From contig NZ_VRZA01000004.1 in assembly GCF_008064665.1 (NCBI RefSeq), positions 310,001-374,000 on the forward strand: 64,000 bases of DNA. Reading direction: 5' to 3'. The first letter of the stretch is position 1, and each line of letters opens with the position of its first letter. Under the pieces are notes generated by a model that did not search any database, was not told the DNA's origin, and saw nothing but the letters and a program-made list of their open reading frames with translations. Shown in pieces: positions 1 to 64,000 of this stretch. Position numbers and translations under genes: made by a program. This DNA comes from Parahaliea maris. GTDB lineage: Bacteria; Pseudomonadota; Gammaproteobacteria; Pseudomonadales; Halieaceae.

Positions 1-115
1 ATATGCGTATCCCCCATCAGCTACAAACTGGTCAGTTCATCAAATGAGGTAGTGTTAGTATTCTTTGGCTTATTTTTCAGTGCGGAATAGGGCCCTGATA
101 CCTTAATTCGCGCAT

Positions 116-581
116 TCATAAGTTGCACTCACGCGTGACAAATGCGGCGAAGTCGTCACCAAAGGTCGCTTTGTCGTTGTTCCATATTTCCCGGACTGAA
201 GGACCTCGTAGGTACTGGCATGTGTACGTTCGCCAGCCGGCATAATCATCTTCGCCAAGGATGCCTTTCTTGTAAAAGCCGTGCGCCGCATCTAACGAGT
301 TCATCAATGCGTAGTTATATCCCCAGTACTGTTGGAACTCGGCGCCAGTCAGAGAGGAGATATCTTGATTTCCTTTTTCCAGCACCTGAGATAATTGGTC
401 ATTCTCCGCGGCTGTCAGCAGAATCTCGTTGGCCATTGAATTAAGATCCTGCAGTGCCTGAGCCGCCAGGGCCACAGTGTTTTGACGAATTTTCCCAAGC
501 CACTAGCAACAAAGACGCGACAACCGTTGCACCACCAAAGTAGGCCGCCCATCTGGATTTGGTGCTTTCGCTAGTTTCCAT
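116..581 (-). pseudogene. Frameshifted small single-pass membrane protein
   Basis: I do not recognise the family. An ATG at 581 follows a good ribosome site (AAGGAAG, 8 bases away) and opens a frame starting METSESTKSRW, then a hydrophobic segment (about residues 12-29). It leaves frame near the base run at 490-496 and soon reaches a stop. The rest continues one base out of step as a roughly 119-residue frame (116-475) with no ribosome site of its own and an upstream stop. Removing one base from the run joins an N-terminal membrane anchor to a soluble C-terminal half of about 125 residues. This is either a real frameshift or an assembly error in a G/A run. It is the last gene of the minus-strand cassette-like array. 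Confidence 0.55.
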
Positions 582-861
582 GATGACGCTTCCTTTTAAT
601 GGTTAAGAACCCTTTGCTTCATTCAGCTCAAATGCGTTGGGAGAGGGGCTCTGGTCCCTTTAGCGCATTTCGAACTCCATTTTATAATGCGGCCACATTC
701 TCATCAGGTTAGCTTGAAACATCTAGCGTGCAAATCATTTCCGATCGGTCTACGTATCGATTAGGGTAGGGGTATTGAGCGCCCCATGGACCGATGGGGG
801 CACTTTTACTAGCAGAGATAAAGGGGACAGAGACATAAGAATTCCAGCAAATTGGTCTTGG
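582..861. other. Gap between two cassette-like genes, no gene or clear attC seen
   Basis: This 280-base stretch carries no convincing reading frame on either strand; the 78-residue minus-strand frame at 750-986 overlaps the neighbouring gene and lacks a ribosome site. Unlike the other junctions of the array I could not find a paired attC-like hairpin here, so the cassette boundary is unresolved. The only signal is the ribosome site for the gene starting at 581. Confidence 0.4.
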
Positions 862-1314
862 TCAGAAACTAATCCCTCCGACCCCTTTTGCTGCTTTTGC
901 TCGATACTGTTCTTGAACGCTTTTCCCAACGTTTGTAATTGCCCAAATTTCACCGTCTGACCCTGTGCCATTTTTGGCAAAACCACGCGTCATCAAGGAA
1001 AAAAGAATAGACTCCGTTTTATCCAACGGTAGCGATACCTCACCAGAAACTGTTCTAGCATATCGCCATGTGTATCCCGGCTTTTGGAGAGAAACGAGTA
1101 TTCTAGCTTCCTCATCGGATAGGCCATCACTCTGTATGGCTTGCTTCTTCTGTTCCGGACTTGGTTCGGTTTGGTTTTCTATGATGGTATGAACCATTTT
1201 CATCTCAGCTTCGAATCCAGCACCTTTGAAGCGTGAAATCTTATCTAAATTTGAAAAAGCCAGTCCAATAGCGCCGGCCAGTATGGCTAACCCCATTTCC
1301 CCGGCTAGCTCCAT
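862..1314 (-). CDS. Hypothetical membrane protein with a winged-helix-like C-terminal half
   Basis: I do not recognise this protein. The ATG at 1314 gives 150 residues: one hydrophobic segment (about 5-22), a charged linker, then a region (about 60-145) whose pattern (SDEEARILVSL, then a FSLMTRGFA helix and a strand) resembles the winged-helix/DUF6429-like folds common in small cassette proteins. The frame stays open for 22 more codons upstream to an ATT at 1380 that overlaps the right end of attC-3. Those codons (IKILFQASSFIVLLGVSS...) encode a second hydrophobic helix, so the true protein may be a two-helix membrane protein of 172 residues with a non-ATG start. It belongs to the low-GC minus-strand array. 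Confidence 0.5.
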   Translation of the reverse strand: MELAGEMGLAILAGAIGLAFSNLDKISRFKGAGFEAEMKMVHTIIENQTEPSPEQKKQAIQSDGLSDEEARILVSLQKPGYTWRYARTVSGEVSLPLDKTESILFSLMTRGFAKNGTGSDGEIWAITNVGKSVQEQYRAKAAKGVGGISF

Positions 1315-1375
1315 AAATCCGAGAACACTGCTTACGCCAAGCAGAACAATAAATGAGGATGCTTGAAATAAAATT

Positions 1376-1454
1376 TTAATCGCCTAGGCCTTTTTATGCA
1401 TAAAGCCGTCAGTTGCGGCAACTGAAAGTTGTCCGCAACGTGGCCTTGTTACGC
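1376..1454 (-). repeat. attC-like recombination site 3
   Basis: On the minus strand the element opens with GCGTAAC (1454-1448) followed by AAGGCCA, has a central inverted repeat (GTTGCGG/CCGCAAC), and closes with GGCGATTA (1386-1379), a degenerate partner of the opening core. The first 15 bases (1441-1455 on the plus strand) are identical to those of the site at 2583-2597. As in that site, the stop codon of the preceding gene (higA) lies inside the opening core. This fits an integron attC site; the right core has lost the canonical GTT. Confidence 0.5.
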
Positions 1455-1739
1455 GCTCACGCTCAGAAGCGGCTCGACATGAGTAGCCGGCCGATTGGCG
1501 GAAAGATCATGAATTGCCTGAAGATTAAGCCAAAATTCCGGCGTGGTTTGAAATGCCTCGGAGAACAGCCAGGCTGTTTCAGGCGTAACGCCTCGCTTGC
1601 CCCGCACGATTTCGTTGACACGCTGAACTGAAATACCTACGTGAGCGGCAAGCGCCTTTTGGCTAACCCCTAAGGGCTCCAGGAATTCTTTGAGAAGTAT
1701 TACCCCAGGATGGGTAGCTGTTCTGTTACTAGGAATCAT
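1449..1739 (-). CDS. higA: HigA-type antitoxin, XRE family
   Basis: This is the antitoxin and autorepressor of a type II toxin-antitoxin pair. The 96-residue protein has the HigA signature: HPGVILLKEFLEPLG, then a helix-turn-helix of the XRE type (SQKALAAHVGISVQRVNEIVRG, about residues 25-46) and the C-terminal FWLNLQAIHDL. It starts with ATG 18 bases downstream of the higB stop, the usual toxin-first order of hig modules. Its TAA stop lies within the core of the attC-like site 3, a layout typical of integron cassettes. Such pairs are frequent in cassette arrays, where they are thought to stabilise the array; that role here is inference. Confidence 0.9.
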   Translation of the reverse strand: MIPSNRTATHPGVILLKEFLEPLGVSQKALAAHVGISVQRVNEIVRGKRGVTPETAWLFSEAFQTTPEFWLNLQAIHDLSANRPATHVEPLLSVSA

Positions 1740-1757
1740 AAGTTACCTCACACCTTT

Positions 1758-2048
1758 CTAGTGATAATCCATGATTTGGACATCATGGGCACCACTTTCA
1801 ATCCAGCGGAACACGATGCGCCACTGAGAATTAATTCGAATACTATGGAAGCCCTTTAAGTCTCCTTTCAGTGCTTCAAGTCTATTTCCAGGCGGCGATT
1901 TCAAATCATCGAGCACTTGAGCCGCATTCAAAACGTCAAGCTTATAAAGTGCCTGCTCATGTATTGGACCTGGAAATTTCCTACTCTTCCGACTGGAAAT
2001 GCCGTTGAAGAGGTCCGAAGTGCCACGATCGCCGAATGAAACTATCAT
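1758..2048 (-). CDS. higB: HigB-type toxin, RelE/ParE superfamily mRNA interferase
   Basis: The 96-residue product matches the HigB/plasmid-maintenance killer family: a start like MIVSFGDRGTSDLF, a central KLDVLNAAQVLDDLKSPPGNRLEALKGD segment (shown here in part: KLDVLNAA, LKSPPGNRLE), then the IRINSQWRIVFRW strand pair and a closing VQIMDYH. Family members cut mRNA on the ribosome; I infer the same here. It is the first gene of the pair with higA. A promoter-like sequence ends only eight bases before the ATG, and I see no Shine-Dalgarno sequence, so the message may be leaderless. The gene is less GC-rich than the flanking core genes. Confidence 0.9.
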   Translation of the reverse strand: MIVSFGDRGTSDLFNGISSRKSRKFPGPIHEQALYKLDVLNAAQVLDDLKSPPGNRLEALKGDLKGFHSIRINSQWRIVFRWIESGAHDVQIMDYH

Positions 2049-2056
2049 GTGTCAGA

Positions 2057-2085
2057 ATATTAATGGATACACGGTATTCATGCAA
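2057..2085 (-). promoter_or_regulatory. Candidate promoter of the higBA cassette
   Basis: On the minus strand TTGCAT (2085-2080) and TAATAT (2062-2057) are separated by 17 bases, and the higB ATG begins eight bases after the second box. The spacer contains a short palindrome (ATAC-CGT-GTAT) suitable for autorepression. Toxin-antitoxin cassettes usually bring their own promoter. Assigned by eye only. Confidence 0.4.
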
Positions 2086-2108
2086 TTGTGGCGCGATAGT
2101 GGCTTGGT

Positions 2109-2238
2109 GCGTAACGCAGCGTTAACCGGCAGCCTGCGGCGAAGCCGCGTCTCCGCGGAGACGTTTTTAGGTTATAGATGGTACTAGCAACGGACGTCCG
2201 GCGACCGAAGGGAGCGTACTGCCCGCTCTTGTTACATG
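2109..2238 (-). repeat. attC-like recombination site 2
   Basis: Reading the minus strand, the site opens with ATGTAAC (2237-2231) and AAGAGCGGGCAG, and closes with CTGCCGGTTAACGC followed by GCGTTAC (2117-2111). The arms pair imperfectly (TAAC with GTTA, GCG with CGC, GGCAG with CTGCC), leaving unpaired bases as in attC. The interior also folds (GTCTCCGCGGAGAC and GCGGCTTCGCCGC palindromes). The length, about 130 bases, is like that of Vibrio cassette repeats. It sits between the DUF6429 gene and the higBA cassette. Confidence 0.55.
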
Positions 2239-2255
2239 CCCCGGAACCTGGCGCT

Positions 2256-2501
2256 TTACTTGGCAAAGTGCTTCTTCATGAATTCGGGTGCTAGCTTTGC
2301 CCCTTCTTCGGTTAGGACCATGGACTTTTGCTTTCCTTTGGGATCATGAATCCAGCCCTTTTCGTACAAGAACTCTGTTAGACCCCAATCCATGCCCTTC
2401 CATACTCGGACTCCATAATCGTCATCCATCGCAGTCAGCGACAAGATTGCGAGAGCCACTTCAGCCAGTTTTTCATGGTCTAACTCATCTGGAAGATTCA
2501 T
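2256..2501 (-). CDS. DUF6429 family small protein
   Basis: An 81-residue soluble protein with a start MNLPDELDHEKLAEVALAIL, a middle VRVWKGMDWGLTEFLYEKGWI and a closing DPKGKQKSMVLTEEG (quoted in pieces). I recognise this as the DUF6429 pattern: a short helical lead followed by a winged-helix-like unit ending in a beta hairpin. No function is known to me for the family. The ATG is preceded by GGAGG (about eight bases away). It occupies one cassette, bounded by attC-like site 2 downstream and attC-like site 1 upstream, and has its own start signals but no promoter that I can identify. Confidence 0.75.
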   Translation of the reverse strand: MNLPDELDHEKLAEVALAILSLTAMDDDYGVRVWKGMDWGLTEFLYEKGWIHDPKGKQKSMVLTEEGAKLAPEFMKKHFAK

Positions 2502-2536
2502 TTTGCCACCTCCGAGAATACCGTGATGTGAGGGCC

Positions 2537-2597
2537 ATGTAACGCCGCCAACAAGGGCGCGTGGTACGCGCGACCCGCTGCTTGGCCTTGTTACGCG
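2537..2597 (-). repeat. attC-like recombination site 1
   Basis: On the minus strand the site opens GCGTAAC (2596-2590), AAGGCCAAGCAGCGGG, has a small loop region (CGCGTACCACGCG) and closes CCCTTGTTGGCGGC GTTAC (ending 2539). TAAC pairs with GTTA, GCCAA with TTGGC and GGG with CCC, with extra unpaired bases on one arm, the hallmark of attC. The TAA stop of the upstream antitoxin lies in the opening core. It is the clearest site of the three and shares 15 identical bases with site 3. Confidence 0.65.
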
Positions 2598-2872
2598 GCT
2601 GACACGTTGATTTTAACGCCAAGGGAATGCAGAACCTTTTGGACTGTCTCATATCTCGGCTTTGCCCCAGGAGCAAACGCCTTGTAGAGACTCTCCCGTC
2701 CCAAGCCTGAGTCTTGTGCTATAGCAGACATGCCCCGTGCTTTGGCGACATGCCCAATAGCTGCAAGAAATACACTGGGGTCATCTTCCTCAAGCGCAGC
2801 AGTGAGAAACTCTGCGATAGCTTCCTCACTATCGAGATAGGCACTTGGATCGAATTCTGTGATTTTAACCAT
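2591..2872 (-). CDS. HI1420/HigA-2-type antitoxin
   Basis: The 93-residue protein matches the putative addiction-module antidote family of HI1420 (COG3636): EFDPSAYLDSEEAIAEFL near the start, a helix-turn-helix (about residues 45-70, AKARGMSAIAQDSGLGRESLY) and the closing KVLHSLGVKINV. Family members bind and neutralise the toxin made by the gene just upstream and repress the pair's promoter. It starts five bases after the toxin stop, so the two are coupled. The stop codon is embedded in attC-like site 1, marking the end of the cassette. Confidence in the family is high; activity is inferred. Confidence 0.88.
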   Translation of the reverse strand: MVKITEFDPSAYLDSEEAIAEFLTAALEEDDPSVFLAAIGHVAKARGMSAIAQDSGLGRESLYKAFAPGAKPRYETVQKVLHSLGVKINVSAA

Positions 2873-2877
2873 AGCTG

Positions 2878-3177
2878 TTACTCCGCTCTCAATTCGGACA
2901 ATATATCCCGAGCGCGAGCTATATCTTTGCTTTGGCTCGATTTATCTCCGCCACATAGGAGGAGCACCACAAGGCCAGCTTTGCGGGTGAAGTAGACTCG
3001 GTAGCCTGGCCCAAAATGTATTCCGAGTTCATGCAGGCCGGAACCTAGTGATTTCGAATCGCCAGTATTACCTCGGCGCAGTGATTGGATTCGAACCAGT
3101 ATTCTCGCCAAGGCTTTTCGATCCTTTAGCTTCGAGAGCCATTTGGAGAAGACTTCAGTCTGCTGAACTTCATACGT
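2878..3177 (-). CDS. HI1419-type RelE/HigB toxin, without a canonical start codon
   Basis: The frame encodes the addiction-module killer family: YEVQQTEVFSKWLSKLKDRK, then ARILVRIQSLRRGN, LGSGLHELGIHFGPGYRVYF and a closing LLLCGGDKSSQSKDI. The conserved N-terminal part lies upstream of the first usual start (TTG at 3111). Exactly where the family begins (before YEVQQ) the codon is ACG (3177-3175), with a stop codon directly before it. So the gene either uses ACG, uses TTG and makes a shortened protein lacking the first 22 residues, or has lost its start by an ATG-to-ACG change. I annotate the full homologous span. It is followed after five bases by its antitoxin. Confidence 0.75.
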   Translation of the reverse strand, partial: TYEVQQTEVFSKWLSKLKDRKALARILVRIQSLRRGNTGDSKSLGSGLHELGIHFGPGYRVYFTRKAGLVVLLLCGGDKSSQSKDIARARDILSELRAE

Positions 3178-3186
3178 TCAGCGAGC

Positions 3187-3202
3187 GTATCCTTCTGGAT
3201 AC
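3187..3202 (-). promoter_or_regulatory. Inverted repeat upstream of the toxin-antitoxin pair, candidate autoregulatory operator
   Basis: GTATCC-TTCT-GGATAC is a perfect 6-4-6 inverted repeat ending about ten bases before the expected toxin start. Antitoxins with a helix-turn-helix repress their own operon at such palindromes, so this is the likely operator. It also contains the AAGGA that would serve as ribosome site for the toxin on the minus strand. Function is inferred. Confidence 0.45.
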
Positions 3203-3256
3203 AAACATGCAATCGATACGGCGCTTGCAGAGGCGGTGCAACGCCCGAGCACGCAC

Positions 3257-3290
3257 AAAAAAGCCCCGCACCTTCTCAGGCACGGGGCTT
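3257..3290 (-). terminator. Intrinsic terminator of acnB
   Basis: On the minus strand AAGCCCCG and CGGGGCTT form an 8-bp stem enclosing a second short CCT/AGG pairing, followed at once by six Ts. It lies about 30 bases past the acnB stop. It separates acnB from the cassette-like array and insulates that array from acnB transcription. Confidence 0.85.
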
Positions 3291-3321
3291 TCGGTTTAAG
3301 GCCTGAATATAAGGCGCTAGA

Positions 3322-5940
3322 TTAGGCCGCAGGCACCTCGCTAATCTCCACCGCTGCAATCCGCTTGCCTTCCTCGGCGCTCTTCTGGAACTCCACGATC
3401 TGGTCGAAGTTCATGTAGCGGTAGATCTCGGAGCTCATGGCATCCAGGTTCTGCGCGTATTCCATGTACTCCGCCGGGGTCGGCAGTTTGCCCAGGATGG
3501 CGCCCACACTGGCCAGCTCGGCGCTGGTCAGGTAGACGTTGGCGCCGTCGCCGAGGCGGTTGGGGAAGTTACGGGTGGAGGTGGACAGCACGGTGCTGTT
3601 GGCCGCCACGCGGGCCTGGTTGCCCATGCACAGGGAGCAGCCGGGCATTTCGGTGCGCGCACCGGCGGCGCCGAAGATGTTGAAGTAGCCTTCTTCCATC
3701 AGCTGGTGCTCATCCATGCGGGTGGGCGGACTGATCCACATGCGGGTGGAGATGCTGCCTTTGTGCTGGTCCAGCAGTTTGCCGGCCGCACGAAAATGGC
3801 CGATGTTGGTCATGCAGGAGCCGATAAAGACCTCATCGACTTTGTCACCCGCAACTTCTGAAAGAAGTTTGGCGTCGTCGGGGTCGTTGGGGCAGCAGAC
3901 GACAGGCTCGGTCACTTCGGCCAGGTCGATCTCGATCACCGCGGCGTACTCGGCGTCGGCGTCGGCTTCCATCAGCTCGGGGTTGGCCAGCCACTCTTCC
4001 ATCTTCTGGGCGCGTCGCTCCAGGGTGCGCGGGTCACCGTAGCCCTCGGCCACCATGCTGCGCAGCAGCACGATGTTGGAGCGCAGGTACTCGGCAATGG
4101 TGTCTTCGTCCAGCTTGATGGTACAGCCGGCGGCGGAGCGCTCGGCAGACGCGTCAGACAGCTCGAAAGCCTGTTCGACGGTCAGGCCGGTGAGGCCTTC
4201 GATCTCGAGGATGCGGCCGGAGAAGATGTTCTTCTTGCCTTTCTTCTCGACGGTCAGCAGACCTTCCTGGATGGCGTAGTAGGGGATGGCATGCACCAGG
4301 TCACGCAGGGTGATACCCGGCTGCATTTCGCCCTTGAAGCGCACCAGTACGGATTCCGGCATGTCCAGCGGCATTACACCGGTGGCGGCGGCGAAGGCCA
4401 CCAGGCCAGAGCCCGCGGGGAAGGAGATGCCCATCGGGAAGCGAGTGTGGGAGTCGCCGCCGGTGCCCACGGTGTCGGGCAGCAGCATGCGGTTCAGCCA
4501 GCTGTGGATGATGCCGTCACCCGGGCGCAGGCTCACGCCGCCGCGGGTCATGATGAAGTCGGGCAGGGTGTGCTGGGTGTCGATGTCCACGGGCTTGGGG
4601 TAGGCCGCGGTGTGGCAGAAGGACTGCATGGTCAGGTCGGCGGAGAAGCCGAGGCAGGCCAGGTCTTTCAGCTCGTCGCGGGTCATCGGGCCGGTGGTGT
4701 CCTGGGAGCCGACGGTGGTCATCTTGGGCTCGCAGTAGGTGCCGGGGCGGATGCCCTCGACGCCGCAGGCCTTGCCGACCATTTTCTGGGCCAGGGAGTA
4801 GCCCTTGCCGGTGTCGACGGGCTGCTCCGGAGTGCGGAACAGGTCGGAAACGGGCAGGCCCAGGGCTTCGCGGGCCTTGGTGGTCAGGCCGCGGCCGATG
4901 ATCAGGTTGATGCGGCCACCGGCGCGCACTTCGTCCAGCAGTACGTCGGACTTCAGTTCGAACTCGGAGACGGTCTCGCCGGCTTCGTTCAGGATCTTGC
5001 CGTCGTAGGGGCGGATCTCGATCACGTCACCCATGTTCAGGTTGTCGACGTCGGCCTCGAACACGAGGGCGCCGGCATCTTCCATGGTGTTGTAGAAGAT
5101 GGGGGCAACCTTGCCGCCGATGCAGATGCCGCCGCCTTTCTTGTTGGGTACGCCGGGCATGTCGTCGCCGAAGAACCACAGTACAGAGTTGGTGGCGGAC
5201 TTACGGGAGGAGCCGGTACCGACCACGTCGCCAACGAAGGCAACGGGAAGGCCCTTGGCCTGGATGTCGGCGACTTGCTGCATGGGGCCGGTCACGCCGT
5301 GCTCTTCCGGGGTCAGGCCGTCGCGGGTCATCTTGTACATGGCGCGGGCGTGCAGGGGGATGTCCGGGCGGCTCCAGGCGTCGGGCGCGGGGGACAGGTC
5401 GTCGGTGTTGGTCTCGCCGGTTACCTTGAACACGGCAACCTTGATGGACTCGGGTACGTCGTCGCGGGAGGTGAACCACTCGCCGGCGGCCCAGGATTCC
5501 ATCACCGCCTTGGCATTGGCGTTGCCGGCCTTGGCCAGTTCGTCCACGTCGTGGAAGGCGTCGAACATCAGCAGGGTGTGCTTGAGCTCGGTGGCGGCCA
5601 GCTCTGCCAGGTCAGCGTCGTCCAGCAGTTCCACCAGGGTGGCGATGTTGTAGCCGCCGTGCATGTTGCCCAGCAGTTTCACTGCGGCGGGCTTGTCGAT
5701 CAGGGGGGAGGTGGCCTCACCCTTGACGATGGCAGACAGGAAGCCGGCTTTCACGTAGGCCGCTTCGTCAACACCCGGGGGCACGCGGTCGGTGATCAGT
5801 TCCAGCAGGAAGGCCTCTTCACCCGCCGGCGGGCTTTTCAGCAGCTCCACCAATGCCGCAACCTGCTCGGCGTTCAGGGGCTTGGGGGGAATATCCTGGG
5901 CGGCGCGTTCCGCTACGTGTTCACGATAGGCTTCTAGCAC
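3322..5940 (-). CDS. acnB: Bifunctional aconitate hydratase 2 / 2-methylisocitrate dehydratase
   Basis: AcnB interconverts citrate and isocitrate in the TCA cycle and can dehydrate 2-methylisocitrate in propionate breakdown; it is cytoplasmic. The 872 residues match the AcnB length (865 in E. coli) and domain order: N-terminal HEAT-like domain, swivel domain, then the three catalytic domains. The [4Fe-4S] ligands are in place (Cys709 in [10 protein letters not shown], Cys768 and Cys771 in CSLCMGNQ). The start is GTG at 5940, seven bases after AAAGGAG. It is a single-gene unit with its own promoter (6032-6037) and terminator (3257-3290). AcnB-type enzymes can bind RNA without the cluster; nothing here tests that. 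Confidence 0.98.
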
Positions 5941-6031
5941 GGTAGAGCTCCTTTAGAGATGGCCGCCCGATGGCTGGGTCGCGGCAGTTGCAGACCCCGG
6001 GGCAGTCCGGTGGAGGAAAAATCGGGCTCGG

Positions 6032-6037
6032 ATTATA
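6032..6037 (-). promoter_or_regulatory. -10 box upstream of acnB
   Basis: TATAAT reads on the minus strand at 6037-6032, about 95 bases before the acnB GTG. No good -35 box is present 17 bases upstream, where the sequence is A/T-rich (TTGATTAATTTAATTG around 6047-6065). The surrounding AT-rich patch stands out in a GC-rich genome, in keeping with a promoter. Confidence 0.5.
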
Positions 6038-6146
6038 GCCCGTTCCTTGAAACAATTAAATTAATCAAGCGCTTATACCGTGCATTCACCCAGCTGATAC
6101 CTTAGACTCGGTGGCGCTGTTCACCGCACCTCGTAAAGCCGTATTT

Positions 6147-6635
6147 ATGCTCGACCCCACCATCAAAACCCCCTGTATCGGCGTCTGTTCCACCGGTATC
6201 GGCGATGCTGTGTGCCGGGGCTGCAAGCGTTTTTCCCACGAGGTCATCCACTGGAACAGCTACACCCCGGAGCAGAAGCGGGCCATCGACGGGCGCCTGT
6301 CGGGCTTTTTGTCCCAGTGCGTGAGCAACAAGCTGCGGGTGACCGACAAGGCCCTGCTGCAGTGGCAGCTGGAGGTGCAGCAGGTGCGCCATGTGGCCCA
6401 CCACGACGAGTACTGCTGGGTGTTCAGCCTGCTCAAGGCCGGGGCAGGGCAGATCACCGACACCCACGAGTTCGGCTTCGCCGTGGATGCCGACTTCAGC
6501 GCGCTGCCCCTGGTGGAACTGCGCGACCTGATCGACCGGGAGTTCTTTATTTTGTCCGAGGCCCACTACGAGCGCTATATCCAGACGCCGGATCTCTTTG
6601 CCGAGAGCCTGTCGGAAGCTGAGAGCCCCGCATGA
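6147..6635 (+). CDS. DUF1289 domain protein
   Basis: The 162-residue product opens with the DUF1289 signature: TPCIGVCSTGIGDAVCRGCKR (residues about 6-26, shared with small YdhL-type proteins), with three conserved cysteines, and then HEVIHWNSYTPEQKRAI. The C-terminal extension of about 110 residues is longer than in minimal members and not familiar to me. I chose the ATG at 6147, which puts the signature at its usual place; an in-frame GTG at 6111 would add 12 residues. Its TGA overlaps the ATG of miaE (ATGA), so the two are co-transcribed and translationally coupled. The cysteines suggest metal binding; the role is unknown. Confidence 0.85.
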   Translation: MLDPTIKTPCIGVCSTGIGDAVCRGCKRFSHEVIHWNSYTPEQKRAIDGRLSGFLSQCVSNKLRVTDKALLQWQLEVQQVRHVAHHDEYCWVFSLLKAGAGQITDTHEFGFAVDADFSALPLVELRDLIDREFFILSEAHYERYIQTPDLFAESLSEAESPA

Positions 6636-7249
6636 GCAAGGCCGTCGATATCACGCCCATCCGCGAGTTCCTGTCCTGCGCCACGCCGCCCGCCTGGGTG
6701 AACTGGGCGCTGGAGAACCCTGCCCTGATGCTGGTGGACCACGCCAATTGCGAGAAGAAGGCCGCCTCCACCGCCCTCAACCTGATGTACCGCTACACCG
6801 ACCACCCGGTGCTGCTCAACAAGCTGTCCCGGCTGGCGCGGGAAGAGCTGCGCCACTTCGAGCAGGTGATCGCCATCATGGGCAAGCGGGGCATCGACTA
6901 CCCACAGCTCAGCGCCGCCCGCTACGCCGGCGGCTTGCGCGACCAGGTGCGCAAGCAGGAGCCCGGCCGGCTGGTGGATACCCTGCTGGTAGGGGCCATT
7001 ATCGAGGCCCGCTCCTGCGAGCGCTTCGCCTGCCTGGTGCCGGTACTGGATGAGGAACTGGGTGCCTTCTACGGCTCCCTGCTGAAGTCCGAATCCCGCC
7101 ACTTCATGGACTACCTGAAGTTGGCGCGGCAGATCAGCTCGGAGGAGGAGGTCGGTGAACGACTTCAGGTGTTACTTGAAGTGGAGCGCGAGCTGATCGA
7201 GTCCCCGGACACTGAATTCCGCTTTCACAGCGGCGTGCCTGCAGCGTAG
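6632..7249 (+). CDS. miaE: tRNA 2-methylthio-N6-isopentenyladenosine-37 hydroxylase
   Basis: MiaE is an oxygen-dependent diiron enzyme that hydroxylates the isopentenyl group of ms2i6A37 in tRNAs reading UNN codons. The 205-residue protein has the ferritin-like four-helix pattern with the expected ligands: Glu41, Glu72 and His75 (EELRHF), Glu125, then Glu154 and His157 (ESRHF). Its length matches the family. The ATG overlaps the stop of the DUF1289 gene. The enzyme needs O2 and in Salmonella links growth on dicarboxylates to aerobiosis. A perfect FNR box follows 58 bases downstream but points to the next gene. Confidence 0.95.
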   Translation: MSKAVDITPIREFLSCATPPAWVNWALENPALMLVDHANCEKKAASTALNLMYRYTDHPVLLNKLSRLAREELRHFEQVIAIMGKRGIDYPQLSAARYAGGLRDQVRKQEPGRLVDTLLVGAIIEARSCERFACLVPVLDEELGAFYGSLLKSESRHFMDYLKLARQISSEEEVGERLQVLLEVERELIESPDTEFRFHSGVPAA

Positions 7250-7306
7250 TTTTGCTTTCAAAAGGCTTCACAACCTTATGAATTTAAAGACTATTCCACT
7301 CAATAA

Positions 7307-7320
7307 TTGATCTGAATCAA
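7307..7320 (+). promoter_or_regulatory. Perfect FNR/Anr-type box upstream of a DUF3604 gene
   Basis: TTGAT-CTGA-ATCAA matches the FNR/Anr consensus (TTGAT-N4-ATCAA) exactly. A -10-like TATACT lies at 7361-7366 with no good -35, which puts the box centre about 60 bases before the likely start site, a position used for activation by FNR-type regulators. A GC-rich hairpin (GCGCCGG/CCGGCGC, 7321-7342) sits directly after the box. The downstream gene starts at 7494, so the leader would be about 120 bases. Confidence 0.55.
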
Positions 7321-7493
7321 GCGCCGGTGCAATCGCCGGCGCGGATCTGCCTGCCCTGTCTATACTCATACTCAGTTCATGGGTTTACAGCTACCCATCG
7401 GCTACAACAACAAGAATGCGCCGGCGGTCTGCCGGTCCAGGCTGAGGGTCGCCACGTCGGGTGGCCCATCCTTCAGGAAAGGAGGGTATTACC

Positions 7494-9431
7494 GTGATCC
7501 GTCCATTTGCTCCCAGGCTGGCGTACTGTGTCTTCGCTGCGCTTGTCGCCGCCCCTTCGGTCTACGCACAGGAGGCCGGCACTGTATCGGGGGAGGCCCT
7601 GAAGCCGGTTGACCCGGAATTGCCTTATTCACCTTATGCCACCGGTTCAGCCTCCACCCGTGTGTTCTGGGGAGATACCCACCTGCACACCTCCTTCTCG
7701 ATGGATGCCGGTGCCTTCGGTAACCGCCTGGGGCTGGACGAGGCCTACCGCTTTGCCCGTGGCGAGGAGGTGGAGTCCACCACTGCCGGCCGCGCGCGGC
7801 TGGCCCGTCCGCTGGATTTCCTGGTGATTGCCGACCACTCCGACAACATGGGCTTCTTCCCGGACATGTTTGCCGGCGACCCGCGTATCCTGGCGGACAA
7901 GACCGGCAAGCAGTGGTACGACGACATCAACGCGGGCAAAGGTATGTCAGTGGCCATGCAGATTATCGATTCCTTCTCCCGCGGCACCTTCCCGGACGCG
8001 CTGATGTACTGGCCGGACAGCGAGATGTACAAATCCTCCTGGGAAAAAACCATCTCCGCGGCGGAAAACTTCAACGAGCCCGGCCGCTTTACCGCCTTCA
8101 TTGGTTATGAGTGGACGTCCCAGGTGCCGCCGGGGCAGAACCTGCACCGGGTGGTGATCTACCGGGACGGGGGAGAGCAGGCGCGCCAGACGGTCCCCGC
8201 CACCACCTATCCGCCCCAGGGCAGCACCGACCCGGAGTACCTGTGGGAGAAACTACAGGAGTACGAAGACAAGACCGGTGGTGACGTGCTGGCCATTGCC
8301 CACAACGGCAACATGTCCAATGGCCTGATGTTTCCGCTGGTTAATCATGTCGACAACAAGCCGGTCACCCGGGAATATGCCGAAACCAGGGCCAAGTGGG
8401 AGCCCCTGTACGAGGCGACCCAGATCAAGGGCGATGGCGAGGCTCACCCGCTGTTGTCGCCGAACGACGAATACGCCGATTACGGCACCTGGGACAAGGG
8501 CAACCTGAACCTGAGTGAACTGAAAACCGACGACATGCTGGTCCACGAGTATGCCCGCAGCGGTCTGCAACTCGGCCTCGAACTCGAGGCCAAACTGGGC
8601 ATCAACCCCTACCAGTACGGCATGATCGGCTCTACCGACAGCCACACCTCACTGGCCACGGCCGACGACGACAACTTCTTCGGCAAGCACTCGGGCTCCG
8701 AGCCCAGCGCCGACCGGATGCAGCACGCTTTTGCCAAGTTCGGCAACCTGCAGATCATGAACTGGGAGACCCTGGCTTCGGGTTACGCCGGGGTCTGGGC
8801 CACGGACAACACCCGGGAAGCCCTGTTCGACGCCATGGCCCGCCGGGAAACCTACGCCACCACCGGCCCCCGGATGCTGGTGCGCTTCTTCGCCGGCTGG
8901 GATTTTGGCCCCGGGGATACCAAGACCCGGCAGCCCGCCACCGTAGGCTACGCCAAGGGTGTGCCCATGGGCGGTGAACTGGGCGAGGCGCCAACAGGCA
9001 AGTCGCCCACCTTCCTGGTGGCTGCGCTCAAGGACCCGATCGGTGCCAACCTGGACCGGGTGCAGATCATCAAGGGCTGGCTGGACAAGGACGGCAAGCG
9101 CCAGGAGCGCATCTACGATGTGGTGGTGTCGGATGGCCGCAAGATAGGGGCCGACGGCCGCTGCCTGACGCCGGTGGGTAACACGGTGGATCTGAAAACC
9201 GCCACCTGGAGCAACACCATTGGCGCCACGGAGTTCATTGCGGCATGGAAGGACCCGGATTTCGATCCCGCGCTGAACGCCTTCTATTATGTGCGGGTAC
9301 TCGAGATACCCACACCGCGCTGGACGGCTCACGATGCCGCCTTCTACGGCGTTGACCTGGCTGAGGGCGATTCAGGTATCCACCAGGAGCGCACCTACAC
9401 CTCTCCCATCTGGTATCAGCCGGAAGATTAA
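7494..9431 (+). CDS. Exported DUF3604 protein, PHP-like metal hydrolase candidate (copy 1)
   Basis: DUF3604 proteins have no assigned reaction that I know. The 645-residue product has a Sec signal peptide (residues 1-25, cleavage after VYA). It then shows spaced metal-binding motifs like those of PHP-fold phosphoesterases: GDTHLHTSFS (His63, His65), IADHSDN (Asp114, His115), AHNGN (His270) and GSTDSHT (Asp382, His384). I infer a periplasmic metal-dependent hydrolase. The GTG at 7494 was chosen because GGAAAGGAGG lies eight bases upstream and the signal peptide begins there; a longer frame from 7461 lacks this. It is monocistronic, with an FNR box upstream and a hairpin downstream. Two paralogues lie at 42520-46287. 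Confidence 0.88.
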   Translation: MIRPFAPRLAYCVFAALVAAPSVYAQEAGTVSGEALKPVDPELPYSPYATGSASTRVFWGDTHLHTSFSMDAGAFGNRLGLDEAYRFARGEEVESTTAGRARLARPLDFLVIADHSDNMGFFPDMFAGDPRILADKTGKQWYDDINAGKGMSVAMQIIDSFSRGTFPDALMYWPDSEMYKSSWEKTISAAENFNEPGRFTAFIGYEWTSQVPPGQNLHRVVIYRDGGEQARQTVPATTYPPQGSTDPEYLWEKLQEYEDKTGGDVLAIAHNGNMSNGLMFPLVNHVDNKPVTREYAETRAKWEPLYEATQIKGDGEAHPLLSPNDEYADYGTWDKGNLNLSELKTDDMLVHEYARSGLQLGLELEAKLGINPYQYGMIGSTDSHTSLATADDDNFFGKHSGSEPSADRMQHAFAKFGNLQIMNWETLASGYAGVWATDNTREALFDAMARRETYATTGPRMLVRFFAGWDFGPGDTKTRQPATVGYAKGVPMGGELGEAPTGKSPTFLVAALKDPIGANLDRVQIIKGWLDKDGKRQERIYDVVVSDGRKIGADGRCLTPVGNTVDLKTATWSNTIGATEFIAAWKDPDFDPALNAFYYVRVLEIPTPRWTAHDAAFYGVDLAEGDSGIHQERTYTSPIWYQPED

Positions 9432-9454
9432 ACGTGGGGCAGGGGGTGCTGGAT

Positions 9455-9487
9455 ACTTGAGATAGACTTTATAAATCTATCTCAAGT
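9455..9487. terminator. AT-rich hairpin between convergent genes
   Basis: A perfect 12-bp inverted repeat (ACTTGAGATAGA / TCTATCTCAAGT, loop of nine) lies between the stop codons of the DUF3604 gene and lpxH. It is followed by TATTGTTA on the plus strand and preceded by A/T-poor sequence on the other. It probably serves as a bidirectional terminator, although it lacks a long T run. Confidence 0.5.
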
Positions 9488-9492
9488 TATTG

Positions 9493-10203
9493 TTATACAT
9501 AGAGATTGAGTAGAGCGATTTTCTCGGGGGTCGCCTCGACCACCCAGGCATGGCTGTGCCAGTCGCCCATCACCCAGCGCTCGCCGTGTTGCTGCACATG
9601 CCGCTTCGGCCGGTGGGTGTGGCCGTGAATCAGGCAGTCCACACCGTGTTGTTCAAGTGCTTTCTCAACTTCTTCCGGAGTCACATCCATGATGTCCTCG
9701 GCCTTGTTGCTGTTGGCCTCGCTGCTCATGCTGCGCAGCTGGGCGGCCAGGGCCCGGCGCTCGGCCAGCGGCTTGCCCAGCACCTCGGCCTGCCATTCGG
9801 GGCTGCGGGCCATGCGGCGGAACTGCTGGTATTCGGCGTCGCCGGTGCACAGGCTGTCGCCGTGCATCAGCAGCACGGGGCGGCCATAGAGGTCGATCAC
9901 GGTGGGGTCGGGGAGCAGGGTGGCGCCGCTACGGCGGGCAAAGTCCTCACCCAGCAGGAAGTCGCGGTTGCCCTGCATCAGGAATACTTTGGGCCCGCTG
10001 GCGCTGTAGTCGGCCAGTAGCCCGGCGACCTCGGTTCCCAGTGGGGCATCGTCGTCGTCGCCAATCCAGGCTTCGAAGAAGTCACCCAGGATATAGAGGG
10101 CGTCGGCGTCGCGGCGCTCGTCGAGAAAGTCCCCGAAGGCCTGCGTGATGGCAGGCCGGTTCGGGTCCAGGTGCAGGTCCGATATGAACCAGGTGGCGCT
10201 CAC
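9493..10203 (-). CDS. lpxH: UDP-2,3-diacylglucosamine diphosphatase
   Basis: LpxH hydrolyses UDP-2,3-diacylglucosamine to lipid X and UMP in lipid A synthesis, on the inner face of the cytoplasmic membrane. The 236 residues carry the calcineurin-type metal motifs in order: SDLHLD (Asp9, His11), LGDFFEAWIGDD (Asp41), QGNRDF (Asn77), MHGDSLC (His112) and IHGHTHRP near the C terminus. The start is GTG at 10203, ten bases after the ppiB stop, so the pair forms an operon. The ppiB-lpxH order is common in gammaproteobacteria. A hairpin at 9455-9487 follows the stop. Confidence 0.96.
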   Translation of the reverse strand: MSATWFISDLHLDPNRPAITQAFGDFLDERRDADALYILGDFFEAWIGDDDDAPLGTEVAGLLADYSASGPKVFLMQGNRDFLLGEDFARRSGATLLPDPTVIDLYGRPVLLMHGDSLCTGDAEYQQFRRMARSPEWQAEVLGKPLAERRALAAQLRSMSSEANSNKAEDIMDVTPEEVEKALEQHGVDCLIHGHTHRPKRHVQQHGERWVMGDWHSHAWVVEATPEKIALLNLYV

Positions 10204-10213
10204 GCTGGCGGGA

Positions 10214-10711
10214 TCAGCCTTCGACGATTTCGACGGTCTCGATGATCACCGGCTCGGCGGGCACGTCCTGGTGGCCGTTCTTGCTGGTGGTGGCCACGGC
10301 GCGAATCTTGTTCAGCACTTCTTCGCCCTCGGTCACTTTACCGAATACCGCGTAGCCCCAGCCCTGCATGTTCTTGCCGCTGTGGTTGAGGAAGTCGTTG
10401 TCCTTCACGTTGATGAAGAACTGGGCCGTGGCGGAGTGGGGGTCCATGGTGCGGGCCATGGCGATAGTGCCAAAGTCGTTCTTCAGGCCGTTGTCGGCCT
10501 CGTTCTCGACCGGCTCGCCGGTGGGCTTCTGGCTCATGTTGGTGTCGAAACCGCCGCCCTGGATCATGAAGTTGTCGATCACGCGGTGGAAGATGGTGCC
10601 GTCGTAAAAGCCGTCGCGGGCGTAGCTGAGAAAGTTCTCAACGGTCTTGGGCGCTTTTTCCGCGTCCAGTTCGAGGGTGATGGGGCCGAAGGTTGTGCGA
10701 ATAATGATCAT
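10214..10711 (-). CDS. ppiB: Cytoplasmic peptidyl-prolyl cis-trans isomerase B (cyclophilin)
   Basis: PpiB catalyses proline cis-trans isomerisation during protein folding. The 165-residue protein has no signal peptide and contains the cyclophilin active-site strings [14 protein letters not shown] (Arg/Phe of the catalytic face), NSxTAQFF-like [10 protein letters not shown] and the closing FGKVTEG loop. Length matches the cytosolic B type. It begins with ATG at 10711 and is divergent from glnS, whose promoter lies in the shared 165-base gap. lpxH follows ten bases after its stop. Confidence 0.95.
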
Positions 10712-10836
10712 GGCGTGCGTCCTGCTGGATCGTGATGGTCATGTGGGGTTTGCAAAAATGGCCGGCAATAATACGGGCTTTTGCCTTCGCGCGCGAGCAG
10801 TGGGGTATTTACCTATAAGAGACCGGTTTCAGCCGC

Positions 10837-10842
10837 TATAAT
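10837..10842 (+). promoter_or_regulatory. -10 box of glnS
   Basis: A consensus TATAAT at 10837-10842 lies 34 bases before the glnS ATG. The hexamer 17 bases upstream (TATAAG) is a poor -35. GC-rich sequence directly after the box (ACGCGCCC) resembles the discriminator of growth-rate-controlled promoters. That regulation is inference. Confidence 0.45.
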
Positions 10843-10876
10843 ACGCGCCCTTTTTACCCCGAAGCCGACGTTTTTT

Positions 10877-12538
10877 ATGGAAAGCAAACCCGCCAACAAC
10901 TTCCTACAGCAGATTGTAGCCGAGGATCTGGAGTCCGGCCGCGTGAGCAAGCTCATCACGCGCTTCCCGCCGGAGCCCAATGGCTACCTCCATGTGGGGC
11001 ACGCCAAGTCCATCTGCCTGAATTTTGGCCTGGCCCAGCGCTTTGGCGGCGAGTGCAACCTGCGCTTCGACGACACCAACCCGGAAAAAGAGAGCCCCGA
11101 GTACGTGGCCTCCATCCAGGAAGACGTGCGCTGGCTGGGCTACGAGTGGGCCGGCGAGGTGCGTTATGCCTCCAGCTACTTCCAGCAGTTTTACGACTGG
11201 GCGGTGCATTTGGTGGAGCAGGGCGATGCCTACGTCTGCGACCTCAACGCCGAACAGGCCCGGGAGTACCGCGGCACCCTGACCGAACCTGGCAAGAACA
11301 GCCCCTTCCGCGAGCGCAGTGTCGAGGAGAACCTCGACCTGCTGGGCCGGATGAAGGCCGGTGAGTTCGACGAGGGCAGCCGCGTGTTGCGGGCGAAAAT
11401 CGACATGGCGTCCCCCAACATGAACCTGCGGGACCCGATTCTCTACCGCATCCGCAAGGTGGAGCACCACCAGACCGGCAATGACTGGTGCATTTACCCC
11501 ACCTACGACTTCGCCCACGGCCAGGAAGACGCCATCGAGGGCGTGACCCATTCCATCTGTACCCTGGAGTTCGAGGATCACCGCCCCCTCTACGACTGGC
11601 TGCTGGAGCACCTGCCGGTCCCGCACCGCCCGCGCCAGTACGAGTTTGGCCGCCTCAACCTGAACTACACGGTCACCAGCAAGCGCAAGCTCAAGCAGCT
11701 GGTGGACGACGGCGTGGTCTCCGGCTGGGACGACCCCCGCATGCCCACCGTGTCCGGCATGCGCCGCCGCGGCTTTACCCCGGCTTCCATTCGCAGGTTC
11801 TGCGAGATGATCGGCGTGACCCGATCCGACGGGGTGGTGGACGTGGCAATGCTGGAACACGCCATCCGCGACGACCTGAACGAGAATGCGCCCAGGGCCA
11901 TGTGTGTGCTGCGGCCGCTGAAAGTGGTGCTCACCGATTACCCGGAAGACCAGGTGGAACAGCTGACGGCTGCCTGCCACCCCAGCCGCGAGGATCTCGG
12001 TGAGCGCCAGCTGCCGTTTTCCCGGGAGCTGTACATCGATGCAGAGGACTTCCGCGAGGAAGCCAACAAGAAGTTCAAGCGCCTGGTACTGGGCAAGCGC
12101 GTGCGCCTGCGTAACGCCTACGTGATCGAGGCGGACAGCGTGGTGAAGGACGAAGCCGGCAATATTGTCGAAGTGCACGCCCACACCATCCCCAACACCA
12201 TCGGTAACGACCCGGAAGACGGTGTGAAGCCGAAGGGCGTGATCCAGTGGGTATCTGCCGCCGGGGGCCGCCAGGCTACCGTGCGCCTTTACGACCGCCT
12301 GTTCACCGATGCGGCACCGGACAAGGGCGACAAGGACTTCATGACCCTGGTGAACCCGGAGTCTCTGACAGTCGTGGAAGGCGCATGGATCGAGCCCGGC
12401 CTGGCCGCGGCGGAACCGGAGCAGGGCTTCCAGTTCGAGCGGGAGGGCTACTTTGTGGCGGACCGTTTCGAGCACACCGAGGCAGCGCCGGTCTTCAATA
12501 TGACCATTGGCCTGCGCGACACCTGGAACAACGGATAA
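10877..12538 (+). CDS. glnS: Glutaminyl-tRNA synthetase
   Basis: GlnRS charges tRNA-Gln with glutamine. The 553 residues match the E. coli length (554). The class I HIGH motif appears as [15 protein letters not shown] (about residues 34-48) and the KMSKS motif as [11 protein letters not shown]; the C-terminal anticodon-binding barrels include the family strings [19 protein letters not shown] and [12 protein letters not shown] (quoted in part). I chose the ATG at 10877; a longer frame from 10781 would run back through the promoter. cysS follows 12 bases after the stop, so the two synthetases probably share a transcript. Confidence 0.97.
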
Positions 12539-12550
12539 GCCGGAGCAAGC

Positions 12551-13924
12551 ATGTCCCTGAAGATCTACAACACCCTGGGCGGCAAGAAGGAAGTCTTTAC
12601 GCCCATCGAGCCCGGCAAGGTAAAGATGTACGTGTGCGGCCCCACGGTCTACAACCTGGCCCACATCGGTAACGCCCGCCCGGTGGTGGTGTTCGACACC
12701 CTGTTCCGCCTGCTGCAGACCCTGTTTGACGAGGTGATCTACGCCCGCAACATCACCGACGTGGACGACAAGATCATTGCCGCGGCCCGCGACGGCAATC
12801 GCAGCATCGAGTCGGTCACCGAGGAGTTCACCGCCAAGTACCGTGAGGACATGGGCGAGCTGAACGCGCTGCCGCCCACCCTGGAGCCCCACGCCACCCA
12901 CAATATCGGCCCGATGATCGAGCTGACCGAAAAGCTGATCGAGAAAGGCCACGCCTACGCTGCCGAGGGCCACGTGCTGTTCGCGGTGGAGTCCATGGCC
13001 GACTACGGCAAACTTTCCGGCCGCTCGCTGGACGACATGCTGGCGGGCGCCCGGGTGGAAGTGGCGAGCTACAAGCGTCACCCCGGCGATTTCGTGCTGT
13101 GGAAACCGGCGAAAGAGGGCGAGCCTGGCTGGGACAGCCCCTGGGGCTTCGGCCGCCCGGGCTGGCACCTGGAGTGCTCGGCGATGATTCGCGAGCATCT
13201 CGGCGACACCATCGACATTCACGGCGGCGGCCGCGACCTGATTTTCCCCCACCACGAGAACGAGATCGCCCAGAGCCGCTGCGCCCACGGTGGTGACTAC
13301 GTGCGTTACTGGATGCACAACGCCTATATCGACATCGACGGCGAGAAGATGTCCAAGTCCCTCGGCAACGTGCGCACCGTGCGCGACCTGCTGGGCAAGT
13401 ACCGCGGTGAGGTGCTGCGCTTTGCCCTGCTGTCGGCCCACTACCGCTCGCCCCTGAATTTCTCCGCCGAGCTGCTGGACCAGGCCGAGGCCACCCTCAC
13501 CAGCCTGTACAACACCCTGCGGGAAGTAGACGACATCCCCCTGGACATGGAAATCCAGTTGGAAGGTGAACCGTTCTACGAGGCCCTGTGCGACGACCTT
13601 AACACCCCGGTGGCCATTGCCGAGATCCACGCCCTGGCCAAGCAGCTGCACAAGGCGGCGGACGAAGACAAACCGGGCATCAAGGCGCGCCTCCTGGTAG
13701 CGGGCAACCTGCTCGGCATTCTCGACCAGCATCCCGAAGACTGGCTGCAGGGCGACGCCGGCGACGGTATCTCCGCGGAGGAGATCGAGGCCGCCATCCA
13801 GGCCCGCCAGGACGCCAAGGCGGCGAAGGACTACGCCCGCGCCGACGCCATCCGCCAGGAACTGCTGGAGCAGGGCGTGGTGCTGGAGGATTCCCGCGAG
13901 GGAACCAAGTGGCGCCGCAGCTAG
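12551..13924 (+). CDS. cysS: Cysteinyl-tRNA synthetase
   Basis: CysRS is a monomeric class I synthetase with a catalytic zinc. The 457 residues include the zinc ligand Cys29 within [17 protein letters not shown] (the HIGH motif is HIGN), WHLECSAM with the second cysteine, HHENE with the His and Glu ligands, and KMSKSLGN. The C-terminal DALR-type and anticodon regions end with the usual [10 protein letters not shown]. It starts with ATG, 12 bases after glnS, preceded by CCGGAG. No unusual features. Confidence 0.97.
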
Positions 13925-13976
13925 GATTGCCGTTCAGCCCTGACGCGGCCCGCCTTATGCCGGGTCGCTATTGCTG

Positions 13977-15614
13977 ATGGATTCGGCCTCCCTCTGGTCA
14001 GTACTTTCGGGCCTGCTGGGCGGGCTCGGCTTGCTGCTCATCGGGATGTCGATGATGACCGACGGCCTCAAGCTCGCCGCCGGTAATGCCCTGAGCAGCC
14101 TGCTCGCCCAGTGGACCAACACCCGCCTGCGGGGCCTGGCGGCGGGCCTGCTGATTACCGCCGTGGTTCAGTCCTCCAGCGCGGTGACGGTGGCCACCAT
14201 CGGTTTTGCCAATGCCGGTATCCTCAGCCTGGAACGTGCCGTCTGGGTGATTTTCGGAAGCAATGTCGGCACCACCATGACGGCATGGATTGTCGCCCTG
14301 GTGGGCTTCAAGCTCGACATCGCCGCCATCGCCTTGCCCCTCGTCGGGGTTGGGGCGCTGCTCAAGTTGACCGCCGGCCGCAGCCGTCGCGGTTCCTACG
14401 GCGTCGCCGTGGTGGGCTTCGCCCTGTTGTTCCTTGGTATCGGCGCGCTTAAATCGGCCTTCGAAGGGCTGGCGGACGGCTTCGCGCTGCCCGGCTTCAC
14501 CGAACTGACCCTCGCCAGTCTGCTGCTCTACGTTGCTATCGGCTTCGGCATGACCACCCTCATGCAGTCCTCCAGCGCCGCCATGGTGGTGGCGCTGAGT
14601 GCCGCCGAGAGCGGGTTGGTGGAAATCAATGCGGCGGCGGCGGTGGTGATCGGGGCGAACCTGGGTACCACCTCGACCGCGCTGCTGACAATGATTGGCG
14701 CCACGCCCAACGCGCGACGGGTTGCCATCAGCCACCTGGCGTTCAACCTGCTGACGGCGATCGTTGCGCTGCTGCTGCTCGGGCCGATGTTGTGGCTGGT
14801 GGGGTTCCTGCAGGACAGCGCCCACCTCGAACCCAGCGCGGCCGTCACCCTGGCGGTCTTCCACACACTGTTCAATGTGATGGGCGTGCTGCTGATGTGG
14901 CCGCTTTCGGCGCTGTTGGTGAGAGAGCTCTCACGCCTGTTTCACGCGGCCGACCAGAAAGTCGCCCGGCCGCGCTACCTCGACCGCAGTACCCTCGGAG
15001 TGCCCTACACCGGCACTACCGCGATGGCGAAGGAGGTCAGGCGGATCGCCTTGCATGCCTGCAGAGGGTTGCTGGATATCCTGCGTGATCGTGCCGACAA
15101 CGCGGTGCAGGAGCGGGCAGATATTCGCAGCCTGGCATCGGCGGTGGGTGAGTTTGCGGTGCAACTCAATCGGGGTTCGCTGACGCCGTTCCTCGTGGAT
15201 ACTGTCGCCAACCTGATTACTGCACTGCAGCATTACCTCACCGTGGTCGCCTTGGGCGCGGATATCCAGCGGCTGCGTAGTGAACTGGCCGGCCAATCAC
15301 TGCCGGCAGCGGCGGAACAGGCGATAACCGACTTTACCGCCCGGGCGGAAGCCTTTGTGCGAGCCTGGGAAGACGGACTCAAGGAGAGCGGCCAGGAATT
15401 GCTGCCGGAGTACGACAGCATCCGGGAGGCCTATGATGGCCTGAAACGCGACTTGCTGAAGGAAACGGCGGGGGGAGACCTGTCTATCCAACAGGTCGAC
15501 CTTTGCCTGCAGTACCTGGATGAATTACGTCGTACCTGCCGCCAGCTGGCGCGAGCCAATGCGCGCCTGACCGACAGCCTGGTGGCCCTGCAGCGGAGCA
15601 AGCCCGCGGAGTAG
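13977..15614 (+). CDS. Na/Pi-cotransporter family protein with PhoU-like tail
   Basis: A 545-residue inner-membrane protein of the PNaS (NptA/YjbB) family, which moves phosphate with sodium. It has about eight to nine membrane segments in residues 1-315 and the duplicated family repeat: QSSSA at 65-69 with GSNVGTT at 94-100, and again QSSSA at 197-201 with GANLGTT at 226-232. A soluble helical C-terminal part (about 350-545) resembles PhoU. The frame opens with TTG at 13971; I prefer ATG two codons later. It lies 52 bases after cysS with no evident terminator. Whether it imports or exports phosphate cannot be told from sequence. Confidence 0.88.
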   Translation: MDSASLWSVLSGLLGGLGLLLIGMSMMTDGLKLAAGNALSSLLAQWTNTRLRGLAAGLLITAVVQSSSAVTVATIGFANAGILSLERAVWVIFGSNVGTTMTAWIVALVGFKLDIAAIALPLVGVGALLKLTAGRSRRGSYGVAVVGFALLFLGIGALKSAFEGLADGFALPGFTELTLASLLLYVAIGFGMTTLMQSSSAAMVVALSAAESGLVEINAAAAVVIGANLGTTSTALLTMIGATPNARRVAISHLAFNLLTAIVALLLLGPMLWLVGFLQDSAHLEPSAAVTLAVFHTLFNVMGVLLMWPLSALLVRELSRLFHAADQKVARPRYLDRSTLGVPYTGTTAMAKEVRRIALHACRGLLDILRDRADNAVQERADIRSLASAVGEFAVQLNRGSLTPFLVDTVANLITALQHYLTVVALGADIQRLRSELAGQSLPAAAEQAITDFTARAEAFVRAWEDGLKESGQELLPEYDSIREAYDGLKRDLLKETAGGDLSIQQVDLCLQYLDELRRTCRQLARANARLTDSLVALQRSKPAE

Positions 15615-15637
15615 GGGCTGGGGTTTAGTCCTGCAGA

Positions 15638-16483
15638 TCAGGCGAGGGATTTCTCGCCGGACTCCACGCTCTGCATGATGAGGGTATTGATGGTCATCGG
15701 GCCGACACCGCCGGGAACCGGGGTCAGGGCTGCGGCGCGCTCGGCCAGCGGGCCCAGTTCGATATCGCCGACACCGCCGGGATGGTAGCCGGCGTCGACC
15801 ACGACCGCGCCGTCCTTGATCCACTCCGCCTTGATGAACTCCGGCTTGCCCACGGCGCCGACGATGATGTCGGCCTGCTTGATCAGCGCGGGCAGGTCCT
15901 GGGTGCGTGAGTGGCAGATGGTCACGGTGGCGTTCTTTTGCAGCAGCATCATCGCCATCGGCTTGCCGAGGATGGGGCTGCGGCCCACGACCACGGCGTG
16001 CTTGCCTTCGATGGCGATATCGTAGGCTTCGAGTAAACGCATGATGCCCTGGGGGGTGGCGCAGCCGTAGGCGTCTTCGCCCATGGCCATGCGGCCGAAG
16101 CCGAGGCAGGTTACGCCGTCCACGTCCTTCTCCAGGGCGATGGCGTCAAAGCAGGCGCGCTCATCGATCTGCTCCGGCACCGGGTGTTGCAGCAGGATGC
16201 CGTGCACGTCGGGATTGCTGTTCAGTTCGTCGATTTTGGCCAGCAGTTCGTCGGTCGTGGTAGAGGAGGGCATCTCGACCGCCAGGGAATCCATGCCCAC
16301 GCGGCGACAGGCGTTGCCCTTCATCTTCACGTAGGTGGCCGAGGCCGGGTCATCGCCCACCAGGATGGTGGCCAGGATCGGGGTTTTCCCGCCGGACTTT
16401 TCTTTCAGCGCCTCAACTCGTTGCAGCAGGGCTGCCTCGGTCTGTTGCGCCAGAGCTTTGCCATCGAGTATGAGTGCCGACAT
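15638..16483 (-). CDS. folD: Methylenetetrahydrofolate dehydrogenase / methenyltetrahydrofolate cyclohydrolase
   Basis: FolD makes 10-formyl-THF from 5,10-methylene-THF with NADP in one-carbon metabolism. The 281 residues contain the catalytic tyrosine and lysine ([10 protein letters not shown], Tyr51 and Lys55), the family signature [11 protein letters not shown], the NADP site [17 protein letters not shown] and the closing [14 protein letters not shown]. Length is typical. Starts with ATG at 16483. tRNA-Arg lies 30 bases upstream in the same direction. Convergent with the Na/Pi protein, 23 bases apart. Confidence 0.97.
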
Positions 16484-16512
16484 GTACGGAATCCCTGCGT
16501 AAGGAAATGAAA

Positions 16513-16589
<77 letters not shown>

Positions 16590-16680
16590 GGGGATCTCAT
16601 GGCCGTCACGCGGGGATAGTTTGACCACCCCGGCCACGAAAGGGCGCAAGTATAACGATTCGGCTTGCCGGGTTCCATCA

Positions 16681-17733
16681 TCAAGGGGCGGTGCGGAACA
16701 GGTTGAGTCTCAGTTCGCGGGCGATGTGCTGTACGGCGAGCAGGCCGCGGACACTGTTGCCGGCCGGTGACAGGCGTGGCGAGTAGCCGACGATCGCCAT
16801 ACGTCCGGGGACAATGGCCACCACGCCACCGCCGACGCCGCTCTTGGCCGGCAGCCCTGTGGTGTATGCCCACCAGCCACTTTCGTCGTAAAAGCCGCTG
16901 GTCATCATCACTGCCAGTACTTCATCGATCAGCTCCGGGGAGAGAACGCGCTGCCCGGTAAGGGGGTTGCTGCCGCCACTGGCCAGGGTGGCCCCCATCA
17001 CCGCCAGTTGTTTCGCTGTGACACCCACACTGCTCTGGCGGTTGTACACCTCCAGCGTCTCCGCAGGGCTGGCGCCCAGTCGGTCGTGCAATTGCAGCAG
17101 GTCCGCCACCGCCCGGTTGCGGTAGCCGCCCTCGCTGACAGAACGGTAAACGTTATCCATTAGCTCCAGTGGTTCGCCGGCAAACGCGCTGTACCAGTTT
17201 TGCAGCAGCGTCCAGCGCTGCCCGGCTGATTCCGCCTGCAGCAAGCTGACGGCGGTAATGGCGCCGGCGTTGACCATCGGATTGAGCGGCGCCAGGGGCG
17301 GGTCCTCGATATTCGACAGCGCGTTGAAGGGCAGGCCTGTCGGCTCGACCCCAATATGCTCGAACACGAAATCCGGGCCCTGCTGCTGCAGTAACAGCGC
17401 CAGGGTGAAGGGTTTTGCTGCGGACATGATGGCGAAAGTCCGGTTGCTGTCGCCGGCGCTGAACACTTCGCCGCTCACCGTGGCAATCGCCACCGCAAAG
17501 TGATCGGGATCGGCCTCTGCCAGTGCCGGTATGTAGGTGGCCACCTCGCCATCGTCTACCCCCCGGTAGGCGGTGAAGGCTTCGTCGACTACCGCTTGCA
17601 GGTCGCGCGCGCCGGCGAGCGCCAGGGAGGAGGGCAGGACCGCCAGCGCCAGGAACAGGGTTGGCAGCAGCCCGGCTGACAGGCGTGTCCAGAGTCCGGG
17701 CGTTACCTCACCTGTTCGCGAGTGCTCTGGCAC
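16681..17733 (-). CDS. glsA: Exported serine-dependent glutaminase
   Basis: Hydrolyses glutamine to glutamate and ammonia. The catalytic Ser-x-x-Lys is in IMSAAKPFTLAL (Ser104, Lys107), and the family strings NPMVNAGAI, YNRQSSVG and SGVGGGVVAI are present. Unlike the usual cytosolic enzyme of about 310 residues, this 350-residue form has an N-terminal signal peptide (hydrophobic 19-40, likely cleavage after ALA), so it should act in the periplasm. The start is taken as GTG at 17733, six bases after the amidase stop; no clear ribosome site is visible, which suggests coupling to the amidase. The porin-amidase-glutaminase order points to scavenging nitrogen from amides. Confidence 0.9.
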   Translation of the reverse strand: MPEHSRTGEVTPGLWTRLSAGLLPTLFLALAVLPSSLALAGARDLQAVVDEAFTAYRGVDDGEVATYIPALAEADPDHFAVAIATVSGEVFSAGDSNRTFAIMSAAKPFTLALLLQQQGPDFVFEHIGVEPTGLPFNALSNIEDPPLAPLNPMVNAGAITAVSLLQAESAGQRWTLLQNWYSAFAGEPLELMDNVYRSVSEGGYRNRAVADLLQLHDRLGASPAETLEVYNRQSSVGVTAKQLAVMGATLASGGSNPLTGQRVLSPELIDEVLAVMMTSGFYDESGWWAYTTGLPAKSGVGGGVVAIVPGRMAIVGYSPRLSPAGNSVRGLLAVQHIARELRLNLFRTAP

Positions 17734-17739
17734 AGGCGG

Positions 17740-19482
17740 TCAGGGAAACCGGGCCGGAGGCCGGCGGGCTTTGGTGGCCTGTTCAAAGGCGTAAGCCAGT
17801 TCGATGAGTCGCGGTTCCGAACAGGCAGTGCCAACAAAACTGATGCCAAAGGGCAGGGGCCGTGGATCAAACCCCTCAGGCAGGGGTGGGTCCAGGGTAT
17901 TCGGCACGGCCGTGAAGGGCACGATGATAGCCGGGTAGCCCGCCTTGTTGAGGATGTTCTCCGACTTCCAGGCCGGGAACAGCAGGGCGTCCAGGTTGTG
18001 CACTTGCAGCGCCGCGTCGATACCCTCGGTGCGCGAGAGGCGGATGTCCTTGTCCCTGTCGGCGCGCCAGCGGTCACGGTCTGCCTCCACGTCCATCTCG
18101 TCGGAAATATCCAGCTCCGCCTGTCCATACTTGATGGCGCCCTGTGCCTCGTGTGCAAGATTGAATTCACGCAGGGCAGTAAGGTTGGCCAGCGGTGCGC
18201 TGTCGCCGAGGCTCGCCAACCAGCTATTGAAGTCGCGCTTCATGCCGTACTTGAGCATGATCGAGCAGTGTTCGTCGCCCCCCTTCCCCTGGGGCAGGTC
18301 ATAACAGTTGCCGAACAGGAGCTGGTTGTCCTCGGGGGCTTCGGCGATCACGCTGGGAATATCAGCCGGGTCTACGATCACCGCTCCCTTGTCGCGCAGG
18401 ATCGCCATGACCCGCTCCATGGCGGCTGCCTCCGCTGCGGACAGGCCCCCGGTCGGGGAGTCACTGCCCGGCGGGGTCACAGGCTGGTAATAGAACGACC
18501 GCGGAATTCCGATACGGGCCCCGGCCAGGGCGTCGGCAAGCAGGTGTTCACTGTAGGCCCCGCTGGCAGAGGGCGGGCAGATACCGGTGGTGGTGTCGTT
18601 GGCGTCCTGGCTCTCCATCGCGCCGAGCAGGGCAGCCGCGTCGGCCACGTATTTCGCCATCGGCCCGGCGGTATCCTGGTCTGCGGTGATCGGGATAATG
18701 CCGTGGCGGCTGATGCGCCCCACCGTCGGTTTGATCGCGGCCAGGGCATTGTTATTGGCGGGAATCTGGGTAGAACCACTGGTCTCGGTACCCACATTGG
18801 CCGCCCACAGATTGGCGGCGGTACCGACACCGGAGCTGGAGCCACCGGTATCCAGGACCGGACGACCGTCGTCGAAGCCTTCGCGCGGGTCGGGCCGGGG
18901 GTCGTAGGGGTTGTAGCTGTAGCCGCCGACGGCGTTGTAGCCATTGGGCATGCCGGTGGCGACCCAGTTGGCCAGCTCGGTCAGGGTGGTCTTGGCCAGA
19001 ATAATGGCGCCCGCTGCTTCAAGGTTACTCACCAGGGTGGCCTCGTAGGGCGGTACATAACCCTTGAAGGCCAGCGCTCCACCGGTGGTGGGCATGTCGG
19101 TGGTGTGAATATTGTCCTTCAGGGCAATGGGAATCCCGTGGAGTGGCCCGCGCACCTTGCCGGCGGCCCGTTCTTTATCCAGTTCGTCGGCTTTTTGCAG
19201 TGCGGTATCACTGACCGCCAGCGCTGCGCCGAGTTGCTCACCGTATTGGTCAATCCGCGCGAGGTACTGCTCCACCAGCTGGCGCGATGTAACGCGTCCG
19301 TCTTCCATGGCGGCCTGCATGTCAGTAAAGCTTGCTTCCACCACACTGAACGTTGCCGCGGGAGCCGCGACTGACGCTTCAGCTGCAGGGGGTGCTTGTT
19401 CAACGGCGGGAGGGGCGGCTTTGTCACAGCTGGCAACCAGCAGGGCTGCCGCCAGGCCAAGGGCCGCTGTCAGGCGATTCAA
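17740..19482 (-). CDS. Amidase-signature lipoprotein
   Basis: Amidase-signature enzymes hydrolyse amides with a Ser-cisSer-Lys triad. From the TTG at 19482 the protein has 580 residues and begins with a lipoprotein signal (LLVASC, lipidated Cys19), then a proline/alanine linker, then the catalytic domain: LKDNI (Lys122), GGSSSGVGTAA (213-223), and GTETSGSTQIPA (nucleophile likely Ser237). The longer frame from 19551 would overlap the porin by 56 bases and spoil the lipoprotein signal, so I prefer TTG, 13 bases past the porin stop. The lipid anchor places it in the periplasm or outer membrane. Substrate unknown. Confidence 0.88.
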   Translation of the reverse strand: MNRLTAALGLAAALLVASCDKAAPPAVEQAPPAAEASVAAPAATFSVVEASFTDMQAAMEDGRVTSRQLVEQYLARIDQYGEQLGAALAVSDTALQKADELDKERAAGKVRGPLHGIPIALKDNIHTTDMPTTGGALAFKGYVPPYEATLVSNLEAAGAIILAKTTLTELANWVATGMPNGYNAVGGYSYNPYDPRPDPREGFDDGRPVLDTGGSSSGVGTAANLWAANVGTETSGSTQIPANNNALAAIKPTVGRISRHGIIPITADQDTAGPMAKYVADAAALLGAMESQDANDTTTGICPPSASGAYSEHLLADALAGARIGIPRSFYYQPVTPPGSDSPTGGLSAAEAAAMERVMAILRDKGAVIVDPADIPSVIAEAPEDNQLLFGNCYDLPQGKGGDEHCSIMLKYGMKRDFNSWLASLGDSAPLANLTALREFNLAHEAQGAIKYGQAELDISDEMDVEADRDRWRADRDKDIRLSRTEGIDAALQVHNLDALLFPAWKSENILNKAGYPAIIVPFTAVPNTLDPPLPEGFDPRPLPFGISFVGTACSEPRLIELAYAFEQATKARRPPARFP

Positions 19483-19495
19483 CAGCGGCGCGCAG

Positions 19496-20881
19496 CTAGA
19501 AGCTGACACCGAGCTTGTGCTTGAGCGTGAACTGGATCCGGTAGTCTTCACCGGTGCGACCTCCTACATCTTCATGCTTGCCGTAGAGTAGCTCCGATCC
19601 CATCAGGAGCTCGGGATAGGGCGTGTAGAGCAGATTGGCGCTGGCGTAGATGCCGGTGTCGAACTCATCCTCAGCCTGCTGGCTGCGCGGGTCGGCGTCG
19701 TTCACCGAGAAACCCATGGAGGAAGACCACTGCTGCGACCAGTAGCGGTCGTAATAGGCGGTAACCCCCAGCACCGGTACCGCTACGGCCCGGTTGTTCT
19801 CTGGCGCGAGGTTGACCCCGCCGTCGTTCATGAAGCTGGAAATGCCTTCACCGTAGACCAGCCCCAGTTTGAGTTGGTCCCGGCCAATGCTGTTGACGAC
19901 CCCCGTCAGGTTGAGCCCCCAGCCCGACTCGGAATCGCTCCTCGATCCCCCCGGGAGTCCACGGGTCTCGATTTCCAGTTGCCGCAGCACGGCCCCGACC
20001 TGGTAGTGCCCCCAGACGTATTCGTCTCGCCAGTGGGCGGTGAGATCGGGATAAGGGGTGCTGGCCGTTACTGCGTCATCGAAGCCGGGTGAGATATCGC
20101 CGAAGATGCCGCTGTTAAAACTGCCGTTGGGTTTTTCCAGCGCCATCGCAAATTCCGCGTCGGACAGGTCCCAGGTATAGCGGATCTGAGGGTTGCGATT
20201 GAACACCATCCCGGACGGCCCCCACCAGTCGGTGACATTGGGGAAAATCGAGATGTCCATGAAATTGCTGTTGGTCTGGCCAAACCCGAGACCACCCAGG
20301 CTTATCCAGGCGTGGCGCAGGTTGAACTTGGTGTCGCCGGCGTCGGAGCCGGTACCAAAGAAGTCGAACTCGAACCAGCTCTCCATGACACCGAGGGGCG
20401 TCGCGGTACTGCCCTTGAAGCCGAACTGGGTTTGCTTCACGTCGAAGATGGTTTCGCCGTCCGCCCCGAACTGGCCGTCGGTGGTGGGAATGGTGGAGGG
20501 GCGGAGGGTGGAATTCCAGGTTGGGTCCACGCGTTTGAAGTCGTAGATAGCGTCCAGTTGCACGTGGCCATACAGATGCAAGGTGTTTTCGTCATCCCAG
20601 GTCGGAGCGGTAGCGACGACAGGTTCCTGTTCCTGCTGGGCGCGTTGCTGTTCGCTGACGGGTATGGCGTCCGAGTGTCGTTTCTGGACCGGGACCGAAG
20701 CGGCCTCAGGTTGCGCTGCCTTGAGGCGCTGGATTTCCTCGCGCATGGCATCGATGGCTTTCTGCTGCTCTGCCAGTTGCTTTTCCAGCAGTTGGATGCG
20801 TTCCGCCTCGTTGAGCGCGAAGGCCGCCGGCGTCACCAATAACAGGGTCGCCAGCGTCACGGACAGTCGCAGTGATGGCAT
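19496..20881 (-). CDS. DcaP-like trimeric outer membrane porin
   Basis: A 461-residue protein with a signal peptide (1-22), an N-terminal coiled coil (about 25-60, rich in Glu/Gln heptads) and then a beta barrel beginning LHLYGHVQLDAIYDFKR and ending in the terminal phenylalanine typical of outer membrane proteins (LKHKLGVSF). This architecture matches DcaP of Acinetobacter, a trimeric channel for anionic organic acids. It is the first gene of a run with the amidase and glutaminase, which suggests uptake of an amide-bearing or acidic substrate. Identity of the substrate is inference. Confidence 0.85.
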   Translation of the reverse strand: MPSLRLSVTLATLLLVTPAAFALNEAERIQLLEKQLAEQQKAIDAMREEIQRLKAAQPEAASVPVQKRHSDAIPVSEQQRAQQEQEPVVATAPTWDDENTLHLYGHVQLDAIYDFKRVDPTWNSTLRPSTIPTTDGQFGADGETIFDVKQTQFGFKGSTATPLGVMESWFEFDFFGTGSDAGDTKFNLRHAWISLGGLGFGQTNSNFMDISIFPNVTDWWGPSGMVFNRNPQIRYTWDLSDAEFAMALEKPNGSFNSGIFGDISPGFDDAVTASTPYPDLTAHWRDEYVWGHYQVGAVLRQLEIETRGLPGGSRSDSESGWGLNLTGVVNSIGRDQLKLGLVYGEGISSFMNDGGVNLAPENNRAVAVPVLGVTAYYDRYWSQQWSSSMGFSVNDADPRSQQAEDEFDTGIYASANLLYTPYPELLMGSELLYGKHEDVGGRTGEDYRIQFTLKHKLGVSF

Positions 20882-20979
20882 CGCAGGAATTCCTGTTGTT
20901 CGTGTGTTCCACGCACAAGAGCGCGCCCCTTCCTAGAAAATAGGGGGCGGGCGATGTTCTGTCAAAGCGAGAGAAAAAT

Positions 20980-21056
20980 TGGGGTGGCCGAGGGGTCTCG
21001 AACCCCCCACCTCCGGAGCCACAATCCGGTGCTCTACCCGATGAGCTACGGCCACC
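20980..21056 (-). tRNA. tRNA-His (anticodon GTG)
   Basis: Acceptor GTGGCCG/CGGCCAC with the extra G-1 (position 21056) opposite discriminator C73, both marks of tRNA-His, followed by encoded CCA. The anticodon stem CCGGA/TCCGG surrounds TTGTGGC (anticodon GTG). D and T arms are regular. It lies 52 bases downstream of tRNA-Pro in the same direction, probably one transcript; five Ts follow the CCA closely. Confidence 0.97.
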
Positions 21057-21108
21057 ATCGCGGGTTTGAAATCACTGCTCCCAACTTTCCAGATTGTGGC
21101 GGAAAAGT

Positions 21109-21185
21109 TGGTCGGGGTAGAGAGATTCGAACTCCCGACATCCTGCTCCCAAAGCAGGCGCGCTACCAGACTGCGCTATACCCCG
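21109..21185 (-). tRNA. tRNA-Pro (anticodon TGG)
   Basis: A 77-base cloverleaf with acceptor CGGGGTA/TACCCCG, discriminator A and encoded CCA. The D arm is GCGC/GCGC, the anticodon stem CCTGC/GCAGG surrounds TTTGGGA (anticodon TGG), and the T arm is GGGAGTTCGAATCTCTC. It is the first gene of the Pro-His pair; in E. coli the same two are found in the argX-hisR-leuT-proM operon. Confidence 0.97.
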
Positions 21186-21302
21186 AACAGAAATGCAGGG
21201 AAGCTTGGCTACCCCTTGATTTCAGGAGGCGCATGATACTCACGGTGCCTGAGCGCGTCAACGGTAATATAGAAGGAAGTCGGCGCCGGCGACCGGGCTC
21301 AC

Positions 21303-22748
21303 TCAGGTCGCGTCCAGCGTGCGCTCTTCCCCGGTCCGCGGGTCCCGGTAGGTGACCGCGGTGGTATTGAAATTCAGGTCCACGAACAGCCGGCAGTAGT
21401 GCTCCCCGTGGCGCCAGGCCATGCACACGCTGGAGTCACTGGAATAATTGAGTTCGAAGTGGCCGTCAAAGGCCGGGTAGCTGCAGCGAAAACGCATCAG
21501 CGCGAGCAGGCGCTGGACCACGGGCTGCTCCACGGCCTCACTGACTTCCTCGAGGCTGTAGTAGTGGCGGTTGATATCCCGCAACTCGCCGGTCTCGTTC
21601 ATCAGGTCCTCGTCGTTACAGCCCGCCAACAGGCCCACGTAATACACCTGGGGAATGCCAGGGGTGAAGAACTGGATGGCGCGCGCGGCGATGTAGGCGT
21701 CGTCGTTGCGCATCAGGGCGTCGTAGAAGGTACAGGTCAGCTGGTAGATGGCGCCCACACTGTGAATGTTGGCGGCCGAGCGTCGCAGGATCGGGTCGGC
21801 GCTGCGGGCGTCAATGTTGTCGATCAGAATCCTTATCTTGTCGTCCGGCAGTACTCCTTCCACGTCGGGAATACAGATGCCGTCGTGGGTGTCGAGTACG
21901 GTGATCATGTTGCGCGGGCACATGCGCAGCCAGTTTTTCAGGTAGACACTGTTGGCGTCCAGCAGGGAATACAGCAGCAGCGGCGGCAGGGCAAAGCCGT
22001 AGGGGTGCATGTTGCGGCGGCTGATGGCGTACTGGTAGCTGGTGTGGTCGTGGACTTCCGGCAGGCACTCAGCGCCATACTTCAGGGACACTTCGTTGAT
22101 CCAGTCCAGGTTGCGATAGACCTGGGGCTCCACCAGGAAGCAACTGGTGCCGATTTCCTTGGTGGTGTAGCCGAAGGCATCCAGCCGCAGCAGCTTGACC
22201 CCGTGGCTGGTCATCTCGCGGATGTAGCTTTCCAGCAGTTCGTAGGTCAGGGGCGAGTTGTAGTTCAGGTCGATCTGCTGCTCGGTGAAAGTGCACCAGA
22301 CCCTGGCCTTGTCGCCGTTGGCGAAGGTGACTTCCCGGAAGGGTTCCTTTTCCTTGCGGATGTGGATCTTGGCCATGTCGTCGTGGCTGATCTCGCCGAA
22401 GTCGTCCACGTTCACGAACAGTTCGGCGTAGCGCGAGTCGAAGCCGTGCTGGATAAAGTCCTGGAACTCCTCGGACTCGTCGGAGATGTGATTCACCGTC
22501 AGGTCGGCGCACACGTCAAAGTGTTCGGCAATGCGTTCGATATCGTCCCAGCTGCCGTACGCCGGCTCCACTTCCCGGTGCGTTAGGGGCGAGAACCCGG
22601 CGTCGGCGTTGGACGGGTAGAAGGGCAGGATGTGCACCCCGCCGAGGGCGTCGGCGAAGTGAGTTTCCAGCGCGGTATGGAGGTCCGCCAGGTTGTTGCC
22701 GATCCGGTTGGGATAGCAGATTAACTGCACGGCGTTACGCAACAGCAT
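21303..22748 (-). CDS. GH13_18 phosphorylase, probably glucosylglycerol phosphorylase
   Basis: Glycoside hydrolase family 13, sucrose-phosphorylase subfamily. The 481 residues keep the catalytic residues at nearly the same positions as Bifidobacterium sucrose phosphorylase: nucleophile Asp190 (LLRLDAFGY), acid/base Glu231 (LPEVHDH) and Asp286/His288 (LDTHDG). Subfamily members phosphorolyse sucrose, sucrose 6-phosphate, glucosylglycerate or glucosylglycerol. The gene follows the glucosylglycerol-phosphate synthase by 57 bases with a good ribosome site (AAGGAG). That makes recovery of glucose 1-phosphate and glycerol from glucosylglycerol the best guess, as shown for a Marinobacter enzyme. Sucrose phosphorolysis remains possible. 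Cytoplasmic. Confidence 0.85.
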   Translation of the reverse strand: MLLRNAVQLICYPNRIGNNLADLHTALETHFADALGGVHILPFYPSNADAGFSPLTHREVEPAYGSWDDIERIAEHFDVCADLTVNHISDESEEFQDFIQHGFDSRYAELFVNVDDFGEISHDDMAKIHIRKEKEPFREVTFANGDKARVWCTFTEQQIDLNYNSPLTYELLESYIREMTSHGVKLLRLDAFGYTTKEIGTSCFLVEPQVYRNLDWINEVSLKYGAECLPEVHDHTSYQYAISRRNMHPYGFALPPLLLYSLLDANSVYLKNWLRMCPRNMITVLDTHDGICIPDVEGVLPDDKIRILIDNIDARSADPILRRSAANIHSVGAIYQLTCTFYDALMRNDDAYIAARAIQFFTPGIPQVYYVGLLAGCNDEDLMNETGELRDINRHYYSLEEVSEAVEQPVVQRLLALMRFRCSYPAFDGHFELNYSSDSSVCMAWRHGEHYCRLFVDLNFNTTAVTYRDPRTGEERTLDAT

Positions 22749-22805
22749 GCTCGCTCCTTGGCTCGTGATTACCTGTAGTGATGCGTCGGGTCAAACCGCT
22801 GGCGC

Positions 22806-25106
22806 TCAGGCCACGGCGGTTTCCCCCGGCGTAGTTTCCTCCGCCTGGGGCAGGCGGGTGACTTCGCCCGCGTAGCTCGCCGCGTAGGTCTTTACCGACG
22901 ACAGGAAGTCCTGGGTCCAGTAGTTGATGTCGTAGTGGGACACGACCTCGTAGGCCTCGGCGAGGCGGCTGCGTGCCTCGGCCCGGCCAATGTTCAGGGC
23001 GAAGTAACAGGAATCCGCCAGCTCCCGGGGGTCGTGGGGATTGGTCAGCACCGCGCCGCGCAACTCGGCGGCTGCGCCGGTGAACTCCGACAACACCAGT
23101 ACCCCGCAGCCGTCGGTCAGGCCCTGGGTGGCAACGTACTCCTTGGCCACCAGGTTCAGCCCGTCGCGCAGGGGCGTGATCCACATGACATCCGCCATGG
23201 CGTAGTAGGTCACGAGTTCCTCGAAGGGCAGAGCGCGGAAGAAGAACTGCACGGGGGTCCAGCCGACGGTGGCGAGGTGGCCATTGATCCGGCCCACGGT
23301 CTGTTCGATCTGGGCCTGCAATTCATCGTAGATGGTCATGCCGCTGGCGGCGGGTACGCACACCATGATGAGGGTGACTTTCTCGACCAGTTCCGGGTGG
23401 TCTCCCAGCAGGCGTTCGAAGGCCTCCAGTTTTTCCAGAATGCCCTTGGTGAAATCCAGTCGCTCCACCGACAGTACCAGGCGCTGGCCGTGCAGTTCCT
23501 CGCGCAATTCGTTCATGCGCTGCTGGGTGCCTGGGTCTGCCAGTACTTTTTCGACCCGGCTCATATCGAGCCCCACCGGGTGAGCGCCCAGCCCGATGTG
23601 GCGATCATTCAGTTTGATGCGCGTGGTCATCTCGTCCAGCCCCACGGCGCAGCCGTAGGTGAAGAAGCGCGGCGCGCAGTTGGATTTCTCCACCACTTCC
23701 AGCGGCATTACGCCGCGCGCAACGTCGACAAAGTTTTCCGCCTGGCGGGGGATGTGGAAGCCAATGTAGTCGCACTGCAGCAGGCTGCCGATAATGGCAC
23801 GGCGCCAGGGCACCACGTTGAAAACGTCAGCAGAGGGAAAGTAGGTGTGGTGGAAGAAGGCGATGGTCACATCCGGGCGCATCTCGCGCAGGAAGGCCGG
23901 CACCATCCACAGGTTGTAGTCGTGAATCCAGACCGTGGCGCCGGTGGCAGCCTCTGCAGCGGTGCGCTCGGCAAACAGCTTGTTGACCTCGAGGAATACC
24001 TCCCAGTGGCTTTCCTCGAAGCTGGCGCGCTCCCAGAAGGTGTGCAGCGTTGGCCAGAACGCCTCTTTGGAGAACTTCTTGTAGAACACGTCGACCTGCT
24101 CCGCAGTCAGCGGCACCCGGGCGGCGGTCAGGCGCGGGCAATTCACCGGGTCAACCTCGGTGTGGGTTTCAAAGGTCGACGGGTCGCCTTCGTGCTGGGA
24201 CCAGGCCACCCAGGAACCCGAGCGCCCGCTGCCGAAGAGGCTCAACAGGGTGGGGATAATGCCGTTGGGTGAGCGGGGGCGGCGGCGTTTGAGCGTGCCG
24301 TCTTCCTTTACTTCCTCGTAGGGCAGGCGATGGTAGACGATGACGAGATCGGACTTGCCCGACTGGCAGCTGTCGCCGATCTCCACGTCGATGCCCGCGG
24401 GGCCGAGGTAGCCAAAGTAGCTGATCGCCTCGAGAATCCCGCCGCAGCCGGCGCTGTCGGCGTGGTAGACCCGCCCCAGGTGGCGGGTGGCGTCGAGCAG
24501 GGCGTCTTCCGATTCACCCACGCACACGCCGTTGAAGGCCTGGTGGTACATGGACAGGTCGTTGAGGGTATCCCCGGCCACCAGCACGCGCTGGGGGTCT
24601 ATCCCCAGGTGTTGTACCAGCCGGGTGAGGGTGTGGCCCTTGTTGATACCGCGGGGCAGCACGTCGAGGTAGCGATTGGCGGAGTAGAGCAGGTCGCAAT
24701 CGAGGGCTTCGACCAGTGCCTCTATCTCCTCGGTGACTGCGTCGGCCTCGCAAAAATAGGAGACGCGGCGTTCCTGGGGCACTTCCTGGCGCTGGATGGT
24801 GTCGATGTGGGCCAGCTGCTGCTCAACGGTCCTTTCCCCCGGCCACAACAGGTCGATTTCGCCCTGCAAGGGGTGCAGGGGTTGCAGGGTTTCACCATCC
24901 ACGACGGTACAGCCCACGTCGCAGATGATGTACGAGGGCTGGGGGATGGTGGGATCCGAGAGCAGGGGGATAACGGACTCCAGTCCGCGGCCGGTCACGA
25001 AGACCAGGTCTATCTGGGGGTGGGCGGCGATGAATTGGTAAAGGCGGGTGCGGCCTTCGAGATCACCGCCGAGGAACGTACCGTCGAGGTCGGTAGCTAA
25101 TAGCAT
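22806..25106 (-). CDS. ggpPS: Bifunctional glucosylglycerol-phosphate synthase / phosphatase fusion
   Basis: The 766-residue protein joins an N-terminal HAD-type phosphatase (about 1-245) to a GT20 glycosyltransferase. The HAD part has DLDGTF (Asp6, Asp8), VTGRG, NKGHTL and GDTLND; the GT20 part has [28 protein letters not shown] and the nucleotide-sugar loop [12 protein letters not shown]. This order (phosphatase first) is that of the fused GgpPS of halotolerant gammaproteobacteria such as Stenotrophomonas and Pseudomonas anguilliseptica. That enzyme makes the osmolyte glucosylglycerol from ADP-glucose and glycerol 3-phosphate; trehalose enzymes carry the phosphatase at the other end. ATG at 25106 follows GGAAGAG. 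First gene of a two-gene unit with the phosphorylase. Confidence 0.85.
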
Positions 25107-25352
25107 TCACTCTTCCTGCCGGATCGGCGCCCGGCGCAATTGCTTTCAATACGAAACAATGCAGGTTCCGTACCAGCGACCCTGGGCCCGAACCGCTGGA
25201 AAGGCAATACAGGCCCTGAGGGACAGGTTGAATGTTTTTTGCAAGCCCGTTAGTCGCCCCGAGTTCTCGTGAAGAGCGGGTTTTTCCTCGAGAATATGCG
25301 CACCAAATGCGATCAAAAATAGATCGGAGTGCACTGAAATGGTTCGTCTGGA

Positions 25353-26900
25353 TCAGTTGAACAGGATCACCAGACCGAGAGTAATGGCCGCGAGGGTCAG
25401 CATTTGCAGCCGTAATCGACGTGGCAGGGACGGAAAAATACTTCGTTCACTAAATATGGCCTGGGAGGGGCTGGCCGGCTCCCAGCGGCCGCTGGCCTGC
25501 AGGCACAGGATCAAGACGATGGTAATGCCATAGAGCAGGCCGGCCACGATGGTGAAGTGCAGCTGCAGCCAGCCCGACTGGGCGGCGATGAAGCAGGCCA
25601 GGGAAACCAGGTGGCCGCCGGCCACACCCCACAGGGCGGCGCTGGCCCCCACCCGGCGGCTGCAGAAGGCCACTGTGAACGCTGCCACCAACGGCGGGGT
25701 CACGTAGGCAAAGGTTTGTTGCAGGTAGGCGAACAGGCCCGGAAAACGATCGATGGCCGGGGCCCAGAGGGCTGCCAGCAGCATCAGGGTCAGTGTGGTA
25801 ATGCGGCCCCAGCGGGCGATCTGTCGGGTGGAGAGGCCCGGCCTGCGAGGCTTGACGAAATCCACCATCAGCAGGGTCGAGGCGGAGTTCAGGGCCGAGT
25901 CGACACTGGACATGATCGCCGCCATCAGCCCGGCCAGCATCAGGCCGGCGAGCCCCGCGGGGGCGTATTCCATGATCAGGCGGGGAAACACGGTATCGGC
26001 CCGCTCCAGGTCCGGCAGCAGGACGATGGCCATGGCCCCCGGCAGCACCATGAGGAACAGCGGCAGCAACTTGAGTACCGCCGCCAGCATTGCCCCCCGG
26101 GCGGCCGCCTCCAGGTCGCGAGCGCCCAGCAGGCGCTGGGCGACGTACTGGTTCATGGTCCAGTAGTAAAAGCCCAGCACCGGCAGGCCGATCAGGGTGC
26201 CCAGCCAGGGCAGGGCCGGGTCGTCCAGTGGCCGCAGTAACGACAGGTGCCCGGCGTCCACAGCGCCGCTGACCTGGCTCCAGTCGTAGTCGAATTGCTG
26301 GAATACCAGTACCGCGAGAATGGCCGAGCCGAGCAGAATCACCAGAGATTGCAGCACGTCTGTGTAGGCTACGGCTCGCAGCCCGCCGGCGGCGGTATAA
26401 ACACCGGCAAACACCGCCATGGCGGCGCAGGTGGGGCCCAGGGTCAGCCCGGGGAAAAACATCATCAGTACCAGGGCGCCAGCGTAGAGGCTGCCCGCGG
26501 TATCCAGCACGATGCTGAGGAACAGCGAGGTGGCGGACAGGTATTTGCGCAGGCGGCTGTCGAAGCGCTGCTCGAGCAGTTCCGGCACCGTGGTCAGCCG
26601 GCGCCCGACGAACACGGGGGCCACAAAGGCCGCCGTGAACAACAGCACCAGCGCCGCCATCCACTCGTAGTTGGCGACCGAGATGCCGCTCTGCCAGGCG
26701 GCGCCAGGCAGGCCAATCAGGGTGGTGGAGGACAGGTTGGAGGCAAACAGCGACAGGCCGATCACGGCAGGCCCCAGGCTGCGCCCTGCGAGGAACAGCT
26801 CGTCGGTATCCGGGGAGCGCCGCATCACCCTCAGGCAGAGCGCAATGAGCACGGCAAAATAGCCGCCGATCACCACGTAGTCGAGGGTCGCCAATGTCAT
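25353..26900 (-). CDS. Sodium:solute symporter (SSS family, SGLT-like)
   Basis: A 515-residue inner-membrane protein with about 13 hydrophobic segments. Family strings include an opening YVVIGGYFAVLI, LFLAGRSLG, LFASNLSSTTLIGLPG (sodium-site region), TAAGGLRAVAYTDVLQ and the sugar-transporter-like YYWTMNQYVAQR followed by LMAAIMSSVDSALNS. The latter two are typical of SGLT-type sugar and related symporters. Substrate cannot be read from the sequence. Upstream on the same strand is the aldehyde dehydrogenase (96 bases away, separated by a hairpin); downstream is the glucosylglycerol operon, so both a sulfonate-related solute and a sugar are candidates. Confidence 0.88.
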   Translation of the reverse strand: MTLATLDYVVIGGYFAVLIALCLRVMRRSPDTDELFLAGRSLGPAVIGLSLFASNLSSTTLIGLPGAAWQSGISVANYEWMAALVLLFTAAFVAPVFVGRRLTTVPELLEQRFDSRLRKYLSATSLFLSIVLDTAGSLYAGALVLMMFFPGLTLGPTCAAMAVFAGVYTAAGGLRAVAYTDVLQSLVILLGSAILAVLVFQQFDYDWSQVSGAVDAGHLSLLRPLDDPALPWLGTLIGLPVLGFYYWTMNQYVAQRLLGARDLEAAARGAMLAAVLKLLPLFLMVLPGAMAIVLLPDLERADTVFPRLIMEYAPAGLAGLMLAGLMAAIMSSVDSALNSASTLLMVDFVKPRRPGLSTRQIARWGRITTLTLMLLAALWAPAIDRFPGLFAYLQQTFAYVTPPLVAAFTVAFCSRRVGASAALWGVAGGHLVSLACFIAAQSGWLQLHFTIVAGLLYGITIVLILCLQASGRWEPASPSQAIFSERSIFPSLPRRLRLQMLTLAAITLGLVILFN

Positions 26901-26944
26901 TGCGGTGTCCCCAGGACACCGCGGCGTGGTGTTCTCTTATAAGC

Positions 26945-26967
26945 CTGCATGCCGTAGAGGCATGCAG
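26945..26967 (-). other. GC-rich hairpin between aldehyde dehydrogenase and symporter genes
   Basis: CTGCATGCC and GGCATGCAG form a perfect 9-bp stem with a 5-base loop. On the minus strand it is followed by GCTTATAAG, without a T run, so it is a weak terminator at best. It may limit read-through or protect the 3' end of the dehydrogenase message. Confidence 0.4.
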
Positions 26968-26996
26968 ATTTCGTTCCAGCTGGTCTGTGGTGTGCC

Positions 26997-28367
26997 TCAG
27001 ATCACCAGGGTCTTGGTGAAGCTCATCTCGCGAATCGCGTACTTGATCCCCTCACGGCCGACACCGCTGGCCTTCACCCCGCCAAAGGGGAAGTGCTCGG
27101 TGCGAAAGCCCGGGCCGTCGTTTACCGCGAGGGTGCCGACATCGAGGGCTTCGAACAGGCGTTTGACCAGTGCCAGGTCGTTGCTGAAGATCCCGCCCTG
27201 TAACCCGTAGGGGCTGTTGTTGATGATGGGGATGATCTCGTCCACCGCGGTGAAGCGGTACAGGGGCATCACCGGGCCGAAGGTTTCCTCCACCATGATT
27301 TCGCTGTCGGCCGCCACGTTTTCCAGCACAGTCGGGTAGACAAAGGCGCCTTCGTAGCGGTGGCCGAGGGCCACTGTCGCGCCCTGGGACAGGGCCTGCT
27401 CCACGGTGCGTTCGATGCCTTCAGCGGCCTGGCGGTGAATGACCGGGCCGACGAAGGTCTCCGGGTCCATCGGGTCGCCGACTTTCAGGGCACTGGCTTT
27501 TTCCACCAGGCGATCGCGGAAGGCATCGTAAACGGCGTCGTGGATAAACAGGCGCTTGGCCGCGGTGCAGCGCTGGCCGGCTGTGGCGAAGCGGTGGTTG
27601 ATGGCGGCGGTCACCGCGGCTTCGATGTCGGCGTCGGGCATCACGATCAGCGGGTCGTTGCCGCCCAGTTCCAGCAGCAGCTTCTTGTACCCGGACACGG
27701 CGGCAATGGCTCGCGCGGCGGCACTGCCACCGGTGAAGTTGATGGCGTCGATATCCGGGTGCGCGTTCAGGCGGTCCATGTCAGCCAGTGGCGGCATGCA
27801 CAGCTGCAGGGCGTCTTCCGGCATGCCAGCGCGGTAGCACAGGTCCACCAGGAACTGCGCCGAGGCGGTGTTTTGCGGGCCCGGCTTGAACAGGATGGTA
27901 TTGCCCGCGGCGTAGGCCGGGCCGATCTTGTGCACGGCGATGTTGATCGGGAAGTTAAAGGGTGTGATACACAGGATGGTGCCCAGCGGGCGCCAGCACA
28001 CCACCCCGATCTTGCCGCCCATGGGGGCATAGGCGCTGGCGTCCAGCGCCTCGCCACTGATCTGGCGGGCCTCCTCGCTGCTGGCGACGGCGGCGTTCAC
28101 CGCGCGGTTCATCTCCACCCGGGCGTCGGAAATGGTCTTGCCGGTCTCCCGGGTGATCAGGGTGGCCAGGTCCTCTGCGTTTTCCCGCAACAGGTCGGCC
28201 AGCCGCGCCAGCACCGCGGCGCGCTCGCAGGCGGGGGTTGCCCGCTGTGTCGGTTGGCCGGCCTTGAGCCGGGCCAGAGTGGCCTCCACCTGTTCCCAGC
28301 TGCTGTAGGAGTACTCGCCGAGGAGTGTGTTATCGAACGGGTTGAGGACAGAATATTGTTGAGACAT
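26997..28367 (-). CDS. NAD(P)-dependent aldehyde dehydrogenase, sulfo- or phosphonoacetaldehyde type
   Basis: A 456-residue ALDH superfamily member with the catalytic residues in place: Asn138 (TPFNFPIN), Glu233 (LELGGND) and Cys267 (GQRCTAAKR). The short length and the motif GGNDPLIVM with ATAGQRCTAAKR fit the branch that includes phosphonoacetaldehyde (PhnY) and sulfoacetaldehyde (SafD) dehydrogenases. Its ATG begins one base after the stop of the TauE/SafE gene, so the two are translationally coupled. In Neptuniibacter a SafD-SafE pair oxidises sulfoacetaldehyde to sulfoacetate and exports it. I infer a similar role, with moderate confidence; no phosphonate genes are nearby. Confidence 0.85.
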   Translation of the reverse strand: MSQQYSVLNPFDNTLLGEYSYSSWEQVEATLARLKAGQPTQRATPACERAAVLARLADLLRENAEDLATLITRETGKTISDARVEMNRAVNAAVASSEEARQISGEALDASAYAPMGGKIGVVCWRPLGTILCITPFNFPINIAVHKIGPAYAAGNTILFKPGPQNTASAQFLVDLCYRAGMPEDALQLCMPPLADMDRLNAHPDIDAINFTGGSAAARAIAAVSGYKKLLLELGGNDPLIVMPDADIEAAVTAAINHRFATAGQRCTAAKRLFIHDAVYDAFRDRLVEKASALKVGDPMDPETFVGPVIHRQAAEGIERTVEQALSQGATVALGHRYEGAFVYPTVLENVAADSEIMVEETFGPVMPLYRFTAVDEIIPIINNSPYGLQGGIFSNDLALVKRLFEALDVGTLAVNDGPGFRTEHFPFGGVKASGVGREGIKYAIREMSFTKTLVI

Positions 28368-28368
28368 C

Positions 28369-29121
28369 TCAGACTCCCATCTGGGCTAACTGGTAAATGA
28401 TTCGCAAGGCGGCGAGCGCGAGCGCGACCCGCATGAGTTGGAAAAAGGCCCTGGTGCTGACGCGGTGCAGCAGGAACACACCCAGCCGGGCGCCGACCAC
28501 TGCCGCCAGCGTCAGCACCAGAATAAGCGCGGCATTGTCGAGGAACGAAAAGCCGAGGTACAGGTAGGCCGGTATCTTGGTGAGATGGGTGAACATCTGC
28601 ATCAGCGACTTGTTGCTTACCACCTCTTGCTTGCTGAGGTCATCCCGCAGGAAAAACACGCCCAGCAAGGGGTCGATCGCACCCACCAGGATACCCATGC
28701 AGCCGGTCACAATGCCCACCCAGAAGAAGGCGCCGTCGGGGATGCGCAGGTCCGGCAAGTGCTTCGGTTTGAACAGGGTGTACAGAATCAGGCCGACCAG
28801 CAGCAAAAGGGGAAAGAACTCGCCCACGTAGCGCACGATGAACAGGGTGGTCAGGGTGGCGCCCAGGGCCGCGCCCAGGGCAAAGGGGAGGCACATCCGC
28901 CAGCGGATGTGGCCGCGCAGGAACCAGCTGCGGGCGGCGTTGTTGACTACCTGCACGGCGCCGTGAATGGGCACCAGTACACGCAGCGGCAGGCACACAC
29001 TCATGGCGGCGAACATCAGCACGCCGCCGGCCATGCCGGTAACGGAACTGATCAGCGACGCCAGGCACACGGCCAGGCTCAGCCACACCAGCGCTCCCGC
29101 CGTAAGATCCACCCACTCCAT
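28369..29121 (-). CDS. TauE/SafE family exporter
   Basis: A 250-residue inner-membrane protein with seven to eight hydrophobic segments and the duplicated family pattern (LISSVTGMAGGVLMFAAM early, then WVGIVTGCMGILVGAIDPLL; quoted in part). Family members are proposed to export sulfite, sulfoacetate or related organosulfur anions. The stop codon is one base from the ATG of the aldehyde dehydrogenase, a strong sign of joint function. ATG at 29121. Direction and substrate of transport are inferred. Confidence 0.85.
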   Translation of the reverse strand: MEWVDLTAGALVWLSLAVCLASLISSVTGMAGGVLMFAAMSVCLPLRVLVPIHGAVQVVNNAARSWFLRGHIRWRMCLPFALGAALGATLTTLFIVRYVGEFFPLLLLVGLILYTLFKPKHLPDLRIPDGAFFWVGIVTGCMGILVGAIDPLLGVFFLRDDLSKQEVVSNKSLMQMFTHLTKIPAYLYLGFSFLDNAALILVLTLAAVVGARLGVFLLHRVSTRAFFQLMRVALALAALRIIYQLAQMGV

Positions 29122-29202
29122 GCCTGCTCGTCCACTGTCCGGATGATAAAACGCTATGGTAGATGTCCGGCCCGGGCCGGCCGTAGGTCCAGCGGGCGGG
29201 AC

Positions 29203-30006
29203 TTATGGGTCCACTGGGGCCGGCGTGCCGGCGAGGGGTTCCAGTGCCCACGGGGTGGCCGCCAGCAGTTCCGCCTGCCAGTCGAAGGTGACCACCAGGT
29301 GGCGGAAGACTGCGTCCACGGGCGCCTGGAGATGGAGTGGCTGGTTGGTGACCGGGTGCGCTATCCGCAGGCCGGTGCATGCCAGCAGCAAGCGGGGGGC
29401 CTGGAGTTGTTCGGCAAAGAACCGGTTGTGCACACCCTTGCCGTGCTTGGCGTCGCCGATAATCGGGTGGCCGAGGTGTTTCATATGGCGCCGTAACTGG
29501 TGCTTGCGCCCGGTTTCCGGCTCCAGTGCCACCAGCGAGTAACGCGCGCTCGGGTAGCGGTCCACGGCGTGGGGCAGTTCCACCGTCGCCAGGCGCCGGT
29601 AGCGGGTGCGGGCGTCCCGGGGCGGGCCCCGGTCCTGCTTGAGCAGGGGGTCCGGGTCGTCCCGGATCGGGTGGTCTATGGTGCCAGCTTCGGGGCAGTA
29701 GCCGCGCACGACGGCGAGGTACTCCTTGCCCACCCGGCGCTCCTCGAATGCCGTGGACAGGGTGCGGGCGGTGCCGCTGTCCAGCGCGAACAACAGCACC
29801 CCCGAGGTAGGTTTGTCCAGTCGGTGGACCGGGTAGACCCGCTGGCCGATCTGGTCGCGCACCAGTTGCAGGGCAAAGCGGGTTTCGCGGCGGTCGATCA
29901 GGCTGCGGTGCACCAGCAGGCCGGAGGGCTTGTTGATCGCCACCAGTTGCTCGTCCCGGTAGATCACAGGGAGCGGTGTATCCGCTGCCGAGTCTGTATC
30001 CGTCAT
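29203..30006 (-). CDS. truC: tRNA pseudouridine(65) synthase
   Basis: TruC isomerises uridine 65 in tRNA-Ile and tRNA-Asp. The 267-residue RluA-family protein matches TruC along its length: VAINKPSGLLVHRS, the catalytic aspartate in HRLDKPTSGVLLF (Asp64), YRRLATVELP and ETGRKHQLRRHMKHLGHPIIGD (quoted in part). ATG at 30006 overlaps the TGA of the upstream metallophosphoesterase by four bases. It is the third gene of a coupled set whose first two members are exported proteins of unknown role, so the grouping does not look functional for TruC itself. Confidence 0.92.
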   Translation of the reverse strand: MTDTDSAADTPLPVIYRDEQLVAINKPSGLLVHRSLIDRRETRFALQLVRDQIGQRVYPVHRLDKPTSGVLLFALDSGTARTLSTAFEERRVGKEYLAVVRGYCPEAGTIDHPIRDDPDPLLKQDRGPPRDARTRYRRLATVELPHAVDRYPSARYSLVALEPETGRKHQLRRHMKHLGHPIIGDAKHGKGVHNRFFAEQLQAPRLLLACTGLRIAHPVTNQPLHLQAPVDAVFRHLVVTFDWQAELLAATPWALEPLAGTPAPVDP

Positions 30007-30950
30007 TGGCAGTGGCCGCCACTGCTGGTGGCGACCCGATCGCTGGCGAGGGTCTGGCTGCCAATTCGGGACGGGATGCCCCGGGGGGCGACGGGGCCGA
30101 AGGCCGGAGGGCTATGCAGGCTGACACAGCGCGCGTTGTCCACCGCGATAAAGCCAAAAGGGGAGTGGCTGTCGGTAGCGAGCCAGGTGCGCCGGTTGCC
30201 GCCCAGTGGCGGCGCGGCCAGGTGCAGTAACTCCCCGTCGCCGTCCCGGCCCAGGTAAAACACGTGATGATGGCCGCTCACGTACCACACTGGCACCGTC
30301 AGCTTCGCCAGTAACTTTTCCAGTGCCGGGTCATCGAGCGAGTCGCCTTCGCGGCCCTTCGCCAGATCGTGCAGGGGCAGATGGCCTACCAGGTAGACTT
30401 CGCTGACCCCTGAATCCAGCGTGTCCAGCAGTGTGCTGAGGAACTGCTTCTGCTCACCGGGCAATTCGCCCTGCACGGTGACATACAGGCTGACCACCAG
30501 GCGCGAGCCGACTTTGCCCGCGAAGTACCAGGGGTAGTTGGAACCTGGCAGCAGCGCCATCGGCGGTGGCTTGCTCTGCCAGTAGTGGGCAAAGGCGGTG
30601 CGGTCACCCTCAAATCCGGCAAAGGCTGAGGCGTCGTGATTGCCGGCGCTGACCACCAGTGGGATGCCCGCCTTCTCAAGTGGCCCGAACACGGTGTCGT
30701 CGAAGGCCTGCCACATGCGCGCCAGGTGCTCCGCCGACAGTGGCGGGCGGCGCTGGGCGGCGATCAGGTCTCCGGCGGCAATCACCAGCTGGGGCCGGCG
30801 CGCGACAATGGCAGCCACTGCCGCGGAAACCCGCTCATGGTAGCCCACCGTACCGTAGCGGCCGTTCAGGTCCGACAGGATATCCACTTCACTGACCGCC
30901 CAGCTGCTCGCGCTGAACAGCAGGGCCAGTAGCGGTGCAAGCTTACGCAT
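30003..30950 (-). CDS. Exported calcineurin-like metallophosphoesterase
   Basis: A 315-residue protein with a Sec signal peptide (1-18, cleavage after SWA), followed by metallophosphoesterase motifs: SDLNGRYG (Asp27, with Asn where most members have His), AAGDLI (Asp61), SAGNHDAS, GHLPLHDL and SGHHHVF. It should act in the periplasm on a phosphoester or nucleotide; the substrate is unknown. The ATG at 30950 lies inside the end of the upstream gene (8-base overlap) and its stop overlaps truC. A longer frame back to 31208 runs inside the upstream gene and lacks the signal peptide start. The pairing with an exported kinase-like protein is notable. Confidence 0.88.
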   Translation of the reverse strand: MRKLAPLLALLFSASSWAVSEVDILSDLNGRYGTVGYHERVSAAVAAIVARRPQLVIAAGDLIAAQRRPPLSAEHLARMWQAFDDTVFGPLEKAGIPLVVSAGNHDASAFAGFEGDRTAFAHYWQSKPPPMALLPGSNYPWYFAGKVGSRLVVSLYVTVQGELPGEQKQFLSTLLDTLDSGVSEVYLVGHLPLHDLAKGREGDSLDDPALEKLLAKLTVPVWYVSGHHHVFYLGRDGDGELLHLAAPPLGGNRRTWLATDSHSPFGFIAVDNARCVSLHSPPAFGPVAPRGIPSRIGSQTLASDRVATSSGGHCQ

Positions 30951-32364
30951 CGCAGCTGACGTCGGCGGCTTTGCCGCTGGAACCAAGAATGGCCTCGGGT
31001 GCCAGGTCGAAGCGCAATTCGCCCGCACTACAGGCCGTACCGAGCACCTCCAGTAACTCCTGCAAGCGCTCGCCGATACGTTCCAGGTCGCTGTCGGGCA
31101 GGTGATAGTCACTGGCGATGGCCTGATACACCGGGCCCTGGGTGGCAAAGTCCGCTCCGAGCAGGCGCAGGCGCCGGTAGAGGGTGGGATCGAAATGGCG
31201 CAGGCCATTGATCATCCCGGTTGACCGGGCAAAATTGGCGTAGCTGCCGCGAATCCCGGCGTCGTTATCGTTGAGCCAAGTGACCCTGAGGCGCTGGGCT
31301 TCAGGTGGAGCCTGCCCCTTGTGCGGAGTGGAGTGCCAGCCGTTAGCGTCCTGCCACAGCCAGCGCCACTGGTAATCGATATTGCCGATGCGGTCCTGCT
31401 GACCCAGCAGGTAGTCCATGACCACGATCTCGGCGACTTCACCCGCCCACCAGGCAACCTGCAGCGGTGTGGCGTCCTCGATGGCGAGCTCCATCTTGTG
31501 ATCGGTCACGGCCCTGGCGATGCCTGTAGTCACGGCTTCCTGCAGCGGTCCCTCGCTGCGCAGGGCAATGAATTCCGGCGTTTTCTGGAAGTCGTAGTTC
31601 TGGCCCTTGCCCCAGCCGGAGGCGCGGGTACCGCTGACCTCCGGGCCGTAGCGCTTGCCGGTGAACAGCAGGCTGGCACCCCAGATGTGGGTCCTGTCCG
31701 GCGTCAGCACTTCGCGAGCCTGGGAGTGGGACTGTGGCGAGGCCAGCAGGGCGTCGGTTTCCACCCACGCGGCATGCAACATGGCCAGCGACTTGCGATT
31801 GGCGCTGGCCTTAAGGCCGCGGCTGACAACGCGCTCACGATACCAGTCGACGGGAAACTGCAGCTCCACTGCGATGGGAATGTGAATACGCAGCCCCAGC
31901 CAGGCCCCCAGGTGGTGGTAGAGCAGGGAGGCGGGGGCATAGGTAGCGCTGGTCTTGCGGCCATTCATGGAGTGTTTGAACACGCCAAGTTCCGCGTGGG
32001 CGTCCTGAATCGCCCGGGTTCCACGCGGGCAGACTTCGCGTTCGAACTCTGCGACCCTGCCGGCCCAGGCGGTGCCCTCCAACGCGTAGATGAGCGCAGC
32101 CGGGCTGGTGCTCCAGGTCTTGGCACAGATGGCCGTGTTGTTATTGTTGAGATCCACATCGCAGTGCTGTTCGCGCTGCTGTGCCAGGTCTGGCGATTCC
32201 ACGCTACCCGGCAGCGGGGGCAGTGCGCGACAGAGAGGCAGAGCGTCTTTGCCCAAAGCCGCTGGTTGTGCCAGGCACAGCGGCGCCAGCAGCAGCAGCT
32301 TGCGAAGGCTGACACGCGGGAATCGGGGTATCGAGAGTGAGCGGGTCTGGTTCTGTTCTGTCAT
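30943..32364 (-). CDS. Exported protein of unknown function with a kinase-like (FAM20/HipA-like) pattern
   Basis: I do not recognise a named family. The 473-residue protein has a basic N terminus and signal peptide (about 1-38). The C-terminal half contains DYLLGQQDRIGNID (317-330) and then WLNDNDAGIRG (363-373). This resembles the catalytic loop D-R-x-x-N and metal-binding D of FAM20-type and related atypical kinases (compare IGNMDRHHYE and HLDNG in FAM20C). The N-terminal half has SLLYHHLGAWLGLRIHIP (146-163), like the helix that follows the kinase lysine; Lys130 or Lys137 could be that lysine. Kinase activity is inference. It overlaps the exported metallophosphoesterase by 8 bases and starts at ATG 32364. 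Confidence 0.6.
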   Translation of the reverse strand: MTEQNQTRSLSIPRFPRVSLRKLLLLAPLCLAQPAALGKDALPLCRALPPLPGSVESPDLAQQREQHCDVDLNNNNTAICAKTWSTSPAALIYALEGTAWAGRVAEFEREVCPRGTRAIQDAHAELGVFKHSMNGRKTSATYAPASLLYHHLGAWLGLRIHIPIAVELQFPVDWYRERVVSRGLKASANRKSLAMLHAAWVETDALLASPQSHSQAREVLTPDRTHIWGASLLFTGKRYGPEVSGTRASGWGKGQNYDFQKTPEFIALRSEGPLQEAVTTGIARAVTDHKMELAIEDATPLQVAWWAGEVAEIVVMDYLLGQQDRIGNIDYQWRWLWQDANGWHSTPHKGQAPPEAQRLRVTWLNDNDAGIRGSYANFARSTGMINGLRHFDPTLYRRLRLLGADFATQGPVYQAIASDYHLPDSDLERIGERLQELLEVLGTACSAGELRFDLAPEAILGSSGKAADVSCDA

Positions 32365-32417
32365 GGTTCGGCGGTTTTCATTCAGGGTGCGGACACCGGG
32401 CAGCTCAGTATAGCGCC

Positions 32418-35400
32418 TCAGGCCACCGGCGCCGCCGTGGCGTCACCTTGTTCCGGGTGGCGCTGCCAGCCGGTCGCCACCAGGAACAGCGGGGGCACGA
32501 GGAAGAAGGAAATGACCGTGGACAGTAACACTCCGCCGGCGATGGCCATGGCGAAGGGCGGCCAGAACTGGCTGCCCTCCAGAATCAGTGGCAGGAAGCC
32601 GCCGAAGGTGGTGACGGTAGTGGAGACGATGTGGCGACTGGAGTCCATTACCACCCGGTGAATGGCGCCGGTATCGCCCTCGCTGGCGGCGGCATCCTGC
32701 TGCAGCGCGGTCATGATGATGATGGCGGCGTTGATCGAGACCCCGATGGAGCCGATGACCCCGATCATCGCCTGCACCCCGAAAGGGTACCGGAACAGGG
32801 CCAGGCACAGCAGGCTGAGGCCGAAGGAGCACACGAATACCAGACCGGCGATGGCCGAGAGGCGCCAGGAATTGAAGGTGAGCACGATGGTGGCGAGCAT
32901 CGCCGCGAGGATCATGCCCATCGGCGCCATGATTTGCTCGACCACTTCCGCCCGCACATCCGCGTCACCGCCAAAGCTGAAGTGATAGCCGGCGGGGAGG
33001 GGAATGGGGTTGGCGGCGAGGTCGGCCTGTAAGGCCTTGAGGGCTTCTTCCGGCAGCACTCCCCGCATCAGGAAGGCCTGGACGATATTGACCCGTTCGC
33101 CGTCCTTGCGCGAAATGGGGCTGGAAGAGGGTAGCAGGTGGGGCGTGCCCAGGGCACCCAGGGCAACGCCGCCGGGGCGTGTCAGGTCCGCCCGCGGTGC
33201 ACCGGCAATGCGCAGGGAGGCGATGTCCTGGGCGTCACTCCAGCTGTCTTCGTCGAGCCGCACCCGGACCGGTAGCCGCTGGGTGTCCTCCAGCAACTCG
33301 CCACCAGTGAGCCCGCGGAGGCTGGCGTCCAGGGTATCGGCGGCGTCCGACAGGGTCAGGCCCGCCAGCCGGGTGCGGCCCTCGTCCAGTTCGAACACCA
33401 GCTTGGGTGCGCCGCCTGACAAACTGGCGTTGGTGTGCGTTACGTCCGCCACCGCTTCCATGCGCTGGCGGAACTGTTCGCCCAGCTCCCGCAGTCGCTC
33501 CAGGTTGGGGCCGTAAATCTCCACCTCCAGCGGTGCCATCACCGGGGGACCCTGGTCGATGCCGCGCACGATTACGCGGGCTTCGGGGAATTCCCGGTCC
33601 ACTTCGCGCTGCAGGCGCCGGATCAGGTCGTCGGTCCGGTTCTCGTCGCGGGTCAGCACCAGCGCCTCGGCCCAGCTGGGGATCCCCTCTCGGTTGCGGT
33701 ACATGTTGTAGTAGAAGGCCGGCGGGCTTTCACCCAGGGTCCAGTCCACCCGGCGCACCAGGGGTTCGCCGCGCAGTTTGGCGTCCAGCCGTTCCACCAG
33801 GGCCTGGGTGTCGTAGATGGAGCGACCGTCGGGCAACTTGACCTGGACGTACATCTGGTCGCGGTCGGTACCCGGGAAAAATTGCGCGGTGAGGCTGGAA
33901 AAAGCGAGAAAGCCCGCCACCGGCAATGACAGCGCGAGGGCGATGGAAACGCCGGGATTGCGCAGGGCCAACGCCAGGCTGCGCTGCAGCAGCTGACCGC
34001 CGCGGCCACTGTCCAGGCCCTGTTCCCACCAGTGATGTTCGCGGGTGAGGCCGGCGGGGAGCAGGCGGGCCGCGAGAACCGGGGTAAGAGTCATGGCCAA
34101 CAGCAGGGACGAACCCAGCATGACCACCACGGCCTTGGCGATACTGCCCATGAAGTCGCCCGCGGGTCCCGGCAGCACCACCAGCGGCATGAAGGCGAGA
34201 ATGGTGGTGAGGGTGCTGGAGAGCAGGGGAATGCGCAGGCGGCGGACCGAGCCCCTGATGGCCATGACCGGCGCCTCACCTGCCAGCAGGCGCTTGCGGA
34301 TTTCATCGGTCATCACAATAGACCCATCCACCACCAGCCCCAGGGCGACGATCAGCCCGGTCACCGACATCTGGTGAATGGCCACGCCCCAGTAGTAGAG
34401 CAGGGTGACCGACATCAGTCCGCACAAAGGCAGGATAACGGCCACCACGACGGCCGCGCGCCAGCCGAGGGTAGCCAGCAGCACCAGCAGGACCAGGGAG
34501 ACCCCCAGCACCAGGTTCTCGACCACCCCCTGCAACCGGGCTTCGGTATAGACGCTCTGGTCGTAGGTGGTGACCAGTTCGATACCGGCGGGCGCCTGGG
34601 CCCGCCACTGCTCGGTGAATCTGGCGAAGTCCGCACTCCAGCGGTCCACCTGCTGGCCCCCGGTCATCGCCACCGCAACCAGGATGCCGGGCTTGCCATC
34701 CACCAGCGCCATGGCCGGAGGCGGGGTGACCCGGGATTTGTAGACCCGGGCAATATCGCCCACCCGCACGCCGCCGCCGTCACCCGCGGAGACCGTAACG
34801 GCACGAATCCGCGCCAGCGAGTCGAATTCACCGCTCACCTCTACCAGCAGGTCGGTGCCGGCGCCACTGGCCCGGCCGGCAGCGACCTTGGGATCGGCCC
34901 GCTGCAGGGCATTCGCGACTTCCGCCAGGCTCAGGCCGCGGGACGTCATTGCCGCCTCGTCCACCGCCACGCGGACTTCCTCGACCGGCTCACCGTAGAG
35001 GTCGACCCGTTCGGTACCGTTTACATTGCGCGCCGCGTCGGCCAGGTCCAGGGCGATGCGGTGCAGCAGTGACAGCGGCACCTCGCGCCCCTCGGCGGCG
35101 CTCAGGGCGAGGATGGTGGTGTAGGCGGTGAGACGGTCATCGTCGAATACCGGCGCCCCGGCCCCCGGGGGGAACCGGGTGCTGACCTCGCCCAGTGCGT
35201 CGCGAATCTCGGTCCAGGCGCGTTGAATGTCGACTTTGGAGAGTGTCTCCTCCAGCTTGATATTGATAAAGGACACGCCGGCGGAGGAGGTCGAGGAGAG
35301 CTCGTCGATTTCCGGAATCCGCCGCAGCTCATCTTCCAGCGGGCGGGTCAGCAGTGCCTCTACCCGGGCCGGTGGAGCCCCGGGGAAAAACGTGGTGACG

Positions 35401-35534
35401 GTGGCCAGGAAGTTGGTGATGCTGGGGTCTTCCTGGCGGCCGATGGAGCGCAGGCTGCTGAGCCCGGTAGCCAGGATGATGATGACCAGCAGGGTGACAA
35501 AGCGACGGTGCCGGAACAGGGCCTGGGCCAGCAC
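32418..35534 (-). CDS. RND efflux pump permease (HAE1-like)
   Basis: A 1038-residue inner-membrane pump of the AcrB class, driven by the proton gradient. Twelve membrane segments are expected; visible landmarks are the N-terminal helix RRFVTLLVIIILATGL, the TM4 string LGLVVDGSIVMTDEIRKR (a single Asp in place of the Asp-Asp of AcrB), the duplicated large periplasmic loops and the C-terminal IGSIGVSINAAIIIMTAL. I start it at GTG 35534, four bases after the adaptor stop, with GGAG upstream; the longer frame to 35645 lies within the adaptor gene. No outer membrane channel gene is adjacent, so it probably uses a TolC-like protein encoded elsewhere. Substrate unknown. Confidence 0.92.
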   Translation of the reverse strand: MLAQALFRHRRFVTLLVIIILATGLSSLRSIGRQEDPSITNFLATVTTFFPGAPPARVEALLTRPLEDELRRIPEIDELSSTSSAGVSFINIKLEETLSKVDIQRAWTEIRDALGEVSTRFPPGAGAPVFDDDRLTAYTTILALSAAEGREVPLSLLHRIALDLADAARNVNGTERVDLYGEPVEEVRVAVDEAAMTSRGLSLAEVANALQRADPKVAAGRASGAGTDLLVEVSGEFDSLARIRAVTVSAGDGGGVRVGDIARVYKSRVTPPPAMALVDGKPGILVAVAMTGGQQVDRWSADFARFTEQWRAQAPAGIELVTTYDQSVYTEARLQGVVENLVLGVSLVLLVLLATLGWRAAVVVAVILPLCGLMSVTLLYYWGVAIHQMSVTGLIVALGLVVDGSIVMTDEIRKRLLAGEAPVMAIRGSVRRLRIPLLSSTLTTILAFMPLVVLPGPAGDFMGSIAKAVVVMLGSSLLLAMTLTPVLAARLLPAGLTREHHWWEQGLDSGRGGQLLQRSLALALRNPGVSIALALSLPVAGFLAFSSLTAQFFPGTDRDQMYVQVKLPDGRSIYDTQALVERLDAKLRGEPLVRRVDWTLGESPPAFYYNMYRNREGIPSWAEALVLTRDENRTDDLIRRLQREVDREFPEARVIVRGIDQGPPVMAPLEVEIYGPNLERLRELGEQFRQRMEAVADVTHTNASLSGGAPKLVFELDEGRTRLAGLTLSDAADTLDASLRGLTGGELLEDTQRLPVRVRLDEDSWSDAQDIASLRIAGAPRADLTRPGGVALGALGTPHLLPSSSPISRKDGERVNIVQAFLMRGVLPEEALKALQADLAANPIPLPAGYHFSFGGDADVRAEVVEQIMAPMGMILAAMLATIVLTFNSWRLSAIAGLVFVCSFGLSLLCLALFRYPFGVQAMIGVIGSIGVSINAAIIIMTALQQDAAASEGDTGAIHRVVMDSSRHIVSTTVTTFGGFLPLILEGSQFWPPFAMAIAGGVLLSTVISFFLVPPLFLVATGWQRHPEQGDATAAPVA

Positions 35535-35538
35535 GGTG

Positions 35539-36672
35539 TCAGGGCTCCAGCGGCTGGACCGCGGAGCCCGCGGCAATCCGGTGCAGGCCGTCGGCGACCA
35601 CCCGCGCGCCATCGGCAAGGGTGCCGCGGACGTAGGCGCGATCACCGCGCAGCTCGAGCACTTCGACCGCCTCGCGCACGGTTAGCCAGTGACTGTCCTG
35701 TTGCTTGAGCGCCAGTACATTCCACACTCCGCGCTGGCCTTCCAGCAGCGCACTGACCGGTAGCCAGCCACCCGGTTCGGGTATGTGGCGCTGGAGTTGC
35801 AGGGTGATCGCCTCGCCATCCAGGGCGGCCAGGGTTTCCGGCAGTTCAAACACGGCCACTGCCGTGCGCGACGCCGGGTCCAGGTCGGGACGGACCGCCC
35901 GCAGTGGCGCGTTCAGGGTCTGGCCGCGCCACTGCAGCGGGTAGACCTTGCCGGGTGTCAGATCGGCTGCGAGTTCCGGTGGCACGCCCACGTGGGCTTC
36001 CCGGGGCCCGGCCTGGATCAGGCGCAGGATGGGGGTGCCGGGAGAGACCACGGCGCCCGGGTCGGTGTAGAGCGCCGCAACCACGCCGTTGTAGGGCGCG
36101 CGCAGGGCGAGTTTTTCCAGCTCGATATCCAGTCGTTCCAGTTGCGCGGCCACTGACTTGCGCTGGGACTCGAGGGCCTGCGCTCGCAGGCGGGTTTCGT
36201 CAAAGGCTTCCCGGGAAACCGCGCCGCTCGCCTGCAGGTCCCGCTGGCGCTGGGCCTTGAGGTGGGCCAGCTCGAGATCGGCCTGCAGGGTTTCCAGCTC
36301 GGCGGCGGCGGCACTACGGCGGGACTGCAGCAGGCGCGGGTCCTGTTCGGCCAGCAGCTGTCCGGCCTCCACCTCGGTGCCCTCGTTTACTTCAACCCGG
36401 TCCAGCAGCCCGCCGGATTCGAATCCGAGATCGGTTCTGCGCGGCGCTTCCGTAACACCGAGGAAGCGGCGCTCCTCCGCGTATCCTGCGTTCTGCTCAA
36501 ATACCGTGGTGGCCACGGGCAGCGCTGCGGCGGGTTCCCGGGCATCCGATGCCCCGGCCCGCCAGTGCAGGAGGCTGCTCAGCCCGACCGCCAGCAGCAG
36601 TGCCACGGCTGCGCCCGCGGCGGTGCGTACGCGCTGCCGGGAAGTGGTGCTCGGAGAAGAGGGGCTGGGCAT
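35539..36672 (-). CDS. RND periplasmic adaptor (membrane fusion protein)
   Basis: The adaptor that bridges the RND pump to an outer membrane channel. From the ATG at 36672 it has 377 residues. The first about 35 form a signal anchor (VALLLAVGLSSLLHW); then come the lipoyl half GGLLDRVEVNEGTEVEAGQLLAEQD, a coiled-coil hairpin (about 95-170), the second lipoyl half KLALRAPYNGVVAALY and a beta-barrel region (quoted in part). A longer frame to 36756 would start upstream of the promoter at 36714-36741, so I reject it. The stop is four bases before the pump start. First gene of the pump operon. Confidence 0.9.
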   Translation of the reverse strand: MPSPSSPSTTSRQRVRTAAGAAVALLLAVGLSSLLHWRAGASDAREPAAALPVATTVFEQNAGYAEERRFLGVTEAPRRTDLGFESGGLLDRVEVNEGTEVEAGQLLAEQDPRLLQSRRSAAAAELETLQADLELAHLKAQRQRDLQASGAVSREAFDETRLRAQALESQRKSVAAQLERLDIELEKLALRAPYNGVVAALYTDPGAVVSPGTPILRLIQAGPREAHVGVPPELAADLTPGKVYPLQWRGQTLNAPLRAVRPDLDPASRTAVAVFELPETLAALDGEAITLQLQRHIPEPGGWLPVSALLEGQRGVWNVLALKQQDSHWLTVREAVEVLELRGDRAYVRGTLADGARVVADGLHRIAAGSAVQPLEP

Positions 36673-36712
36673 TGGGAGGTGTCCGTTGCGAAGTGTAAGC
36701 CTGGATAGGCGT

Positions 36713-36741
36713 AATGTTAGAGGTCGTAACATTGATGTCAA
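36713..36741 (-). promoter_or_regulatory. Promoter of the RND operon with overlapping operator palindrome
   Basis: On the minus strand a consensus TTGACA (36741-36736) and TAACAT (36719-36714) are 16 bases apart. A perfect inverted repeat AATGTTA-N7-TAACATT (36713-36733) fills the spacer and covers the -10 box, the layout expected for a repressor of the TetR or similar type. No repressor gene lies next to it. The predicted start site is about 35 bases before the adaptor ATG. Confidence 0.65.
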
Positions 36742-36856
36742 GACGCATAATTGCACCGCCGGGTTGCACGTGCGGGGATATCGGCCTTGCAGGGTAGGAA
36801 CCTTTAGGACACAATACGCGCCCTCTGCACCACCAGACCCACGGTGCAGGCGCTAT

Positions 36857-36966
36857 GGTGGCCCGGGCGGTCCCCTCGCAACGATAGGTAGTGAACCCCG
36901 CCAGGCCCGGAAGGGAGCAACGGTAGTTACTGACTCGTGTGCCGGGGTGTGGCTGTTCGGGTCGCC
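36857..36966 (+). ncRNA. ffs: Signal recognition particle RNA (4.5S)
   Basis: The conserved bacterial SRP core is plain: CAGGCCCGGAAGGGAGCAAC (GGAA tetraloop, 36902-36921 region) facing TGACTCGTGTGCCGGG. The ends GGTGGCCCGGGC and GTTCGGGTCGCC pair over about 12 bases to close the hairpin. Size (about 110) matches E. coli 4.5S RNA. A possible promoter is TTGCAG (36787-36792) with CACAAT (36810-36815), 17 bases apart, leaving a leader to be trimmed by RNase P. The RNA works with Ffh in targeting membrane proteins. Confidence 0.93.
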
Positions 36967-37105
36967 TCCACTTTCCCTAAAGAAGCCGTATTTATCAGTA
37001 TGTTGGCATTCTGGTATGTCGGCAGATTCTTACCTGTTCATCATTCCAACATCTCGGCCCTGGAACTGTGGTATCCACAGCCGGGGCGCCATAGCTTATC
37101 GTTGG

Positions 37106-38122
37106 TCAGCTTTTTTCAACTCGCTGCCAAGCCTGTGGCGACAGGCCACACCATTGCTTGAACGCACGAGAAAAAGCACTGAGATCGGTGTAACCCAGCA
37201 CTTCGGCAATCTCACTAAGCGACATAGAGGTGGACTGCAAATAGTGCTGCGCCGACTCTTTTCTGACCTTATTCAACAGCATTCTGAAGTCAGTTCCTTC
37301 AGCTGCCAGCTTGCGCTGCAGGGTGCGTGGGTGCAATGCCAGTAGTTCGGCAAGGGATTGTTTAGAGCACTGGCCCGACATCAGTGTCGTCTTGATTAAT
37401 GCAGTGACCTGATCCGAAATCCTTCCTGTTTCTGTCTGGCTGCTTTTCTCGAGGTACTGGTGAACGACTTTTTGTAGATAACTGTTCTTTTCCGTGTTGA
37501 AAAACGCATCAGCGATCGGCTGTTCATAAAATAGGATGCTGGACTCGGGCTGATTGAATACCACGGGCGCCGCAAAAATCCTTTGTATCTTTTTCCTATC
37601 GCCCACAGGGGCAATATCCAGCCACACCTCAATTGGCCGCCAATCTTTGCCATGAAGTAGTTTGAGGATGCTGTTGGCAACCCCCATGCTCTTTAGCTTG
37701 GCCTGTATATGAGGGTAGTGTTGGGCAAGTTTGGTTGTGTGTGTGAGTTGCGAAATGCCGTTATCGGTTTGAAAAGTGTATTCAGAGCACTGGTTGTGGG
37801 TATGGAGAAAGCGCCTGGAAACCTCGATTGCTTCAGCCTGGCTCTTCGCTTGCTGTAGTGCCACGCCAAATAGTCCAAGATTGGACAGATTCCGCTTGTC
37901 TCCCAACAACAGGCCAAACTCGGGCGTTTTGGTTGTTTGCGCCGCCAAATCCATCAACTGGCAATACGCTCTGTAGGGAATGAAGTGATCCGGGTCATCC
38001 AGTAACCGGGGGCTGATGCCCGCTTCATGCATTAAGTCCAGCGGGCTCACGTTGAACTCGGCCACCAGGTCGGCGAATCCGTTGAGCGCGGTCGTTCTTA
38101 TTAGCTCTGATGACGTCAGCAT
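37106..38122 (-). CDS. AraC-family transcriptional regulator
   Basis: A 338-residue regulator with the N-terminal ligand-binding domain of the OruR/ArgR-like AraC group (about 15-205; YRAYCQLMDLAA, FGLLLGDKRNLSNLG) and a C-terminal double helix-turn-helix (about 240-335; LHPRTLQRKLAAEG and MSLSEIAEVLGYTDLSAFSRAFKQW, quoted in part). It is transcribed away from the crotonase operon with a 126-base gap holding direct repeats (38167-38184), so it probably controls that operon. The gene is markedly less GC-rich than the RND genes beside it (one 60-base line I counted, from 37441, is 40 percent G+C). Confidence 0.92.
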   Translation of the reverse strand: MLTSSELIRTTALNGFADLVAEFNVSPLDLMHEAGISPRLLDDPDHFIPYRAYCQLMDLAAQTTKTPEFGLLLGDKRNLSNLGLFGVALQQAKSQAEAIEVSRRFLHTHNQCSEYTFQTDNGISQLTHTTKLAQHYPHIQAKLKSMGVANSILKLLHGKDWRPIEVWLDIAPVGDRKKIQRIFAAPVVFNQPESSILFYEQPIADAFFNTEKNSYLQKVVHQYLEKSSQTETGRISDQVTALIKTTLMSGQCSKQSLAELLALHPRTLQRKLAAEGTDFRMLLNKVRKESAQHYLQSTSMSLSEIAEVLGYTDLSAFSRAFKQWCGLSPQAWQRVEKS

Positions 38123-38166
38123 ATCCAGTCTTGGCGTGATGTGAGTGCATGTCTCAAATGGTCAAA

Positions 38167-38184
38167 TAACTGTCTTTAACTGTC
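38167..38184. promoter_or_regulatory. Direct repeat, candidate AraC-type operator
   Basis: TAACTGTC occurs at 38167-38174 and again at 38177-38184, a 10-base period that places both copies on one face of the helix. It lies between the divergent AraC and crotonase genes, about 65 bases before the latter, as expected for binding of an AraC-type activator near the -35 region. Confidence 0.5.
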
Positions 38185-38248
38185 AAGCGTTAGTCCGTCT
38201 GTTGATTACACTGCTGAGCATTCCACAACCTGTGATGGAGGAGGGACG

Positions 38249-39064
38249 ATGGCAGTTTCAGCAGCACATTCTGGTGAAATTTCCGTCCGGAGAGATGGGG
38301 CGATCGTTGAAGTGACCCTGGATAACGCGGCCTCTCGTAACCGCATCTCGACGGATGGAGTCATTTTTCTTCGCGAAACTATTCGAGAAATTGGGCTCGA
38401 TACATCGGTTCGCGCGCTGATATTGACCGGCACGGGGGATTGCTTTAGCTCGGGGTTTGATCTTAAGGCGATCGCGGCGGTTGTCGGCAGTCATGAGCAA
38501 GAGCAGCATTCCTACGACGAAGAGAACCTGGGCGGCCTGGCGTTCGAAAAACTGACGCTGGAGATTGAACAGCTCAGGTGTCCGACGATCTGTGCGCTAA
38601 ACGGTCATGTATACGGTGGTGGGGTCGATCTGGTTATGGCTTGCGATTACCGCATAGGCTTTGCCGAAGTAAAGGCCCTGATCCCCGCGGCCAGGATTGG
38701 TTTGCACTATCCCTTGAGTAGTATCCAGCGGCTGGTAGCCAACGTAGGCCGTGGCGTATCGAAACGACTATTGCTTTCTGCTGAGAGCGTGCCGGGTGCT
38801 GAACTGTTGGCCTGCGGGTTCTTGCATGAGCTGGTTGATGTTTCGTCAGTCCGTGATCGAGCCATTGCCGTAGCTGAGCGCTATGCAGGTTTAGCGCCAT
38901 TACCCGTGGAGGCGATGAAAGTCGCGGTGAACCACTTCAGCCAACCGCCTGAAGTAGGTGAATCGCTGCTGAAAGCCTATGCGCAGTGTCTGGAGTCGAA
39001 AGATTTCCTCGCCGGTATAGAGGCGATGATGAATGGCACCGCCCCGACATTCCAGCGTCACTAA
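38249..39064 (+). CDS. Enoyl-CoA hydratase/isomerase family protein (crotonase fold)
   Basis: A 271-residue crotonase-superfamily protein. The oxyanion-hole strings are present: GDCFSSGFDLKAI (first, with GTGDCFSSG) and ALNGHVYGGGVDLVMACDYRI (second, quoted in part). The usual catalytic glutamates are not obvious: position 1 of the dehydratase pair reads VDLVMACD, so it may be an isomerase or hydrolase rather than a classic hydratase. ATG at 38249 follows GGAGGAGGG. It heads a run with a CoA-transferase (33 bases on), a TVP38-like membrane protein and an exported amidohydrolase, all ended by the terminator at 42482. Confidence 0.85.
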   Translation: MAVSAAHSGEISVRRDGAIVEVTLDNAASRNRISTDGVIFLRETIREIGLDTSVRALILTGTGDCFSSGFDLKAIAAVVGSHEQEQHSYDEENLGGLAFEKLTLEIEQLRCPTICALNGHVYGGGVDLVMACDYRIGFAEVKALIPAARIGLHYPLSSIQRLVANVGRGVSKRLLLSAESVPGAELLACGFLHELVDVSSVRDRAIAVAERYAGLAPLPVEAMKVAVNHFSQPPEVGESLLKAYAQCLESKDFLAGIEAMMNGTAPTFQRH

Positions 39065-39096
39065 AGCTGAAGTCTTGAATTCCTGGAGAAATAACG

Positions 39097-40329
39097 ATGA
39101 GTACCGAGCCCACTGGTGTATTGCAAGGTATCCGGGTGCTGGATTTAACCCGTATGCTGGCCGGCCCGTTTTGTACCATGTTGCTGGCAGACCACGGGGC
39201 CGAAGTCATCAAGATCGAGTCGCCCGCCGGTGACCCAACGCGCCTGGCCGGGCCGTTTGCCAGCAATGGTGGCGCGAAGGCTTTGGGAGGTTTCTTCCAG
39301 AGTGTGAATCGCAACAAAAAAAGTGTTGTGCTTGATTTGCGCCAGCAAGAAGGCGTAGCGATCCTGAAAAAACTGGTCGAGACGGCCGACGTTGTCGTCG
39401 AAAACTTTCGTAACGGTGTGATGGAGGAGATGGGTTTGTCTTTTGACGAACTCAAGGCCTGCAACCCCACTCTGGTGTTTGCAAGCATCAGCGGCTTTGG
39501 TGATGCTCGAAACGGTGAAAGCCCTTACGCGAACTGGCCGGCATTTGACCCGATTGCCCAGGCCGTGGGCGGCCTGGTCAGCATGACCGGGCCTCGCAGC
39601 GATATGCCCACCCGTGTGGGCTCCAGCCTGGGTGATATTGTCCCTGGGATGTATGCGGCATTTGGAATCCTGGCCGCGCTACATCGGGCGAAACAGTCTG
39701 GAGAGGCTCAGCATGTCGATGTGGCGATGGCAGATAGCATTTTGTCGATTTGCGAGAGCCTGGTTTACAACTACTCCTATGCTGGTAAATCTTCGAGCCC
39801 GGCGGGTAATCACCACCATCTGGCTGCTCCGGCGGGTCTTTTTAAAGTGAAGGATGGTTGGGTATCGATAGCTGCGATGCAGGATGCTCACTGGGATATT
39901 CTATGCCAGCAATTAAATATGAACGACCTGCATACCGATCCGCGTTTTTCTGATGCCCTGAAGCGAAAAGAGCATCTGGAAGCATTGGAGGAGGGCATGG
40001 CCAGGTATCTGCTGCAGCTGACCAAATTTGAGTTCATGGAGCGACTCGGTGGTTTATTACCTGTGGCTCCGGTCCAGGATGCGCGGGAGATTTTTAACGA
40101 CCCCCATTTCGCTGCAAGGAATATGCTGATCGAAGTTGAAGAGCCCGGCTGTAAAGATAACAAAGTGGTAGCTGGGACGCCGGTGAAATTCAGTGAAACG
40201 GCGTTTGGTGGTTTCAAGCGAGCCCCGCTGAAAGGAGAGCACACGCAACAGGTATTATCGGAGGTCGGGTTTTCTGAGTCGGATATCGGTCATTTGGTAA
40301 ACGACTCGACCATCGTTTGCTACCAGTAA
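39097..40329 (+). CDS. CaiB/BaiF family CoA-transferase
   Basis: Class III CoA-transferases move CoA between carboxylic acids through an enzyme-aspartyl intermediate. The 410-residue protein starts VLDLTRMLAGPFCTMLLAD and has HGAEVIKIESPAGD, NRNKKSVVLDLR and the catalytic aspartate in PAFDPIAQAVGGL (Asp151). Length is typical. Which acids it uses is unknown; next to a crotonase-fold protein and an exported M20 hydrolase it may activate an acid released outside the cytoplasm. ATG preceded by GGAG (eight bases). Moderately lower GC than the core genes. Confidence 0.9.
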   Translation: MSTEPTGVLQGIRVLDLTRMLAGPFCTMLLADHGAEVIKIESPAGDPTRLAGPFASNGGAKALGGFFQSVNRNKKSVVLDLRQQEGVAILKKLVETADVVVENFRNGVMEEMGLSFDELKACNPTLVFASISGFGDARNGESPYANWPAFDPIAQAVGGLVSMTGPRSDMPTRVGSSLGDIVPGMYAAFGILAALHRAKQSGEAQHVDVAMADSILSICESLVYNYSYAGKSSSPAGNHHHLAAPAGLFKVKDGWVSIAAMQDAHWDILCQQLNMNDLHTDPRFSDALKRKEHLEALEEGMARYLLQLTKFEFMERLGGLLPVAPVQDAREIFNDPHFAARNMLIEVEEPGCKDNKVVAGTPVKFSETAFGGFKRAPLKGEHTQQVLSEVGFSESDIGHLVNDSTIVCYQ

Positions 40330-40358
40330 ATTCTCACTCAGACACTAATAATACTGCT

Positions 40359-41051
40359 ATGTCTAAAACCTATCGAAAGTTGCTGCTGCTGGGTTTGGTG
40401 ATACTGGCTATTCTGGTGGCCGGCTCCTATGCCAGAGAAATTTTTGATGTTGAGCTTTCAGTAGAGTCCCTGCGCTCATGGATTACTGAGTCCGGGCCGG
40501 TAGCGCCAATGGTCGCCGTTCTGTTTGTTGCCTTCCGAATGTTACTGGGTATTCCCTCACACCTGGGTTTACTGGTGGTGGGGGTTTGCTTTGGTGCATT
40601 GGAAGGGACGATTTACGGCGCTTTGGGCCTGGTAATCACTGGGATGCTGGCTTTTCTCCTGACGCGATATGGCGGCAGGGATTTCGTCAGGGAGCAGGCA
40701 TCAGAGCGATTGGAAAAAGTGATTAATACTGGCGGGCAACTTAACAGTGCTCTTGTTATAGCAGTTTTCACCGGCTATCCGCTTGGGCTGTTGACACCCG
40801 TGCATAGCGTCGCAGGCGTTACTCCTATGCCGGCGATGATATTTTTTGCGGCACTGTCGGTAGGCGCTGTGGTTCGTGCTGCTTGCTACAGCATTTTTGC
40901 TGGCAGCCTGAGCGCTGATGAGATGGGGCCGTTGCTCTGGTCGTCTGCCTTGATGCTTGGCGTTGTTTTTCTTCCACTGTTTTCCAGGAAATTTCGGGAA
41001 TGGTTGAGAGGGGCGACGCAAAAAACTGTTGAAGTGAACGACAGTCATTGA
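40359..41051 (+). CDS. TVP38/TMEM64 (SNARE-associated/DedA-like) family membrane protein
   Basis: A 230-residue inner-membrane protein with five to six hydrophobic segments. The family core appears as VAVLFVAFRMLLGIPSHLGLLVVGVCFG followed by GALGLVITGMLAFLLTRYGGRDFV (quoted in part), a re-entrant region like that of DedA and VTT-domain proteins, some of which move lipids. I start it at ATG 40359; a TTG at 40317 would overlap the CoA-transferase end. No ribosome site is clear. Its role in this operon is unknown. Confidence 0.75.
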   Translation: MSKTYRKLLLLGLVILAILVAGSYAREIFDVELSVESLRSWITESGPVAPMVAVLFVAFRMLLGIPSHLGLLVVGVCFGALEGTIYGALGLVITGMLAFLLTRYGGRDFVREQASERLEKVINTGGQLNSALVIAVFTGYPLGLLTPVHSVAGVTPMPAMIFFAALSVGAVVRAACYSIFAGSLSADEMGPLLWSSALMLGVVFLPLFSRKFREWLRGATQKTVEVNDSH

Positions 41052-41133
41052 AAGCAGAGAGCAGAGCCGCCTGGGAAAAGTGAAACTATCAGCAATGAAA
41101 TCCCACACTCACACGTAAAGAAGGCTATCCCTG

Positions 41134-42432
41134 ATGATCTCCCCCAGAAACATGTTGTTAGCTACGCTGCTGGCGATGCCAGTCACCAGTTATGCGGCGG
41201 ATATTCAGTCTACCCTCGACCACGCAGCCGATGCGGTAGAAAGTGATGTCATTCGCTGGCGCCGCGATTTTCACCAGCACCCGGAACTGGGTAATCGTGA
41301 GCATCGCACGGCTGGTATTGTCGCAAATCACCTGAAATCCCTGGGTATCGAGGTTACAACAGGTATCGCTCATACCGGCGTGGTCGGTATTCTCAAAGGC
41401 GCCAAGCCTGGGCCAGTGGTGGCGCTGCGTGCGGATATGGACGCGCTTCCGGTCAAGGAGATGACCGGGTTGCCCTTTGCCTCAACAGCCGTTGCAGAGT
41501 ACGGGGGCAAACAGGTACCAGTGATGCACGCCTGCGGCCATGATGCCCACACTGCCATGTTGATGGGAGCTGCGAGCGTTCTTGCTGCCCAGCGCTCAGA
41601 GCTGAGCGGAACCGTGATGTTTATCTTTCAGCCGGCGGAAGAAAGCCCACCGCCAGGGGAAGAGGGCGGCGCGGAACTGATGCTGGAACAAGGGTTATTT
41701 GACACGGTGAAACCCGATGCCGTATTTGGACTCCATGTTGGGGCAGGTACATCGGGTACGGTTACGTATCGCAGTGGCCCGGCACATGCGGCATCAGACA
41801 CGTTTCACATCACCCTGAAGGGCCGCCAATCCCACGGTAGTATGCCCTGGTTCGGTGTCGACCCGGTGACCTTGTCCGGCCAGGTTGTGTTGGGCCTGCA
41901 AACCATTGCCAGCCGCCGGGTTAACCTGATGGAGTCGCCCGCCGTGATCTCCGTGGGTACTATCCGCGGCGGTGTGCGCCACAATATCATCCCGTCTGAG
42001 GTTACTCTGGAAGGAACTATTCGCAGTTTCTACGACCATCAGCGTGCGGCTATTCATGCTGACGTCAAGCAAGTGGTAGAACATCATGCTGAAGCTGTCG
42101 GCGCAACCGCAGACATCGACATCCAGAAGGGGTATCCCGCTCTTATCAATGATCGGGCCCTGATCGCGCGCATGCTCCCCACTATCAAGCAGGTGGTGGG
42201 TGAAACGGGCGCTAATGAAGGTCCCATGGTATTTGGCAGCGACGATTTTTCCTATTTCGCTAATGAAACACCCGGCCTGTTTCTATGGCTCGGTACAACA
42301 CCGCCCGGTGAGGATCCTATGAAATCGGAGCACAACCATTCGCCTTACTTCGATATTGATGAACCCGCATTGAGCAACGGCGTAAAATTGCTGAGCCACC
42401 TGGCGTTTGTTTTCCTGGCCGAGCGAAACTAG
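41134..42432 (+). CDS. Exported M20 family metallo-amidohydrolase
   Basis: A 432-residue protein of the M20D (aminoacylase/hippurate hydrolase/IAA-amino acid hydrolase) group. It has a signal peptide (1-21, cleavage after SYA), then FHQHPELGNREHRTA, LRADMDALPV (metal Asp), HACGHDAHTAM (metal Cys/His pair), FQPAEESPPPGEEGGA (catalytic Glu pair) and the closing FGSDDFSYF with a C-terminal His (NHSPYFDIDE). These enzymes hydrolyse N-acyl amino acids and related amides; export is common in marine gammaproteobacteria. ATG preceded by AAGAAGG. The last gene before a strong terminator. Confidence 0.92.
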   Translation: MISPRNMLLATLLAMPVTSYAADIQSTLDHAADAVESDVIRWRRDFHQHPELGNREHRTAGIVANHLKSLGIEVTTGIAHTGVVGILKGAKPGPVVALRADMDALPVKEMTGLPFASTAVAEYGGKQVPVMHACGHDAHTAMLMGAASVLAAQRSELSGTVMFIFQPAEESPPPGEEGGAELMLEQGLFDTVKPDAVFGLHVGAGTSGTVTYRSGPAHAASDTFHITLKGRQSHGSMPWFGVDPVTLSGQVVLGLQTIASRRVNLMESPAVISVGTIRGGVRHNIIPSEVTLEGTIRSFYDHQRAAIHADVKQVVEHHAEAVGATADIDIQKGYPALINDRALIARMLPTIKQVVGETGANEGPMVFGSDDFSYFANETPGLFLWLGTTPPGEDPMKSEHNHSPYFDIDEPALSNGVKLLSHLAFVFLAERN

Positions 42433-42481
42433 ACCGTCGTAGCCGGCGTGTAGCTCAATTGTCCTCGCGTTCTTCCGGAAC

Positions 42482-42508
42482 AGCCTGACCCGTTGGGTCA
42501 GGCTTTTT
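42482..42508 (+). terminator. Intrinsic terminator of the crotonase-M20 operon
   Basis: AGCCTGACCC and GGGTCAGGCT form a perfect 10-bp stem with a GTT loop, and the stem runs into TTTT on the plus strand. Five As precede the inverted copy on the other strand, so it may also help stop the convergent DUF3604 transcript, which ends at 42520. Confidence 0.9.
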
Positions 42509-42519
42509 CAGGTGCGGGT

Positions 42520-44352
42520 TCAGGGGGTGTACCAGATTGGGGAAGACCAGGCCCGCTCCTGGATGGTCACCGGGATGTCTGTTCGCGGTTTGATACCCAG
42601 GGTCTTCGCATCATAGGTGGACCAGCGCGGCGTGGGAATTTCCAGCACCCGCACGTAGTATACCGCGTGCTGGGCCGGATCGAACTCGGGGTCAGTCCAG
42701 GCCGCTTGCAGTTGGGGCGCACCGATGCTGTTGTCGTAGCTGGCCTCGGCGATATTTACCGTATTGCCCACCGGCGGCAGATTGCCCTGCTCATCGGGCT
42801 TGCGATCATCGGACCAGGCGACGTCGAAGATCTTTTCCTTCTGCCGGCCATCCTCCAGCCAGCCCTTGATCACCTGGACCCGGTCGAGGTTGGCTCCGTC
42901 TGGCTCCATGGCGGCCATGATCAGGAAGACGGGCGCCTTGCCGTCAGGCGCTGAGTGCAAATCGCCACCCATTGGTACGCCCTTGTCATAGGCTTTAGCC
43001 AGCCAGTCACTGCCGCCCGCCATGGCCTTGCTGTCAAAATTGAAACCGCCGAAAAAGCGCAGTTTCATGCGCGGCCCGGTGGTGGCATAGGTCTCCTTGC
43101 GCTGGATTGCGTCGAAGATGGCATCGCGGGTATTGGACTCGGCCCAGACCGCCGCCAGGCCACCAGAGCTGAACCGGCGTACCTGCAGGTTGTTGGCCTC
43201 GGGAAAGCCAGGAAGACCATTGAGACGGTGCCCGGCATCATTCTCCATGCCGAACTTGCCGCGGTAGTTGTTCTCCTCGACCATGGAGGCTGAGTTGTGC
43301 GTATCCGAATCGCCAATCAGGCCAAACTTGAATGGGTTGCCTGCCCCCGAGGCGGCCAGTTCAAGGCCCGCGACATAGGCGGCGCGGGCATAGCCGCCGC
43401 GCCTTTTCTCTGGCGGTTTGGCATCCGCCGACAGGGTATAGTCCCAGATTTCGAAATTGGCGAATTCGTCGTTGGGCGACAGCGTGGGGTGCACTTCCGA
43501 GGTGCCCTTGATCTGGCTGACCTCATAGACGGGTTCGTTGCGCATGCGCGCACTGGCGTAGTCGGCGTCTACCGGACTGCCGCCGTAGCTGGATTTTTCA
43601 GGGAACATCAGGCCGTTACTGGCATTGCCGTTATGGGCCACCGCCAGCAGGTCCACGCCTTTGTCACGCTGGCCGTCCATCCATTGCCAAAGATCCTCGG
43701 GACGGTCGGAATCGATGGCGGAAAAGGGCAGGCCTGGAATACCCATGGAATTCTTGAACAGGACCACCCGGTGCAGGTTCTGCTTACCCGGGTTCGAGGT
43801 CCATTCGTAGGCGGGGAAAGTCGTGAAAGTGCCCGGGTCATTGTGTTTGTCAGCGGTGCTCACAACCTCGGACCAGATGGTGCCCACGATGTCCGGATCT
43901 ACCAGTTCCAAATCCACCTTGCCCTCGCTCATGTTGTTGAGCGTGTCCGAATAGGCCTGGAAGGCGACGGCCTGGTCATCGGAGGTAATTCTGGGGGCGA
44001 GAGGATGCTTGCTCAACGGGCTCTCGGGGTCCGCCATTTTGGGAAACACCCCAAGGAATTCTGCGTGGTCCGAGACCGCGTACCAATCCAGCGGGCGTAG
44101 GATTTTCAGCATCGAGCCGTCGCCGCCCCCGGGGATCGCCTCGCCCCGGGCCCAGCGGTACGCATCATCCGGGGCAGTCACCGAGCCGTTGGCGAAACCG
44201 TCGAAAGAATAGCGGGTGTGTACGTGGAGGTTGCCGAAGTAGACGTCGCGCTGGGCGTTGGGGGCAGGGGCATCAGCTGCTGCCAGTGTCGTAGACGAGA
44301 GAGCGCTTCCGAGCAGGGTAGCGATAGCCATTAGTGAATAAAGTGCGCGCAT
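42520..44352 (-). CDS. Exported DUF3604 protein, PHP-like (copy 2)
   Basis: 610 residues with a signal peptide (1-25, cleavage after LAA/ADA) and the same motif series as copy 1, with differences: GNLHVHTRYSFDG (His43, His45, Asn where copies 1 and 3 have Asp), SDHAEFLG, AHNGNASNGLMF and GDSDTHNSA. The C terminus has the family ending RAWSSPIWYTP. I chose ATG 44352 because GGAGG lies seven bases upstream; the frame extends four codons to a TTG. It is the last gene of the minus-strand cluster with copy 3, an SDR, the TonB receptor, the cupin and another SDR. Proposed periplasmic metal-dependent hydrolase; substrate unknown. Confidence 0.87.
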   Translation of the reverse strand: MRALYSLMAIATLLGSALSSTTLAAADAPAPNAQRDVYFGNLHVHTRYSFDGFANGSVTAPDDAYRWARGEAIPGGGDGSMLKILRPLDWYAVSDHAEFLGVFPKMADPESPLSKHPLAPRITSDDQAVAFQAYSDTLNNMSEGKVDLELVDPDIVGTIWSEVVSTADKHNDPGTFTTFPAYEWTSNPGKQNLHRVVLFKNSMGIPGLPFSAIDSDRPEDLWQWMDGQRDKGVDLLAVAHNGNASNGLMFPEKSSYGGSPVDADYASARMRNEPVYEVSQIKGTSEVHPTLSPNDEFANFEIWDYTLSADAKPPEKRRGGYARAAYVAGLELAASGAGNPFKFGLIGDSDTHNSASMVEENNYRGKFGMENDAGHRLNGLPGFPEANNLQVRRFSSGGLAAVWAESNTRDAIFDAIQRKETYATTGPRMKLRFFGGFNFDSKAMAGGSDWLAKAYDKGVPMGGDLHSAPDGKAPVFLIMAAMEPDGANLDRVQVIKGWLEDGRQKEKIFDVAWSDDRKPDEQGNLPPVGNTVNIAEASYDNSIGAPQLQAAWTDPEFDPAQHAVYYVRVLEIPTPRWSTYDAKTLGIKPRTDIPVTIQERAWSSPIWYTP

Positions 44353-44376
44353 AACATCCTCCAAAGCGTGTTTGAT

Positions 44377-44400
44377 AGCGGTACCCGTCCCGGTACCGCT
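44377..44400 (-). other. Junction hairpin between the two DUF3604 genes
   Basis: AGCGGTACC and GGTACCGCT form a perfect 9-bp stem around CGTCCC, in the 87 bases between copies 3 and 2. No T run follows on the minus strand, so this is not a classical terminator. It is one of five such hairpins in this cluster. Confidence 0.6.
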
Positions 44401-44439
44401 GTGCCCAGATGCTTGTCAGGACCGGTTACATGCCACCCG

Positions 44440-46287
44440 TCACGGGGTGTACCAGATGGGTGAACTGTACACCCTTTCCTGGATCGTTGGGGGATGTCCG
44501 GTTTCCTCGATGTCGATACCCAGCGCGATGGCGTCCAGCAGGGAGTAGCGCGGTGTCGGGATCTCCAGTACCCGGGCGTAGTAGAAGGCGCGCTGGGCGG
44601 GGTCGAAGTCGGGGTCAGTCCAGACGGTCGTAAAGCCGGTGGCGCCGATGGTATTGGTGTATTCCCCGGTTTCCAGGTCCACCGTGTTGCCTACCAGTTC
44701 GGCGCCATCATCGCGCCCGCCTGACAGAACCACGTCATACACCGTTTCCGCCGTGCTGCCGTCCGCCTTGAGCCAGCCCTTCACGATCTGCAGGCGGTCG
44801 AGATTGGCGCCATTGGGGTCTTTCATCGCGGCCAGCAGGAAGGTGGGGGTTTTGCTCTTCTCTCCCTTCAGGTCGCCGCCCATCGGAACGCCCTTCGCGT
44901 AGCCGACTGCAGCGAGGTCCTGTGCCTGGGTATCGGTGGCGTCGAACTCAAAGCCGCCAAAGAAACGCAGGGTAATGCGCGGCCCGGTAGTGGCGTACAC
45001 CTCGCGCCGCATGAAGGCGTCAAAGATCGCCTGGCGGGTATTCTCCGTGGCCCACACGCCGGCATAACCGGCGGCTCCCATATCCCAGCCCCTGGAACCG
45101 CCGATACCGGTGAGGTGAGGGCGCAGGCCGGGGCGGGAATCGTGTTGGCCCTTGCCAGCGAAATTGTCCTCTTCCACTGCACTCATGCCGGTGTGGCTGT
45201 CGGTGCTGCCGATGACGCCGACCTTGAAGGGATTGGTGCCCAGTTGTTCCTCCCAGGCCAGGCCCCGTTTCAAGCCGGCGCGCACGTAGTCACCCTCGGT
45301 GGGGTCCGGAGTGCGTCCGTCAGGCGTCAGCACGAATGGGAAGGTCTCGAAGTCGGCGAATTCATCCGTCGGGGAGAGCAGGGGATGGGTTTCGCTGTCG
45401 CCCTTGATCTGGGTGATCTCAATCACCCGTTCCCACTTCTCCCGGGCCCGGGCGTACTCTGCATCCAGCGGATCACCGCTCTGGTCCACCAGCGGGAACA
45501 TCTGGCCCATGCTGATATTGCCATTGTGGGGAATGGCGACAAAGTCGGCCCCGGTGCGTGCGCTGGTCTCCTCCAGCCAGGCCCAGAGATCCTGTGGGTC
45601 ACCGCTCTCCAGTGAACTGTAGGGAAGGAACTGACGGGCCACGTCGCCGCCCTGGGGCGTGAAGACGACCCGGTGCAGGTTGCCGACCTTGGGCTGGGCA
45701 CTCCACTCCCAGCCGATGAACGCAGTGAATTCACCGGGCGTATCGTGACGCTCCACGGTGTCAATATTGGCCTCCCAGGTGGGGCGACGTTTGTCGCCGG
45801 CATGCATGTCGGCCACCAGTTCCGGCGCGGTTAATCCGGATTCAGACGGCAAGCCGCTGCCAAGGCGCACGATCTCGTCGTAGACCGCCTGCAACTCCTC
45901 CTCGGTGCGTTGCCCGCCGACCCTGGCCAGGGCCTTGCCCGCGTTGGTGTTGGCAATTGCCGGGTCACCTTCGAACAGGCGCACGATGGAGCCCACCAGT
46001 TCCGCATGGTCTGCCACCACGGCGAAATCCAGCGGCGTGTTCAGCTGCCAGCGTACCTGCGTGGTGGGGCTAACCACCGGCAGGCCGCGGGCAAAGCGCA
46101 GTGCCGTGTCCGGGGTCGAGGTCGGGGTGTTGAACAGGTAGACGTCGAAAGAATTGCTGGTGTGCAGGTGGGTGTCACCCCAGTACACCTGGGTGGGGAG
46201 CGGATCGGTAGCCTGTCCTGTCGCAGGTGAGAGCGCGACGAGCATCGTCAGGGCAGCCGCGGCGGGCCGCAGGGACATCCAGTTCAT
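44440..46287 (-). CDS. Exported DUF3604 protein, PHP-like (copy 3)
   Basis: 615 residues: signal peptide (1-26), then WGDTHLHTSNSF (His40, His42), VVADHAELVG, PHNGNISMGQMF and GSTDSHTGMS, spaced as in copies 1 and 2, and the ending VYSSPIWYTP. The shared motif set (H-x-H, D-H, H-N-G-N, D-x-H) suggests several bound metals as in PHP phosphoesterases; this is inference. ATG 46287 follows GAGGAAGG. It lies in tandem with copy 2 (87 bases apart), but the two differ clearly in sequence, so they are old paralogues or have different substrates rather than a recent duplication. Confidence 0.88.
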   Translation of the reverse strand: MNWMSLRPAAAALTMLVALSPATGQATDPLPTQVYWGDTHLHTSNSFDVYLFNTPTSTPDTALRFARGLPVVSPTTQVRWQLNTPLDFAVVADHAELVGSIVRLFEGDPAIANTNAGKALARVGGQRTEEELQAVYDEIVRLGSGLPSESGLTAPELVADMHAGDKRRPTWEANIDTVERHDTPGEFTAFIGWEWSAQPKVGNLHRVVFTPQGGDVARQFLPYSSLESGDPQDLWAWLEETSARTGADFVAIPHNGNISMGQMFPLVDQSGDPLDAEYARAREKWERVIEITQIKGDSETHPLLSPTDEFADFETFPFVLTPDGRTPDPTEGDYVRAGLKRGLAWEEQLGTNPFKVGVIGSTDSHTGMSAVEEDNFAGKGQHDSRPGLRPHLTGIGGSRGWDMGAAGYAGVWATENTRQAIFDAFMRREVYATTGPRITLRFFGGFEFDATDTQAQDLAAVGYAKGVPMGGDLKGEKSKTPTFLLAAMKDPNGANLDRLQIVKGWLKADGSTAETVYDVVLSGGRDDGAELVGNTVDLETGEYTNTIGATGFTTVWTDPDFDPAQRAFYYARVLEIPTPRYSLLDAIALGIDIEETGHPPTIQERVYSSPIWYTP

Positions 46288-46362
46288 AAGCCTTCCTCAT
46301 AGTGTGTCGGGCCTGGCTCCACGGTGGGGGCAGCCTGGATTACTGCGGGATTGCGGTAAACC

Positions 46363-46390
46363 GGGCCTGCGTCGTGGAGACCCCAGGCCC
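46363..46390 (-). other. Junction inverted repeat between SDR and DUF3604 copy 3
   Basis: GGGCCTG and CAGGCCC are complementary over 7 bp with a 14-base loop, in the 117-base gap. It is the weakest of the five junction repeats in this cluster. No T run follows. Confidence 0.35.
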
Positions 46391-46404
46391 TCACAGGTTA
46401 GGCC

Positions 46405-47178
46405 CTAATTCATGACAATGCCACCATCGACCATCATGCACTGGCCGGTAATGTAATCGGCGTCGGGGGAAGCCAGGAACGACACGAATTTCGCCACATC
46501 CTCGGGCTGTTCCATGCGTTTGAGGGTAATCATCCCCTGCGCGGCCTCGACCATGCTGCCACGGGGTGTGCCCATGACCTCGCTGGCGCGGGAGTCGATG
46601 GTCTCCCACATGCCGGTGTCGACGATACCCGGGCAGTAGGCGTTCACCGTGATGCCGTGGTCGGCGAATTCCCGGGCCATGATCTGGGTCAGCCCGCGCA
46701 CCGCGAACTTGGACGCGCCGTAGGTACCGAGCAGTGGATGCCCGAGGAAGCTGGCGACGCTGCCGGCGTTGATGATCTTGCCACCACCCTGGGTCATCAT
46801 CTGTTGCGCCGCGGCCTGGGCGCACCACAGTACACCTTTCACGTTAATGGAGAACAGCCTGTCGAAATCGTCCTCCTGAATGTTCAGGATCGGGTCGACC
46901 TGCACGATGCCGGCATTGCACACCATGACGTCGAGACGGCCAAACTCGCCGACCACGGTTTCCACCAGGCGGAATACCTGGTCCCGCTGGCTGATATCGC
47001 CCTGAACCCCTATGGCGGTGACGCCTTCGGCCTGCAACGCTTCCGCCGTGGCCTGGGCGGTCGCCTCATCGATATCGTTGACCGCGACAGATAAGCCGTC
47101 CTGGCCGAGGCGGCTGGCGATCGCTTTACCGATGCCCATGCCCGCACCGGTCACGAGGGCTACACGTTTTACTGACAT
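46405..47178 (-). CDS. Short-chain dehydrogenase/reductase
   Basis: A 257-residue SDR with the NAD(P) glycine motif GAGMGIG, NNAG-equivalent CNAGI, catalytic Ser and YGASK (Tyr-x3-Lys), and a closing ITGQCMMVDGGIV. The sequence resembles acetoin/2,3-butanediol-type dehydrogenases (BudC-like), though SDR substrates cannot be assigned this way. ATG 47178 has GAGGAA six bases upstream; the frame's first ATG, two codons earlier, is too close to that site. It sits between the TonB receptor and the DUF3604 pair, so it probably oxidises or reduces an alcohol or ketone in the same pathway. Confidence 0.9.
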   Translation of the reverse strand: MSVKRVALVTGAGMGIGKAIASRLGQDGLSVAVNDIDEATAQATAEALQAEGVTAIGVQGDISQRDQVFRLVETVVGEFGRLDVMVCNAGIVQVDPILNIQEDDFDRLFSINVKGVLWCAQAAAQQMMTQGGGKIINAGSVASFLGHPLLGTYGASKFAVRGLTQIMAREFADHGITVNAYCPGIVDTGMWETIDSRASEVMGTPRGSMVEAAQGMITLKRMEQPEDVAKFVSFLASPDADYITGQCMMVDGGIVMN

Positions 47179-47197
47179 AATCATTTCCTCGAAATTG

Positions 47198-47222
47198 GCC
47201 GGCTGCCTGTCACGCAGCCGGC
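47198..47222 (-). other. Junction hairpin after the TonB receptor gene
   Basis: GCCGGCTGC and GCAGCCGGC form a perfect 9-bp GC-rich stem with a 7-base loop, between the receptor stop and the SDR ribosome site. On the minus strand it is followed by CAATTTCG, so it could terminate weakly. It may also shield the receptor mRNA from 3' decay. Confidence 0.6.
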
Positions 47223-47251
47223 ATTGAGTCCTTCAGGTCCGTTGTCGGCAA

Positions 47252-49735
47252 TCAGAAGCGGTAGCTTGCCTGCAGGGCGTAGGACCGCAGCCGGCTCATG
47301 GAATGAAAGCCGTTGCCGTTCGCCAGCGGTTGGTCATTGCTGTTGTAGCTGACCTCTTCGTCGGTGAGGTTTTTGCCGATCAGGGCGACTTCCCAGGTGC
47401 CGTTGTATTCGCCAAGGCTCAGGCGAAAATCCAGCATCGTGAAGCTGTCCTGGTAACCGATCAGGGGGTCCAGGTCGCCGACAGTGGCAAACTCGTCCGA
47501 ATAGTTGATGTTGAGTACCGCGCGGGCTTCGAGCGAATCGCCAACCGGCATGCCGTAATCAAAGTTGAGATTGAAGGCCACTTCCGGTGAAAACCCGGTG
47601 TTGTCTCCCTTGGCGTCGCGGAAGCCGTTGACGCAGCCGGGTTTATATTCCGGGTGTCCTGGATCTACCAGCTGGCTGGCCCAGCAGGGTGCGGTATCCC
47701 ATTTGTCATAGGTGGAATCCAGCAGTGATCCCGCCGCACTGATGGTGAGGTTGTCCGTAGCGGCCCACTGCAGGTCCAGTTCGAGCCCCTGGGAAACAAT
47801 TTCCGCCGCATTCACCACCACGAAGCCTGTCGCTCCGTCGAATACACTGACCTGGCTGTCGGATATCTCGTTGCGGAACACGGCGGCATTCAGGCGCATG
47901 CCGCCGTCGAGCAGGGTCGTCTTGATCCCGAGTTCCATTGCCAGTGACTCTTCCTCATCGTACTCGAACAGTCCCGCTCGGGGACCAACCGATTCCTTGA
48001 GAAAACGCGCATCGAAACCGCCGCCCTTGACGCCGGTCGAAGCCGTTGCGTAGATCAGCGTATCTTCGCCAGCGTCGAATTCGAAGTTCAGATACCAGTC
48101 GACAAAGTCTTCGTCGCGTTTGCGATTGACGAACTCGTGCTCATAGGTTCCCAGCAGTCCGGAATCGTTCCATACCGTGGCATCGATGGCAGATGCCACC
48201 GGCGCCAGCTCCTGGGTAAAGCGGTCGTACTCCTCGGCGCTGTCACCGTAGGCAAAGGTACCAGCGGGGGCGCCAACGGTGCTGCTGAAGTCCCAGCCGG
48301 CTGTAAAACGTTTTCTGAGCTGCCGATTGACCTCTTTTTCCTCCTCGGAATAACGCAGGCCGAGTGTACCGCGCAAGCGATCGGTCATATTCCAGGTGAT
48401 CGAACCAAACACAGCCCACTGTTTCTGCGACTGGTCGAAGTCGTAGTCACGGGTAACGTTCGGAGCGCCGAAGGCGGCGGTGCCGAAGGCATCCAGTGCC
48501 CGGTAGTAGAGGTCTGCATCGTGGTAGTAAAGGCCGGTAATATATTCGAAGGTTTCACCGGCCGGGGAGGTCAGGCGCACTTCCTGGCTGAACTGCTCAT
48601 AATCCTCGATGGCATCGACCTCAATGAAAGGCAGCGCAGAGAAGTCACAGTCACAGATATCCCGGTAATCGTACTGGGCAAGACCGGAAATCAGGGTCAG
48701 GGTATGTTCGCCCAGGAACATCTCGACATTGATGTGGCCCACGTCCATTTCATTCTTGCTGCCCTCCGGCTTGTCGGGAAAGCCCGGTACGCCGGGTGGT
48801 ATAACGCCCAGGGCCGTGAGAATCGCGCCACCGTCGTTGACCACGGCGCGTTCGTCATCGATAGCCTCGATACCGTCACCGCCGGTGGCATAGGCCACCG
48901 ACGCGCGATTCAGCTGGGTGATCAATGCGGCTGTTCCGTTGTAGGGCACCTCGGCGACGCGCCCGAGCTGGGTGATGGAGCCGTTCTGTTCAAATTCGCT
49001 GTGCTCCCACTTGGCATTGACCACTACCGTGTCGGTCACGTCCCACTGTAGCGATATCCTCAGTGTCTCATCGTCCCGCTCGGGAGCATCGTCGCCGGTA
49101 ATGACATTGTCCAGGTAGCCATCGAGCTGGTAATTGCGGTACGCCAGCCGGCCCCGCAGGCTGTCTGTCAGTGGCCCGGAGACCACGCCGTTGAATTCTG
49201 TTTCGCCGTAGCTGCCATAAAGACCCTGGATGGAACCTTCGAATTCATCCGTGGGCCTGGCGGTGTGCAGACTCAGCGCGCCGCCAATGGTGTTCTTGCC
49301 GAACAGTATGCTCTGCGGTCCGCGCAGGACTTCGATGCGGTCGAGGTCCATGAAGGGAGCGCGGGATAGCTGGTGGCGACCCATGAAGATGCCGTCGTGA
49401 AAAATGGCCACCGATTGCTCGATACCCTGGTTGGCGCCGGGTGTGCCGACACCGCGAATGAACAGGAAGTTGCCGACGGGGTTCTGTGCAACCGTCACCG
49501 CCGGCATGTTCATGGTGAAATCTTCCATCTTGGTGATGGCTTGCTCGTTGATCTGGGCACCGCTCATCGCCACCATGGAAATGGGCACGTCCTGAAGTGA
49601 TTCAGAGCGCTGTTGTGCCGTGACGATGACTTCCTCCAGCTGCGCACTGGCAACTGTCGCCTGGCAGGCCAGGATGGCCGCGGCCAGTCGTTTCAGTGGA
49701 ACTCTCTGTTGCTTCGCGCCTACGGTATAGGTCAT
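47252..49735 (-). CDS. TonB-dependent outer membrane receptor
   Basis: An 827-residue receptor that imports a substrate across the outer membrane with energy from TonB. Signal peptide (about 1-31, ASA), TonB box LEEVIVTAQQR directly after it, plug domain (about 45-160, FIRGVGTPGANQGIEQS, VEVLRGPQSILFGKNTIGGAL-like string IEVLRGPQSILFGKNT) and a 22-strand barrel ending LRSYALQASYRF. The family resembles the catabolic receptors of sphingomonads and marine gammaproteobacteria rather than siderophore receptors, from the sequence style and its neighbours. ATG 49735 follows GAGGAA. Flanked on both sides by perfect 9-bp hairpins. Substrate unknown. Confidence 0.93.
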   Translation of the reverse strand: MTYTVGAKQQRVPLKRLAAAILACQATVASAQLEEVIVTAQQRSESLQDVPISMVAMSGAQINEQAITKMEDFTMNMPAVTVAQNPVGNFLFIRGVGTPGANQGIEQSVAIFHDGIFMGRHQLSRAPFMDLDRIEVLRGPQSILFGKNTIGGALSLHTARPTDEFEGSIQGLYGSYGETEFNGVVSGPLTDSLRGRLAYRNYQLDGYLDNVITGDDAPERDDETLRISLQWDVTDTVVVNAKWEHSEFEQNGSITQLGRVAEVPYNGTAALITQLNRASVAYATGGDGIEAIDDERAVVNDGGAILTALGVIPPGVPGFPDKPEGSKNEMDVGHINVEMFLGEHTLTLISGLAQYDYRDICDCDFSALPFIEVDAIEDYEQFSQEVRLTSPAGETFEYITGLYYHDADLYYRALDAFGTAAFGAPNVTRDYDFDQSQKQWAVFGSITWNMTDRLRGTLGLRYSEEEKEVNRQLRKRFTAGWDFSSTVGAPAGTFAYGDSAEEYDRFTQELAPVASAIDATVWNDSGLLGTYEHEFVNRKRDEDFVDWYLNFEFDAGEDTLIYATASTGVKGGGFDARFLKESVGPRAGLFEYDEEESLAMELGIKTTLLDGGMRLNAAVFRNEISDSQVSVFDGATGFVVVNAAEIVSQGLELDLQWAATDNLTISAAGSLLDSTYDKWDTAPCWASQLVDPGHPEYKPGCVNGFRDAKGDNTGFSPEVAFNLNFDYGMPVGDSLEARAVLNINYSDEFATVGDLDPLIGYQDSFTMLDFRLSLGEYNGTWEVALIGKNLTDEEVSYNSNDQPLANGNGFHSMSRLRSYALQASYRF

Positions 49736-49782
49736 GACGCATTCCTCTTGTTAGAGATTATTATGGGCTTGTCTTTATTGGA

Positions 49783-49806
49783 GGGCGGCCGTAGTGCCGG
49801 CCGCCC
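49783..49806 (-). other. Junction hairpin between cupin and TonB receptor genes
   Basis: GGGCGGCCG and CGGCCGCCC form a perfect 9-bp all-GC stem around a 6-base loop. The minus strand continues TCCAATAAAG, with no T run. Located 18 bases after the cupin stop and about 48 bases before the receptor ATG. Confidence 0.6.
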
Positions 49807-49824
49807 CCGCGGAGCCGTGATGTT

Positions 49825-50328
49825 TCAGTCGGTGGAGTACCCGGCGTTCTTGCCTGGTTTGATGTAACGCGGCGTGATTCCCTGGGTTTTCGCCACGGCC
49901 AGCAACACGTCCTCGATCCAGCCGGCATCCATGATGTTGACGAAATTGCCCTCGTCGTCGAAGTTGATGTTGGCGCCCTCGACCACCATGAAACCGTCGC
50001 TGCCCTCGGAATCCTCCGGGCAGTGGAAGGTGTGGATCGAACCGCCGGGCTCGTACAGATAACTGCCGCCGGTCTGGGGTTGGTCCGGGTATTCCAGGTA
50101 GTGCCACATGCCCGACAGGGTGTAGAAGTGCACAACGCCTGTGTGGAAGTGCTTGGGCAGGGTGGTGCCGGGGTGGAAGCGAACCCGCAGTACCCACACG
50201 CCGTTTTCCGTGTCGAGGAACAGTGGCCAGACATCGACGCCCGGCAGGGCGTCCACGACGATCGGTTCCTGGTTGGTATTGAGGGTGAGTAGAAAATCCT
50301 GGTGATTGATGGTTTCCGGGAGTGCCAT
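49825..50328 (-). CDS. Cupin, 2,4'-dihydroxyacetophenone dioxygenase-like
   Basis: A 167-residue single-domain cupin. Motif 1 is TLPKHFHTGVVHFYTLSG (His60, His62, His67) and motif 2 is YLYEPGGSIHTFHCP (His99). The spacing of His60, His62 and His99 matches the three metal ligands of 2,4'-dihydroxyacetophenone dioxygenase (DAD), which cleaves the C-C bond next to the ring to give 4-hydroxybenzoate and formate. The family also contains acetylacetone-cleaving and purely regulatory cupins, so C-C cleavage is a hypothesis. No signal peptide, so cytoplasmic. It lies 60 bases after an SDR that could make a suitable ketone. ATG 50328 after AAGAGGCAAC. Confidence 0.8.
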   Translation of the reverse strand: MALPETINHQDFLLTLNTNQEPIVVDALPGVDVWPLFLDTENGVWVLRVRFHPGTTLPKHFHTGVVHFYTLSGMWHYLEYPDQPQTGGSYLYEPGGSIHTFHCPEDSEGSDGFMVVEGANINFDDEGNFVNIMDAGWIEDVLLAVAKTQGITPRYIKPGKNAGYSTD

Positions 50329-50353
50329 GGTTGTTGCCTCTTATAGAGTGGGG

Positions 50354-50374
50354 GGCCTCACGACCGGTGAAGCC
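50354..50374 (-). other. Junction hairpin between SDR and cupin genes
   Basis: GGCCTCAC and GTGAAGCC pair over 8 bp with one mismatch that becomes a G-U pair in the minus-strand RNA; loop of five. Located in the 60-base gap. No T run follows. Confidence 0.45.
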
Positions 50375-50388
50375 GTTGCTTGGGTTAC

Positions 50389-51165
50389 TCAGGCGCTTGC
50401 GAAGCGCTGGGTCAGGGGATACTTGAAGCCGCTGAAGCCATCGCCGGCCTCTACGGTGGTGCCGTTGATACAACCGGCTTCGTCGCTGGCGAGAAAGGCG
50501 ACCACCCGGGCAATTTCTTCGGGCTCGATCAGGCGCTCACGCATCTGTTCGCGGGTGATGTGCTCGAGCAGGCCCAAGGCCTTGTAGCCTTCGATGATCG
50601 GTGTGTTGACGCGTCCCGGCGCCACGGCGCAGACGCGAATATTGTGCGGGGCGAATTCCAGTGCGGCACATTTGGTCATCATGTCCACGGCGGCCTTGCT
50701 CACGTTGTAGCTGAAGGTCAATTCCGACGCCATGGTGCCGTATACCGAGGAGGTGTTGACGATCACGCCGGGGCGGTCGAGCTCGACGAATTTTCTGCCG
50801 GCTGCGAGGATGCCGTAATACACACCGTTCTGGTTAACTGCGGTGATGGGGTCGTAATCCTGCGCCGGCTCGTGCTCCAGCAGCAGTTTGGGGGCGCCGG
50901 TGCCGGCATTGTTCATGACAACGTCGAGCGTGCCGAAGGTCTCGACCGCTCTGTCCATCGCACTGGTCACTGCCGTGAAATCGGAGACGTCCAGCACCAT
51001 GGTGGCGACCGAGTCACCCAGTTCCTGTTGCAGATCGGCGAGGGCGGGAGCCGAGAGGTCTGTCGCCAGTACCCGGGCGCCCTGTGAGACGAATGTACGC
51101 GTGATGGCTTTGCCGATACCGCCGCAGGCGCCGGTCAGGACGGCAACCTTACCTTCTAGTGACAT
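50389..51165 (-). CDS. Short-chain dehydrogenase/reductase, first gene of the catabolic cluster
   Basis: A 258-residue SDR with GACGGIGKAI (glycine motif), NNAGTG, catalytic Ser (NTSSVYG) and YNVSK (Tyr-x3-Lys), and the C-terminal INGTTVEAGDGFSGFKYP. I chose ATG 51165, ten bases after ACGAGGAA; the longer frame to 51216 lacks a ribosome site. It is divergent from the AraC regulator, with candidate operator repeats between them. The likely role is oxidation of an alcohol in the pathway that the cupin and DUF3604 enzymes serve; the actual substrate is unknown. Confidence 0.9.
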   Translation of the reverse strand: MSLEGKVAVLTGACGGIGKAITRTFVSQGARVLATDLSAPALADLQQELGDSVATMVLDVSDFTAVTSAMDRAVETFGTLDVVMNNAGTGAPKLLLEHEPAQDYDPITAVNQNGVYYGILAAGRKFVELDRPGVIVNTSSVYGTMASELTFSYNVSKAAVDMMTKCAALEFAPHNIRVCAVAPGRVNTPIIEGYKALGLLEHITREQMRERLIEPEEIARVVAFLASDEAGCINGTTVEAGDGFSGFKYPLTQRFASA

Positions 51166-51241
51166 GGTGATTCCTCGTGGTGGTCCACAGTTGTTATGTT
51201 TCGGAATGGTGCCCACTCTACTCCGGCCTTTGAGCAGAAAC

Positions 51242-51272
51242 TTGACATTTTCTACATATTAGTTGATATTTT
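51242..51272. promoter_or_regulatory. 21-bp-spaced direct repeats, candidate AraC operator
   Basis: TTGACATTTT (51242-51251) and TTGATATTTT (51263-51272) are direct repeats with a 21-base period, two helical turns, in the divergent gap between the SDR and AraC genes. AraC-family dimers bind such tandem half-sites. The stretch is AT-rich against GC-rich surroundings, and TAATAT-like -10 sequences occur on the minus strand near it. Confidence 0.5.
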
Positions 51273-51303
51273 ACGCAATCTGGTGGAGGAGATTCCCTAA
51301 CAG

Positions 51304-52308
51304 ATGTACCGAGTGCGGATTGGCGGTATCGAGGGCATTGAGCGGCTGTTGCGGGAGCGGGGCGAGAACCCGGTAGCTCTGCTCGCCAGCACCGGACTGA
51401 GCCCGGCGCAGCTGCGCGACCCTGATCAGTACATCGCCTACACCAAAATGGCCGAATTGCTGCATGTCTGTAGCGAGGCCTGCAAGGAGCCGCTGTTCGG
51501 GCTGCTGCTGGGACAACGGCAGGGGATCGGGGTGCTGGGGGCGCTGCCGCTGATCGCCTCCCGAGCCTCCACCGTGGCCGAAGCGATCAAGGTCGCCGAG
51601 CGCTATCTGTACCTGCACGCCAGCGGCCTGCGCCTGGTGCTCTCGGTGCAGGAGACCAGTGCCAGGCTGGAGCTCAGCATCGCTATCGGCCAGTCGCCGG
51701 GGTTCGAACAACTCATGCAGTTGAGCCTGGCCCAGGCGGCCCGGTTTCTTGCCGTCATGGCGGACAGTGACCCGTACGCACTCCCCATTTACCTGCGGCA
51801 GCCCCGGCCACAGGATGGCTCCGGGCAGGGGGTGACACAGTATCAACACCTGCATTTTGACCAGAGCTTCGATGGCGTTGGGCTGGCCGCGCAGTATCTG
51901 GCGCGGCCAGCCCACCTCGATGTCGATACCCTCAACCGGCATCTCGAGGAGTATGTGGGCAGGCTGCAGACCCTGTACCCCAATCAACTCGAAGAGCAGG
52001 TGGCCGACGTGATCAGTCGCTTGCTGCCCACGGGGGAATGTTCGCTGGCGGAGATTGCGGCAACACTGAACCTGCGACCGCGTACCCTGCAGGCCAGGCT
52101 CAGCGCCAGGGGTACGGGTTACGGCGATATCCTGCGGGAAACGCGCTTCAACCTGGCCTGTCAGCACCTGTCGGAACCCCGGGTCAGTATTACCGAACTC
52201 GCCCTGCAGCTGGGCTATGCCGACGTCGCCGTGTTCAGCCGGCACTTCAAGGCCTGGAGTGGCCATTCCCCCCGGGCCTGGCGCAATAACCAGGGCGCGA
52301 TGGCCTGA
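51304..52308 (+). CDS. AraC-family regulator of the catabolic cluster
   Basis: A 334-residue regulator of the same type as the one at 37106: N-terminal ligand domain (about 15-205; IAYTKMAELLHVC, FGLLLGQRQGIGVLGAL) and C-terminal AraC DNA-binding domain (about 235-330; LNLRPRTLQARLSARG and VSITELALQLGYADVAVFSRHFKAW, quoted in part). It is GC-rich like the core genome. Divergent from the six-gene minus-strand cluster, it most likely activates it in response to the pathway substrate. GGAGG lies 16 bases before the ATG at 51304. Confidence 0.92.
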   Translation: MYRVRIGGIEGIERLLRERGENPVALLASTGLSPAQLRDPDQYIAYTKMAELLHVCSEACKEPLFGLLLGQRQGIGVLGALPLIASRASTVAEAIKVAERYLYLHASGLRLVLSVQETSARLELSIAIGQSPGFEQLMQLSLAQAARFLAVMADSDPYALPIYLRQPRPQDGSGQGVTQYQHLHFDQSFDGVGLAAQYLARPAHLDVDTLNRHLEEYVGRLQTLYPNQLEEQVADVISRLLPTGECSLAEIAATLNLRPRTLQARLSARGTGYGDILRETRFNLACQHLSEPRVSITELALQLGYADVAVFSRHFKAWSGHSPRAWRNNQGAMA

Positions 52309-52400
52309 GCGGTCAATCCCGCTCGCTGCTGCGGACTTCCTTCCCCGCCCCCGCGCCGCTGGTGTATCCTAGCGCCTTTTGCAGTAAGGCAACGACCGGC

Positions 52401-54110
52401 ATGTCCTACCAGGCTCTGGCGCGCAAGTGGCGGCCCAAAAGTTTTCGCGAGATGGTGGGCCAGGAGCATGTGCTGAAGGCCCTCATCAACGCCCTGGATC
52501 ACGACCGCCTGCACCACGCCTACCTGTTCACCGGTACCCGCGGGGTCGGCAAGACCACCGTCGCGCGGATTTTTTCCAAGTGCCTGAACTGTGACGAGGG
52601 CGTCAGCTCCGAACCCTGTGGCAAGTGCGGCTCCTGCCTGGAAATCGCCGAGGGCCGCAGCGTCGACCTGCTGGAAGTGGATGCCGCCTCCCGTACCAAG
52701 GTGGAAGACACCCGGGAACTGCTGGAAAACGTGCAGTACGCGCCCACCCGGTCCCGCTACAAGATCTACCTCATCGACGAGGTGCACATGCTCTCCGCCA
52801 GCAGTTTCAACGCGCTGCTGAAAACCCTCGAGGAGCCGCCGCCCCACGTCAAATTCCTGCTGGCCACCACCGATCCGCAGAAACTGCCGGCGACCGTGCT
52901 GTCGCGCTGCCTGCAGTTCAACCTCAAGAACATGCCACCGGAGCAGGTGGTTGGGCACCTGCGGCACGTGCTGGAGCAGGAGATGGTGACCTTCGAGGAG
53001 CCGGCCCTGTGGCTGCTCGGGCGCGCCGCCGCGGGCAGTATGCGCGACGCCCTGAGCCTGACGGACCAGGCGATCGCGTTTGGCTCCGGTGCCCTGCGCG
53101 AAGCCGAAGTCCGGTCCATGCTCGGTACGGTAGACCTCACGTTTGTCTACCAGGTGCTGGAGGCCGTGGTCGACGGCGACCCCAGGGCGACCCTTGATGT
53201 GGTGGCCGCCATGGGCGAGCACGCCCCGGACTTTGAATCCAGCCTGGATGAACTCATTACCCTGTTGCACCGGGTGGCGTTGGCGCAGGTGGTGCCGGAC
53301 GCGGTGGACAACAGCTGGGGTGATGCCGAACGGGTGGCGGATCTCGCCCGCAGCATGACTCCCGAAGATGCCCAGCTTTACTACCAGATGGCGATCAACG
53401 GTAAACGGGACCTGCCCCTGGCCAGCGACCCCCGCAGCGGGTTCGAGATGATCCTGTTGCGAATGCTGGCCTTCCGGCCCGCCATCGCGGTGGAAACCCT
53501 GTCCAGTGCCGCCCCGGTGGGCGGCGGGGACACTGCCAGCCCCAGCCTTCAGGCCGCCGAGGGGGAGGGCGGCCCCAGCGCAAAAAAGCCTGAGTCCCTC
53601 GCGGCTCCGGAGGTTCCGGAGCCACCACCGTGGGATGAACCGGAGCCGGTTGCAACGGCGGCTCCAGAGCCTGCCGTGGCGGAAGCCCCGGCCCGGCCGG
53701 CGGATGCCATGCCTCTGTCCGCCCTGTCCCCCGCCAGCTGGCCTGACCTGCTGGAGCAACTCGGGCTGGTGGGCATTGTCTACAATATTGCCTCCAACTG
53801 TGAGCTGCGGGAGGTCGCGGGTAACGAACTGGCCTTCGTGCTCGACGAGCACAACGCAACGCTGTTCAACAGCGGCCATTCCGACCGCGTGCGGCTGGCC
53901 CTGCAGAACTATTTTGATACCGGGATCAGGGTGGCGATTACGGTCGGGCCGCTGGCCGGCGAAACCCCGGCCAGGCGCAGCCTGCGGCTGGCGGAGGAGC
54001 GACAGCGCGAGGCCGAGGCTGCCATCGAGGGCGATCCGGTGCTGCAGCGCCTGATCGAACGCTTCGACGGCGAGCTGGACCGGGCGTCCATCGCTCCCCT
54101 GGATAACTGA
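52401..54110 (+). CDS. dnaX: DNA polymerase III subunits tau and gamma
   Basis: The clamp-loader ATPase. Tau is 569 residues from ATG 52401 ([12 protein letters not shown], the canonical start). Visible are Walker [10 protein letters not shown], the zinc cysteines (CLNC, CGKCGSC), Walker B YLIDEVHM, and SRC (arginine finger LSRCLQF), then a proline/alanine-rich linker and the polymerase-binding tail. A slippery A-AAA-AAG at 53582-53588 followed by a -1 frame TGA (53591-53593) would yield gamma of 397 residues, with enhancing signals on both sides (separate entry). First gene of dnaX-ybaB-recR-rnd-ycgL-ycgN. Confidence 0.97.
53559..53623 (+). promoter_or_regulatory. Programmed -1 ribosomal frameshift signal in dnaX
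   Basis: Three elements are in order: a Shine-Dalgarno-like GAGGGGGAGGG (53559-53569), 12 bases later the zero-frame heptamer A AAA AAG (53582-53588), and 14 bases later a perfect 9-bp hairpin GGCTCCGGA/TCCGGAGCC with a GGT loop (53603-53623). The -1 frame stops after one more codon (GCC TGA). E. coli dnaX has the same heptamer and the same layout, and makes gamma this way. Confidence 0.85.
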
Positions 54111-54127
54111 AACACCGAGGAAAGATC

Positions 54128-54451
54128 ATGAAAGGCAACCTTTCGGACCTCATGCAGCAGGCCCAGAAAATGCAGGCTGACATGCAGAAGAAGCAGGAAG
54201 AACTAGCCCAGGCGGAAGTGACCGGTGAAGCGGCCGCCGGCCTGGTGAAAGTGGTGATGAACGGCCGTCACGATGTGCGCCGGGTAACGATCGACGACAG
54301 TGTGCTGTCGGAAGACAAGGGCATGCTGGAAGACCTGCTGGCCGCCGCGGTCAATGACGCCGTGCGCAAGGTCGAGGACAAGAACAAGGAGGCCATGTCG
54401 GGCCTCGCTGCCGGGCTGAACCTGCCCGGTGGATTCAAGATGCCGTTCTAG
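54128..54451 (+). CDS. ybaB: YbaB/EbfC family nucleoid-associated protein
   Basis: A 107-residue DNA-binding protein that forms tweezer-like dimers. Family strings: [26 protein letters not shown] at the start (quoted family pattern, residues 1-26 region), [17 protein letters not shown] and the closing [12 protein letters not shown]. Sits 17 bases after dnaX and nine before recR, the conserved gene order of gammaproteobacteria. ATG preceded by GAGGAAAG. Confidence 0.96.
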
Positions 54452-54460
54452 GCGCCCGCG

Positions 54461-55066
54461 ATGAAGTTCAGTCCCGCACTGCTGGAGCTGATAGAGGCCC
54501 TGCGCTGCCTGCCAGGTGTCGGGCCCAAGTCGGCCCAGCGCATGACCCTGCACCTGCTGGAGCACAACCGGGAAGGGGCCGAGGCACTGGCCCGGGCGCT
54601 CACCCAGGCGGTGGAGAAGGTGGATCACTGCCAGCGCTGTCGCAATTTCACCGAACTGGACATCTGCGAGATCTGTGCCGACAGCCGGCGCGATACCAGC
54701 ATCATCTGCGTGGTGGAAACCCCCGCCGATGTGCTGGCGGTGGAACAGAGTGGCAGTTACCGCGGTCTCTATTTCGTGTTGATGGGGCATTTGTCCCCGA
54801 TCGACGGTATCGGCCCTGCGGAAATCGGCCTCGACCGCTTCCAGCAGCGGGTGCTGGACGAGGGCATCGAGGAAGTCATTCTCGCCACCAACCCCACGGT
54901 GGAGGGCGAAGCCACCGCCTGGTACCTGACCGACATGCTGCTCCCCCGGGGGGTCCGCGTGTCCCGCATTGCTCACGGCGTACCCCTCGGAGGCGAGCTG
55001 GAATACGTTGACGGCAATACCCTGGCTCACGCCTTCAGCGGCCGGCGCGCCGTGGAGCAGGGTTAG
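54461..55066 (+). CDS. recR: Recombination mediator RecR
   Basis: With RecF/RecO loads RecA at gaps. The 201 residues contain the N-terminal helix-hairpin-helix ([18 protein letters not shown]), the four zinc cysteines ([16 protein letters not shown], residues about 57-72) and the Toprim domain ([14 protein letters not shown], then [20 protein letters not shown] in part). Length equals E. coli RecR. ATG 54461. Confidence 0.97.
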
Positions 55067-55089
55067 ATGAATCACAAGATGGAGCAGTA

Positions 55090-56238
55090 ATGAGTGCAGG
55101 AATGCCCAACTGGGAACTGGTAGAAGACGACGCGACCCTGCAGCGGGTGCTGCAGGACAATGCCGGCGCTGCCGCGGTGGCGGTGGACACGGAGTTCATG
55201 CGCCGCAATACCTTTTATCCGCAGATTGCCCTCCTGCAACTGTGTTTTGGGGACACCGCCTGGCTGGTGGATCCGCTGGCCATCAGCGATACCAGCGGCC
55301 TGGCTGCGTTGCTGACCGACCCTTCCGTGGTCAAGGTACTGCATTCGCCCAGCGAAGACCTGGAAGTGTTCAACAAGTGGCTGGGCGTGCAGCCGGATCC
55401 GCTGTTCGACACCCAGCGCGCTGCCGCCTTGCTGGACCGGGGCTTTGGCCTCGGCTACCGGGCACTGGTCGCTGCGGTCTGCGACGTGGACCTGCCCAAG
55501 GATGAAACCCGTTCCGACTGGCTGCAGCGCCCCCTGACCGAGGCCCAGTGTCACTACGCGGCGCAGGATGTGCTCTACCTGCTGGCGGTGTATCACGAGT
55601 TGCAGGCGGCCTGTGAGGCTGCGGGCAAAGTCGACTGGGTACTGGCCGACGGCGCCGATGCGACGGCCGCCCAGCAGGCGGGTCCGGAGCCGTACTACAC
55701 CCGTATCAAGAGTGGCTGGAAGCTGAATCCGCGCCAGCTCGGCGCCCTGGCCGCACTGTGCCAGTGGCGTGAGGACACCGCCCGTGAACGCGACAAGCCG
55801 CGGTCGTGGATTATCACCGACCAGGACTGCCTGCAGATCGCCCGGGCCTTGCCCCGCGACCGGGCCCAGTTGCGCGCCGCGGCAGAGTTGCAGCCCGCGG
55901 CCCAGCGCCGCTACGCCGACGCCATCCTGGAAGTGCTGGGCCAGCACGCGGAGCAGCCTGACTCGGCCATGCCGGCGCCATTGCCGGCACCACCCGGTGG
56001 CCGTGAGCGCGACCTGGCCAAACGTCTCAAGGGCAAGGCCCGAGCGCTGGCCGCTGAGCTGGAGGTGGCGCCGGAAATCCTGCTGAACAGCCGCGATTAC
56101 GACGCCCTGGTGCGTCGTGCCGGAAACGGAGAGGGCACGCCCATGCCACGGCACTGGCAGGGCTGGCGGCGCGAGCGGGTGATCGACCCGCTGGTCCGCT
56201 TTCTCGCGGAGCACGGGTTCAAGGAGAGTGGGGCATGA
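55090..56238 (+). CDS. rnd: Ribonuclease D
   Basis: A 3'-to-5' exoribonuclease that trims tRNA ends. The 382 residues have the DEDD exonuclease domain (AVDTEFMRRNTFYPQ with Asp and Glu; VLHSPSEDLEVF with Asp; the YAAQDVLYLL Tyr/Asp motif) and an HRDC domain (about 210-290). ATG 55090 follows GGAG. Overlaps ycgL by four bases. Length matches the family (375 in E. coli). Confidence 0.95.
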   Translation: MSAGMPNWELVEDDATLQRVLQDNAGAAAVAVDTEFMRRNTFYPQIALLQLCFGDTAWLVDPLAISDTSGLAALLTDPSVVKVLHSPSEDLEVFNKWLGVQPDPLFDTQRAAALLDRGFGLGYRALVAAVCDVDLPKDETRSDWLQRPLTEAQCHYAAQDVLYLLAVYHELQAACEAAGKVDWVLADGADATAAQQAGPEPYYTRIKSGWKLNPRQLGALAALCQWREDTARERDKPRSWIITDQDCLQIARALPRDRAQLRAAAELQPAAQRRYADAILEVLGQHAEQPDSAMPAPLPAPPGGRERDLAKRLKGKARALAAELEVAPEILLNSRDYDALVRRAGNGEGTPMPRHWQGWRRERVIDPLVRFLAEHGFKESGA

Positions 56239-56507
56239 AGCGCCTGTGTGAAATCTTCCGCAGCTCCCGCAAGGAAGAGATGTACCTTTACGTTGACCGG
56301 GCCCGTGGGCTGGCCGATGTCCCGGAGGCATTGATGGCCCAGTTCGGCGAACCGCGCTCGGTAATGGTGCTGATGCTCGATTCCGGGCGCAAACTGGCCC
56401 GGGCCGATGCCGCCGAGGTCCTGGACAAAATCGAACAGCAGGGTTTCTACCTGCAGATGCCGCCCTCCGAGGCCGAGTTGCGCCGGCGCGAGCGCGCCGA
56501 TGGCTGA
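56235..56507 (+). CDS. ycgL: YcgL domain protein
   Basis: A 90-residue protein with the YcgL pattern: CEIFRSSRKEEMYLYVDRA, VPEALMAQFGEP and KIEQQGFYLQMPP. A compact alpha/beta domain of unknown function, conserved next to rnd in gammaproteobacteria. Its ATG overlaps the rnd stop (ATGA) and its own stop overlaps the ycgN start, so three genes are translationally linked. Confidence 0.95.
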   Translation: MKRLCEIFRSSRKEEMYLYVDRARGLADVPEALMAQFGEPRSVMVLMLDSGRKLARADAAEVLDKIEQQGFYLQMPPSEAELRRRERADG

Positions 56508-56937
56508 CTGGTTCAACACCCTGCCACTGGAGGCACTGGACCGCCAGCAGTGGGAGGCCCTGTGTGACGGCTGCGCCAAGTGCTGCCTGCACAAGCTGGA
56601 AGACGAGGACAGCGGCGAGGTGTACTACACCAAGGTGCGCTGCCGTTACCTCGACGAGGACAACTGCCGCTGCAGCGATTATGAGCGGCGCTCGGTACTG
56701 GTGCCGAACTGCGTTCACCTCACGGTCGAGAACAGCGCCGAGTTCGACTGGCTGCCCAGCACCTGCGCCTATCGCCTGCGGGCCCACGGTGAGCCACTGC
56801 CCGAATGGCATCCGCTGGTGTCGGGCGATCGCGACAGCGTCCACCGGGCCGGGGTATCGATCCGGGGGCGGGCGATCTCGGATGAATATGTACATCCCGA
56901 TGGTTATGATGAGCACATCATTACCTGGGTCGAGTAG
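56500..56937 (+). CDS. ycgN: YcgN/YkgJ-type cysteine cluster protein
   Basis: A 145-residue protein with the cysteine-rich UPF0260 signature: CDGCAKCCLHKLED near residues 22-35, CRYLDEDNCRCSDYERR and PNCVHL, in all about eight cysteines likely to bind zinc or an iron-sulfur cluster. Function unknown. The ATG at 56500 overlaps the ycgL stop (ATGGCTGA); the longer frame from 56407 lies inside ycgL. Last member of the dnaX operon. Confidence 0.93.
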   Translation: MADWFNTLPLEALDRQQWEALCDGCAKCCLHKLEDEDSGEVYYTKVRCRYLDEDNCRCSDYERRSVLVPNCVHLTVENSAEFDWLPSTCAYRLRAHGEPLPEWHPLVSGDRDSVHRAGVSIRGRAISDEYVHPDGYDEHIITWVE

Positions 56938-56948
56938 GGGAGATACCT

Positions 56949-57323
56949 GTGCTGAATGACCAGAGCTACCACATCGCCATGGCCGCCTATCTCGGCGCGG
57001 CGGTGCTGGCGCTGTTGCTGTTTGCGTTCTGGCTGCGCCATACCTGGCGCCCGGCCTGGATCGGCCTGGTGGTACTGTGCGGTGCCGCCGTGCTCCTGAC
57101 GCCGGCCTATCCCGATGCGGAGGTGGAAACCCTGGCCCCGGCCCTGATCGTGGCCGTCTTCCAGTGGCTCACCATCGACCAGGCGGCCGCGGCCCATGCC
57201 CTGCGGCCCCTCGGCTTCATGCTGGGGGCTGCACTGGTGCTGTCCCTGTTGCTGGGGTTGACGGTGCTTCGGCACCGGGGCCACAAGGTAACGGCCGAAG
57301 CACCGGAGACGGCGGAGCCCTGA
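56949..57323 (+). CDS. Small inner-membrane protein of unknown function
   Basis: A 124-residue protein, not recognised. Three hydrophobic segments (about 10-29, 35-51 and 85-107) separated by a short acidic/alanine loop, ending in a charged tail. GTG start at 56949, six bases after GGGGAG. It lies 11 bases after ycgN and 11 bases before a secreted VWA protein, so it probably belongs to the VWA-MoxR group or to the end of the dnaX transcript. Confidence 0.75.
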   Translation: MLNDQSYHIAMAAYLGAAVLALLLFAFWLRHTWRPAWIGLVVLCGAAVLLTPAYPDAEVETLAPALIVAVFQWLTIDQAAAAHALRPLGFMLGAALVLSLLLGLTVLRHRGHKVTAEAPETAEP

Positions 57324-57334
57324 GACACGCATCG

Positions 57335-58888
57335 ATGAGGTTTATCCCTGACCTGCCCCGTACTCTGCGTGGGTTGCTACTGCCGCTGGTGATGCTGCTG
57401 CCCCTGCTGGTGCAGGCGGATCCCTCGGCCCGCGCCCTCAAGCCCGACCTGCGCCTGCTGATTGATATCTCCGGCAGCATGAAGGAATCGGATCCCGACA
57501 ACCTGCGGGCTCCCGCACTGGAACTGATTGTGCGCTTGCTGCCCGATGGTGCCCGCGCCGGGGTATGGACCTTCGGTGAAACGGTCGAAGTGCTGGTGCC
57601 TCACGGCGAGGTGGACAGCAACTGGCGCGAGCAGGCCAGGGCCGCGGTCGCCGCCATCGACAACTCCGGCCAGCGCACCAATATTCCCGCGGCACTGGCG
57701 GCGGCTACCTACGATATCGGCAGCATGGACCCCAGTTACCGCAGCAGTATCGTCCTGTTGACCGACGGCAAGGTGGATGTATCGACTTCGCCCATGGCCA
57801 ATGCGGCCGCGGCCCGCAAGGTGCTGGCGGAAACCGCGCCGCGCCTGGGAGCGACCGGCATCCCGGTGCACACCATCGCCCTGTCCGATGAGGCGGACTG
57901 GCACTTCCTCAGTTCGCTGGCGGAAGAGAGCAGGGGGCTCGCGGAGAAGGCCAGGACGGCCGATGCCCTGTCGGGCATCTTTGTCCAGTCACTGGAAATG
58001 GTGGCGCCTGCCGCCCAGGTGCCGCTGAAAGGCGGGCGCTTCGAGATCGACGACAGCGTGGAGGAGTTCACTGCCCTGCTGTTTTACGGCGCCATGCAAC
58101 CGGCCCTGTCCTTGCGTGGCCCCGATGGAGCGATTTATCTGCCGGGACGGGATGCAGGCGCGGACTGGTTCGTCGCCGACCGCTTCGCCCTGGTCACCGT
58201 CAGGTCACCTGCACCCGGGGTGTGGACGCTGGAAGCGCCGGGTGACGCCAGGGTCCGGGTCACGGTGATTGCCGACCTCAACCTGGAAGTGGACCCCCTC
58301 CCCAACAGTATGCCGGCGGGCCGGGTCAGTGAACTCGGGCTGCGCCTGCGCGATGGCGACGCGGTGATTCGGGACCCCGAATTACTGCGCCTGTTCAACA
58401 TCAGTATCGATATCAGCGGGCCCCGCAATTACCGCCAGCACATCGACGTGAGCGGGAGCTACCCGTTACCGGAAAATGGCGAGTACCGGGTGACCATTCC
58501 GGCACTGGACTACGGTGGCCGCTACCAGTTGCTGGCCAGGGTGTCCGGCCAGACCCTGCAGCGCGAACTGCCGATGCATGTGGAGGTGCACGCGGGGCCG
58601 AGTGAAGACGCGATCAGCTCGCGGCCCGCCGAGCTGCCCGACGCCAGCCTCCAGGGGCCTTTGCTGACCCTGGTCGGTGTACTGGTGTTTGTGGCGCTGC
58701 TGGCCTGGTGGATATCGCGCCGCCGCCGTCGCCGCCGCCTGGCCCTGTGGGAACGCCGTTTTCGCGACGCTTCCGCGGGGGAGGGTGAACCGGTCCTCCA
58801 GGGCCTGCGCGCCGATGCCGACGCCCTCCCAGACACGCTCTCAGACACCCTCCCAGACAACCTCCCAGACCAGCGGGACCAGCGCTGA
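57335..58888 (+). CDS. Membrane-anchored von Willebrand factor A protein
   Basis: 517 residues: signal peptide (1-28, cleavage after VQA), a VWA domain with MIDAS motif DISGSMKES (Asp44, Ser46, Ser48) and TDGKVD further on, a beta-rich middle, a C-terminal membrane helix (about 445-463, LLTLVGVLVFVALLAWWI), then a run of arginines and a repetitive acidic tail (LPDTLSDTLPDNLPD). The domain faces the periplasm. Such proteins occur with MoxR ATPases and may help assemble or inspect cell-surface or metalloprotein complexes. ATG 57335; a longer frame from 57077 runs inside the previous gene. Confidence 0.85.
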   Translation: MRFIPDLPRTLRGLLLPLVMLLPLLVQADPSARALKPDLRLLIDISGSMKESDPDNLRAPALELIVRLLPDGARAGVWTFGETVEVLVPHGEVDSNWREQARAAVAAIDNSGQRTNIPAALAAATYDIGSMDPSYRSSIVLLTDGKVDVSTSPMANAAAARKVLAETAPRLGATGIPVHTIALSDEADWHFLSSLAEESRGLAEKARTADALSGIFVQSLEMVAPAAQVPLKGGRFEIDDSVEEFTALLFYGAMQPALSLRGPDGAIYLPGRDAGADWFVADRFALVTVRSPAPGVWTLEAPGDARVRVTVIADLNLEVDPLPNSMPAGRVSELGLRLRDGDAVIRDPELLRLFNISIDISGPRNYRQHIDVSGSYPLPENGEYRVTIPALDYGGRYQLLARVSGQTLQRELPMHVEVHAGPSEDAISSRPAELPDASLQGPLLTLVGVLVFVALLAWWISRRRRRRRLALWERRFRDASAGEGEPVLQGLRADADALPDTLSDTLPDNLPDQRDQR

Positions 58889-58957
58889 CGCGCTTGCACG
58901 GGCCGCCGCTGCTCGCTACCCTTGTGGGCTTTGCCTGATCTTATGACGGAAGATGCG

Positions 58958-59818
58958 ATGACAACCAATGGCACGAAATTCGAGGGGACCGATCGCTACG
59001 TAGCGACCGAGGACCTGCGCATGGCGGTGAACGCCGCAGTCACCCTGCAGCGCCCGCTGCTGATCAAGGGGGAGCCCGGCACCGGCAAGACCATGCTGGC
59101 GGAGGAAGTGGCCGACGGCCTGGGCAAACGCCTGATCCAGTGGCACATCAAGTCCACCACCAAGGCGCAACAGGGCCTGTACGAGTACGACGCCGTGTCC
59201 CGTCTGCGTGACTCCCAGCTGGGCGACGAGAAGGTCCAGGACATCGCCAATTACATCAAGAAGGGCAAACTGTGGGAGGCCTTCGATGCCGACGAGCAGG
59301 TGGTCCTGCTGATCGACGAGATCGACAAGGCCGATATCGAGTTTCCCAACGACCTGCTGGTGGAACTCGATCGCATGGAGTTCTTCGTCTACGAGACCGG
59401 CGAAACCATCAAGGCGAAGCACCGCCCGATCATCATCATTACCTCCAACAACGAGAAGGAACTGCCAGACGCCTTCCTGCGCCGCTGCTTCTTCCACTTC
59501 ATCAACTTCCCCGATCGCGACACCATGCGCCAGATCGTGGATGTGCACTATCCGGGCATCGCCCAGGAACTGGTGCAGGAAGCGCTGGAAGTGTTCTTTG
59601 ATGTGCGCGGCATTCCCGGGTTGAAGAAGAAACCCTCGACGTCGGAACTCATCGACTGGCTCAAACTGCTGATGGCCGATGACATTCCCGACGAACTGCT
59701 GAAGGAGCGCGACCCGACCAAGGCGATTCCGCCGCTGTACGGTGCGCTGCTCAAAAACGAGCAGGATGTGCACCTGCTTGAGCGACTGGCCTTCATGCAC
59801 CGCCGGGAAAGCCGCTAG
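58958..59818 (+). CDS. MoxR-family AAA+ ATPase
   Basis: A 286-residue AAA+ protein with Walker A GEPGTGKT (38-45), Walker B VVLLIDE (115-121), sensor ITSNNEKELPDAFLRRC and the arginine-finger region of MoxR/CbbQ-type chaperones. Members work with VWA proteins to mature or activate enzymes. I chose ATG 58958 with GGAAG six bases upstream; in-frame ATG 58943 and an upstream frame to 58922 are alternatives. The CoxE-like VWA partner starts 20 bases after the stop. Confidence 0.92.
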   Translation: MTTNGTKFEGTDRYVATEDLRMAVNAAVTLQRPLLIKGEPGTGKTMLAEEVADGLGKRLIQWHIKSTTKAQQGLYEYDAVSRLRDSQLGDEKVQDIANYIKKGKLWEAFDADEQVVLLIDEIDKADIEFPNDLLVELDRMEFFVYETGETIKAKHRPIIIITSNNEKELPDAFLRRCFFHFINFPDRDTMRQIVDVHYPGIAQELVQEALEVFFDVRGIPGLKKKPSTSELIDWLKLLMADDIPDELLKERDPTKAIPPLYGALLKNEQDVHLLERLAFMHRRESR

Positions 59819-59838
59819 ACCGGCATAGGCAGGACCTC

Positions 59839-61014
59839 ATGCTGATCAACTTTTTTCACGGCTTGCGCGACGCCGGCGTTCCGGTCACCACCCGCGAACT
59901 GCTCGACCTCATGGAGGGCCTGAAGCAGCACGTGGCCTTCGGCAGTGTCGACGAGTTCTATTTTTTCAGCCGCACCTGCATGGTGAAGGATGAAAAGTAC
60001 TTCGACCGCTTCGACCGCGCTTTCGGCCTGCATTTTCGCGACCTGGAACAACTCGACGACATCATCGAGGCACTGATTCCGGACGACTGGTTGCGCAACG
60101 AGTTCATGAAGAACCTGTCCGAGGAAGAGAAAGCGAAAATTGAGTCCCTCGGCGGCCTGGAAAAGCTGATCGAGGAGTTCAAGAAGCGACTCGAGGAGCA
60201 GAAGAAGCGCCACGAGGGCGGCAACAAGTGGATCGGTACCGGGGGCACTTCGCCCTTCGGCCAGCAGGGCTACCACCCGGAAGGCATTCGTGTCGGACCC
60301 AACGGCGGCAACAAGAAAGCGGTCAAGGTGTGGGACCGGCGCGACTTCAAGAATCTCGATGACAGCGTGGAACTCGGGACCCGCAATATCAAGGTGGCCC
60401 TGCGCCGCTTGAGAAAATTTGCCCGCACCGGCGCGGCGGACGAACTCGACCTGGACGACACCATCCGCTCCACCGCCCGCAATGCCGGGCTGCTGGATAT
60501 CAAGATGGTGCCCGAGCGGCACAATGCGGTGAAAGTGCTGATTTTCTTTGACGTGGGCGGCTCCATGGATCCCCACGTCAAGGTCTGCGAGGAGCTGTTC
60601 TCGGCCGCTCGCACCGAGTTCAAGCACATGGAGTATTTCTACTTCCACAACTTCATCTACGAGAGCGTCTGGCGCAACAACATCCGCCGCCACAACGAGC
60701 GCACCTCGCTGCTCGACGTGATGCACAAGTACAGCCACGACTACAAGGTGATCTTTGTCGGCGACGCCGCCATGTCGCCCTATGAGATCGTCCAGCCCGG
60801 TGGTTCCGTGGAGCACTGGAACGAGGAGTCGGGCGAGGTGTGGATGCGGCGCCTGCGGGAAACCTACGAAAAAGTCATCTGGATCAATCCGGTTCCCAAG
60901 GAAGAGTGGGAGTGGACCCAATCCACCGCCATGACCAACCAGCTGCTGGAAGGCCACATGTACCCCCTGACCCTCAAGGGCCTGGAAGAGGGGATGGGTT
61001 ACCTCTCCAAGTAA
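59839..61014 (+). CDS. CoxE-like VWA domain protein, MoxR partner
   Basis: A 391-residue cytoplasmic protein: a helical N-terminal half with a charged coiled stretch (about 95-125), then a VWA domain whose MIDAS motif reads DVGGSM (Asp238 to Ser242, Gly in place of the first Ser). The N-terminal LINFFHGLRDAGVPVTTRELLDL and the closing LKGLEEGMGYLS are typical of the COG3552 group found beside MoxR genes (quoted in part). Probably forms a chaperone complex with the preceding ATPase; the client is not evident. ATG 59839 after GGCAGGA. Confidence 0.9.
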   Translation: MLINFFHGLRDAGVPVTTRELLDLMEGLKQHVAFGSVDEFYFFSRTCMVKDEKYFDRFDRAFGLHFRDLEQLDDIIEALIPDDWLRNEFMKNLSEEEKAKIESLGGLEKLIEEFKKRLEEQKKRHEGGNKWIGTGGTSPFGQQGYHPEGIRVGPNGGNKKAVKVWDRRDFKNLDDSVELGTRNIKVALRRLRKFARTGAADELDLDDTIRSTARNAGLLDIKMVPERHNAVKVLIFFDVGGSMDPHVKVCEELFSAARTEFKHMEYFYFHNFIYESVWRNNIRRHNERTSLLDVMHKYSHDYKVIFVGDAAMSPYEIVQPGGSVEHWNEESGEVWMRRLRETYEKVIWINPVPKEEWEWTQSTAMTNQLLEGHMYPLTLKGLEEGMGYLSK

Positions 61015-61132
61015 CGCGTTGTGCGCCAGGGCGCCCTCTCGCTGCGACGGGCATGCTGTTGTCGGCCGTACCGACACAGTAAGCTGATACTTTTTAGTGC
61101 AGCGTACCCGAGCAGATTGGGGGAGCCTCTTG

Positions 61133-62248
61133 GTGAAATTGTTACGTAATGTGCTGGCCGGATTGGCCGGCCTCGTTCTACTGGTGCTGGTCGTACTGGC
61201 GTTTCTCATGTCCCGCACCGACGCCTGTCCCGAACAGCCCGAGATCTACGCTGGCGAGAACGGTATGCGCAGCGTTATTTCCCGCTGCTATGGCGGCCCT
61301 GACGTCCTGGAAACGGTTGTCGCCCCCATACCTGAGATCAAGAGTGACGAAGTGCTGGTGCAGGTGCGGGCCGCCGGCGTGAACCCGCTGGACTGGCATT
61401 ATCTCCGGGGTGAACCCTATTTCATGCGTCTCGACACTGGCATTGGCAGCCCCGGCCGACACCAGCTCGGCGTGGATTTTGCCGGGACCGTGGTCGCGGT
61501 AGGCGCCGCTGTCGAAGACTACGCACCCGGTGACCGGGTGTACGGTGGCGCCAATGGCGCCTTTGGCGATTACCTCAAACGAAGTGACAAGGGATCCCTG
61601 GCCCACCTTCCCGACAACGTCGGTTACGCGGAGGCGGCCGCCGTCCCGATAGCCGCTGTCACGGCCTTACAGGCCCTGCGAGATTCGGGGCGGGTGAAGC
61701 CGGGTGACCGGGTCCTGGTGAATGGCGCTTCCGGTGGTGTGGGCACCTTTGCGGTACAGCTGGCCCGGGTAATGGGCGCTGAAGTGACCGGGGTATGCAG
61801 TACGCGCAACCTGGCAATGGTGCGCAGCCTGGGTGCCACGGAGGTCATCGACTATACGGTGGCGGATTACACGCGGTCGGGGCAGCAATGGGACGTTATT
61901 ATCGACGCGGTGGGCAACCACGGCCCCCTCGTCAACCGGCAAGCGCTCGCCCCGGGGGGCACCCTGGTGATGGTGGGGGCCGGTAAGGGCAACTGGGTGG
62001 GGCCACTGGTCAATCTGGCCGTGGCGGTCGTTGCCTCGAATTTTATTGACGAGAACCTCAAGCCCTTCCTGGCGCACCTGAGAGGCGAGGACCTTGAATA
62101 TCTCGCTGAGTTGATGGCCCGCGGTGAATTGTCGCCAGTGATCGACCGCCACTATCCCCTCGCTGAAGTCAGGGAGGCCATTGCCTACTCGGAATCCGGC
62201 CGGGCGCGGGGCAAGATTATTATCGATGTGAATCCGGCGGACGACTGA
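61133..62248 (+). CDS. Membrane-anchored MDR-family NAD(P)-dependent oxidoreductase
   Basis: A 371-residue medium-chain dehydrogenase/reductase of the zinc-free quinone-oxidoreductase type: VNPLDWHYLRGEP, GVDFAGTVVAVG, the Rossmann motif NGASGGVGTFAVQLA and a late GGTLVMVG. Unusually it begins with a hydrophobic helix (about 7-25, VLAGLAGLVLLVLVVLAFLM), so it is probably tethered to the inner membrane. I start it at GTG 61133, which has GGGAG upstream and gives a basic residue before the helix; a GTG at 61097 is possible. Orientation across the membrane is unclear: an NAD(P) enzyme should face the cytoplasm. Convergent with the methyltransferase gene, 13 bases apart. Confidence 0.85.
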   Translation: MKLLRNVLAGLAGLVLLVLVVLAFLMSRTDACPEQPEIYAGENGMRSVISRCYGGPDVLETVVAPIPEIKSDEVLVQVRAAGVNPLDWHYLRGEPYFMRLDTGIGSPGRHQLGVDFAGTVVAVGAAVEDYAPGDRVYGGANGAFGDYLKRSDKGSLAHLPDNVGYAEAAAVPIAAVTALQALRDSGRVKPGDRVLVNGASGGVGTFAVQLARVMGAEVTGVCSTRNLAMVRSLGATEVIDYTVADYTRSGQQWDVIIDAVGNHGPLVNRQALAPGGTLVMVGAGKGNWVGPLVNLAVAVVASNFIDENLKPFLAHLRGEDLEYLAELMARGELSPVIDRHYPLAEVREAIAYSESGRARGKIIIDVNPADD

Positions 62249-62261
62249 CGCGTCGAATTTT

Positions 62262-63032
62262 TCAGCCCATCTGGCCCGCGTAGGCAATCAGGCTGGCCGT
62301 TACTGCAACGTTGAGGGACTCCACGCCGTTGCGCATGGGGATGGACAGGCTGCGGGTGGCCCGGGCCTGTACCGGCCCGGAGACCCCTTCGGTTTCGTTG
62401 CCCAGTACGTAAACGCAACCGCTATTTGGCCGGTACTCGAACAGGGACTCGGGTGCCTGGGCTGCCAGGGTGCAAACCTCCATGCCCTGTTGCCGGCACT
62501 CGGCGAGGATCTCGGGCAGAGAATCGCACAACAGCAGCGGCGCCCGGTAGAGGGTGCCGGCGCTGGCCTTGATCACCAGCGGGCCGAGGGCGGCATTGCC
62601 GCGGCTGGCGTAGAGAATCCCGTCGATGTCACCGGCGGCCGCCGAGCGGATGATCATGCCCAGGTTCTGTGGGTTGCTGATACCGTCAAGGGCCAGCAGG
62701 CGGGCTTTGGGGGGCAGCTCGGGGAGCGCTTCACTGGCCTGCCGGAACGCAGGGCAGATGACGTCGAGCGCGACCCCCTGGTCCTGGCGCCCGTTGCGCG
62801 ATATCCGCGACAGGGCCTGGCGGTCGTGGTGTTTTACTTCAATGCCGCGTTGGTCGGCCAGTTCGCGAATCTCGCGGATGATGCCCTGTTCGCGATTGCT
62901 CTCGGCGAGGTGCAGGGCGTGGCACTGCAGACTGCTGTTCTGCAGTACTTCCAGCACCGGCTTGCGGCCGTACACGGTGAGTAAGCGATCGAAGAAGGCC
63001 TTGCGTTTACGGTAGGCCGGGTTGTCGGACAT
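62262..63032 (-). CDS. TrmH-family RNA 2'-O-methyltransferase
   Basis: A SPOUT methyltransferase of 256 residues. An N-terminal substrate-binding domain (about 1-85) precedes the knot domain with motif 1 LALDGISNPQNLGMIIRSA, motif 2 YVLGNETEGVS and motif 3 SIPMRNGVESLNVAVTASL (quoted within limits), the usual TrmH series. The closest known members are RlmB-like rRNA methyltransferases, but this one has an N-terminal part unlike RlmB, so the target RNA is open. ATG 63032 lies 13 bases after the IclR stop. Confidence 0.9.
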   Translation of the reverse strand: MSDNPAYRKRKAFFDRLLTVYGRKPVLEVLQNSSLQCHALHLAESNREQGIIREIRELADQRGIEVKHHDRQALSRISRNGRQDQGVALDVICPAFRQASEALPELPPKARLLALDGISNPQNLGMIIRSAAAGDIDGILYASRGNAALGPLVIKASAGTLYRAPLLLCDSLPEILAECRQQGMEVCTLAAQAPESLFEYRPNSGCVYVLGNETEGVSGPVQARATRSLSIPMRNGVESLNVAVTASLIAYAGQMG

Positions 63033-63045
63033 GGAGTGGAAAGCC

Positions 63046-63948
63046 CTAGACGCTGGCCTTGCCCATGGCGAGGGCGGTGACCCGGTCGGCGGATTCCTTC
63101 ATCCGCGCGGCGATTTCCTCGATTTGCGCACCGGTGATCGGTTTGTCGATGGAGCCGGCCACAAAGCACATCACCGGCATGTCCCGATACACGCACACGG
63201 GTACGGCAATGGTGCTGACGTTATACTTCGCCTTGGGATCGATGCGATCCAGATGGTAGTGTTCGTCGCAAATATCGTGCTGGTACTTGTTGGCGGCGTC
63301 TTCGAGCTCCGTCAGGCTCCAGCTCTGGTGGATGCGTGACAACTCGGCGGTGAGCTCTTCCTCGGCCTTGGTTTTCAGGGTGACCTCGAAGCCACGGGCG
63401 CGGATGGCGATCACCGAGACCCGCAATTTCTGGTCCAGGCGCTCGTTGTAGCCGCCGCGGGACTCGTGGGCCCGGGTGAGCCAGGCTTCCAGGGCCTTGG
63501 CCGGGGAGAAGGCGGTAAAGCAGGCGGCGATCGGGGCGGTGTTGGGCAGCCGCAGGCCAAGCTGGAACGAGTCGATCAACGGTGTAGCGTGTCCGTACAG
63601 GGCGAGCAGCACCTGGTGCAGCTTGGAGCGAGCCGTCACCGCAAAACCGACTTTCAGGTCGTTCTGCAGGCCCTCCAGTTCCGGGCGGGCGTATTCCAGT
63701 ACCGGAAACTGGGCGAAGGCGGCGTTGCCGGCGGCAATGATGGACGGGCCGAGCCGGTAGGCCTTGGTCTTCGGGTGTTGTATAAGGAAGCCGTAATTGG
63801 CCATCGTGGTCAGGATGGCGTGGCAGGTGGCCTTGTTGAGATTGAGGCGGCGAGTCATCTCGGTCAGGCCGAAGGCCTGGTGCGGGTTGGCCATCAACAG
63901 GTCCAGGATGGCTAGCGCGCGTGCTGTGGGTTGCGAGAATAGCGCCAC
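63046..63948 (-). CDS. IclR-family transcriptional regulator
   Basis: A 300-residue regulator: N-terminal winged helix (about 8-70; ALAILDLLMANPHQAFGLTE, NKATCHAILTTM) and the C-terminal effector domain (about 80-295; the FAVTARSKLHQVLLALYG strand and VSTIAVPVCVYRDMPVMCF, quoted in part). IclR proteins control catabolic operons in response to small acids. The only gene downstream is the RNA methyltransferase, an odd companion; its real target may lie beyond the window edge. ATG 63948. Confidence 0.92.
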   Translation of the reverse strand: MALFSQPTARALAILDLLMANPHQAFGLTEMTRRLNLNKATCHAILTTMANYGFLIQHPKTKAYRLGPSIIAAGNAAFAQFPVLEYARPELEGLQNDLKVGFAVTARSKLHQVLLALYGHATPLIDSFQLGLRLPNTAPIAACFTAFSPAKALEAWLTRAHESRGGYNERLDQKLRVSVIAIRARGFEVTLKTKAEEELTAELSRIHQSWSLTELEDAANKYQHDICDEHYHLDRIDPKAKYNVSTIAVPVCVYRDMPVMCFVAGSIDKPITGAQIEEIAARMKESADRVTALAMGKASV

Positions 63949-64000
63949 TTCTTATTACCTCCGGGGCTTATTCGAATTTGCGGAACCGCGATTCTACATG

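Follow-up and report, generated by a model that had tools for sequence, protein, structure and literature searches.

An overlapping gene pair in Parahaliea maris

The stretch of DNA analysed here (the window; 64,000 nucleotides) comes from the marine bacterium Parahaliea maris, contig NZ_VRZA01000004.1, positions 310,001-374,000, and carries on its minus strand the genes of a kinase-like protein (KIN) and a phosphoesterase (MPE). The coordinates, lengths and motifs given for both genes in the original prediction were reproduced from their open reading frames and translations. The features discussed below are as follows (window positions).

30943..32364, minus strand: KIN, 473 amino acids (open reading frame and translation)
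32251..32364, minus strand: predicted targeting region at the N-terminus of KIN, roughly residues 1-38, RKLLLLAPLCLAQPAALG (sequence, hydrophobicity scan)
31975..31977, minus strand: KIN Lys130, the probable ATP lysine, on strand 124-131 of the model
31903..31953, minus strand: KIN residues 138-154, TSATYAPASLLYHHLGA, the alpha-C-like helix region (helix 143-156 in the model)
31375..31416, minus strand: KIN catalytic loop, residues 317-330, DYLLGQQDRIGNID, in register with the FAM20 catalytic loop
31255..31275, minus strand: KIN residues 364-370, LNDNDAG, with the probable metal-binding Asp366 (or Asp368)
30003..30950, minus strand: MPE, 315 amino acids (PF00149, modelled fold); its start overlaps the KIN end by 8 bases
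30864..30872, minus strand: MPE motif 1, Asp27-Leu28-Asn29 (Asp27 and Asn29 each in 74/75 rows)
30633..30644, minus strand: MPE GNHD motif, residues 103-106 (each residue in 74/75 rows)
30264..30275, minus strand: MPE GHHH motif, residues 226-229 (75, 75, 72 and 74 of 75 rows)

The shared bases are 30943-30950. The pair had been described as 'fused by overlap'; the 8-base overlap is real, but 'fused' is loose wording because the two genes overlap and are not joined. Both lie within a long same-strand run, alongside unrelated genes.

Signal peptides had been assigned to both proteins, and on sequence grounds both are probably exported. Ahead of the conserved part, a hydrophobic N-terminal stretch is seen in 81 of the 84 scorable KIN rows (two rows were too short) and in 72 of 74 scorable MPE rows (one too short), although the measure alone is unspecific, as the same threshold is met elsewhere in the protein in 64/84 KIN and 31/74 MPE rows. 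Further signs are twin-arginine-like starts in 9/75 MPE rows and the cysteines of KIN, which stand at 45, 68, 80, 112, 445 and 471, with none from 113 to 444; all six are retained in 81/86 rows. In one offshoot (L081), this hydrophobic stretch at the N-terminus, three cysteines out of the six and MPE are all missing together.

Fold and conserved residues of KIN and MPE

The AlphaFold2 model of KIN (pLDDT 89.9; residues 1-37 below 50) has an atypical-kinase fold. Structure prediction with Foldseek and VIA comparisons bore out the proposed kinase fold, with FAM20 first in both and the type II PI 4-kinases (PI4KII) behind it in VIA. The best 15 Foldseek rows are all FAM20 chains, led by 5yh0 (E 2.2e-5). 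Among the best 50 entries in VIA, the top row is 5xoo, hydra Fam20 with bound sugar (Z 17.7, rmsd 4.1, 286 aligned); PI4KII gives Z 15.2 and HipA/HipT/CtkA give Z 8.4 to 11.8 (HipT- and HipA-type folds 10.7 and 8.4). Among the matches listed, the modelled fold of KIN is therefore nearest to FAM20. Profile comparison gave a modest signal in the same direction: FAM20 scored 31.7 against the KIN profile, with the catalytic loops in register, whereas the best of 200 column shuffles reached 25.1; the hhalign probability was 14%, and shuffled KIN profiles scored up to 29.4 against an unrelated MPE target. FAM20 was the sole profile of the three tested (FAM20, CotH and HipA) to beat column shuffles.

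The conserved residues follow the order that had been proposed from FAM20/HipA-like atypical kinases, catalytic loop and then metal Asp. The loop contains Asp324 and Asn328, and the segment WLNDNDAGIRG (residues 363-373) follows strand 357-364 of the model; either Asp366 or Asp368 is the probable metal ligand. The helix expected after the lysine-bearing strand is also present in the model. Because the catalytic-loop pattern was the search criterion for the 80 loci of the species-wide scan, Asp324 and Asn328 are invariant there by construction. By contrast, the conservation of Lys130 (85/86 rows, one gap), of Asn134, Ser139, Thr141 and Tyr149 (each 86/86) and of Asp366, Asn367 and Asp368 (each 86/86) is independent of that pattern; the last three residues are kept in 78/78 rows matching only the catalytic-loop pattern. 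The window and five relatives supply six rows that were obtained without the pattern scan, and in these Asp324, Arg325, Asn328, Asp366, Asn367 and Asp368 are each present in 6/6. The profile alignment sets Asp324 on the FAM20 loop Asp, leaves the alignment of Asp366/Asp368 with the FAM20 Asp unsettled, and places residues 138-154 opposite FAM20 HNAEIAAFHLDR. In this alignment, the second Glu, the FAM20 alpha-C glutamate, falls on Ser146, a position with 62 Ser, 18 Pro, 5 Ala and 1 Ile in 86 rows; extended without gaps, the alignment would put the first on Thr141.

KIN matched no Pfam or NCBIfam model, and the Pfam Fam20C model (PF06702) matched 0/63 KIN members up to E 1; a PF06702 search of the window's genome found no match, the controls being equally silent. 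FAM20 kinases have conserved C-lobe disulfides, according to PMC5865150; this pattern is not seen in KIN, where the stretch from Cys112 to Cys445 is free of further cysteines. Because neither PF06702 nor this disulfide pattern is found, KIN is FAM20-like and is not filed as a member of the FAM20 family. It resembles the animal proteins FAM20C, FAM20B and FAM20A, members of a family of secretory-pathway kinases that act on Ser of secreted proteins or on xylose, in its nearest fold, in the register of alpha-C and catalytic loop, in being probably exported and in bearing cysteines; it differs from them in being bacterial, in its phosphoesterase partner, in the missing Fam20C match, in Ser146 at the position aligned with the alpha-C glutamate and in its cysteine layout. 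In the PDB, phmmer with KIN found no match up to E 10. The KIN profile matched five phosphorylase-kinase sequences (best E 0.0059, profile 363-428), which were set aside because they are out of place, at the C-terminal part of KIN.

Membership of KIN in the CotH or HipA families was rejected, with neither Pfam matches nor profile support. CotH PF08757 and Pfam HipA each matched 0/63 KIN members; the CotH profile (four CotH proteins) scored 18.2 by hhalign, below the best of 40 shuffles (21.9), and the HipA profile (19 rows, of which L111 and L118 are possibly in wrong frames) scored 22.7, below the best of 40 (28.3). HipA is a cytoplasmic toxin-type kinase; it shares a broad fold with HipT, CtkA and KIN. 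Of the FAM20/HipA-like assignment in the original prediction, the FAM20 half therefore stands by fold and profile, whereas HipA finds no profile support and only a lower Z. CotH, of the Bacillus spore coat, is, like KIN, a bacterial kinase fold and has exported-looking members in Gammaproteobacteria, such as L096 with its signal-like start; unlike CotH, KIN lacks a PF08757 match and its profile score lies under the shuffles. In PMC12189002, CotH proteins are described as bacterial kinase-fold proteins that are Fam20C-like.

MPE matches PF00149 (E 2.6e-12, 48 bits against a cut-off of 21.5), and its model (pLDDT 91.9) has a fold of the purple-acid-phosphatase/phosphodiesterase type (Z 22.7), which is common to monoesterases and diesterases (Rv0805, GpdQ, SMPDL3A and purple acid phosphatases). 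As had been noticed, it is a calcineurin-type protein in which Asn29 replaces the usual motif 1 His (DxH) of calcineurin-like metallophosphoesterases. Purple acid phosphatases have a Tyr ligand in GDxxY; at this position MPE has Ala64 in 73/75 rows. MPE shares the fold and PF00149 with these phosphatases and with class III phosphodiesterases but differs in Asn29 for the motif 1 His and in Ala64 where purple acid phosphatases have the Tyr. Against the PDB, phmmer with MPE returned EgtD alone (E 0.23).

Distribution, pairing and carrier-type neighbours

The pairing of KIN and MPE is close and near-constant, and the genomic co-occurrence check proposed for the two genes gave a strong result (6/6 family genomes and 71/80 wider loci). 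KIN relatives number 5 among 140 family genomes, making six KIN genomes with the window, while the species-wide scan yielded 113. Of the 140 genomes, these six and no others contain the MPE subfamily (274-443 bits; next best 36.6 bits), an overlap with p 1e-10 under random placement that is partly confounded by kinship, with 3/6 genomes in one genus. MPE lies at KIN in 71/80 scan loci, in tandem, divergent or upstream arrangement; seven loci with some room lack it (L019, L022, L028, L040, L060, L081 and L084), and weak tblastn matches in L022 and L078 (from an overlong L072 frame) were not scored as MPE. None of the other window neighbours was seen beside KIN in the five family relatives, and no constant glycan or lipid gene neighbour was found at KIN loci. 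Frames were taken from the first possible codon or from stop to stop, so overlaps at these loci are upper bounds. Because L012 and L013 duplicate the genes of L007 and L010, the 85 loci represent 83 distinct ones; the 86-row counts keep both copies, and the KIN tree, built from 84 rows by a quick method and without bootstrap, omits L012 and L013. The model alignment (A3) comprises 62/80 scan loci and the window, without L079 and L088, which look frameshifted or truncated. No KIN was found on plasmids in 72,556 records (tblastn, E 1e-5, run without a positive control), and no PTP-like neighbour gene in the window's genome (likewise without a positive control).

A gene of the ATP/ADP-carrier family is the immediate same-strand neighbour of KIN or MPE in 5 of the 83 distinct loci of relatives; this linkage requires 3 changes on the KIN tree, and 3/5 of these loci lack MPE. 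The three neighbours tested exceed the PF03219 cut-off of 21 bits (L060, 55.4; L011, 49.9; L022, 31 bits), and those of L019 and L077 were assigned by similarity to these three proteins only. That of L011 matches ADP,ATP carrier protein 1 (PDB 9j3n, E 3.8e-6). The neighbours thus resemble TLC/NTT ATP/ADP carriers in PF03219 and the 9j3n match but differ in lying under the NCBIfam TIGR00769 cut-off, and the window KIN has no adjoining carrier gene; in the window's genome, a carrier-family gene lies on another contig. PF03219 matches occur in 6/6 KIN genomes against 31/134 others (Fisher p 2.5e-4), an association on which we do not lean because of kinship (one genus supplies eight matches). A carrier-type neighbour is a possible source of ATP for KIN in a few lineages.

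Interpretation and competing explanations

The original prediction survives in part, in its kinase fold, probable export and co-occurrence, and loses its HipA likeness by profile. A chance motif can be rejected because the KIN fold, the conservation and the MPE pairing agree. The modelled fold of KIN and its MPE partner point to phosphate marking outside the cytoplasm, and we think it reasonably probable that KIN and MPE work there as a two-gene module, a FAM20-type kinase with a phosphoester-hydrolysing partner. Computation shows the two folds, the conservation of kinase-type residues, N-termini of the export type and how closely the genes are paired; catalysis, the substrate, its being common to both proteins and the ATP supply we infer. 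KIN would be exported and take up a FAM20-type kinase fold, and would most likely use a nucleotide as phosphate donor for a protein or glycan located in the envelope or beyond it. MPE, exported beside it and encoded here by an overlapping gene, would most likely hydrolyse either the phosphoester that KIN forms or a by-product of the KIN reaction, and ATP may arrive in a few lineages via the neighbouring ATP/ADP-carrier-type protein.

It is less likely, though well worth considering, that KIN, in the manner of FAM20B or PI4KII, phosphorylates a glycan, sugar or lipid head group of the envelope rather than protein, with MPE removing the phosphate. The sugar-bound hydra Fam20 at the top of the VIA comparison and the Z of 15.2 for PI 4-kinases favour this, as does the KIN loop DRIGN, which we take to be spaced as in PI kinases; however, a common fold says nothing of the substrate, and KIN loci have no constant glycan or lipid neighbour gene. 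About as tentatively, the two proteins may be partners without being writer and eraser, MPE dealing with a nucleotide or with a different step; released ADP or a diester would be candidate substrates. The sharing of the MPE fold by monoesterases and diesterases and the several KIN loci without MPE argue for this; the close pairing through rearrangement would suit any joint pathway and so leaves the writer/eraser relation undecided.

A pseudokinase, or other nucleotide chemistry such as nucleotidyl transfer or glutamylation with MPE acting on the product, seems to us rather unlikely. By the profile alignment, KIN appears to have no counterpart of the acidic residues near alpha-C in FAM20, and a change of acidic residues in this region is part of the reason why FAM20A is described as a pseudokinase in PMC5865150; on the other hand, Lys130, Asp324, Asn328, Asp366 and Asp368 are kept family-wide. 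Least credible is a chance adjacency within the operon, with no common function: the long same-strand run of unrelated genes around the window pair would suit it, but MPE stays by KIN whether it lies in tandem, divergently or upstream, and the other window neighbours were not seen beside KIN in the five family relatives. We regard it as very improbable.

Under the preferred reading of a kinase and phosphoesterase module, KIN with its near-constant MPE partner would make phosphate marking in the periplasm, where ATP supply is an obvious difficulty, open to testing, and the KIN family would serve as a comparator for the origin of secretory kinases. A more speculative extension, to which we attach little credence, is a self-contained periplasmic phosphorylation system of Gram-negative bacteria in which ATP crosses the inner membrane via an ATP/ADP-type carrier, a FAM20-like kinase puts phosphate on proteins or glycans that have been exported and an exported phosphoesterase dedicated to the task erases the marks, as a prokaryotic counterpart, possibly near the root, of the secretory-pathway kinases of animals. 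No exported bacterial FAM20-like family was found described in the titles and abstract starts listed from an open-access library, and the word 'bacteria' is absent from the main text of PMC5865150. In a 2022 survey of Legionella kinases (PMC9758233), FAM20 is placed among the eukaryote- or Metazoa-specific clusters of its network, and four Legionella families lie near the FAM20/CotH group.

Layout of the KIN-MPE locus and probable export of its products

In the window, KIN, an exported protein with a FAM20-like kinase fold, and MPE, an exported metallophosphoesterase, are encoded on the minus strand, with the end of KIN inside the start of MPE; they have 8 bases in common, as the original prediction described.

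Genes of the locus in the window
30943-32364, minus strand: KIN (473 aa)
30003-30950, minus strand: MPE (315 aa)
29203-30006, minus strand: TruC-like pseudouridine synthase, next gene after MPE, overlapping it by 4 bases
32418-35645, minus strand: RND permease, upstream of KIN
35539-36756, minus strand: RND adaptor, upstream of KIN and on the same strand

The pseudouridine synthase scored 318 bits, slightly short of the NCBIfam TruC cut-off of 328. In line with the signal-peptide-type starts proposed for both proteins, a hydrophobic N-terminal stretch is present in 81 of 84 KIN rows and 72 of 74 MPE rows; segments inside the proteins pass the same measure in 64 and 31 rows, respectively. Six cysteines are complete in 81 of the 86 KIN rows (the window and 85 relative loci); the others are L072 (one substitution), L060, L079 and L088 (incomplete rows) and L081. 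The KIN member of L081, a Thiothrix MAG (5776-7302, plus strand), has no hydrophobic start, is missing cysteines 45, 68 and 112, and is not accompanied by an MPE gene at its locus; judged from these sequence features, it is likely to be a cytoplasmic offshoot. A twin-arginine-like motif occurs in 9 of 75 MPE rows, which would imply two export routes for one enzyme.

Relation of KIN to FAM20 and other kinases

KIN matched no Pfam or NCBIfam model up to an E value of 1, and none of the kinase models matched the 63 KIN members searched, for which the 12 weak family matches were unrelated (best E 0.0078). The AlphaFold2 model built from the 63-row alignment (pLDDT 89.9, pTM 0.88) has a kinase fold. 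In the Foldseek search of the PDB, FAM20 filled the top 15 rows and made up all 13 matches with E values up to 0.001; PI3K-delta came next at E 0.029. VIA gave Z 17.7 for hydra Fam20 and 16.9 for zebrafish Fam20C, 15.2 for PI4KII-alpha, 11.8 for CtkA, 10.7 for HipT, 8.4 for HipA and 7.8 for PI3K-delta. Sequence profiles agree with this fold match: hhalign aligned KIN to the FAM20 side, consisting of four related chains only, with scores of 31.7-31.8 (E 0.002, probability 14%). The top stretch placed KIN AGEVAEIVVMDYLLGQQDRI on a 20-letter FAM20 segment, and the full path ran from KIN 143-447 onto FAM20 1-255, with alpha-C matched to alpha-C. Controls against FAM20 remained lower (200 KIN column shuffles, maximum 25.1; 60 more, 22.3; reversed profiles, 13.6 and 11.2; MPE, 16.2); the margin is modest, however, because shuffled profiles scored up to 29.4 when the target was MPE, which is unrelated.

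The FAM20 half of the predicted FAM20/HipA-like kinase is supported by Foldseek, VIA and hhalign, whereas the HipA half has no profile support: against HipA (19 rows), KIN scored 22.7 and its 40 shuffles reached 28.3, and the fold Z was lower. CotH (4 proteins) gave 18.2 against a best of 40 shuffles of 21.9, and the catalytic loop was aligned in neither comparison; HipA against CotH scored 33.8. Elsewhere in the window's genome, two neighbouring HipA_C genes lie on another contig (G000:C19:105655-108365), and a weak CotH-profile match falls inside one of them.

Lys130 is conserved in 85 of 86 KIN rows, the remaining row having a gap, and N134, S139, T141, Y149, R247, W251, Q255, D317, Q322, D324, R325, N328, D366, N367 and D368 are present in all 86. 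Passages of PMC5865150 describe the acidic residue pairing with the lysine in FAM20 (Glu213 in worm, Asp152 in hydra), the hydra catalytic residue Asp299 and four disulfides. KIN has Ser146 aligned with the alpha-C glutamate position of FAM20 and cysteines at 45, 68, 80, 112, 445 and 471. On the predicted model, KIN therefore resembles FAM20 both in its fold and in the order of its catalytic motifs; given the absence of a Pfam Fam20C match and the positions of its cysteines, we do not file it as a FAM20 member. Since CotH is named as a bacterial relative of Fam20C in a passage of PMC12189002, bacterial Fam20C-related kinases are already a known kind, and what is new here is KIN as another variant of it.

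Distribution and pairing with MPE

KIN is present in 6 of 140 genomes of the family, the window's own counted, and absent from the two other genomes of its genus among these; of 369 genomes drawn from the class, three have a match (the same genome counted, one match weak). A scan of one genome per species across 84,980 species found 113 relatives, by record title mostly from Rhodobacteraceae/Roseobacter-type genomes, with gammaproteobacteria second and a few from beta-, Desulfobulb-, Bdellovibrio- and Thermoanaerobaculia-type genomes. Each of the 80 kept as scan loci fits the catalytic-loop pattern, and 78 fit no other, which biases this set toward intact loops.

A FAM20-like exported protein of kinase fold that nearly always has an exported phosphoesterase at its side is well supported. 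Among the 140 genomes, MPE-profile matches of 274-443 bits were found in all six that have KIN and in no others, beside KIN (3 divergent and 2 tandem in the five family relatives), the next best being 36.6 bits. An MPE frame occurs in 69 of the 80 scan loci, 66 on the same strand downstream, 2 divergent and 1 upstream, the last running off the contig start. Two more loci (L025, L068) carry an MPE fragment at the contig end, in two (L017, L078) the contig ends directly after KIN, and seven with at least 1.4 kb past KIN have no MPE (L019, L022, L028, L040, L060, L081 and L084), L060 and L022 having little upstream room for a gene. Nominal overlap was seen in 58 of the 66 tandem pairs, an upper bound.

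MPE matches PF00149, in line with the predicted calcineurin-type phosphoesterase with Asn in motif 1: Asp27, Asn29, Asp61, Asn104 and His105 are each conserved in 74 of 75 rows, and His190 and His227 in all 75. Its model (pLDDT 91.9) had Rv0805 as the top Foldseek match (E 2.0e-10). The VIA scores of red kidney bean purple acid phosphatase (Z 22.7), Rv0805 (22.7), GpdQ (22.4) and SMPDL3A (21.6) lie within about one Z unit of each other; as these include monoesterases and diesterases, MPE may be of either type. The simplest role to propose for the two proteins together would be KIN as writer and MPE as eraser of one mark.

Carrier genes and other recurrent neighbours

A gene of the TLC/NTT ATP/ADP-carrier family comes next on the same strand after KIN or MPE in 5 of the 83 distinct loci from relatives (L011, L019, L022, L060 and L077), a trait that requires three changes on the KIN tree. 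All three neighbouring carriers tested passed PF03219, those of L019 and L077 have at best 52-61% identity to one of these three, and that of L011 matched the solved ADP,ATP carrier 9j3n (E 3.8e-6). Because L019, L022 and L060 lack MPE, the trio is complete only in L011 and L077. The window's genome has a PF03219 gene on another contig, C19. Such carriers occur in many free-living bacteria, with roles described as unknown (PMC5381601); from these few loci, a carrier that might supply KIN with ATP is a lead.

A phosphatase-like exported neighbour lies upstream of KIN in 53 of 85 loci (for example, L050:2951-3595, plus strand). It matches Pfam DSPc below threshold (E 0.016-0.018), and its loop, HCMWGVH[SA]SG, has Ser or Ala at the tyrosine-phosphatase Arg position in all 38 rows of cluster 3. 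An SdiA-regulated/phytase-like propeller (L059:9309-10238, plus strand; PF06977, E 5.8e-23) is found in 39 of 85 loci and recurs near the pair in alphaproteobacterial ones, often with a membrane protein (45 of 85) that is faintly DUF4956-like at E 0.04-0.16, below the cut-off. Small exported families without a Pfam name also recur (for example, L049:2133-2879, L051:9141-9821 and L041:461-1012), with clusters 5, 6, 8, 15, 16 and 19 in 39, 25, 30, 11, 8 and 11 of the 85 loci, respectively; these proteins could be substrates of KIN.
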